A DNA stretch of 35,795 nt. It comes from Candidatus Salinicoccus stercoripullorum. Its GTDB lineage: Bacteria; Bacillota; Bacilli; Staphylococcales; Salinicoccaceae. Below are positions 1 to 35,795 of the stretch, piece after piece. Location: NCBI GenBank assembly GCA_019113295.1, contig DXHR01000015.1, forward strand, positions 1 to 35,795, given 5' to 3'. The translations under genes and the position numbers were made by a program. Position 1 is the first letter of the stretch. Every line of letters begins with the position of its first letter. The notes under the pieces are model-generated. The model searched no databases, was not told the DNA's origin, and was given only the letters and a program-made list of their open reading frames with translations.

Positions 1-2
1 CT

Positions 3-455
3 GAGTATCAAGTGGGAGTGAAGAGTATTAAATACATACATGACGAACTGGGAGTCGAATTGCCGATCGATGAAGCGGGGTTCATCGCATTCCATCTTGC
101 AAACGGTGCTATGGAAGAAGATGTAGGTAGACTCAGAGACATTACCAAGATCACACAGGACATACTAAACATTGTGAGATACCACTTCAATTTGGAATAT
201 GATGAAGAATCAATCCAATATATGAGATTCATTACGCATCTGAAATTTTTCGCGCAGCGGGTGACGCATAAAGAAACACTTAAAGGGATTGCAGATGAGG
301 AAATGTTTGATCTTCTAAAGAAAAAGCATGAGGATACTTTCAAAGTCATTCCCAAAATTGATTCATATTTGGTCAATAACTATAAATATGCATTATCAAC
401 AGACGAAGAAATGTATTTAATTCTGCATATCGAACGCCTGAGAAGAAAGATTTAG
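3..455 (+). CDS. licT: LicT/BglG-family transcription antiterminator, 3' part only
   Basis: The open frame runs in from the left edge without a start, so the RNA-binding CAT domain and most of PRD1 are outside the window. What remains is the end of PRD1 and all of PRD2. The PRD1 end carries the FIAFHL motif with its conserved histidine. PRD2 carries the HLKFFAQR histidine and the final HIER histidine; in LicT these are sites of phosphorylation by HPr and EII. Family knowledge: such proteins bind a RAT hairpin in nascent mRNA and stop a terminator from forming when beta-glucosides are present. The gene ends one base before a cre site and promoter, followed by two RAT elements and a beta-glucoside PTS gene, which fits LicT rather than a SacT/GlcT role. 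A GTG at 12 is internal, not a start. Confidence 0.9.
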   Translation, partial: EYQVGVKSIKYIHDELGVELPIDEAGFIAFHLANGAMEEDVGRLRDITKITQDILNIVRYHFNLEYDEESIQYMRFITHLKFFAQRVTHKETLKGIADEEMFDLLKKKHEDTFKVIPKIDSYLVNNYKYALSTDEEMYLILHIERLRRKI

Positions 456-470
456 ATGTAAGCGTTGACA
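456..470 (+). promoter_or_regulatory. cre site (CcpA operator) overlapping the bglP promoter
   Basis: ATGTAAGCGTTGACA matches every specified position of the cre consensus WTGNAANCGNWNNCW. It begins directly after the licT stop codon. Its last six bases are the promoter -35 hexamer, so CcpA-HPr(Ser-P) binding would block RNA polymerase. This predicts carbon catabolite repression of the PTS operon, inferred from sequence alone. Confidence 0.75.
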
Positions 471-493
471 TTATTAATGATAAGTATTATATT
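465..493 (+). promoter_or_regulatory. Sigma-A promoter of the beta-glucoside PTS operon
   Basis: TTGACA (465-470) is a consensus -35, followed 17 bases later by TATATT (488-493). Transcription should start near 500 and read through both RAT/terminator units before bglP. The -35 lies inside the cre site. Confidence 0.75.
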
Positions 494-518
494 TAATTCA
501 ACAACAAAACGTACGTTG

Positions 519-548
519 GGATTGTAACTGTTCAATCAGGCAAAACCC
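519..548 (+). promoter_or_regulatory. RAT 1, ribonucleic antiterminator for LicT
   Basis: The element begins GGATTGT and ends GGCAAAACC, the two conserved sides of a LicT-type RAT hairpin. Its 3' side overlaps the first arm of the terminator at 542-594, so the RAT fold and the terminator exclude each other. A 29-base core (519-547) is repeated exactly at 614-642. Confidence 0.85.
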
Positions 549-594
549 GCATTGATTCCACACTAAAAGTGGTTTCTTTGTGGGTTTTTCTTTT
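542..594 (+). terminator. Leader terminator 1, controlled by RAT 1
   Basis: The arm at 542-551 pairs with 579-588 (one G-U pair). An inner CCAC/GTGG stem sits inside, and a T-rich tail follows to 594. The first arm shares bases with RAT 1, the usual arrangement for LicT control. Confidence 0.8.
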
Positions 595-613
595 ACCCAA
601 AACTGAATATCAA

Positions 614-643
614 GGATTGTAACTGTTCAATCAGGCAAAACCT
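614..643 (+). promoter_or_regulatory. RAT 2, second ribonucleic antiterminator
   Basis: This repeats the RAT 1 core exactly over 29 bases, 95 bases further on. It overlaps a second terminator at 637-710. RNA polymerase must therefore pass two LicT-dependent terminators before reaching bglP. Confidence 0.85.
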
Positions 644-710
644 GAACTTCAACGATATCCCGGAACTGATCAGCCGGATGATGTCGTGATGTTTGGGTTT
701 TTTTATTTTT
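637..710 (+). terminator. Leader terminator 2, controlled by RAT 2
   Basis: AAAACCTGAAC (637-647) pairs with GTTTGGGTTTT (691-701) through G-U wobbles. An inner stem pairs ACGA and CCGG with CCGG and TCGT on the other side. A long T-rich tail runs to 710, ending 22 bases before the bglP start. Confidence 0.75.
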
Positions 711-732
711 GAGCAATGTAGGGAGGAAAATT

Positions 733-4103
<3,371 letters not shown>

Positions 4104-4125
4104 CTTATGTTAAGGAGGGATAAAA

Positions 4126-4962
4126 TTGGGTTCAAAAATTATATTTCTTGATGTGGATGGCACACTTGTATCCTATGAAAACAAAGTGCCGGACTCGGCA
4201 CTGACTGCGATTCACGAAGCTCAGAAGAATGGTCATAAAATCTACACGGTGACAGGACGCAGCAAAGCTGAAATGTATGATTATATATTGGATATTGGTT
4301 TTGACGGCTACATCGGGGGTAACGGCAGCTACGTGGAAAGTGAAGACGAGGTGCTCCTGCACAGAACGCTTACGGGGCCGGAAGCGAGAAGCATCGTGGA
4401 TTGGCTGGCGGAACGCAATCTTGAATACTATCTTGAAAGCAATGCCAGGCTGTTCGGAAGCCCGGGTCTCGAAGACCGTGGTGAAAGCACCGTCCAACAG
4501 TATGTAGACTACAAAGGCAAGGCTGGTGCGGATAAAATGACAGTCCGTAAAGTGTTTCCGGACATGATATTCGGTGAAGACCCTTACCGCAGTGATATAA
4601 ACAAAATTAGTTTCATACTAGATAGCTATGAGGACTATCTTGTGGCAAAAGCCAGATTTCCGGAACTGAAGGTAGGTACCTGGGGCGGCGCAGGGGAAAA
4701 AGCCCTGTTCGGCGATATTGCGCTGAAAGATATTACAAAGGCAACAGCCATTGACATCCTGCTTGAACATCTGGATAAAGATATCGGTGACACTCTGGCA
4801 TTCGGTGATGCAAAGGTGGATATCCCGATGATCGACCACTGCAGTGTTGGAGTGGCGATGGGAAACGGCGGACAGGAAATCAAGGAAACCGCTGATTATA
4901 TCACCGATGACGTGGAAAATGACGGTCTTTACAACGCCTTCCGTCATTTTGGACTGATTTGA
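4126..4962 (+). CDS. HAD-superfamily Cof-type phosphatase
   Basis: This 278-residue protein starts at TTG 4126, supported by a strong AAGGAGG (4112-4118). Motif I is FLDVDGTL with nucleophile D9 and acid D11. TGR is motif II, and motif IV reads GDAKVDIPM where GDGxNDIxM is usual. The large cap insert between them makes it a Cof/YidA-type HAD hydrolase acting on sugar phosphates or similar small molecules. It lies 22 bases after the first phospho-glucosidase and before the second, so it is part of the beta-glucoside operon. A role in removing surplus sugar phosphate is an inference; the substrate is unknown. The DAKVD variant of motif IV may affect metal binding or specificity. Confidence 0.85.
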   Translation: MGSKIIFLDVDGTLVSYENKVPDSALTAIHEAQKNGHKIYTVTGRSKAEMYDYILDIGFDGYIGGNGSYVESEDEVLLHRTLTGPEARSIVDWLAERNLEYYLESNARLFGSPGLEDRGESTVQQYVDYKGKAGADKMTVRKVFPDMIFGEDPYRSDINKISFILDSYEDYLVAKARFPELKVGTWGGAGEKALFGDIALKDITKATAIDILLEHLDKDIGDTLAFGDAKVDIPMIDHCSVGVAMGNGGQEIKETADYITDDVENDGLYNAFRHFGLI

Positions 4963-5003
4963 GGAATAAGTTAAAGAATATAAAAATTAGAAGGAAAGGT
5001 TGA

Positions 5004-6470
<1,467 letters not shown>

Positions 6471-6480
6471 ATAGCATATG

Positions 6481-6512
6481 CTGCAGACCGGTTGGCGGTC
6501 TGCAGTTTTTTT
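6481..6512 (+). terminator. Rho-independent terminator of the beta-glucoside operon
   Basis: CTGCAGACCG (6481-6490) pairs perfectly with 6496-6505 around a five-base loop. Seven T residues follow. It closes the bgl operon 10 bases after the last stop codon. Confidence 0.92.
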
Positions 6513-6572
6513 CTTTATCATACATAATATAGTATACTGAGATGGGTCAAATTATTGGGGAGAGTGGTTGTT

Positions 6573-7070
6573 GTGTCCAAAAAAGAGCGCATTGATATTC
6601 CGAAGACAGCTTTGGAAATGATGGCGAATATTGCCGGCTACAGTATATTTGCAGTAACACTTGTCCTGACGGTCTTTACGTGGGACAGTCTTCCAGAAAG
6701 GGTCCCGGTCCATTTCAATGCGTCAGGTGATGCAGACCGCTATGGTACGGCTTTTGAATTATTAATGTTGCCGCTAATTGGAATTGTTGTGGGTATAACT
6801 ATGGAAGCACTTGAAAGACATCCTGAGATACATAACTATCCGATCAGGCTGAGTGATTCGAACCGCAGGGAGTTTTATCTCAACAGCAGAAAAATTCTGA
6901 ACCTGACGAAAAATATGGTCTTTATCATTTTTTCCATAGTCATTTTGGAGATGCTGAGTGTTGCCATCAACGGAACTTCTCTGATCGGCGGGTGGATGCT
7001 TCCTGCCATTCTGGTCCTGGGGCTCTGGCCAATGGTTTACGGCCTGTTGGAACGCCGGAAAATCATATAA
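6573..7070 (+). CDS. DUF1648-type membrane protein
   Basis: This is a roughly 165-residue integral membrane protein. After a short charged N-terminus come about four hydrophobic segments. The sequence between the first two, with LPERVPVHFNASGDADRYG, is the DUF1648 signature found in SdpI-like and related proteins. In SdpI the domain is linked to toxin immunity and signalling, but a stand-alone DUF1648 protein has no assured function. The frame opens at TTG 6555; I chose GTG 6573 because GGGGAGA at 6557-6563 is spaced nine bases before it. It is followed at 24 bases by another small membrane protein. Confidence 0.75.
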   Translation: MSKKERIDIPKTALEMMANIAGYSIFAVTLVLTVFTWDSLPERVPVHFNASGDADRYGTAFELLMLPLIGIVVGITMEALERHPEIHNYPIRLSDSNRREFYLNSRKILNLTKNMVFIIFSIVILEMLSVAINGTSLIGGWMLPAILVLGLWPMVYGLLERRKII

Positions 7071-7094
7071 TTTTTACGAAAGTGAGATTCACAC

Positions 7095-7460
7095 ATGGTT
7101 TATTTTATCGCTTTATTCTACATAGCAGCTATACTCGGCGTGGTGTATTTCTCCGGAAGGAATGAGCACCGGATGATCCGGGGCATTTCACTTGGATATT
7201 TCCTCGTTCTTACGCTGGCATTCCTTCTATCCGTCTTTGTTTTGAAGCTGGAGCCGGAGACGAATGCACCGCTGATATTCTCCTATCTATTCGTTGCACC
7301 ATTTGTCTTTTTCATCGGCTACAAGCTGGTGAAATACATCCGCAACTATGAAGGATGGCAGATGGTGGTACTGATGCTCTCCGGGATATTGAACCTTGTC
7401 ATCATCGGTCTGCTGCTCCTCTTCATATTCATATACATGTACCAGGGTCTGATGACATAA
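7095..7460 (+). CDS. Small membrane protein of unknown function
   Basis: This 121-residue protein is almost entirely hydrophobic, with four predicted membrane helices (about 2-20, 30-50, 62-82 and 90-118). No motif is recognised. ATG 7095 has AAAGTGAG upstream. It is probably cotranscribed with the DUF1648 gene just before it and ends at a 21-bp bidirectional hairpin. It could be a partner of the DUF1648 protein, but that rests only on position. Confidence 0.65.
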   Translation: MVYFIALFYIAAILGVVYFSGRNEHRMIRGISLGYFLVLTLAFLLSVFVLKLEPETNAPLIFSYLFVAPFVFFIGYKLVKYIRNYEGWQMVVLMLSGILNLVIIGLLLLFIFIYMYQGLMT

Positions 7461-7474
7461 TTATATATGAAAAC

Positions 7475-7521
7475 GTAAAAAGCCCGGATTTGGTGGAGGC
7501 CACCAAATCCGGGCTTTTTAC
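7475..7521. terminator. Bidirectional terminator, 21-bp perfect stem
   Basis: 7475-7495 is the exact reverse complement of 7501-7521 around a five-base loop. A tracts before and T tracts after make it work both ways. It serves the plus-strand gene ending at 7460 and the minus-strand gene ending at 7527. Confidence 0.93.
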
Positions 7522-7526
7522 GCGGG

Positions 7527-8903
7527 TCATAACAGCATTGGAATCATGGCGATGGCGATTGTGATGAACCCCATCCTGAATGCGAATCCGATATTGATTT
7601 TAGTGATTCTGTAAGGATTGATCCCAAGATACTGTGAAGTCATTGTTGCGTTAAGGCCATATGGAGCAGCGGGTGCAATAGAAAGGCCGCATACTATCAT
7701 GACGATTGCGATGCTCAGCACATTATCTGCATTAATGATTGGGCTGAGCACTTCGAACAGAATGGCGAGGGTGGCAATCGGGTGGACACCGAACATGGCC
7801 AGTGCGTAAATGACGAGCATGATCAGAATGAGTATCAGCACTACAAAGGAATCGATGTAGCCGAACACCTGCCGCATCAGGCCGGGCAGTGGACTCACAT
7901 TGAACCCTCCGGAAAATATACCGAGGGAGAGGAACAGCACGGCAAAGTTCTGAAGCGTATTATTATGGTTGCGCCATGCTGTCCAGCCGCCTTTTACGAA
8001 CAGTTCGAACTTCTGCATTATAAAAGCGGTGACGAACGAGAACGGAATGATGATCAGTGCGACTGTCATGACGAATCCCAGGTTTGAAAAGATATTGAGT
8101 GTCATTACGAGTGACATGAAGCTGGCAAGGAGGACAATCATTTTCAGGATTGAATGCCTGAGCTCCTTTTTATTTATATCTTTAAATGGTGCATCGAGTG
8201 TCACATCCTTGAACTCTTTGCGCGAGATATAAATTTCGGACAGGCAGGTTACAAGTGAACATAATATAAGCCAGGGCAGCAGTGTGAAATAGGATAACCC
8301 CGTGGAATCGACGGTCAATCCGACGATGACTTCAAGCGGACTCCAGATCACTGCCAGGGAGAATGCACGGAGTGTGGATTTTATGATGAATTCATGCCTC
8401 AGGCTGACGCTCGCTTTTTTGAAAAGATCACTCATCACCTGCTGGATTATGTATATCGCAGAAAGGTTCAGGAATACACCGAGAAAATATGTAGTGAACA
8501 AGCTTCTGCCGTATATCTTTTCAACTCTGTTCTGTTCATCCTGGACCATATCTGTAATGCTTTCATCAAGACCGCCGACTTTGACAACGGTACCAATCCA
8601 GGGAAGTATGCTGAAGAAGAACAAAAGCGGCAGATTACTCGTGGTGTTGGTAACAATCGTCATCGGCGACTCGCCGGCAGTGAGGCTCAAAATGATACCC
8701 ACTGTTACGAATGAGGCACCGATCATCTTGAACAGCCGGGATGCAAAAAGCCATGAGATGAGAAGAACAGCAAATGCTGTAATGCTGACAATGGTTCCTA
8801 AAGCTGCAATATCTGTAAAGAAGTAAAATAAGAATAGTATGAAGAGTGCTGCATACAGATAAAAGAAGTTTTTCAGAATACTCTGGTTGTATAAAATACT
8901 CAT
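7527..8903 (-). CDS. Polytopic membrane protein, probable transporter
   Basis: This 458-residue protein has around eleven to twelve hydrophobic segments over its whole length and short charged loops. Small-residue patches such as SIAPAAPYGLNATMTSQYLG and MFGVHPIATLAILFE resemble the re-entrant regions of ion-transporter-superfamily carriers (ArsB/NhaD, DctM-like), but I cannot assign a family. It is monocistronic, read from ATG 8903 with AAGGTAGG upstream on its strand. It converges on the small membrane genes across the hairpin at 7475. Substrate unknown. Confidence 0.7.
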   Translation of the reverse strand: MSILYNQSILKNFFYLYAALFILFLFYFFTDIAALGTIVSITAFAVLLISWLFASRLFKMIGASFVTVGIILSLTAGESPMTIVTNTTSNLPLLFFFSILPWIGTVVKVGGLDESITDMVQDEQNRVEKIYGRSLFTTYFLGVFLNLSAIYIIQQVMSDLFKKASVSLRHEFIIKSTLRAFSLAVIWSPLEVIVGLTVDSTGLSYFTLLPWLILCSLVTCLSEIYISRKEFKDVTLDAPFKDINKKELRHSILKMIVLLASFMSLVMTLNIFSNLGFVMTVALIIIPFSFVTAFIMQKFELFVKGGWTAWRNHNNTLQNFAVLFLSLGIFSGGFNVSPLPGLMRQVFGYIDSFVVLILILIMLVIYALAMFGVHPIATLAILFEVLSPIINADNVLSIAIVMIVCGLSIAPAAPYGLNATMTSQYLGINPYRITKINIGFAFRMGFITIAIAMIPMLL

Positions 8904-9094
8904 ATATCCTACCTTCTTTCCAAGGACCAGATAAGTTCAAACTTAAACTGTTTCCATCCATTATAGTCCAAAAGGAACAGGGAATTCAAAATAAATTTCT
9001 CTAAGTAAATAAAACAGGAGACATTTGCAGCTTGGAAACGAGGGTATATTGATTTTATTTTTAAAATACTGTAATATTCTGAATGATGAAAAAT

Positions 9095-9118
9095 ATTTAA
9101 AGGGGTTCTTTCGGGAAT
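9095..9118 (+). promoter_or_regulatory. Candidate sigma-B promoter for the two small genes
   Basis: ATTTAA (9095-9100), 12 bases, GGGAAT (9113-9118) agrees with the sigma-B consensus GTTTAA-N12-15-GGGTAT at five of six positions in each hexamer. It lies 31 bases before the start at 9149. The remaining 245-base gap (8904-9148) holds nothing else I can identify. Chance matches are possible in AT-rich DNA. Confidence 0.45.
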
Positions 9119-9148
9119 ATTGTTTTACTTTTGAAGGGGGAAGGTTAA

Positions 9149-9319
9149 ATGGCGGTCAATCCATACTTTGTGTTTAAGCAGAAGTCTGCAGAACCGGTAC
9201 AACTGATGAGATACGATGATGCAGAAATGGAACTGCGGGAGACATTTTTCGCTAAAGGACATGCGATGCTTACTGATGAATTTGGAACCAAATGGCAACT
9301 CAGTTGTCCAGACGCATAG
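9149..9319 (+). CDS. Small soluble protein, 56 residues, unknown
   Basis: ATG 9149 follows a strong GAAGGGGGAAGG ribosome site. The product begins MAVNPYFVFKQK and ends KWQLSCPDA. It has no signal peptide or membrane segment, and is slightly acidic with one cysteine near the end. No family is recognised. The strong ribosome site and the next gene starting 11 bases after its stop argue that it is real. It may be stress-induced if the sigma-B-like promoter at 9095 is used. Confidence 0.6.
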   Translation: MAVNPYFVFKQKSAEPVQLMRYDDAEMELRETFFAKGHAMLTDEFGTKWQLSCPDA

Positions 9320-9330
9320 GGGGGAATCTT

Positions 9331-9558
9331 ATGCTGTTAGTGTTCTGTGCAGTGATTCCGTTACTGGTTGTCACCCTTGCGGTTTTATTTGAACCTTCAT
9401 ATATCTGGGTCCTGAATTCTTTGCTCTCGATTCTGGGCACTTTATTCAGCACGGTAAATGTCAGGTTCAGAAAAAATACATTATCGACAGTGCTGCTCAT
9501 TATAAATGCAGCATTATTCATATATTACGTCGTCACCGTGATAATCATATTAATATGA
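9331..9558 (+). CDS. Small two-helix membrane protein, unknown
   Basis: This 75-residue protein has two or three hydrophobic stretches with a short basic loop (NVRFRKNT) between them. The frame opens upstream at 9292 inside the previous gene, but ATG 9331 has AGGGGGGAA just before it and gives a clean hydrophobic N-terminus. It is probably coexpressed with the 56-residue gene. A 22-bp palindrome covers its last codons, and a strong hairpin follows. Confidence 0.65.
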   Translation: MLLVFCAVIPLLVVTLAVLFEPSYIWVLNSLLSILGTLFSTVNVRFRKNTLSTVLLIINAALFIYYVVTVIIILI

Positions 9559-9562
9559 TTAT
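9541..9562. repeat. Perfect 22-bp AT-rich palindrome over a stop codon
   Basis: The core AATCATATTAATATGATT is its own reverse complement, and two more base pairs match on each side. It includes the TGA stop at 9556-9558 and lies directly before a GC-rich terminator. It could be a protein-binding site, or simply extend the termination structure. Confidence 0.7.
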
Positions 9563-9564
9563 TG

Positions 9565-9605
9565 ACAGCCCCGGATCGGGGGTATTCCCGATCCGGGGCT
9601 GTTTC
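9565..9605. terminator. Strong convergent terminator
   Basis: The 16-base arm 9565-9580 pairs perfectly with 9587-9602 around a six-base loop, followed by a short T stretch. It separates the small plus-strand genes from the minus-strand oxidoreductase. Confidence 0.88.
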
Positions 9606-9606
9606 T

Positions 9607-10647
9607 TTATATATATGAATAATCATCGAAGTCGAGATCAGTCTCTTCGCCATTCAGGAATTTTGTGATCTCCCTGCCGAGTACCGGGCTTGCTGTAAGT
9701 CCGGTAGAGCCGAGGCCGTTGGCGATGAATACATTTTCCTCAGCATATCCTATATATGGCATATAGTCGCGTGCGAATGGTTTGAGACCGACCATCATGC
9801 TGATGTCCTTGATGTGTGAGTCGGGGAAATACCGTTTTGCAAGTTCCTTCAGATATTCATAGTTTTCCTTAGAGGGTTCAGTGGAGAAGCTTTCGGTCTC
9901 AGTGTGCGTCGTGCCGATTGCATATTTGTTTGCACCGAGTTCAACCAGATAGATCGGGCCGAGTGCCATGACGACCGGTGTATCTGTTACTTTGTCCACC
10001 TCATCGACTTCGAAATGGAATACTTCGGAACGCTGGTGCCGGATTTTTGGGATGTAATCCTGTTCGATAGCCCAGGCGCCAGAAGTGTAAATCAGCAGAC
10101 CCTCTGCCTTGCTGCGGTCGAAATCTTCATTGAGCCACCGGCCGCCGTAGTGGAGGAAGCCTGCCTTAAGAGCCTTCAGAAGGTTGGCCCCTTCGATCTG
10201 GCCCCCGCCTGCCACATAGACGCCGGGATAGAGGCCGGTAAGGTGCGGGTGCATCTTTTGGACATCCTCCCGGGCCACTTTATAGACGGCCCCCATCTCA
10301 GGTGCGTCTTCCTTCTTCGAATGGATCCGCTTGAACCCTTTCTCAAGCACCGCATCATCTTTGAACAAAGAGAGTACGCCTTCCTGCTTATATCCGGTGG
10401 AGACCCCGGTCTCCGCTTCTAGCGTTTTGACGAATTCAGGGTAGTATCTCGCTCCGGCAGTCACCAGCCGGTACCAGTTCTTATTGCGTTTCTGGCTGAT
10501 CCATGGGGCGATGATGCCCGCTGATGCAGCAGTGGCCTGCCCGGAATCCCCGCGGTCATACAATGTAACCGTATGCCCGGCCTTCGCCAGATGATAGCCG
10601 ATGGAGGCACCGACAATACCGCCCCCTGCAATTGTGTATGTTGACAT
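9607..10647 (-). CDS. FAD-dependent oxidoreductase, DadA/ThiO-like
   Basis: This 346-residue flavoenzyme of the glycine/D-amino acid oxidase superfamily begins with a Rossmann FAD site, IAGGGIVGASIGYHLAKAG, followed by an acidic residue in TLYDRG. The C-terminal part VFIANGLGSTGLTASPVLG is the usual second flavin contact. Likely chemistry is oxidative deamination of a small amine or amino acid, but the substrate is not evident. The start is ATG 10647 after a GGGGGTG ribosome site; the GTG at 10656 lies inside that site. It is monocistronic on the minus strand. The 143-base gap to the divergent gene at 10791 presumably holds both promoters. Confidence 0.82.
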   Translation of the reverse strand: MSTYTIAGGGIVGASIGYHLAKAGHTVTLYDRGDSGQATAASAGIIAPWISQKRNKNWYRLVTAGARYYPEFVKTLEAETGVSTGYKQEGVLSLFKDDAVLEKGFKRIHSKKEDAPEMGAVYKVAREDVQKMHPHLTGLYPGVYVAGGGQIEGANLLKALKAGFLHYGGRWLNEDFDRSKAEGLLIYTSGAWAIEQDYIPKIRHQRSEVFHFEVDEVDKVTDTPVVMALGPIYLVELGANKYAIGTTHTETESFSTEPSKENYEYLKELAKRYFPDSHIKDISMMVGLKPFARDYMPYIGYAEENVFIANGLGSTGLTASPVLGREITKFLNGEETDLDFDDYSYI

Positions 10648-10790
10648 GTAAATCACCCCCGTGGAACATTATAACGCAAACTGGAATCAGGTGATGTGAA
10701 AATACTTAAGAAATATTTAATATATACTTCAGAATTTGATAATTTCCATTGTTTATTCTTTGTTTAATTCATAATAAAAGGAGAATGTTC

Positions 10791-11219
10791 ATGAGTAAAT
10801 TTACAGGCACATCATTTTTAAGCATCCTATTTTTAGCACTGCTGGCGGTGCCGCGAGTTGTTCTGCATGATCTGGGCTGGCTCACAGAAGGCACGTTTAT
10901 CAATTCGCTTTTTGTTTTCATCCCGGTACTAATTTGGATTGCGGCGGCGGTCTGGTGCAGAAATGCACACCCATTCAGGATGCTGCTGGCTGCAGGCATC
11001 GTTTTTGGAGTTATGCTGGCACTGGTGCACCAGGTATTCTGGGCTGCTGCTTTCCCTGACATGCCCGGACTCGGAGGGAATCTCGCAGGTGCTCCGGATT
11101 ATATCAGCACTATCATTATACGGTCTACTGCTGTGGTGAGCAGTATCGTGACGGGTACAATGATCGGAACCCTGCTCGGCGGAGTGGCATTCATCATACG
11201 CAAATTGATAAGATGGTAA
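10791..11219 (+). CDS. Four-helix membrane protein upstream of a two-component system
   Basis: This 142-residue hydrophobic protein has four predicted helices and ends in a basic tail (IIRKLIRW). No family is recognised. ATG 10791 is favoured over the in-frame 10749 and 10785 because AAAGGAG (10777-10783) is correctly spaced. It lies 18 bases before the histidine kinase gene, so the three genes look like one transcript. It could be a sensor accessory, the target of the system, or unrelated. Confidence 0.7.
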   Translation: MSKFTGTSFLSILFLALLAVPRVVLHDLGWLTEGTFINSLFVFIPVLIWIAAAVWCRNAHPFRMLLAAGIVFGVMLALVHQVFWAAAFPDMPGLGGNLAGAPDYISTIIIRSTAVVSSIVTGTMIGTLLGGVAFIIRKLIRW

Positions 11220-11237
11220 AAAGGAGGAAGGTTCACA

Positions 11238-12353
11238 ATGACGATAAAACAAAGGCTGACACTTTCCAGCATACTGCTCGTCATACTGCCTGTGACTGCC
11301 TTCTTTGTCATTGAAATAAGTCTCGGATACCTCTTTTTCATCGTCCCTGGGGCGGATGTCAATGAAGAAAACACGGGTGCATTCACAACGTTGAGATTTG
11401 TCCTTTTCCTCCTTGCGGTCATCTTAATCAACATCCTCCTCATCCTCATGCTTGCAAGAAGCATCACCCGGCCACTTGACAGACTGAGTGCTGCAGCAAA
11501 GGAGATGGGGAAGGGTAATCTTGATATCACTGTGACTGCTGGAGGAAAAGATGAAATCTCGGCACTCGCCCGTGAATTTGATGGAATGCGTCGGAAACTG
11601 AAGATAGAGAAGGAACTGAATGAGAGGTATGAAGAAGAAAAGAGACATATGATTGCGGGCATCGGCCATGATCTCAGAACCCCTGTCACCTCCATAAAAG
11701 GCTATGTTGACGGTCTCATTGACGGAGTGCCGGGGACACCTGAGAAGAGGGAGAAATATTTGAAGACGATTGCGGCCAAAGCAGATGAACTCGATACGAT
11801 GATTGATGAACTGTCTTTATTCTCGAGACTGGATGAGGGGCGTGCTGGGCTTCTTATGGAAAATGTCGAATTGGATCAGCTTCTAAGTCATATCATTGAT
11901 GAGCTGAAACTTGAGATTGAGACCTCCAGCATTGAATTGTCATTTGAAAATAATGTGGGTCAAACCATCATTCCTGCAGACAGGATGAAACTGTCCCGGG
12001 TGTTTGTGAACATATTGAATAACAGCGTCAAATACAGGAGACATGAAAAACATAGAATCAGTGTCCAGATCAGTACTGCAGACAGTCTCGCCCAAGTCAT
12101 GGTCAGCGACAACGGCAGAGGGATCGGCAATGATGCACTCCTCAAAGTATTCCAGCCATTCTACAGGGAGGATTCCTCCCGCAATAAAAATACAGGGGGA
12201 AGCGGTCTCGGGCTTTCTATTGCAAAAAGCATCATCGAGAGCCATGACGGGTATATAGAAATTGAAAGCGAACCGGAAAGAGGGACTCGGGTTATAATCA
12301 TGCTCCCATTGAGTGAGGTGCAAAATGACCAGGATATTGATTGTGGAAGATGA
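11238..12353 (+). CDS. Sensor histidine kinase with short extracellular loop
   Basis: This 371-residue kinase has helix 1 at about 8-36, a loop of only about 16 residues, helix 2 at about 53-73, then HAMP (about 74-125). The dimerisation domain has H144 in GIGHDLRTP, and the catalytic domain has NILNNSVKY (N box), DNGRGIG (G1) and GGSGLGL (G2). All catalytic motifs are intact. The tiny outside loop suggests it senses something in or at the membrane, or acts with a membrane partner such as the protein encoded just upstream. AAGGAGG lies 8 bases before ATG. Its last 29 bases overlap the response regulator gene. Confidence 0.93.
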   Translation: MTIKQRLTLSSILLVILPVTAFFVIEISLGYLFFIVPGADVNEENTGAFTTLRFVLFLLAVILINILLILMLARSITRPLDRLSAAAKEMGKGNLDITVTAGGKDEISALAREFDGMRRKLKIEKELNERYEEEKRHMIAGIGHDLRTPVTSIKGYVDGLIDGVPGTPEKREKYLKTIAAKADELDTMIDELSLFSRLDEGRAGLLMENVELDQLLSHIIDELKLEIETSSIELSFENNVGQTIIPADRMKLSRVFVNILNNSVKYRRHEKHRISVQISTADSLAQVMVSDNGRGIGNDALLKVFQPFYREDSSRNKNTGGSGLGLSIAKSIIESHDGYIEIESEPERGTRVIIMLPLSEVQNDQDIDCGR

Positions 12354-13005
12354 TGAGAGCATAGCTGAAATTGAACATGATTATCTGGAAATGGGCGGGA
12401 TTCATGCTGATATTGCACTGAGCGGCAGCGAAGGCATGCGTATGATCACTACCGGCGGCTATGATCTGATTGTGCTGGATATCATGCTGCCGGATATGGA
12501 CGGCTTTCAAATACTCAAAAAGATACGAGGGGAAGTCGATGTGCCTATTTTGATGGTGACGGCCAAACAATCGGATATCGACATTGTAAGGGGACTGAAC
12601 TTCGGGGCGGATGATTACATCATCAAGCCGTTCAGCCCCAATGAACTCGTTGCCAGGGTGAAAAGCCACCTGGCGAGATTCAATCGGATAAAAGACAAAT
12701 ATTCGACAGATGGAAGCACGGAAATAAACGGTCTTGCCATAGATCCGGAGTCAAGGGTTGTCACTCTTTATGGTGAAACAGTCAGTCTCACTGCAAAGGA
12801 ATTCGATATTCTGCATTTCCTGTCCACACATCCCAATCAGGTCTTTTCAAGGGCGCACCTGTTTGACCGGATATGGGGTGTGGAGGCTGTCGGGGACATC
12901 AGCACGGTGACTGTCCATATAAGGAAGATCCGCGAAAAGATCGAGGGTCCTGATGTCAAATTCATAGAAACGGTGTGGGGCGTCGGTTATAAGTTTCTGA
13001 ATTGA
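12325..13005 (+). CDS. OmpR/PhoB-family response regulator
   Basis: This 226-residue DNA-binding regulator is the partner of the kinase just upstream. The receiver domain (1-120) has acidic pocket E8-D10, phospho-acceptor D52 in IVLDIMLPDMDG, and the conserved T and K in MVTAK and IIKPF. The C-terminal winged helix ends VHIRKIREKIE...VWGVGYKFLN. ATG 12325 fits the family start better than the GTG at 12313. The order kinase then regulator, with 29 bases of overlap, is the reverse of the common Firmicute arrangement. The target genes are unknown; the linked membrane protein is a natural candidate. Confidence 0.93.
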   Translation: MTRILIVEDDESIAEIEHDYLEMGGIHADIALSGSEGMRMITTGGYDLIVLDIMLPDMDGFQILKKIRGEVDVPILMVTAKQSDIDIVRGLNFGADDYIIKPFSPNELVARVKSHLARFNRIKDKYSTDGSTEINGLAIDPESRVVTLYGETVSLTAKEFDILHFLSTHPNQVFSRAHLFDRIWGVEAVGDISTVTVHIRKIREKIEGPDVKFIETVWGVGYKFLN

Positions 13006-13034
13006 GTTCTATAAAAATGCAGGGAGTGGTATCG

Positions 13035-13562
13035 ATGCACAGGGAATTGGAAGAGCTTTTCGAAGAGCTGGAAGCATTGCGCAACGATTATTTCAGCACT
13101 GATGAATTCAATGATGATCTGTACAAAAGAGACGTACCGGATAAATGGAGTGTGGGAGAGGTGATCTGCCACTGCTGGCTGCTTTTAAAATATTTCCGTA
13201 TGATTTCACGTGTATACAACCCGCCGGCCAGGATGTTGTTGAAATTATCATGTCAATCCCCGGCGGGATATGATGCACATATGGAAAATATATATGCGGG
13301 GGAAACTATGAAGGCTCCGGCTTTCCTGGTACCGGATATGAAGCGGGAATATTCCAAAGGCGAGCTCCGTATGATGCTTGAAGTTCAGACAGAAAAACTT
13401 AAAAGAGCTCTGGAGGGCCTGGACCGCGATGCCCTCTACCGGATCAGGTATCCTGATCCGGTAGCCGGTTGGCCGAATATCATACAGTCGGTGAAATTGG
13501 CCAAGATACACGAAGCGCACCACTACGGCATCGTACTGGAAAGGGTGAGGGAAAATCGATAA
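13035..13562 (+). CDS. DinB-fold (YfiT/DinB_2-like) protein
   Basis: This 175-residue soluble protein shows the four-helix DinB pattern: DKWSVGEVICHCWLLLKYF near residues 35-55, with a metal-type histidine, and IHEAHHYGIVLERV near the C-terminus, with the other two. Members are damage-inducible or thiol-S-transferase-like metal proteins of mostly unknown activity; this is not the polymerase also called DinB. ATG 13035 has AGGGAG eight bases upstream; the TTG at 13002 would overlap the regulator gene. It follows the response regulator by 29 bases, and a DUF3267 gene follows directly. Confidence 0.75.
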   Translation: MHRELEELFEELEALRNDYFSTDEFNDDLYKRDVPDKWSVGEVICHCWLLLKYFRMISRVYNPPARMLLKLSCQSPAGYDAHMENIYAGETMKAPAFLVPDMKREYSKGELRMMLEVQTEKLKRALEGLDRDALYRIRYPDPVAGWPNIIQSVKLAKIHEAHHYGIVLERVRENR

Positions 13563-13638
13563 GTATGTACTGGACATCTTTGAAGACAGGAAAACACTGA
13601 ACAAAATAGCTGTAATTTCGCTTATCATCACCGGCGTC

Positions 13639-14118
13639 ATGCTGATACCGCCGCTTTGGATGGACGGCAGGGTGTTCCTTTCGCAGATGGCAGACGGAGG
13701 TGCCGAGTTCCGGATCGCCTTTGGCGGCATATTGCTTGCATTGGCACTCTTGTTCGCGGTGTTTACAGCCCATGAAGGGATACACGGGCTGTTCTTTAAA
13801 TTGTTCTCACCGGCCTCCAGAGTAAAGTTTGGCTACACAGCAGGAATGCTTTATGCCACAGCACCGGGATCGGTGTATAAAAGAAAACAATTTATGGTCA
13901 TCATTCTGATGCCATTCATCATAATTACGGCGGTGCTGCTCCTTATGATGTTTGTTTTGCCCCACCCTTCCTACAAATATATACTGGCTATACACACAGG
14001 CGGGTGCGCAGGTGACTTTTATTACGTGTACCTGATGATGAAATACAGAAATTTGGAATACGCCGAAGATACAGATGTCGGTATGACTCTGTATGAAACG
14101 CAGCCTGATAATGGATGA
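13639..14118 (+). CDS. DUF3267-type membrane protein, N-terminus uncertain
   Basis: From ATG 13639 the product has 159 residues. It contains HEGIHGLFFKLF (HExxH-like, as in zinc metalloproteases), several membrane helices and a GGCAGDFYYVYLM motif, together matching DUF3267. The frame stays open back to 13549 and reads ...KYVLDIFEDRKTLNKIAVISLIITG..., which looks like true N-terminus leading into the first helix. No ATG, GTG or TTG is in frame there. GTGAGGG lies just before 13555, so initiation at ATC 13555 or CTG 13570, coupled to the preceding stop, is possible. Otherwise the start codon has mutated. The likely role is a membrane protease or a relative; no substrate is known. Confidence 0.7.
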   Translation: MLIPPLWMDGRVFLSQMADGGAEFRIAFGGILLALALLFAVFTAHEGIHGLFFKLFSPASRVKFGYTAGMLYATAPGSVYKRKQFMVIILMPFIIITAVLLLMMFVLPHPSYKYILAIHTGGCAGDFYYVYLMMKYRNLEYAEDTDVGMTLYETQPDNG

Positions 14119-14125
14119 AGATGAG

Positions 14126-14139
14126 CGAACGTGGGTTCG
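14126..14139 (+). promoter_or_regulatory. LexA/DinR (SOS) box upstream of DNA polymerase IV
   Basis: CGAACGTGGGTTCG is an exact CGAAC-N4-GTTCG, the Gram-positive LexA operator core, and inverted-repeat pairing extends to 14124-14141. It sits in the -35 region of the promoter whose -10 is at 14149, so LexA would repress it. The same hairpin could weakly terminate the gene before it. Confidence 0.8.
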
Positions 14140-14145
14140 CTTTTG

Positions 14146-14154
14146 TGCTATAAT
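14146..14154 (+). promoter_or_regulatory. Extended -10 promoter of dinB
   Basis: TGCTATAAT combines an extended TGN with a consensus TATAAT (14149-14154). No clear -35 is present, and the LexA box occupies that place. The start codon is 33 bases further on. Confidence 0.65.
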
Positions 14155-14186
14155 AAAGTATAAAGCATTAATGTCAGGTGAAAAAC

Positions 14187-15254
14187 ATGGAGAGAAGAAT
14201 AATTCATATTGATATGGACGCATTTTTCGCCCAGGTGGAGCAGCGGGATTACCCGGAATATCGTGGCAAACCGGTGATTGTCGGCGGAAAATCATGGAGC
14301 AGGGGAGTGGTCTCCACTGCCAGTTATGAAGCACGTAAATACGGTGTGCACTCCGCCATGCCGACGAAACAGGCTCATAAACTGTGCCCTGACGGTATAT
14401 ATCTGCCGCCGAGATTTGAGGTATATAAGGAAATATCAAAAACGGTCATGGGAATTTTCCTGAAATATACCGAGGTGGTTGAACCACTCTCCCTTGATGA
14501 AGCCTACCTTGATATTACTCATCTTGTTTCCAGGGAACGGACGGCGCGCTCGATTGCCCTGAGCATACAAAAGGAAATTTATGATGCTACAAAGCTGACA
14601 TCCTCAAGCGGTGTTTCCTACAACAAATATCTGGCCAAGATCGCTTCAGGAATGAATAAGCCTGCAGGAACGACGGTGCTGCACTATGGAAATGTGCAGG
14701 ATGTCCTGAATGGCATGTCCATCGGAAAGTTCCCGGGCGTGGGGGCTGTAACGGAACAAAAGATGAAACACCTGGGCATATATACCGGACAGGATCTCTA
14801 CAACTGGTCGGAAGATGAGCTGATCCGGCAGTTCGGCAGGCGGGGAGCGGGTCTCTATCAGAAGGCGAGAGGCATCGGTACAGCGGAGCTTAGTATCGAA
14901 AGGATCAGGAAATCAGTAGGTAAGGAAACGACATTCAATTATGATATCAATGATGATGCTGAAATTCTGAGGGTGCTTGAGGGTTTAAGCGGGAAAGTGA
15001 GCCGTAATCTCGACAGGCACCAGTTCGCCGGCCGTGTGGTGACAGTGAAAACAAAGACGGCGGACTATGCCACACACACAAAACAGATGATGACGGACAA
15101 TCCTATTTTCCACGGTGAGGAGATATTCCATTACGCATATTCACTCTATCATGACGTAAAAAGTCCCGAAGACCCCATCAGGCTCATAGGAGTGACTGTC
15201 TCCCATCTGTCAGAGCGGACATACCGCAATCTCACAATATATGATTTTATTTAG
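14187..15254 (+). CDS. dinB: DNA polymerase IV (Y family)
   Basis: This 355-residue translesion polymerase has catalytic D9 in [12 protein letters not shown] and the D104-E105 pair in SLDEAYLD. The [17 protein letters not shown] finger region, helix-hairpin-helix [12 protein letters not shown] and a C-terminal little-finger domain all follow in order. It lets replication pass damaged bases at the cost of errors. ATG 14187 is preceded by AGGTG; the GTG at 14178 would be part of that ribosome site. It is transcribed alone from a promoter with a LexA box, so SOS induction is likely. The final stop is only five bases from the end of the convergent gene, with no hairpin between them. Confidence 0.95.
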
Positions 15255-15259
15255 TACAG

Positions 15260-16276
15260 CTAATCCGCGCCTATTTGGGTATTCACCTTTTTATTCTCCC
15301 CGGAGGTCTTTTCATGCTGGACGATCATCTGATAGATGATGATTATTTCATAGAGCACATGGATTTTGAAAGCGTCCTTTTCTCCATCCATCCCTCTGAT
15401 GCGGCGCCTTAACGACCGGACGGGTGGATACGTCATTTTCAGTATGGAGAGATCGCCAGCGAGGCAGCGGGCGATTTCATCCATCGCCTCCTTCTCTTCC
15501 AAAGAGAAGTCCATGGTTATATTTTCAGGCAGGTAAATCAGATTGCCGACATGGACGAAATAGAGCTTTTTGAACTGGCTCTCACGTTCCAGGCGGTTCA
15601 TGAGACGCATTTCATTGCGGTTGGATCTGTGATATTTGAATTCATCCTGCTGATATTTCAGCAGTTTTTCGGACTCGGTGATCTGATCCTGGATACTGCT
15701 GTATTCCTTTTCCGATTTTCCCGAGACGAATGCGCCTTCTGTAAGTTCACGGATTCTCCCGACGAGTAACTGATGTGTCCTTTTGGTGGTTGCTTCGGTC
15801 ATTTTTTCTATCTGATCTGTATATTTTGGTGGCAAGATGAAAAAGTTGACCAGTGTACTGGTAGCCAGACCGATCGTAGTCGTTGCCAGCCTTGAAAAGA
15901 AATTGTAGAAATACGCATCTCCGACAGAAGGGACCATGGCCACGGCTGTGAGAGCGGCGACAAGGACACCGGCATGGAGTTTCAATCTATAAGTGACAAA
16001 AATGGTCAATGTTGCGGCCAGTGAATACGTCAATGCGCTCTCTCCGAACAGATAGAGGGAAGCGACCGCGATAAAAGCTCCAATGATCGAGGCGGGAAAT
16101 CTCACGTATGCTTTCTTCAAGGAAGCGTAGGCAGTCGGTTCTATGGTGACGATTGCAGTGATTACTGCAAAAATGGGCGGCAGGTTCAGCACAATGCATA
16201 TCACTGCTGTGAGGAAGGTGGAAATGCCTGTTTTTATGATTCTTGGTCCAATGATTTTACGGATATCAAAAGTCAT
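15260..16276 (-). CDS. FUSC/aromatic acid exporter-like membrane protein (first copy)
   Basis: This 338-residue protein has an N-terminal half (1-150) of about six membrane helices and a long helical cytoplasmic C-terminal half. The start IGPRIIKTGISTFLTAVICIVLNLPP and the ending of the membrane part at NFFILPPKY are shared with the ArAE/DUF939 group. A second member, with the same layout and a matching FIPPKY motif, is encoded at 30416-31528. Family members are named for aromatic acid efflux, but function is untested in this clade. It is divergent from map with a 106-base gap. Confidence 0.78.
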   Translation of the reverse strand: MTFDIRKIIGPRIIKTGISTFLTAVICIVLNLPPIFAVITAIVTIEPTAYASLKKAYVRFPASIIGAFIAVASLYLFGESALTYSLAATLTIFVTYRLKLHAGVLVAALTAVAMVPSVGDAYFYNFFSRLATTTIGLATSTLVNFFILPPKYTDQIEKMTEATTKRTHQLLVGRIRELTEGAFVSGKSEKEYSSIQDQITESEKLLKYQQDEFKYHRSNRNEMRLMNRLERESQFKKLYFVHVGNLIYLPENITMDFSLEEKEAMDEIARCLAGDLSILKMTYPPVRSLRRRIRGMDGEKDAFKIHVLYEIIIIYQMIVQHEKTSGENKKVNTQIGAD

Positions 16277-16332
16277 ATCATAACTTCTTTCTCTAAAATT
16301 TAAGCTGTATGTTCAGTATAGCATGAAGAATT

Positions 16333-16341
16333 TGTTATAAT
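16333..16341 (+). promoter_or_regulatory. Extended -10 promoter of map
   Basis: TGTTATAAT has the TGN extension and a perfect TATAAT (16336-16341). The start codon is 41 bases downstream. No convincing -35 is seen. Confidence 0.55.
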
Positions 16342-16370
16342 AAAAACTGAAAATATATTTTTAAAAGTAA

Positions 16371-17138
<768 letters not shown>

Positions 17139-17160
17139 TAAAATAAGGAAAAACGTACAC

Positions 17161-17207
17161 AAAAAGGACTGGAGACCTGGTCAATACCAGAGTCTCCAGT
17201 CCTTTTT
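17161..17207. terminator. Bidirectional terminator between map and the minus-strand group
   Basis: AAAAAGGACTGGAGAC (17161-17176) pairs with 17192-17207, and an inner CTGGT/ACCAG stem sits inside. A and T tracts on both sides let it serve both directions. Confidence 0.9.
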
Positions 17208-17234
17208 GCCGTCCTTCTGTAAAGATCAGCCTGT

Positions 17235-17429
17235 TCAGGCAGGGTTCTTCCTGTCATCAGGCCTGCCGGTATCTTCAGGCTTCTGATCTTCCGCAAGGTT
17301 ATCGGTATTTCGGGGAGTCTCTTCATCAGGATGCCTGTCAAATAAGTTGTCAAGAGCAGAGACTCCGCCACCTTCGTTGACCATGCGGTCAATACCGCGT
17401 TCGGGAGTGCCTCGTTCCTTGAAGGTCAT
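17235..17429 (-). CDS. Small hydrophilic protein, 64 residues, unknown
   Basis: The product starts MTFKERGTPERG and has a glycine run (NEGGGVSALDNLF). It ends in about 30 strongly charged, proline-rich residues that look disordered. No family is recognised. Two ATG codons, six bases apart, follow AAGGAGGGG on the minus strand; the second (17429) has normal spacing, the first almost none. A TATAAT lies just upstream of the ribosome site, so the gene may have its own promoter, although it also follows carbonic anhydrase by 57 bases. It ends at the terminator at 17161. Confidence 0.6.
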   Translation of the reverse strand: MTFKERGTPERGIDRMVNEGGGVSALDNLFDRHPDEETPRNTDNLAEDQKPEDTGRPDDRKNPA

Positions 17430-17486
17430 CTTCATCCCCTCCTTACATATATTATACCTCAAATCGGTATAAAATAACACTTTCAT

Positions 17487-18062
17487 TCAATTTTCCGAGC
17501 TGTATTCATAACCGTCTGTCACGAGGTCGATCTTGCCGTCATCAGGGTTGATGACAACACCGTGTACAGGAATGTCCGGAACCATTAGTGGATGCTGACG
17601 CACTTTTGCGACACTTTCCGCCACGCTCTCTTCCACACTGTCAAAGCCTTTCAGCCATTCTTCTATATCGATGCCTGAATGTTTCAAAGTGTCGAAGACA
17701 CCCGGGCTGATGCCGCGGTTTTCCATCTCCTCCATTACCGGTTCGGGCTGGAGGGCACCGAAACCACAGTCGTGGTGGCCCATGATCATGACTTCATCCG
17801 CACCGAGCATATAGACGGCCACAAGAATACTTCTCATAGTACTTCCGTAAGGATGGGCAATCATGGCACCGGCGTTCTGGATATGCTTGATATCCCCATT
17901 TTTAAGGCCGAGTGCTTTCGTGGATAATTCAGTCAGTCTTGTATCCATGCAGGAAACAAGCACCATCTTTTTGTCCGGTGATTTGGTCGTTGTGTACTTC
18001 TCGTACTCTTTGTTTTCTACGAACTGCTGGTTGTACTCGAGTAAATCATGCAATAGACTCAT
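17487..18062 (-). CDS. Beta-class carbonic anhydrase
   Basis: This 191-residue enzyme interconverts CO2 and bicarbonate. The zinc ligands are C38 (in CMDTR, with the D40-R42 pair), H96 and C99 (in GHHDCG). HIQNAGAMI is also conserved in the family. The start is M at 18062: the frame opens further upstream, but residues before it are unlike the family, and AGAGGAAGA lies before this ATG. The first 17 bases overlap the end of the YihY/BrkB gene, so the two are translationally coupled. A link between bicarbonate and that membrane protein is only inference. Confidence 0.9.
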   Translation of the reverse strand: MSLLHDLLEYNQQFVENKEYEKYTTTKSPDKKMVLVSCMDTRLTELSTKALGLKNGDIKHIQNAGAMIAHPYGSTMRSILVAVYMLGADEVMIMGHHDCGFGALQPEPVMEEMENRGISPGVFDTLKHSGIDIEEWLKGFDSVEESVAESVAKVRQHPLMVPDIPVHGVVINPDDGKIDLVTDGYEYSSEN

Positions 18063-19089
18063 CTTGTCCGTCTTCCTCTTTCTCTTTTCGTAAAGTACGC
18101 TTATGCATAATCGCATTTATCTGTGCGCCTAATATAATAATAACACCTGTGATGTACAACCATAATATTAAAATGATTACACCTGCGATACTGCCGTATG
18201 TGGCAGAGTAGTTGCCGAAGTTTGAAATGTAGAAGCTGAAGGCCCATGAAGCCACGAGGAAAGCGATTGTCGTGAACAGTGTGCCGGGGATGACAGACTT
18301 CACTTTCAGTCTGATATTCGGTGCCGTCGTATACATGACAAGGAACACGACAAACACGAGAAGTACCGGCAGGATGCTTCTTACAAGATTCCATAGTGTC
18401 TGGAAGTGCTGGTCGAGTCCGATCACGCCGAACATGAGATTACCGATCTGCCCGCCGAATACGATCAGTACGAAAGTCAGTATGACTGAAAGGGCAAGTA
18501 TTACGGTGAACACCACAGACAGCAGCTTTGCGACGATGAAATTCCTGTTATCCTCTATGTCATATGCAACATTGAAAGCGTTCATGAGGGCCGTCATGCC
18601 ATTCGAAGCGGACCACAGGGTCACAATCAGACCGACAGAAAGCAGGCCGCCGCTCGATGCGGTCATGACATCGCCGATGATCCCTTCCAGGGTGCCGGCA
18701 ATATCAGACGGCGCATAGTCCTGGATCATCTGTGTGATTGTCTCCTGGTCAATCTGGAATAAAGGCACCAGTGTCAAAAGGAAGATCAGGAGAGGGAAAA
18801 CTGCCAGCAGGAAATAGTATGCCAGCTGGGCAGCCATTCCCGATGTATTGTCTTTTGAAAACTGGAACATGAGACTCTGGAAGAAATTCGGATCGTCTTT
18901 TATCTTGGCGGGTTTGTTGATTTTGGAAACATAGAATTCCTCATCAGGTTTTTTGGGCACCTTGGATTTGAACTTCACCTCATCGACGAATATGTCGTCA
19001 CTGCTGTTCCGGGCTTCTTTCTCCCTGTTCTTTTTTTCCGCCATCTTCGCTTCATTCAGATAGTTTGAGCTGCTTTTATTTATTGTCAT
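18046..19089 (-). CDS. YihY/BrkB-family membrane protein
   Basis: This 347-residue protein has a charged cytoplasmic N-terminus of about 75 residues. Six membrane helices follow, starting at GMAAQLAYYFLLAVFPLLIFLL, the family hallmark. Other conserved parts are LLSVGLIVTLWSASNGMTALMNAFNVAYD and the last helix with GAQINA. The family was once called RNase BN in error; a transport or lipid-related role is suspected. AAGAGGTG precedes ATG 19089. The first gene of a minus-strand operon with carbonic anhydrase. Confidence 0.88.
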   Translation of the reverse strand: MTINKSSSNYLNEAKMAEKKNREKEARNSSDDIFVDEVKFKSKVPKKPDEEFYVSKINKPAKIKDDPNFFQSLMFQFSKDNTSGMAAQLAYYFLLAVFPLLIFLLTLVPLFQIDQETITQMIQDYAPSDIAGTLEGIIGDVMTASSGGLLSVGLIVTLWSASNGMTALMNAFNVAYDIEDNRNFIVAKLLSVVFTVILALSVILTFVLIVFGGQIGNLMFGVIGLDQHFQTLWNLVRSILPVLLVFVVFLVMYTTAPNIRLKVKSVIPGTLFTTIAFLVASWAFSFYISNFGNYSATYGSIAGVIILILWLYITGVIIILGAQINAIMHKRTLRKEKEEDGQDESIA

Positions 19090-19108
19090 AAAATTTCACC
19101 TCTTTAAC

Positions 19109-19134
19109 AAAAAAGGGCCAACTGCCGTCAGCCC
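19109..19134 (-). terminator. Terminator after the YtxH-like gene
   Basis: On the minus strand GGGCTGAC pairs with GTTGGCCC (two wobble pairs) around a four-base loop, followed by six T. It separates the YtxH-like gene from the YihY gene downstream. Confidence 0.7.
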
Positions 19135-19150
19135 TCCACATATTCGATTT

Positions 19151-19471
19151 TTAATTTAAATGTTTCTGATCACGTTTTTTCATGAATGTATCTTTGGCAT
19201 CCATGATGGATTGTTCAAGCTCGGGATTTTTCTGCCTGATTTCCTCGATTGTATCTTTCCAGAACATCACTTCGTCTTTGAGGGAATCAAATTTGGATGG
19301 CTGACCGGAATTGGAAGAGAATTTCTGTTTTGCCTCATCCGGATTCTGGGCATAATATTTAAGGTCTTTGGAGCCGCTGATCACAGAATCTCTCGTGCCC
19401 TTGTCAATCAGACTGAGCCCTGCGCCAACAGCAGCACCGATCAGGATTGCGGGAATAAGTTTGTTTTTCAT
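19151..19471 (-). CDS. YtxH-like membrane-anchored protein
   Basis: This 106-residue protein has an N-terminal hydrophobic anchor (KLIPAILIGAAVGAGLSLI) followed by a charged helical tail. The layout (short glycine-rich helix then TRDSV and a long amphipathic region) resembles YtxH-domain proteins, often tied to general stress. ATG 19471 has AAAGGAG on its strand. It forms a single-gene unit ended by the hairpin at 19109. Assignment to YtxH is by resemblance only. Confidence 0.65.
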   Translation of the reverse strand: MKNKLIPAILIGAAVGAGLSLIDKGTRDSVISGSKDLKYYAQNPDEAKQKFSSNSGQPSKFDSLKDEVMFWKDTIEEIRQKNPELEQSIMDAKDTFMKKRDQKHLN

Positions 19472-19625
19472 GTAAATTCTCCTTTGTGAGTACTGATATA
19501 GTTGCTTATAACCATTTTAAAACAAATTCAAACTATATTCATCCAATAACGTGATTTTAAATTTTATTATCAAAAGAACTTTGTTAATATGAATATGTCG
19601 AAGAAACGAAACGGAGGGCTTACAT

Positions 19626-19826
19626 ATGGATAAAGGTACAATGCTCAATGAAATTGAAGATAAATTGAATGTGGTGAACAAAGGTATGTTCAAGCCGGGA
19701 GACTTCAATGACGAAAGCCTGGGTGAAATTGAAGAAATTCACAGTATGGTGACCGGAAGAACGTCGATTTCAGCCATTGAACAGTCTGCCATCATCGAAG
19801 AGCTTTCAAAACTCAGAAATTCATAA
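19626..19826 (+). CDS. UPF0435/DUF1128 small protein
   Basis: This 66-residue helical protein carries the pattern KLNVVNKGMFKPGDF...LGEIEEIHSMV...S..E..AI.EEL..LR, matching UPF0435 (YfkK-like). Function is unknown. A good ribosome site lies upstream (ACGGAGGG, 19611-19618), and TAATAT with a TG extension near 19583-19590 may be its -10. It ends 16 bases before the TTG start of ampS, so both are probably cotranscribed, as I recall in S. aureus. Confidence 0.82.
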   Translation: MDKGTMLNEIEDKLNVVNKGMFKPGDFNDESLGEIEEIHSMVTGRTSISAIEQSAIIEELSKLRNS

Positions 19827-19842
19827 AAAGGGGGAAATATCA

Positions 19843-21075
19843 TTGCAACAGCTAGATGAAAAACTTGCAAAATATGCCGTTCTGCTGGTGGAAACCGGCC
19901 TTAATGTACAAAAGGGCGGCAGGGTTTTTATAAGATCCAGCGTGGATGCCCTGCCTCTCATCAGGCTGGTGACAAAAAAGGCGTATGAAAAAGGGGCGAA
20001 AGAAGTCAAAGTGAGCCTTTCCGATGATGCTCTGACCCGCATGCATGCAGAGCACCAATCCAAAGAGGAGCTGAGTACCATCCATCAGTGGACCATTGAT
20101 GAAAGGATGTACTACTCGGATGAAAAAGCGGGATTCCTGAGCATCACTTCATCTTCCCCGGAACTGTTGAAAGGTGTAGCCCCCGAAAAATTGCAGGCGA
20201 TGCAGGTCGCTTCGGGACAGGCGTTCAAGGACTTCTCAAACAGGATCCAGTCCGACTACCACAGCTGGTGTGTCGCAGGCTATCCTTCCGTCGAATGGGC
20301 GAAGCTTGTCTACCCGGATAAAGATGACGATGAAGCTGTCAGTGCACTGCTCGACCTCATACTCTACACTGTACGGGCGGATGTGGAGGATCCGGTTGAA
20401 GCGTGGGAAGAACTGGACCGCTCACTGCACGAGAAAGTGAACTATCTGAATGACAGAAAATACAAAGCGTTGAGATATGAAGCGCCGGGCACAGATTTTG
20501 TAATGGAACTGCCTGGAGGACATCTCTGGGCAGGTGCTTCGAGTGTAAATGAAGACGGCGAACGTTTCATGGCCAACATGCCGACGGAGGAAGTTTTCAG
20601 TGTCCCTAAAAAGACAGGCATGAACGGGTATGTTTCGAATACGCTGCCGCTCAGCTACGGCGGGAACATCATCGATGATTTCAAACTCACTTTCAAAGAC
20701 GGGGAAGTGGTGGATTTTGAAGCAGGTACAGGCTACGAGGTGCTTGAAAACCTGCTGAACACTGATGAGGGTGCAAAATATCTTGGCGAGGTCGCACTTG
20801 TCCCCCATGATTCACCGATCTCAAATACGGATAAATTGTTCTATAACACATTGTTTGACGAGAACGCTTCATGCCATATCGCACTCGGAAGTGCTTACGC
20901 TTTCTGCATCGAGGGTGGCAAGTCGATGTCCAGGGAAGAGCTTGAGGATGCAGGTCTCAATGATTCCATCAGCCATGTGGATTTCATGATCGGTTCTGAA
21001 AATCTCAATATATACGGCATCGATGAAGACGGGGACGAGGAGAAAATCTTCGAAAAAGGCAATTGGGCGTTTTAA
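19843..21075 (+). CDS. ampS: M29-family aminopeptidase
   Basis: This 410-residue cytoplasmic metallo-aminopeptidase belongs to the AmpS/AmpT (thermophilic) family. Conserved blocks are NMPTEEVFSVPKKTGMNG, GEVALVPHDSPIS, DENASCHIALGSAY and HVDFMIGS; the last holds the H-x-D metal pair and the earlier ones hold glutamate and histidine ligands. The start is TTG 19843, eight bases after GGGGG, giving MQQLDEKLAKYAVLLVETGLN. The frame extends back to 19777, but that would overlap the preceding gene. Length agrees with the staphylococcal protein (about 413). Confidence 0.92.
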   Translation: MQQLDEKLAKYAVLLVETGLNVQKGGRVFIRSSVDALPLIRLVTKKAYEKGAKEVKVSLSDDALTRMHAEHQSKEELSTIHQWTIDERMYYSDEKAGFLSITSSSPELLKGVAPEKLQAMQVASGQAFKDFSNRIQSDYHSWCVAGYPSVEWAKLVYPDKDDDEAVSALLDLILYTVRADVEDPVEAWEELDRSLHEKVNYLNDRKYKALRYEAPGTDFVMELPGGHLWAGASSVNEDGERFMANMPTEEVFSVPKKTGMNGYVSNTLPLSYGGNIIDDFKLTFKDGEVVDFEAGTGYEVLENLLNTDEGAKYLGEVALVPHDSPISNTDKLFYNTLFDENASCHIALGSAYAFCIEGGKSMSREELEDAGLNDSISHVDFMIGSENLNIYGIDEDGDEEKIFEKGNWAF

Positions 21076-21145
21076 ATTCTTGATGCAAAAAGCTGAAAAT
21101 ATGATAAAATTGAATTAATAAGAAAAGTCCAATAGGAGGATACCT

Positions 21146-21301
21146 ATGAGTTATTCAATGTTGTTTCTAGTATTTGCAGCATTCGTCTTTGCCATCTTCG
21201 CGTTTGCGGGAGTACTGTCGTACTTCCTGACCAAAGCGCTCCCCGGCCAGGATGCGCTGGTCGTTGATACTCCGGAGGAAGCGCTGGAGCGTAAAATATA
21301 A
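21146..21301 (+). CDS. Single-helix membrane protein, 51 residues
   Basis: ATG 21146 follows a perfect AGGAGG at 21134-21139. The product starts MSYSMLFLVFAAFVFAIFAF, forming one membrane helix of about 23 residues. A 20-residue hydrophilic tail (PGQDALVVDTPEEALERKI) follows. A candidate promoter region (TTGATG ... TATGAT, 21080-21105) has a short spacer. It has its own terminator at 21326. No family is recognised, but its good ribosome site and private terminator make it credible. Confidence 0.65.
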   Translation: MSYSMLFLVFAAFVFAIFAFAGVLSYFLTKALPGQDALVVDTPEEALERKI

Positions 21302-21325
21302 ATCATCAGAACCGGTGGTTTTCAG

Positions 21326-21354
21326 GAAGGGATATTATCTGTCCCTTCTTTTTT
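21326..21354 (+). terminator. Terminator of the 51-residue gene
   Basis: GAAGGGA (21326-21332) pairs with TCCCTTC (21342-21348) around nine bases, then six T. Confidence 0.8.
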
Positions 21355-21403
21355 AATGCTTAAAATATGCTATTATAGTATTGCTGAACATGGAGGGGAT
21401 AGC

Positions 21404-21913
21404 ATGGAAAAGAAAATGTCAGAGTCATACACAGTAAAGACTTCGAATGTCCTGCCGCCAGATACGAACAATCATCAGACACTGTACGGCGGAAGGCTGT
21501 TGGAGTACATAGATGATGTGGCTTCGATTGCAGCGAGGCGCCACTCGAGATCGAAAGTTGTAACAGCATCCATCGACTCGGTGGATTTCCTGGAACCGAT
21601 CAATCTGGGTGATGTCGTGATTTTGGAGGCGATGGTTACCCATACCGGCACGTCATCGATGGAAGTGCTGGTCAAGATTTCAAAGGAGGAACTGGAGGAA
21701 TCCGGGGAGGTCAGCCTCGCAGCTTTCAGTTTCCTGACTTTCGTGGCGCTCAGTGATGACAAGAGACCGATCAGCGTGCCGGCACTGCTACCAGATAATG
21801 ACAGGTTGAAATGGCTGGATGAAACCGGTGAGGAAAGGGCTGAACACCGTAAGCACAGGCGTGACAGATCAAAGGCGCTGAGGGAATTCTTTGCGAATGA
21901 TCTTTTTGATTAG
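21404..21913 (+). CDS. Acyl-CoA thioesterase, hotdog fold (YkhA-like)
   Basis: This 169-residue enzyme is predicted to hydrolyse acyl-CoA thioesters. The hotdog motif is LPPDTNNHQTLYGGRLLEYIDDVASIAARRH (N/D-H...GG type), followed by SVDFLEPINLGDVV. The C-terminal basic-acidic helix (EERAEHRKHRRDRSKAL) is a common tail in this group. GGAGGGG (21392-21398) selects ATG 21404 over the earlier in-frame start at 21356. recX begins 10 bases after its stop, suggesting one transcript. Confidence 0.88.
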   Translation: MEKKMSESYTVKTSNVLPPDTNNHQTLYGGRLLEYIDDVASIAARRHSRSKVVTASIDSVDFLEPINLGDVVILEAMVTHTGTSSMEVLVKISKEELEESGEVSLAAFSFLTFVALSDDKRPISVPALLPDNDRLKWLDETGEERAEHRKHRRDRSKALREFFANDLFD

Positions 21914-21923
21914 GGTGAGTTGA

Positions 21924-22703
21924 ATGCAGATAGAAAAAGTTGTTGAACAAAAGGGCGGCATGTTCAAAATAGTCATGGACAATGGGGATTACTTCCAGGC
22001 GCATGAGGAATCACTCGTCAGGTACCGTCTGATGAAGGGGGCTGAATTTGACGAGTCTGAATATGAACGTATCATGCAGGCGATCCAGTATGACCGGGCT
22101 TATGTGGATGCACTTAAATACATCAGCTATAAACTGCGTTCCATCAGTGAAATGCGGAAATATCTGTCAGAGGACTACACCCCCGGGGTCATTTCAGAGA
22201 CCGTCCACCGGCTGAAAGATGAAGGCTATCTCAATGATAGTCATTATGCGGAAGCACTGAAGAATACGATGCTGAACACCAGCGACAAAGGGCCCGGGTC
22301 ACTTGTGCGTGAACTTAAGAAACATCAGGTCGATCAAGATATCATCATGCGCACGGCGGATGCATTCGACTCGGAAATCGACAGTGAGCGCATGAACCGG
22401 ATAAAATCCAGAGAGCTGAAAAGACACAAGGGGGCCTATCGCCAGTTCAGAATGAAATTACAGGAGAAGCTCTATCAAAAAGGGTATAATAAAGACCATA
22501 TGGATATGATCGCATTTGACGAAGACGAATTTGATGAAACGTCCCATTTTGAGAAAGACTTTGAAAAGTATTACAATAAGTACATGAAAAGGGAAGGGTC
22601 ATATGCTGCGAGGCAGAAGCTGATCCAGGCGCTGATGCGGAGAGGCTATAATTACGATATGATCCGGGAAAAGTTAGGCGGTATAGATGATGAGTTCATT
22701 TAA
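21924..22703 (+). CDS. recX: Regulatory protein RecX
   Basis: This 259-residue all-helical protein modulates RecA filaments. Three-helix repeats are seen around YDRAYVDALKYISYKLRSISEMRKYL, VISETVHRLKDEGYLNDSHYAEALKN and the C-terminal KLIQALMRRGYNYDMIREKL. Length suits the long RecX type of staphylococci and bacilli. The last 17 bases overlap the DUF1811 gene. In S. aureus sgtB neighbours recX as I recall; here that place is held by a thioesterase gene. Confidence 0.9.
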   Translation: MQIEKVVEQKGGMFKIVMDNGDYFQAHEESLVRYRLMKGAEFDESEYERIMQAIQYDRAYVDALKYISYKLRSISEMRKYLSEDYTPGVISETVHRLKDEGYLNDSHYAEALKNTMLNTSDKGPGSLVRELKKHQVDQDIIMRTADAFDSEIDSERMNRIKSRELKRHKGAYRQFRMKLQEKLYQKGYNKDHMDMIAFDEDEFDETSHFEKDFEKYYNKYMKREGSYAARQKLIQALMRRGYNYDMIREKLGGIDDEFI

Positions 22704-23010
22704 CACAATGACAAGACGTGAAATAGAAGCGTACATTGTCGATAAACGGGAAAAAATGCGCAAGGCGGAAATGTTGGGGATCGAAAATGAATACCGGGTA
22801 TATGAACGCCAGGTGCTGATTGCAGAGAGCTATCTGATCGATCTGTCCCAGATTGAACCGGGAAAAATATATAAGATCGTCAGCAACGAAGATTTTTATT
22901 TTAAAGTGGAATATATAAAAGGGGTCTTCGCCTGGGGCTTCTATCTCGGCGGAAACGAAAAAGAGACGGGGATTCCAGTAAGCATGCTCCAGTTAAGCAG
23001 GAAAGGTTGA
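22687..23010 (+). CDS. DUF1811 (YfhH-like) protein
   Basis: This 107-residue soluble protein begins MMSSFNTMTRREIEAYIVDKREKMRKAEMLG, matching the YfhH/DUF1811 family; its second half forms an SH3-like beta region (GKIYKIVSNEDFYFKVEYIKG). Function unknown. It starts inside the end of recX, so the two are translationally coupled; ATG 22690 directly after is an equally good start. The pseudo-ABC gene follows four bases after its stop, placing it in the same operon. Confidence 0.85.
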   Translation: MMSSFNTMTRREIEAYIVDKREKMRKAEMLGIENEYRVYERQVLIAESYLIDLSQIEPGKIYKIVSNEDFYFKVEYIKGVFAWGFYLGGNEKETGIPVSMLQLSRKG

Positions 23011-23014
23011 TTCG

Positions 23015-24511
23015 ATGCACGACATCATTCTGCTCAGGGCGCGGGACCTGACTTATGCCAAAGAACCGGTGAAATTCAAAGACCGGATGCTCAGCCGTGC
23101 TGAAGGTCTGATGTTGAAGGATGTCACTTTCCACCTTTATAAGGGAGAGGTGCTCGGCATTCTGTCGGACTATAAGTCTCTTCATTATTTAAAAGAGGTT
23201 GTCAGCGGCACACTCGATGCGACAAAAGGGAAAGTGAAAACTAAAAGTTCCATACTCAGTCTGGATGTCATGGATCACATCCATCACAGGCACCCCGTGA
23301 ATATTTTCGTCGCGGAGCTTCTGGATGAATATATGCGGCCGGACGCGGCCTTGGGAGTGATGAAAGAACTCAGGGAGCAGCCATTGTTCAGAAAAAGATG
23401 GACCACACCTGTCAGAGATCTTCCACGCAGGGAAATTGCGCTGATACTGATTGAGATGTCCAAAGTCACTGATGCGGATATCATCATCTACTGTAATATG
23501 TACCGTCATCTGAGTACCCGGGATAAAGAGATGTTCAAGGGTGCTGTGAATAATCTGGAGCGCTCGGAGCGGGGGATCCTTCTGCTTGAGAGTGACATTG
23601 AACCAATCAGCATGCTTGCGAATTATTTCCTATGGCTCAGTTATGGACAGATACGCTATGATGGCAGTGTCAAAAAAGGCGTGGATACATATAATGAGTA
23701 TATGCGCAAGAAAAGTCAGTTGAAAAGCGTGGATGAAGAGGCTCTTTTCGATCTCGAATGGAAACAGAATGTCTCGGAGTATGCAAGGTATAAGCACTCC
23801 CTGAAGCGGCTGAGCCGTAAGCAGACCGGCATCATCGACGGGCTGAACATCAGGAAGATCATCCTGTCGGTTGTACTGCTGTTCATGATGCTGATGTCAA
23901 GCTTTGTCATATTCATGGATATTTCGTTTACCGGGAAGGCCAACAGCGACCAGGATCGGACAGTGACGGTCCCGGAAGAGGAAGAGAGTGTACGGACTTA
24001 TTATGCAATCACAGCAGAAGATGACATGGAGTTCGGCAGCCAGGTGCTCTCCCACATGAGCCTTGTTGAAGTGGGACCTGATCACCAGAATGGATATACA
24101 GTATTGATGGGTGACTCAGAGTATGAGGCCAGTGAGGACAGCCTGATCTATTTTAATCCGGCGAGCCTCTATCCTGAAACTGCTTTTGAATCACTCCTGC
24201 CTTATACCAGTGACAAATTCATGGAATCCTATCAGTTCTATACACGGTATGTGGGAAGGCAGACGGAAGAGGTGACGGACGGTTTCAGTCTGTCATCATC
24301 CGACGAGCGGCATGCAACGGTTTCCGGCTTTCCTGTTACGTATCATTTCAGGAACGGCTACGTATTTTCAATGACCATGCCCGCATCCGATATCGACGGT
24401 CTCCGTGAAGAATACGGACTTAATTCCGAAGATGTCATATTCAGACTGCAGGACGGAGGCTTCATGATCCTGGATGCATCGAATGAAACATGGCTGTACA
24501 TTGACCAGTAG
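23015..24511 (+). CDS. TagH-like ABC protein with all ATPase motifs lost, plus extracellular domain
   Basis: This 498-residue protein has the TagH/TarH plan: ABC domain 1-240, one membrane helix at about 280-302, and an extracellular C-terminal domain of about 195 residues. The ABC fold is recognised from LKDVTFHLYKGEVLGIL and from FLWLSYGQIRYDGSVKKGVDTYNEYMRK, which aligns with the corresponding end of TagH's ATPase. Yet Walker A reads GILSDYKSLHY (48-58), without the GKS/T. The signature is LPRRE (136-140), not LSGGQ. Walker B is DIIIYCN (155-161), without the DE. The switch histidine is replaced by E192. The frame is intact and full length, so this looks like a selected non-hydrolysing protein, not decay. 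It is partnered by the permease 10 bases downstream. Role unknown; a link with wall polymer export is an inference. Confidence 0.8.
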   Translation: MHDIILLRARDLTYAKEPVKFKDRMLSRAEGLMLKDVTFHLYKGEVLGILSDYKSLHYLKEVVSGTLDATKGKVKTKSSILSLDVMDHIHHRHPVNIFVAELLDEYMRPDAALGVMKELREQPLFRKRWTTPVRDLPRREIALILIEMSKVTDADIIIYCNMYRHLSTRDKEMFKGAVNNLERSERGILLLESDIEPISMLANYFLWLSYGQIRYDGSVKKGVDTYNEYMRKKSQLKSVDEEALFDLEWKQNVSEYARYKHSLKRLSRKQTGIIDGLNIRKIILSVVLLFMMLMSSFVIFMDISFTGKANSDQDRTVTVPEEEESVRTYYAITAEDDMEFGSQVLSHMSLVEVGPDHQNGYTVLMGDSEYEASEDSLIYFNPASLYPETAFESLLPYTSDKFMESYQFYTRYVGRQTEEVTDGFSLSSSDERHATVSGFPVTYHFRNGYVFSMTMPASDIDGLREEYGLNSEDVIFRLQDGGFMILDASNETWLYIDQ

Positions 24512-24521
24512 GAGGGGAAAG

Positions 24522-25280
24522 ATGAATTACAGAGTAAGATATTTGTGGAGGCAGTTCCTGGATCAGACGGGGTATTTCTCAAAGCACAATCTCACACCCC
24601 TTCTGCTTTATGTCATCGGACTCGTATTTCTGCTCGGGGCAATGACATTCATGGGGCCGGAGGGGAGCATACGTTATTTGTATACGGTTGTCGGTCTGAT
24701 GGCATCTGTATGGCTCTTCAGTATGGTGGTACTGAACAGGAACGCCACTTTCTATAAAGATTCAGTGGTCAAAGTCAGCTATGTCCCGCTGTATTTCAGG
24801 ATGCTTCCGACGATCATTTTCCAGACTTTCATTTTCGTGATATTTATTGTTCTGTACAGTGCATTCACAGCACTTGTGGTGGATGACTGGCTGATCAACA
24901 TATTCTCACTGCTGTATTACACGGTACTCGGTGTCATATTGATCATACCTTTCATCCTGCTGTTTCTGACAGTGGAAACCCCGAACCTCGGAAAGGTGAA
25001 TGTGGCGGTATTCATAGTGCTGGTTCTGGCTGTACCGGTGCTCTATCTGCCTGAATCGATACCCGATGTGCTTGAGAACATACTCAGCCTGAACCCGTTC
25101 TATTATGTAGTGTACGGTCTTCAGTCGAACGCTGTGCAGCTTGCCTGGAATATCGACAGGCTCCCGCATGATATACTGTTCTTTTCACAGGTTGCATTCC
25201 TATATCTGTGGATGCTTGGGTTCTACAGCAAAATGAAGTTCAATCTCTACCAGTACAGTAAAAAACGACAGGATGCCTGA
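24522..25280 (+). CDS. ABC-2-type membrane permease, partner of the pseudo-ATPase
   Basis: This 252-residue protein has an N-terminal amphipathic region (RVRYLWRQFLDQTGYFSKHNL) and six predicted helices. LNPFYYVVYGLQ before the last helix is typical of ABC-2 polysaccharide/teichoic acid permeases of the TagG type. ATG 24522 has AGGAGGGG directly upstream; an earlier in-frame ATG at 24474 lies inside the preceding gene. Its stop codon falls within the bidirectional hairpin 25262-25294. Without a functional ATPase in its partner it would need another ATPase or a different function. Confidence 0.78.
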   Translation: MNYRVRYLWRQFLDQTGYFSKHNLTPLLLYVIGLVFLLGAMTFMGPEGSIRYLYTVVGLMASVWLFSMVVLNRNATFYKDSVVKVSYVPLYFRMLPTIIFQTFIFVIFIVLYSAFTALVVDDWLINIFSLLYYTVLGVILIIPFILLFLTVETPNLGKVNVAVFIVLVLAVPVLYLPESIPDVLENILSLNPFYYVVYGLQSNAVQLAWNIDRLPHDILFFSQVAFLYLWMLGFYSKMKFNLYQYSKKRQDA

Positions 25281-25294
25281 CATCCTGTCGTTTT
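25262..25294. terminator. Bidirectional terminator covering two stop codons
   Basis: AAAACGACAGGATG (25262-25275) pairs perfectly with 25281-25294 around a five-base loop. It includes the last codons of the plus-strand permease and touches the stop of the minus-strand yfhP-like gene at 25293. Confidence 0.92.
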
Positions 25295-26270
25295 AATTAT
25301 TTATCAACTTGCGCTGAAGTTTGCTTTCCGAGAAGACCCAACCGGTATAGCTGTGTATGACCTCTTTATCGTTCTTATCTATCTGCATGATACAGACGAA
25401 CGGGTAATGGCCGTCTTTCAGATACCTGAGATCGATATATCTTATTTCAGCCAGATCCTCTGAAAGTTCTTTCACTTCATAGCGGTATATTGAGGAGAAG
25501 AAGGTGAAGGCTTTGAAATTCAAGTCCTTCTTCACCGCTTCGAACAGTTCTTCATCAATCCGTGCACTTTTATTGAAGCGGTCGTAAAAGATGATGTTTC
25601 CTCGGAAACTTCTGCCGACGTAGTATGAGTTTTGGGTGACGGCGACGAGCCGCCATTCGAAAAAGTGGATGGTCGGCATGCAGAAGACCCGTGTTATATA
25701 TTCCTCGGGAAGCTGCCGTTCCACTTTTCTGTTGATGAACCGCTGCATGCCCGCTCGTGCAAGATAGTAGGCCAGCATGACGCCGTACAGTATGAAAAAG
25801 AGCCAGACCGGTGAAGTGCCGAGGAACCACAGTATGAAATAGAGTACATGCATTATGATGATGGGTATATCGACGGTATTGATGACACCGAGCTGTATCC
25901 AGGTGTTATTTATCGGCCGCAGCGCCTGCGTGCCGTAAGAATTGAATATATCGACAAAAACATGCAGGAAGACCGCAAACTGTATCCACAGATACATGTT
26001 CAATGCCGGGAGATCGAAAAGCAGCACAGACAGGGCTGTGAGCAGAACCGGCCATATGAAGAATGTAAAGGGCAGGGAATGGGTAATTCCGCGGTGGTGC
26101 GTGATGTATACTGCGTTGTTTTTCATTTTCATGACGGTGTCCACATCGGGGACGAGTGAGGCGCCCACAACGGTGGTGATGAAACCGGCGGATAATGGAT
26201 CGATTGCAGGGTCCATTGCGGCCAGACCGACTATGGTACCGCCCATCAGGGTATGTGTTAGAGTATCCAT
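25293..26270 (-). CDS. YfhP-like membrane-bound metal-dependent hydrolase (YdjM family)
   Basis: This 325-residue protein begins MDTLTHTLMGGTIVGLA with the family's N-terminal histidine. VPDVDTVM, THHRGITHSLPF and FLHVFVDIFNSYGTQAL supply the other probable metal ligands between helices. The hydrophilic C-terminal half faces the cytoplasm or surface. The family is annotated as membrane-bound hydrolase without proven substrate. GGGGAGA on its strand selects ATG 26270 over 26285. Divergent from mutY with a 52-base gap. Confidence 0.87.
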   Translation of the reverse strand: MDTLTHTLMGGTIVGLAAMDPAIDPLSAGFITTVVGASLVPDVDTVMKMKNNAVYITHHRGITHSLPFTFFIWPVLLTALSVLLFDLPALNMYLWIQFAVFLHVFVDIFNSYGTQALRPINNTWIQLGVINTVDIPIIIMHVLYFILWFLGTSPVWLFFILYGVMLAYYLARAGMQRFINRKVERQLPEEYITRVFCMPTIHFFEWRLVAVTQNSYYVGRSFRGNIIFYDRFNKSARIDEELFEAVKKDLNFKAFTFFSSIYRYEVKELSEDLAEIRYIDLRYLKDGHYPFVCIMQIDKNDKEVIHSYTGWVFSESKLQRKLINN

Positions 26271-26322
26271 ATTAAGTCTCCCCATTCAATAGAGAAATAT
26301 TTATGTAGAGGAAGATGTCACA

Positions 26323-27342
26323 ATGCTGAACATTTCAGATTTTAATAATAACCTACTTGCCTGGTACCAGGCAAATAAAAGAGACCTGCCGTGGCGGCGG
26401 ACGAGCGATCCGTACCACATCTGGCTGAGTGAAGTCATGCTGCAGCAGACCCAGGTTATTACTGTTATACCCTATTTTGAAAAATTCATAACCAATTATC
26501 CGGACCTTGACAGCCTGGCCGATGCGGATGAGGGTAGTTTACTGAAAGATTGGGAAGGGCTCGGCTATTATAACAGGATACGCAATTTCCATGCTGCGGT
26601 GAAGGAAGTGAAGAATACATATGATTCCACGGTGCCGGATGACCCTGATGTCTTTTTCAGTCTCAAGGGGGTTGGACCGTATATCGGAGGGGCAGTGCAG
26701 AGCATCGCCTTCAACAATCTGCTTGCGGCCGTGGACGGGAATGTACTCCGTGTCATGGCAAGATTGAACCTGGACTACAGGGATATGACCAAAGTTTCCG
26801 TCCAGAAATCTGTAAAGCAGGACATTGAAGCAATCATGCCCCTTGAAGCGGGGGATTTCAACCAGGCTCTGATGGAACTGGGTGCAGTAATCTGCACACC
26901 AAGAACACCGAGATGCATCATGTGTCCTGTACAGGAACACTGCGAAGCATATAAACAGGGGGAAGTAGCCGGACTGCCGGTTAAAAAGAAGGCGAAGAGC
27001 AAAAAGGAAATTTACTACAACGTCTACTTCATCCTCAATGATAAGGAGGAGATCATGCTCAGGAAACAGGAAGGCACACTGCTCGGGGGAATGTACGAAC
27101 TGCCGAAATATGATATCGATACTTCGATTGAAACGATCGAAGAGGGTCTTGGACTCTCCCTCGATCACCCGAACATCCACACAGGCAGTGTGAAGCATGT
27201 GTTCACCCATCAGATCTGGTACATGGAGGGGTATGTTTTATATACAAAAGGGACACATGAAGATTTTGTCCCACGGGCGGATGTCGGGCAACTACCCATG
27301 AGCAGGGCCATGCAGAAGTTATACAGACAGCTGGAAATGTAA
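26323..27342 (+). CDS. mutY: A/G-specific adenine DNA glycosylase
   Basis: This 339-residue enzyme removes adenine mispaired with 8-oxoguanine. Catalytic E37 lies in WLSEVMLQQTQV. The helix-hairpin-helix LKGVGPYIGGAV is followed by AVDGNVLRVMARL with the catalytic aspartate. A 4Fe-4S site has C191, C198, C201 and C207 (C-x6-C-x2-C-x5-C). The C-terminal NUDIX-like domain (about 230-339) recognises 8-oxoguanine. Length is typical. It is one of four DNA-repair genes within 16 kb. Confidence 0.95.
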   Translation: MLNISDFNNNLLAWYQANKRDLPWRRTSDPYHIWLSEVMLQQTQVITVIPYFEKFITNYPDLDSLADADEGSLLKDWEGLGYYNRIRNFHAAVKEVKNTYDSTVPDDPDVFFSLKGVGPYIGGAVQSIAFNNLLAAVDGNVLRVMARLNLDYRDMTKVSVQKSVKQDIEAIMPLEAGDFNQALMELGAVICTPRTPRCIMCPVQEHCEAYKQGEVAGLPVKKKAKSKKEIYYNVYFILNDKEEIMLRKQEGTLLGGMYELPKYDIDTSIETIEEGLGLSLDHPNIHTGSVKHVFTHQIWYMEGYVLYTKGTHEDFVPRADVGQLPMSRAMQKLYRQLEM

Positions 27343-27352
27343 AATTAAAAAA

Positions 27353-27381
27353 TGTGATTATAAAAGTACCTGTGATATAAT
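27353..27381 (+). promoter_or_regulatory. Promoter of ntdP
   Basis: TATAAT at 27376-27381 is perfect. TGTGAT at 27353-27358, 17 bases before, is a weak -35. The start codon is 33 bases downstream. Confidence 0.55.
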
Positions 27382-27413
27382 ATGGAAGTATTATTATAAA
27401 GGTGGTGTGGAAT

Positions 27414-27959
27414 ATGGGTTTAGAATCCATACCCAGGGAAGGCAGCAAGGTCAAGATCCAGAGTTATAAGCATGATGGGAACATCCACCGTGTATGGTCC
27501 GAGACGACAATCCTGAAAGGGACGGATCATGTTGTAATCGGAGGCAACAACCGTACTCTGGTCACTGAAAGCGACGGGCGCACATGGGTCACCCGTGAAC
27601 CTGCGATTGTCTACTTCCATGTGGATTACTGGTTCAATGTAATCTGCATGTTCCGTGAAGATGGCGTATACTACTATTGCAATCTTTCCTCGCCATTTGT
27701 CTATGATGAGGAAGCATTGAAATACATCGATTACGATCTGGATATAAAAGTGTATCCGGACGGCAAGTACCATCTGCTCGATGAAGACGAATACCGTCTC
27801 CATAAGCAGCGCATGAAGTACCCGGATGACATTGACAAGATTCTTAGACGCAATGTAGATATACTCCAACAATGGATTGAAAGGAAGAAAGGGCCTTTCG
27901 CTCCGGATTTCATCAAAGTGTGGCAGAAGAGGTTCAACAACGATTTCAAATCATACTGA
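27414..27959 (+). CDS. ntdP: Nucleoside tri-/diphosphate phosphatase, DUF402
   Basis: This 181-residue enzyme hydrolyses nucleoside tri- and diphosphates. The DUF402 core runs from [20 protein letters not shown] through [20 protein letters not shown] to [22 protein letters not shown], with the acidic metal-binding residues of the second half. Length equals the S. aureus protein (about 180). AAAGGTGG eight bases upstream selects ATG 27414. Next in order is the Sav1866-type exporter, as in S. aureus, with a terminator between. Confidence 0.92.
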
Positions 27960-27963
27960 AGAC

Positions 27964-27993
27964 CAATCAACTGGAGGCAGTTGATTGTTTTTT
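27964..27993 (+). terminator. Terminator between ntdP and the ABC exporter
   Basis: CAATCAACTG (27964-27973) pairs perfectly with 27978-27987 around GAGG, then six T. It sits 18 bases before the TTG start of the exporter, so it may also act as partial attenuator. Confidence 0.88.
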
Positions 27994-28011
27994 GGAAAAG
28001 GAAGTTTTTAA

Positions 28012-29748
28012 TTGATAAAACGTTATTTACAATTCGTAAAGCCTTATACATGGCTGATTGTACTGACGATCATCATCGGCATCCTGAAGTTCGGGATTCC
28101 GCTTCTCCTGCCGCTGCTGATCAAATATGTAATTGACAGCATTATCCTTGCTGACGGTCTGACGGTTGAAGATCAGGTGAACATGCTGATCAGGGTACTT
28201 CTGATCTTTTCCTTCATCTTCGTAGTCATCCGGCCGCCGGTCGAATATTACAGACAGTATCTCGCCCAGTGGACGAGCAATAAGATATTATATGACATCA
28301 GAAAGAAAATGTACGGCCATCTGCAGATGCTGAGTGCGAAATTTTATTCGAACAGTAAAGTGGGGGAGATTATCTCCCGGGTCATCAATGATGTGGAGCA
28401 GACGAAGGACTTCATCATGACAGGGCTGATGAACGTCTGGCTTGATCTCGTGACCATCATCATCGCCCTTGTGATCATGTTCAGCATGAACGCAGAGCTG
28501 ACGGTTGTGTCCATGGTCATTTTCCCATTCTATATATTCGGTGTATGGTATTTCTTCGGCAGACTGAGAAGATTGACAAGGGAAAGATCCCAGGCGCTTG
28601 CGGAAGTGCAGGGATTTCTGCATGAGAGGATCCAGGGCATAAATGTCATCAAAAGTTTTGCTGTGGAAAAGAATGAGGAAGGCCGTTTCAATGAAAGGAA
28701 TTCCAATTTCCTCGATAAGGCAACGAACCACGCAAAATGGACTGCCCGAAGCTTCTCTGTCGTCAACACGATTACTGACATCGGTCCGCTGCTGGTCGTG
28801 GGATATGGTGCCTACCAGGTGATTCACGGGAATCTGACCGTCGGCACGCTGGCGGCATTCATTGCATATCTTGACAGACTGTACGGTCCGCTCCGGAGAC
28901 TTGTTTCATCTTCTACGACTCTTACACAGAGCATCGCTTCGATGGACAGGGTATTTCAGCTCTATGATGTGAAATATGACGTCCAGGATCGTAAAGATGC
29001 CAAAAAACTCGGTCATACCAACGGCAATATCGAGTTCAGCAACGTAGGTTTTGACTACAACGGCGAGGATAAGAGCGTGCTGAAAGATATTGACTTCAAT
29101 GTCGGCAGCGGGGAGACCGTTGCGTTCGTCGGCATGAGCGGCGGAGGTAAATCCACTCTCGTCACACTGATACCGAGATTCTATGATGTGACCGAGGGCC
29201 GGGTGATGCTGGATGGGGAGGACATCAGGAACTATACGATAGAGTCCCTCCGGAATAACATTGGTCTCGTAATGCAGGACAATATCCTCTTTTCGGATTC
29301 CATTCTGGAGAACATAATGCTTGCCAAACCGGATGCCACCGAAGAAGAGGTTGTCGAGGCGGCCAAACGGGCTAACGCACATGAATTCATAATGGGGCTG
29401 CCTGATGGATACCATACAGAGGTGGGTGAGCGGGGCGTCAAATTATCCGGCGGACAGAAACAGCGTATCGCAATCGCCAGAGTGTTCCTGAAAAACCCAC
29501 CGATCCTCATACTGGATGAGGCTACGAGTGCACTTGACCTTGAAAGCGAGAGCATCATACAGGAGACGCTCCTTGAATTGTCAAATAACAGGACGACGAT
29601 CATAGTGGCACACAGGCTTTCGACAATCACCCATGCAGACCGGATCTTCGTCATGAGCAACGGTGAGATCGAAGAATCCGGCACACATCTGGAACTGATG
29701 AACAGACAGGGTGCGTACTATGATCTCTACAGCATTCAAAACTTATAA
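28012..29748 (+). CDS. ABC multidrug/lipid exporter, Sav1866 orthologue
   Basis: This 578-residue half-transporter has six helices (1-320) then one ATPase domain (330-578). Catalytic motifs are intact: GMSGGGKST (Walker A), [10 protein letters not shown] (signature), [12 protein letters not shown] (Walker B) and IVAHR (switch histidine). It has the same length as the crystallised S. aureus exporter Sav1866 and shares long identical blocks such as [19 protein letters not shown]. It works as a homodimer exporting drugs or lipids. The start is TTG 28012, with AAAGGAAG upstream. It lies after ntdP as in S. aureus. Confidence 0.95.
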
Positions 29749-29766
29749 TATTCAAAGGGTGAGTTC

Positions 29767-30384
29767 ATGAGCAGACAAGCAGATATCTCCTTCCTGCAGC
29801 ATGATACCCTGGAAGCGGCAAAAGAACTTCTGGGCAAAGAAATCATTACCGAAATTGATGGCGAAGTGACCAGTGGATTCATCACCGAAGTGGAGGCCTA
29901 CCTCGGCTTGGACGACAGGGCGGCACATACTTTCGGCGGCAGAGTGACAAAGAAAAATGAGAAGATGTTCAACAGCTCCGGTCATATATATGTCTACAGC
30001 ATGCATGGTCACAACTGTATGAACTTCCTGACCCGTGAAAAAGAGTATCCTGAAGGGGTGCTGATCCGCGGCATCGAACCGAACATAGGAAAGGATGTCA
30101 TGGCCCGTCGCCGCGGCAGGGAAAATGACCTCACAACCGGGCCGGGAAAACTCACTAAGGCGCTTGGCATCAAAAGAGATCTTCATAATGGTATGGAACT
30201 GAACAATGGAATACTGACATTGGCAGAGGGGAAGATACCGGCGGTCATCGGAGCGACAAAACGCATCGGTATCGATACGAAGGAAGAGGCGGTTGATTTT
30301 CCCTACCGTTTCATTGTAAAAGGGAACCCCCATATCAGCAGATTCAAAGGCAGGGCTTCCGAAGATAATGGATGGAAACACTAA
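29767..30384 (+). CDS. 3-methyladenine DNA glycosylase (AAG/MPG family)
   Basis: This 205-residue base-excision repair enzyme removes alkylated purines. It has the AAG catalytic block TEVEAYLGLDDRAAHTFGGR with E43 as the catalytic glutamate. HIYVYSMHGHNCMNF and the C-terminal TTGPGKLTKALGI are also characteristic. GGGTGAG precedes ATG 29767, 18 bases after the exporter stop; cotranscription is likely. An antisense open frame of 209 residues over the same region is a shadow. Confidence 0.92.
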   Translation: MSRQADISFLQHDTLEAAKELLGKEIITEIDGEVTSGFITEVEAYLGLDDRAAHTFGGRVTKKNEKMFNSSGHIYVYSMHGHNCMNFLTREKEYPEGVLIRGIEPNIGKDVMARRRGRENDLTTGPGKLTKALGIKRDLHNGMELNNGILTLAEGKIPAVIGATKRIGIDTKEEAVDFPYRFIVKGNPHISRFKGRASEDNGWKH

Positions 30385-30417
30385 AAAACAGGTATCCTTT
30401 TTGGATACCTGTTTTTT
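30383..30417. terminator. Bidirectional terminator with perfect 15-bp stem
   Basis: 30383-30397 pairs perfectly with 30403-30417 around five T. It begins within the stop codon of the glycosylase and meets the end of the minus-strand FUSC gene at 30416. Confidence 0.93.
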
Positions 30418-31528
30418 ATATATCGAGCGTCTCGTCCTGGATGTTGATCTTGTTGTTGTCGGAATGGAATCTGAAGAAGCTGGATGTCAGCCTGTCGAGT
30501 CTCTCGAGTGAGCTTGAATACTCATGGATGGAAGAGATCACTTCCAGTATATTTTCATACAGGATTTTCTCCTCGTCTGTTTCTGCTTCATTATACAGCG
30601 TAACGAAGTTGTCCATCATGGAATACTCGAACTGATCATCGACATCATAAACGTCAGCCGGCACTTCGGGTTTGATCTTCTCCGTTATTTTCATGAATAT
30701 TTGTTCATGGTAGGCCATGAGCTGTTCCAGTTCATATTTGATCCTGTATCTGAAATCTTCATCAAGATGCTTATAATCGTTTTCAAACCGGTTAATTTTA
30801 CGGAGCAGCTCAAATGCCCTTCTCGTGGAGGAAATGAGCTGCTGGAATAAAATCTTGCGGCGTGCCTCTGCGAAATACCTTCTGCTGAAATAATTCTTTT
30901 CCTCCCGGTACCACAGATACATGGTCTCCAGCGTCACCACTCTCGTCCTGAGTGATTCAATATCCTTCTTCACCACCTGGTACTCACTTACGGCATTCAA
31001 TTCGAGTCTGATCCATTTGAAAATGTCACTCGTGATATTGAAGCAGTTGTGGTACATCTTCGTTTCATACTTGGGAGGGATGAAGACCAGGTTGACGACG
31101 AGTGAACAGAATACGCCGATCATCACAAGCGAAAACCTTATGACCGCGGCTTCAAGGAACTCCAATGTTGTCGTATCACCCATCAGCTGGGGAGCGTCCA
31201 TGATGGCTATCATCGTCACTACTGCAAGCGTCGAGACACTCTGCAGATTGAAGAACAGCAGGACGGCAAGCACCAATATGACGGTGAGCCCGATGATGAT
31301 GATGTTATTGCCGAATAAAAGGACCATCACAATCGCTGATATAGCGCCGAGGGTGTTTCCCTGGAATTGCTCCCACAGCCTTTTTGCTGAGCGGTGTACA
31401 TTTGGCTGAAGGGCGAAGACCGCAGCGATGGCTGCAATCAGTGTGGGTTCAAGATTCAGCAGTTTGGTGATCATGAGAGTGAATACAACGGTGATTCCGG
31501 TTTTAAAAACTCTAGCACCAAAACGCAT
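30416..31528 (-). CDS. FUSC/aromatic acid exporter-like membrane protein (second copy)
   Basis: This 370-residue protein has an N-terminal half with six helices (GARVFKTGITVVFTLMITKLLNLEP, AAIAAVFALQPNVHRSAKR) and a helical cytoplasmic second half rich in charged residues. The junction LVVNLVFIPPKYE parallels that of the copy at 15260. The HRSAKR segment is typical of ArAE_1 proteins. It follows gsaB by 11 bases on the minus strand, so both are probably on one mRNA. Export of aromatic acids is a family-level guess. Confidence 0.8.
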   Translation of the reverse strand: MRFGARVFKTGITVVFTLMITKLLNLEPTLIAAIAAVFALQPNVHRSAKRLWEQFQGNTLGAISAIVMVLLFGNNIIIIGLTVILVLAVLLFFNLQSVSTLAVVTMIAIMDAPQLMGDTTTLEFLEAAVIRFSLVMIGVFCSLVVNLVFIPPKYETKMYHNCFNITSDIFKWIRLELNAVSEYQVVKKDIESLRTRVVTLETMYLWYREEKNYFSRRYFAEARRKILFQQLISSTRRAFELLRKINRFENDYKHLDEDFRYRIKYELEQLMAYHEQIFMKITEKIKPEVPADVYDVDDQFEYSMMDNFVTLYNEAETDEEKILYENILEVISSIHEYSSSLERLDRLTSSFFRFHSDNNKINIQDETLDI

Positions 31529-31539
31529 GGCACCATCTC

Positions 31540-32832
31540 CTATAAATCATTTTTGAAAACTTCTTCGACTATGGAAAGCGTCTCTCTGATATCATCCTCA
31601 GTATGTTCTGTAGTGAGGAACCAGGCTTCATATTTGGATGGTGCAATATTGATGCCTCTCCGGATGAGACCATTGAAGAATGTGGCGAATACTTCCCCGT
31701 CACTTTCCTCGGCCATGGTGTAATCGGTAACCGTCCTGTCTGTAAAATAGATTGTGAGCGCACCGACGAGGCGGTTGATGGAAGCCTTGACTCCATATTT
31801 TTCAATCAGTTCTGTAAGTCCATCTTCAAGCATTTTCCCGAGGCGCTCAAGCTCTTCATAGACTCCCGGTTTCTCAAGCACTTCCAAACACGCGATCCCG
31901 GCTGCCATGCTCAGCGGATTGCCGGCCATCGTACCCGCCTGGTAGGCAGGGCCGAGAGGGGCTACATTTTCCATTATATCAAGCCGTCCGCCATAGGCGC
32001 CTATAGGTGTTCCGCCGCCGATGATCTTGCCCATTGCAGTCAGATCGGGTTCCACGTTGAGGAGGTTCTGTGCACCGCCGTACATAAAGCGGAATGCGGT
32101 GATCACTTCATCATAGATGACGAGTGAACCGTTGTCGTGTGCGACTTGGTTCACTTCTTCGAGGAAACCGTCAAACGGTTCGACAATGCCAAAGTTTCCA
32201 ACAATCGGTTCCACCAGCACTGCGGCGACTTCATCACCGAAATGGCTGATCGCCGTCCTGAAATCTTCTATATTATTGAACGGCACTGTAATCACATCTT
32301 CGGCAACCCCTTGCGGGACTCCTGCGGAATCCGGCGTGCCCAGCTGGGAAGGGCCGCTTCCTGCAGCAACGAGGACGAGGTCCGAGTGGCCGTGGTAACA
32401 GCCTTCGAATTTGAGGATCTTGTTGCGGCCGGTATAGGCGCGGGCCACTCTGATCGTGGTCATTACCGCCTCGGTTCCCGAGTTTACGAACCTTACACGT
32501 TCCAGAGAAGGAATTGCTCCCTGGATCTTTTTGGCGAATTCTATTTCGAGAGTCGTCGGTGTGCCGTACAGAATGCCTTTGCTGCTCTGCTCGGCAATGG
32601 CCTCGTGGATGCGGGGGTGGCCGTGGCCGGTAATGATCGGGCCGTAGGCCGCCAGATAATCTATGTACCTGTTGCCGTCCACATCATAGAAGTATGCGCC
32701 TTCCGCGCGGTCCATCACGACTGGTGCGCCGTCACCGACTGCCTTATATGATCTGGAAGGTGAGTTGACGCCGCCCAGTATGACTTCATTCGCTTCATCT
32801 TTGAGTGCTTTTGATTTTTCGTGACTGAACAT
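31540..32832 (-). CDS. gsaB: Glutamate-1-semialdehyde 2,1-aminomutase
   Basis: This 430-residue PLP enzyme converts glutamate 1-semialdehyde to 5-aminolevulinate, the first committed haem precursor. The PLP lysine is about K269 in [18 protein letters not shown], with [11 protein letters not shown] before it and [22 protein letters not shown] binding the phosphate. Staphylococci have a second copy (hemL) in the hem operon and this one, gsaB, near perR; I use that symbol by synteny. AAAAGGATG precedes ATG 32832 on the minus strand. Confidence 0.93.
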
Positions 32833-32915
32833 TCGTTTTCATCCTTTTAACTGCATTTTTTTATACTAGTTATTCTATCACACATACCTTCCATTATTAA
32901 GCGAGGCTCGTTGTG

Positions 32916-32944
32916 TTGTGAGTTATGCAGAAGTCCGTTATCAT
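32916..32944 (+). promoter_or_regulatory. Probable promoter of bcp
   Basis: TTGTGA (32916-32921), 17 bases, TATCAT (32939-32944). Each hexamer matches sigma-A at four to five positions. I looked for a PerR box here and found no convincing one. Confidence 0.5.
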
Positions 32945-32977
32945 CAATATATATATAACTATCTAGGAGGATTACAG

Positions 32978-33424
32978 ATGGATAAATTTCCTGAATTTGC
33001 ACTTGAAAACCAGAATGGGGCAACAGTTTCCAATAAAGACCTGAAAGGGAAGACGGTCATCTACTTCTACCCGAAAGATAATACACCCGGGTGCACCACC
33101 CAGGCATGTGATCTCAGGGATAACATGGATTTCCTGAATGATCTTGGTGTAAAGGTCTATGGGGTGAGCGGCGATTCCAAGAAGAAACATCAGAATTTTA
33201 TTGAAAAGCAGGGTCTGAACTTCGACCTCCTTGTGGATGAAGATTTCGAGCTGGCTGAGAGCCTCGGTGTATACAGGATGAAGAAAGTGTTCGGCAAGGA
33301 ATCGAAAGGGATCGTCCGGACCACTTTTGTCGTGGATGAAGACAGCAACATCCTTAAGCGGTATGACAATGTAAAAGCGAAAGAGCATATGGACTCCCTC
33401 AAAGAATTTCTGCAAGAGGTATAG
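32978..33424 (+). CDS. bcp: Thiol peroxidase of the Bcp/PrxQ class
   Basis: This 148-residue peroxiredoxin reduces peroxides. The peroxidatic cysteine is C39 and the resolving cysteine C44 in TPGCTTQACDLRD, the pattern of atypical two-cysteine PrxQ. AGGAGG (32965-32970) defines ATG 32978; the frame opens earlier at 32918 without a ribosome site. The dehydrogenase gene starts four bases after its stop. Being near perR fits a role in peroxide defence. Confidence 0.93.
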   Translation: MDKFPEFALENQNGATVSNKDLKGKTVIYFYPKDNTPGCTTQACDLRDNMDFLNDLGVKVYGVSGDSKKKHQNFIEKQGLNFDLLVDEDFELAESLGVYRMKKVFGKESKGIVRTTFVVDEDSNILKRYDNVKAKEHMDSLKEFLQEV

Positions 33425-33428
33425 GCTG

Positions 33429-34373
33429 ATGAAGAATATACTCTCGACAACAAGACTCAGGGAAGACATGCTGGAACAGCTTGAAAATGAATTTGGAGAA
33501 TATGAATTCCGTTTTGTGAAATCACGTGAAGTAACAGACAGGGACCGGGAATGGGCGGATATATTCGTCACTTACGGCTCGGATATGAAAGCGGAAGATA
33601 TGCAAGCTTTCAAAAACCTGAAATGGGTGATGGTGATGAGTGCCGGCCTGGATGATATGCCTCTGTCAGAGATGGAGGGCATACACATTACGAATGCTAA
33701 AGGCATCCATAAGATCCAGATGACGGAATACACGATAGGGCTCCTGCTCAATTTCTACAAGGATATCCATCGGCTGAACCTTGAGCAGGATCGGTCGTAT
33801 TGGAGGAAACAGGCGGTTACCGAAGAGATATACGGTAAAACCGTCCATATTCTCGGCACCGGAAGCATCGGCTCGCATCTGGCAGGTGTGTTGAAGGCAT
33901 TCGGTACAGAAACAACCGGCTATAATACGAAGGGCAGGGAAGTTGAAAATTTCGACCGGACTCATCCTGTTGACAATCTGCATGCACGTATCGGTGAAGC
34001 GGATATAGTGATCAACATACTCCCGAGCACCGGCTCCACCCGGAGCCTGCTCAATGAAGAGACTTTCAGGAAAATGAAAGACACAGCCGTCTTCGTCAAT
34101 ATCGGGCGCGGGGATATCATGACAGATGATACTGTGAATGCCGTTCTGTCAGAAGGATATATCAGGCATATGATCCTGGATGTGTTCAATCAGGAGCCGC
34201 TGCCATCCGATCATAAGTTCTACGAGTATGATAATTTGACAATAACGCCGCACGCATCATCCAAAACACCGGAATATCTGACACGTGCGTTCGATATCTT
34301 CATATATAACCTGAGACGGGCGGATGATTTCGATTCCATGAAAAATACCATCGATAATACCCGGGGCTACTGA
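33429..34373 (+). CDS. D-2-hydroxyacid dehydrogenase
   Basis: This 314-residue NAD-linked enzyme has a Rossmann motif HILGTGSIGSHLAG. Catalytic residues are the arginine in VNIGRGD, the glutamate in FNQEPLP and the histidine in TPHASS. The region GIHKIQMTEYTIGLLL is typical of the GhrA-like branch rather than of D-lactate dehydrogenase. Substrate unknown, perhaps glyoxylate or hydroxypyruvate. It follows bcp by four bases, so expression is shared. Position before perR is the same as in S. aureus. Confidence 0.9.
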   Translation: MKNILSTTRLREDMLEQLENEFGEYEFRFVKSREVTDRDREWADIFVTYGSDMKAEDMQAFKNLKWVMVMSAGLDDMPLSEMEGIHITNAKGIHKIQMTEYTIGLLLNFYKDIHRLNLEQDRSYWRKQAVTEEIYGKTVHILGTGSIGSHLAGVLKAFGTETTGYNTKGREVENFDRTHPVDNLHARIGEADIVINILPSTGSTRSLLNEETFRKMKDTAVFVNIGRGDIMTDDTVNAVLSEGYIRHMILDVFNQEPLPSDHKFYEYDNLTITPHASSKTPEYLTRAFDIFIYNLRRADDFDSMKNTIDNTRGY

Positions 34374-34382
34374 AAATCTGAT

Positions 34383-34412
34383 TTGACAAACAATTTAATG
34401 ACGAAGTACAAT
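34383..34412 (+). promoter_or_regulatory. Promoter of perR
   Basis: TTGACA (34383-34388), 18 bases, TACAAT (34407-34412). Start codon 43 bases downstream, preceded by AAAGAAGG. Confidence 0.6.
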
Positions 34413-34420
34413 AAATGTAT
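34406..34420 (+). promoter_or_regulatory. Candidate PerR box (autoregulation)
   Basis: GTACAATAAATGTAT forms a 7-1-7 imperfect inverted repeat with five of seven pairs. It agrees with the Per box TTATAATNATTATAA at nine of 14 specified positions. It overlaps the -10 of the perR promoter, a position suited to autorepression. The match is moderate. Confidence 0.4.
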
Positions 34421-34454
34421 TACAGTAGTCTGATATAGGAAAGAAGGTATCAAT

Positions 34455-34898
34455 ATGAAGATGATGGATGCCAATGAACAGTTCACTGATTCGATTGATG
34501 CACTCAAGAAGACTGGTGTCAGAATTACACCACAAAGAAAAGCAGTGCTCAAGTACATGATAGAAACTGAAGAACATCCGACTGCTGATGATATATTCAA
34601 GGCGTTGTCCAATGAATATCCTAACATGAGTGTGGCGACAATATATAATAACCTGAAACTCTTCAAGGATACCGGACTGGTAAAAGAACTCACCTACGGG
34701 GATTCATCCAGCAGGTTCGATTTCATAACAGATACGCATTACCATATCATCTGCAGCAATTGCGGCAGGATCACAGACTTCCATTACCCGGGACTCGAAG
34801 AAGTGGAACAGCTTGCCGGTTCTGTGACGGAGTATGATGTAAGCCACCACAGACTCGAGATATACGGACTTTGTCCGGAATGCAGGGAACAGATCTAG
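34455..34898 (+). CDS. perR: Peroxide-responsive repressor, Fur family
   Basis: This 147-residue regulator represses peroxide-defence and iron genes. Its winged helix is [12 protein letters not shown]...[13 protein letters not shown]. The regulatory metal site is complete: H41, D89, H95, H97 and D108, matching B. subtilis H37, D85, H91, H93 and D104. This distinguishes PerR from Fur and Zur. The structural zinc site is C100-x2-C103 and C140-x2-C143. Length equals the S. aureus protein (148) minus one. The frame starts at ATG 34455; ATG 34464 is also possible. Confidence 0.94.
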
Positions 34899-34917
34899 AA
34901 AAAAAGATTCATACAGT

Positions 34918-34955
34918 AAAATAGGAAAAGCGGCCGCACGGCCGCTTTTCCTATT
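34918..34955. terminator. Bidirectional terminator with 18-bp stem, including a stop codon
   Basis: 34918-34935 pairs perfectly with 34938-34955 with only CA between (a larger loop would form in RNA). The TAG stop of the minus-strand UPF0295 gene (34951-34953) lies within the second arm. It serves perR and that gene. Confidence 0.92.
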
Positions 34956-35361
34956 TGTCTTGTGACCGGCCATTGTGACCGGCCTCTTTGTTGATTTCAT
35001 CGATTGCCTGGTTTCTTCTGTGTTCTACATTGTAATCCAGTGAGAAGTCCTGGCCTTCCAGCGCCTTGTCGATGGTAAGCGGTTCTTTGCAATGCTGGCA
35101 GAAGTCGACATGTCCAAGTATCTTTGTGTACTTTTCGCAATTGGGACACTGCACGGTCACTGTCCGGGTGCTGATCATTCCCACCCAGAAGTATATGATG
35201 AAGCTGAGCAGTATCGGGAGCAGTCCTACTATAAGGAAGATGCTGAAAATAATCGGCGACTCCCTGAAGAATACTCCCAGATACATGATGCCCATACCTA
35301 TAAATACAAGGGCCAGAGCATAGCCGCGGATTCGTTGGATCTTATTGCCTTTCTTTTTCAT
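34951..35361 (-). CDS. UPF0295 (YgzB-like) membrane protein
   Basis: This 136-residue protein has a basic start MKKKGNKIQRIRGYAL, two membrane helices (about 12-32 and 40-62) and a cytoplasmic zinc-ribbon (CPNCEKYTKILGHVDFCQHC, two CxxC pairs). A charged tail follows. This matches UPF0295/YgzB, which sits next to perR in many Firmicutes. Function unknown. AGAGGTGAAAGT before M at 35361 selects that start over 35391. Its tail contains a short tandem repeat, TGTGACCGGCC, at 34961-34985. Confidence 0.88.
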   Translation of the reverse strand: MKKKGNKIQRIRGYALALVFIGMGIMYLGVFFRESPIIFSIFLIVGLLPILLSFIIYFWVGMISTRTVTVQCPNCEKYTKILGHVDFCQHCKEPLTIDKALEGQDFSLDYNVEHRRNQAIDEINKEAGHNGRSQDK

Positions 35362-35479
35362 ACTTTCACCTCTGAAATTCATTATATACAATTATAGGTG
35401 ATTATGATAACCTATTATTTAGCATTTGATGAACAAAGCAGCTGCTGAAAAAGAATTTAAAATTCTTGAAGTAAAGTTG

Positions 35480-35508
35480 TTGACATTAAATTGCGCACTT
35501 GTTATGAT
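35480..35508 (+). promoter_or_regulatory. Consensus promoter of an rRNA operon
   Basis: TTGACA (35480-35485), exactly 17 bases, TATGAT (35503-35508), five of six in the -10. It is the strongest sigma-A promoter in the window. The region 35362-35479 before it holds the divergent UPF0295 promoter area and nothing else I can identify. Confidence 0.8.
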
Positions 35509-35514
35509 ATATCT

Positions 35515-35795
35515 TGTCGCTGATTTGAGCGGCGTAAATTTTTCAACTCAGCAACAAGACAGTATTCCTTCAGCAAAAAGATTTCGAAAGTGTAAAAATT
35601 ACGCTTGAATAAAACTTGCAGCTGATGTAACATACTAAGAGTGAGAAAAACGAGCAACATAAAAAGAACATTGAAAACTGAATGACAATATGTCAACGTT
35701 AATTCCGAGAAAGTGACACACGATGTGTGTTGCAGATTGAGGCGGACAATATAAACGCAACTGATACTGGAACAGTATCATACGAGCTCAAGATG
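35515..35795 (+). other. Leader of an rRNA operon (16S gene begins after the window)
   Basis: No protein gene is credible here. GAACATTGAAAACTGAAT (35667-35684) is the boxA-like antitermination motif seen before 16S and 23S genes of Staphylococcaceae. Small perfect hairpins follow: TGACA/TGTCA (35683-35695), ACACAC/GTGTGT (35716-35730) and TGATACTG/CAGTATCA (35762-35780), fitting a processed structured leader. The conserved 16S start is not reached by 35795. Location after perR and UPF0295 agrees with S. aureus. Confidence 0.7.

Follow-up and report, generated by a model that had tools for sequence, protein, structure and literature searches.

Can an ABC transporter whose ATPase has lost every catalytic motif be more than a decaying gene pair and, if so, what would it do for the cell? 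The question is raised by a locus in the window, i.e. the whole 35,795-nucleotide stretch of Candidatus Salinicoccus stercoripullorum DNA that was analysed. An earlier note, made from the letters of this DNA, had described an open frame of 498 codons with the layout of TagH, followed 10 bases later by an ABC-2 permease with a ribosome site, and had proposed a selected pseudo-ATPase. The description of both genes stands. The frame 23015–24511 is open and encodes an ABC domain, a linker, a transmembrane (TM) helix and an extracellular domain; its stop codon is separated by 10 bases from the ATG (position 24522) of a 252-codon ORF, which is preceded by AGGAGGGG. The features of the locus are as follows.

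21924–22703, + strand: recX, overlapping the DUF1811 gene and opening the conserved run recX-DUF1811-pseudoTagH-permease (domain match; neighbourhood comparison)
22687–23010, + strand: DUF1811 gene, a constant neighbour ending 4 bases 5' of the pseudo-TagH gene (domain match; neighbourhood comparison)
23015–24511, + strand: pseudo-TagH, 498 aa (ABC domain, linker, TM helix, extracellular domain), catalytic motifs lost (open frame; TagH_C E 5e-28)
23015–23704, + strand: degenerate nucleotide-binding domain (NBD), residues 1–230, with a retained ABC fold as predicted (AlphaFold2, Foldseek, dN/dS)
23156–23188, + strand: P-loop remnant, residues 48–58, one residue deleted, Leu replacing the Walker A Lys (alignment; predicted strand/helix)
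23420–23434, + strand: ABC signature site, residues 136–140, LPRRE (Arg138 in 33/33 distinct sequences of the window's family)
23477–23497, + strand: Walker B site, residues 155–161, DIIIYCN, with Cys160 for the Asp and Asn161 for the catalytic Glu (alignment)
23582–23599, + strand: switch region, residues 190–195, with Ser193 for the His, preceded by the invariant Glu192 (alignment)
23705–23848, + strand: conserved cytoplasmic linker, residues 231–278 (dN/dS)
23849–23929, + strand: single TM helix, residues 279–305 (hydropathy 282–300; predicted helix 279–305)
23990–24508, + strand: extracellular domain, residues 326–498, SH3-like part and TagH_C (Pfam, Foldseek, homology to Bacillus-type TagH)
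24510–24517, + strand: ribosome-binding sequence of the permease, AGGAGGGG, overlapping the pseudo-TagH stop (read in the sequence)
24522–25280, + strand: ABC-2 (type V) permease, TagG homologue, 252 aa (profile, hhalign, predicted WzmWzt/TarG fold)
25262–25294, + strand: strong terminator hairpin closing the operon and overlapping the permease stop (14-pair stem; z -8.1)

The recX and DUF1811 genes adjoin the pseudo-TagH gene in all 47 loci tested. The tag/tar biosynthesis genes do not adjoin it, the neighbours being RecX, DUF1811, YdjM-type and MutY-type genes (presumably those named yfhP and mutY among them). Of 121 fetched loci, among which many places occur in duplicate, 119 have an ORF of more than 200 codons at the permease position, and the other two represent a single contig edge; the window permease was recognised by single-sequence phmmer in 42 of the first 47 of these loci. 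A search of an anti-phage defence library with the locus gave no match.

Ancestry and fold of the two subunits

Judged from profile comparisons, the homology of the window protein to Bacillus-type TagH extends over its full length. A search against ABC families, one of the checks proposed by the earlier note, gave a divided answer: with Pfam ABC_tran (PF00005), the window protein gives no match up to E 1 (19 of 47 family members match at E 0.01), but the profile of the pseudo-TagH family finds TarH (6jbh) with an E of 2e-27. With the same profile, the two TagH-type proteins of the genome itself come out on top in 20 fetched stretches, which contain some of the genome's 63 PF00005 matches, and hhalign relates the family to TagH NBDs with 99.8% and E 3e-29. 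The NCBIfam TagH cut-offs are missed widely (28.7 versus 538 bits for NF010065, a cut-off itself reached by none of 200 class genomes, and 13.4 versus 320 bits for NF010066). A tree of NBDs, restricted to 26 of the 72 distinct pseudo-TagH and 25 TagH domains and including no other ABC family, displays a pseudo-TagH clade with weak branching order and long branches (3.39 for L047), with a program warning that long branches had been joined.

Structure prediction indicates that the NBD retains the ABC fold despite the loss of its motifs, with AlphaFold2 pLDDT values of 88–95 per block over residues 41–200. At the P-loop remnant, the predicted strand 46–50 passes almost directly into helix 53–64. 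In Foldseek comparisons, this domain reaches a TMt of up to 0.84 against 7dd0, the ABC domain of B. subtilis TagH. The top match of the whole-protein model (pTM 0.51) is 9a4o_B, a TagH chain of 527 residues that we take to be from B. subtilis (E 3e-28, TM-score 0.41–0.44, rmsd 45.8, domains placed differently).

One TM helix follows residue 230 in each of the 72 distinct pseudo-TagH. In the extracellular domain of the window protein, TagH_C scores above its Pfam cut-off and the SH3-like domain below (E 0.05), and the model matches 5bnd_A with a TMt of 0.83. This domain is related to that of Bacillus-type TagH with a probability of 87% and E 4e-6, a comparison that omits L148, a protein ending in a glycine-threonine repeat; when it is included, the values become 47% and E 2e-4, and 30 column shuffles and a reversal of this larger set give at most 0.3%.

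The permease is likewise a TagG homologue by profile (TarG 6jbh_C, E 9e-15), by hhalign (99%, E 3e-18) and by its predicted WzmWzt/TarG-like fold (Foldseek 9cfl_A, TMq 0.70), and the reading of the two genes as a TagGH-like pair is thus borne out for both subunits. In an alignment of the window permease and 41 of 45 named-locus permeases (L095, L110, L116 and L121 left out), it lacks the cavity arginine of TarG. At the position equivalent to TarG Arg186, all 52 distinct TagG have Arg or Lys and all 42 pseudo-permeases I, V, A, T, L, C or G. The equivalent of Tyr190 is Tyr or Phe in 51 of 52 TagG (one gap), and L, I, A or V in 34 pseudo-permeases and Phe in eight. P172 and LNP (190–192) are kept in 42/42.

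Graded loss of the catalytic motifs

Walker A, signature, Walker B and switch His are all absent from the window protein, whereas all 57 rows of TagH-type comparators (55 distinct) match a simple pattern for every motif at least once. The motifs were located by alignment with the TagH paralogue encoded on contig 12, in which all are intact, and counted in 72 distinct orthologues, of which 33 belong to the window's family and 38 to Staphylococcaceae; L048, a true TagH, was left out of all these counts and L123 (Variovorax), a weak match, was dropped.

The earlier note had claimed the loss of each motif. For the signature and the Walker B acid pair, the alignment agrees. For Walker A, the loss is real but the quoted GILSDYKSLHY does contain a lysine, K54, which occupies its own alignment column and is K in only 6/33 of the window's family; the P-loop of this family has lost one residue and carries Leu at the Walker A Lys column in 33/33. 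For the switch, there is no His, but the aligned residue is Ser193 and not Glu192, which precedes it and is found in 33/33. The Walker A Lys, Walker B Asp and catalytic Glu are lost in 33/33, Arg138 stands at the signature site in 33/33, and position 161 is Asn in 32/33 and Asp in one.

The loss of all four motifs is not uniform among orthologues. An intact signature was found in 0/72 (a single f2 copy retains a partial one, FTYGQ) and a switch His in 0/72, but Walker A is kept in part of them: its Lys is present in 38/38 Staphylococcaceae copies, and seven Macrococcus-type copies also keep the Walker B Asp. The signature position is acidic in 24/38 Staphylococcaceae copies. The losses therefore form a series, from Macrococcus, which is Walker-bearing, through Staphylococcus and Mammaliicoccus, which keep only the Walker A lysine, to Salinicoccus and its family, which keep nothing. 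Intact Walker motifs in close relatives had been regarded beforehand as a mark of recent decay; Macrococcus partly displays them, but recent decay does not follow, as signature and switch His are missing from all 72.

A composite ABC site is made of the Walker motifs of one subunit and the signature of the other. As both halves are lost in the window's family, neither site of a mixed pseudo-TagH/TagH dimer would work. On this site logic, no canonical ATP site is expected to form in pseudo-TagH, alone or with true TagH.

Selection and distribution

The proposal of a selected pseudo-ATPase is upheld by purifying selection, order-wide conservation and fixed neighbours. The dN/dS of the dead domain, for which a value below 1 had been anticipated, is 0.09–0.10 in comparisons with S. 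sediminis, S. carnicancri and S. halodurans. The linker and TM helix are the most constrained part (two comparisons gave 0.009 and 0.022, and dS was saturated in the third). Of 60 genomes, 48 carry pseudo-TagH, including that of the window, and none of the matches in these 48 contains a stop codon. TagH_C is present in one copy each in 141 of 157 order genomes; the 16 misses comprise 15 genomes of one family (f4) and G018, in which the gene runs off the contig, and the only two short pseudo-TagH frames among the 141 are contig ends.

True TagH coexists with the dead paralogue. Intact TagH-type proteins are encoded on other contigs of the Salinicoccus genome, i.e. its own tagGH, which adjoins PF04464 genes on contig 29, and the second paralogue on contig 12. 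A TagH-type ATPase (match at 1e-40) occurs in 47/48 pair-bearing genomes, the exception being G022, which is 86% complete. The co-occurrence of the pair with TagH is confounded by descent, since one clade lacks both. A supposed absence of TagH from Lacicoccus was rejected, as the two genomes examined (G012 and G024) carry a tandem-fused double TagH.

The suggested link to one wall-polymer system has lost ground despite this wide occurrence of TagH-type ATPases. A PF04464 match is absent in 7/48 pair-bearing genomes (G013, G017, G026, G028, which is 80% complete, G033, G041 and G049) and polyol-phosphate teichoic acid as the ligand therefore does not fit every one of them, which weakens a tie of the pair to this polymer alone.

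Possible functions and known systems

The explanation that we favour, with about even confidence, starts from the duplication of a TagGH exporter: the pair has ceased to be a motor and now works without ATP, as a scaffold or receptor facing the wall. Its complex would be built like TarGH, from two copies each of pseudo-TagH and the permease, the dead ABC domains forming a fixed cytoplasmic clamp or docking platform and the permease a membrane anchor rather than an ATP-driven flippase. The working part would be the SH3-like/TagH_C domain at the outer membrane surface, which may bind or sense a wall polymer or a wall-synthesis protein and may pass a signal on or organise machinery without ATP.

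Catalysis and wall-facing function appear to be divided between two genes in Staphylococcus. Whereas Bacillus-type TagH carries the extracellular domain on the active ATPase, active Staphylococcus TarH is short (264–265 aa in L154 and L157–L165; 279 aa in L156 and 298 aa in L155, both with upstream starts) and TagH_C is found only on the dead paralogue. The division does not hold so cleanly for Salinicoccus: there, the active TagH itself bears a C-terminal extension, of another kind and lacking a TM helix.

In a doubtful variant of the wall-facing receptor or scaffold, protein-protein salt bridges would replace the ATP sandwich and hold the ABC dimer permanently closed and ATP-free. As the Leu for Lys, the signature Arg and the pre-switch Glu are constant in the window's family, the Arg could meet the other subunit's Glu at the former place of ATP. 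The Walker A Lys and frequent acidic signature position of Staphylococcaceae make a Lys-Asp version of this lock possible.

Passages of PMC8826898 report the use of an S. aureus transposon mutant in SAUSA300_1852. From gene order and annotation, we infer that this gene is the pseudo-TagH orthologue, in which case pseudo-TagH would not be essential in S. aureus. According to passages of PMC11841065, the S29G allele of the S. aureus permease SAOUHSC_02008 has no growth, teichoic acid or secretion defect, an observation that concerns one missense change only. SAUSA300_1858 and SAUSA300_1859 turned out to be other genes. A persister proteome paper lists TagH, and the passages of this paper and of a paper on MspA give no locus telling which gene is meant; those of a GpsB paper concern B. 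subtilis TagH and S. aureus TarGH.

Other functions were weighed against a wall-facing scaffold or receptor. A regulatory or dominant-negative partner, binding the true TagGH and slowing or placing it by subunit swapping, is unlikely: in its favour, the two subunits are homologues of TagG and TagH and co-occur with TagH-type proteins, but this co-occurrence is confounded by descent and the nearly constant ORF at the permease position points to a self-contained complex. The old ATP site might instead bind a nucleotide or small molecule without hydrolysis and act as a sensor. Such a role is quite improbable: the Walker A Lys of Staphylococcaceae and the Walker B Asp of Macrococcus-type copies suit it, whereas the shortened P-loop without Lys in the window's family speaks against it. 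An ATP-independent channel or lipid scramblase, in which dead ABC domains would hold open a permease moving a lipid-linked substrate passively, agrees with the invariant P172 and LNP and with the predicted fold; the uncharged Arg186 and mostly aliphatic Tyr190 equivalents make a TarG-like anionic path unlikely, and this function distinctly improbable. Far less credible is a mixed transporter, in which pseudo-TagH and true TagH would share one working ATP site, as in heterodimeric ABC exporters with a degenerate site, one of whose two sites still works. The presence of TagH-type matches in all pair-bearing genomes except G022 would allow it, and the Walker motifs of Macrococcus make an ancestral mixed state conceivable, but a mixed site is rejected for the window's lineage, where both site halves are lost. 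Finally, a recent pseudogene or assembly artefact, i.e. a transporter decaying before its frame breaks, has practically no chance: the window copy lacks every motif, but in three families the frames are open and under constraint, and the replacements R138, N161 and E192 are fixed.

The pair resembles known systems only in part. It shares with B. subtilis-type TagH/TagG the order of ABC domain, linker, TM helix and extracellular domain, described as SH3b-like for B. subtilis TagH in passages of PMC11466899, and a TagG-type permease, but differs by the loss of catalytic motifs and of conserved TagG residues and by its place in a recX operon rather than among teichoic acid genes. The ABC domain and permease are homologous to those of S. 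aureus TarGH (PDB 9cfl, PMC11971408), but TarH, as compared in Staphylococcaceae, combines intact motifs with a short chain that lacks the extracellular domain. Furthermore, passages of PMC11971408 describe TarGH as non-redundant and its deletion as non-viable, in contrast to the mutant of the presumed pseudo-TagH orthologue (PMC8826898). Heterodimeric exporters with a degenerate site (reviewed in PMC7756269) also have degenerate ABC motifs kept by selection; unlike them, the pair would have no possible site, even with a wild-type partner.

The name TagH itself hides the dead paralogue. PDB 5BND, filed as 'C-terminal domain of TagH', PF22096 (TagH_C) and PF22269 (TagH_SH3-like) represent the direct orthologue of the pseudo-TagH extracellular domain, and 5BND, which we take to be from S. 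aureus, matches a Staphylococcaceae pseudo-TagH (L040) with E 4e-71. As PF22096 has no match in the B. subtilis control and its matches among 299 class genomes (27 genomes) are confined to the window's order, these comparisons indicate that the database name points to the wrong gene, the three entries describing the dead paralogue and not TarH, the active exporter.

Globally, staphylococci and their relatives appear to have retained an entire ABC transporter, motor and permease, for a task other than transport. The graded loss of its motor lets one ask experimentally what an ABC complex does without using ATP, and the role of the extracellular domain of Bacillus TagH may be studied on it without disturbing essential teichoic acid export.

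Ancestry, locus and conservation of the pair

The window, part of a Salinicoccus genome, encodes a full-length TagH homologue (pseudo-TagH) and a permease that is a homologue of TagG, the permease of the wall teichoic acid exporter TagGH (TarGH). The closest named relatives of pseudo-TagH are those of Salinicoccus sediminis and S. carnicancri (94% and 92% over the protein). The genes and signals are arranged as follows:

DUF1811 gene, overlapped by recX and ending 4 bases upstream of the pseudo-TagH gene
23015-24511, + strand, pseudo-TagH gene, an open frame of 498 codons
24522-25280, + strand, permease gene of 252 codons, 10 bases further downstream
25262-25294, strong hairpin terminator closing the unit and overlapping the permease stop

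Both recX and DUF1811 adjoin pseudo-TagH in 47/47 loci. A scan of the window for terminator-like hairpins (seven sites versus 3.8 expected) places a second one at 21324-21350, upstream of the run thioesterase-recX-DUF1811-pseudoTagH-permease, and these five genes may therefore form one transcription unit.

In the window protein, Pfam finds TagH_C, with an E value of only 0.05 for the SH3-like part, and the NCBIfam TagH models give weak matches, far under their cut-off. Searched with the family profile, solved structures rank TarH and TagH first, aside from 5BND, which, like PF22096 and PF22269, is a part of the family already in databases under the label TagH. The predicted ABC domain (pLDDT 88-95 per block, residues 41-200) resembles TagH and TarH. 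Among 20 fetched stretches, containing part of the 63 matches of the genome to PF00005 (ABC_tran), its profile ranks the two TagH-type proteins of the window genome on top (E 2e-30 and 3e-25; runner-up 2e-15). A single transmembrane helix follows in 72/72 distinct orthologues. The extracellular domain matches that of four Bacillus-type long TagH (prob 87%, E 4e-6, 145 columns); adding a fifth, low-complexity sequence gives 47% and E 2e-4, and 30 column shuffles plus a reversal of the five-sequence set give at most 0.3%. On these comparisons the two extracellular domains are homologous.

Pseudo-TagH is conserved and selected. It occurs in 48/60 genomes (the window's own and 59 relatives), without any internal stop in the matches. 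TagH_C is present, in one copy each, in 141/157 genomes of the order, the 16 misses being 15 genomes of one family and one gene truncated by a contig end (G018); it matches 27/299 genomes of the class, every one from this order. An ORF occupies the permease position 3' of pseudo-TagH in 119/121 fetched loci, and the window permease matches the downstream ORF in 42 of the first 47 by single-sequence phmmer and 36/47 by tblastn. Against three close relatives, dN/dS is 0.093-0.096 for the whole pseudo-TagH and 0.09-0.10 for its dead ABC domain. Constraint is strongest on the linker and transmembrane helix (0.009 and 0.022, dS being saturated in the third comparison) and weaker on the extracellular domain (0.12-0.19); values for the permease are 0.07-0.13.

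Judging from annotations and gene order, the S. aureus orthologues would be SAUSA300_1852 and SAOUHSC_02008. A transposon mutant of SAUSA300_1852 is recorded (PMC8826898), a table of intracellular changes gives its transcript the value -2.13 (PMC12333996), and for one missense allele of SAOUHSC_02008 no phenotype was reported (PMC11841065).

Graded loss of motifs and a changed permease cavity

The four catalytic motifs that the earlier note had described as lost are indeed missing from the window protein. Two details are refined: the P-loop is one residue shorter, with Leu at the Walker A Lys position, and the residue aligned with the switch His is S193, E192 being the one just before.

The orthologues show graded motif loss. 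In a set of 72 distinct sequences (33 from the window's own family, 38 from Staphylococcaceae and one from a third family), neither an intact signature nor the switch His was found (0/72 each). All 38 Staphylococcaceae copies have the Walker A Lys, which is gone from the remaining 34. Seven of the 72 retain the Walker B Asp, all from Macrococcus or Macrococcoides (L108-L111, L113, L120 and L121 named directly, identical copies being matched to them), one of which also has the catalytic Glu. In the window's family, replacements are fixed: Arg in the signature (33/33), Asn for the catalytic Glu (32/33) and Glu preceding the switch (33/33). The simplest order would be loss of signature and switch, later of Walker B and finally of Walker A; parallel losses are a possible alternative, and the tree is too long-branched to decide.

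The single orthologue of the third family (L047:3989-5575, - strand) is extremely divergent (branch 3.4); it keeps DUF1811 and permease neighbours and TagH_C, has lost Walker A, Walker B and the switch His, and retains FTYGQ as the sole, partial trace of the signature.

In TarG, Arg186 and Tyr190 line and seal the cavity, according to PMC11971408. As mapped by hhalign alignment with an inferred numbering offset of 24, the Arg186 equivalent is Arg/Lys in 52/52 distinct TagG and uncharged (I/V/A/T/L/C/G) in 42/42 permeases of the pair. The Tyr190 equivalent is aromatic in 51/52 TagG (one gap); in the permeases of the pair it is L/I/A/V in 34/42 and Phe in 8/42.

True exporters in the same genomes

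The window genome carries intact tagG and tagH on a different contig, adjoining PF04464 genes (a marker of polyol-phosphate teichoic acid genes). A TagH-type match at 1e-40 exists in 47/48 pair-bearing genomes, the lone exception being 86% complete, and in 0/12 genomes without the pair; this co-occurrence is weak evidence, because these 12 genomes form one clade. PF04464 has no match in 7/48 pair-bearing genomes.

Other TagH-type proteins vary in layout. The window genome's own TagH (L174:4796-6142, contig 29) has a C-terminal extension of ~190 residues, with no transmembrane helix and a prob of 0.1% against the profile of the pseudo-TagH extracellular domain; if wall-binding, this extension would have no obvious route across the membrane. 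Contig 12 of the window genome (~8791-9699) encodes another intact TagH-type protein (L048:3795-4700, - strand; 302 aa), which scores best against the pseudo-TagH profile among those of the genome's ABC proteins that were compared. In two Lacicoccus-type genomes, proteins of 552-553 aa (L175:5061-6722, + strand, G012; L176:4980-6638, - strand, G024) fuse two TagH-type ABC domains in tandem, with Walker A and signature intact in both; no single-domain TagH matches there at 1e-40.

A putative ATP-independent complex

In ABC heterodimers, degenerate sites are a familiar feature, and another site still works. A working composite site joins the Walker motifs of one ABC domain to the signature of its partner. 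Since pseudo-TagH of the window's family has lost both the Walker motifs and the signature, its sequence predicts no ATP site, whether in a homodimer or together with true TagH, and the pair would lack an energy source of the usual kind. Degenerate sites in heterodimers have been reviewed (PMC7756269); no paper treating the pair as a pseudo-ATPase was found in the open-licence papers searched.

Homology, linkage, constraint and the absence of ATP sites are shown for the pair. As to its assembly, ligand and role, we infer that it is best read as an ATP-independent membrane complex descended from TagGH, whose working part would be the extracellular domain. As the extracellular domain of B. subtilis TagH has been likened to SH3b domains, which bind wall polymers (PMC11466899), a wall polymer would, by analogy, be the first candidate ligand.
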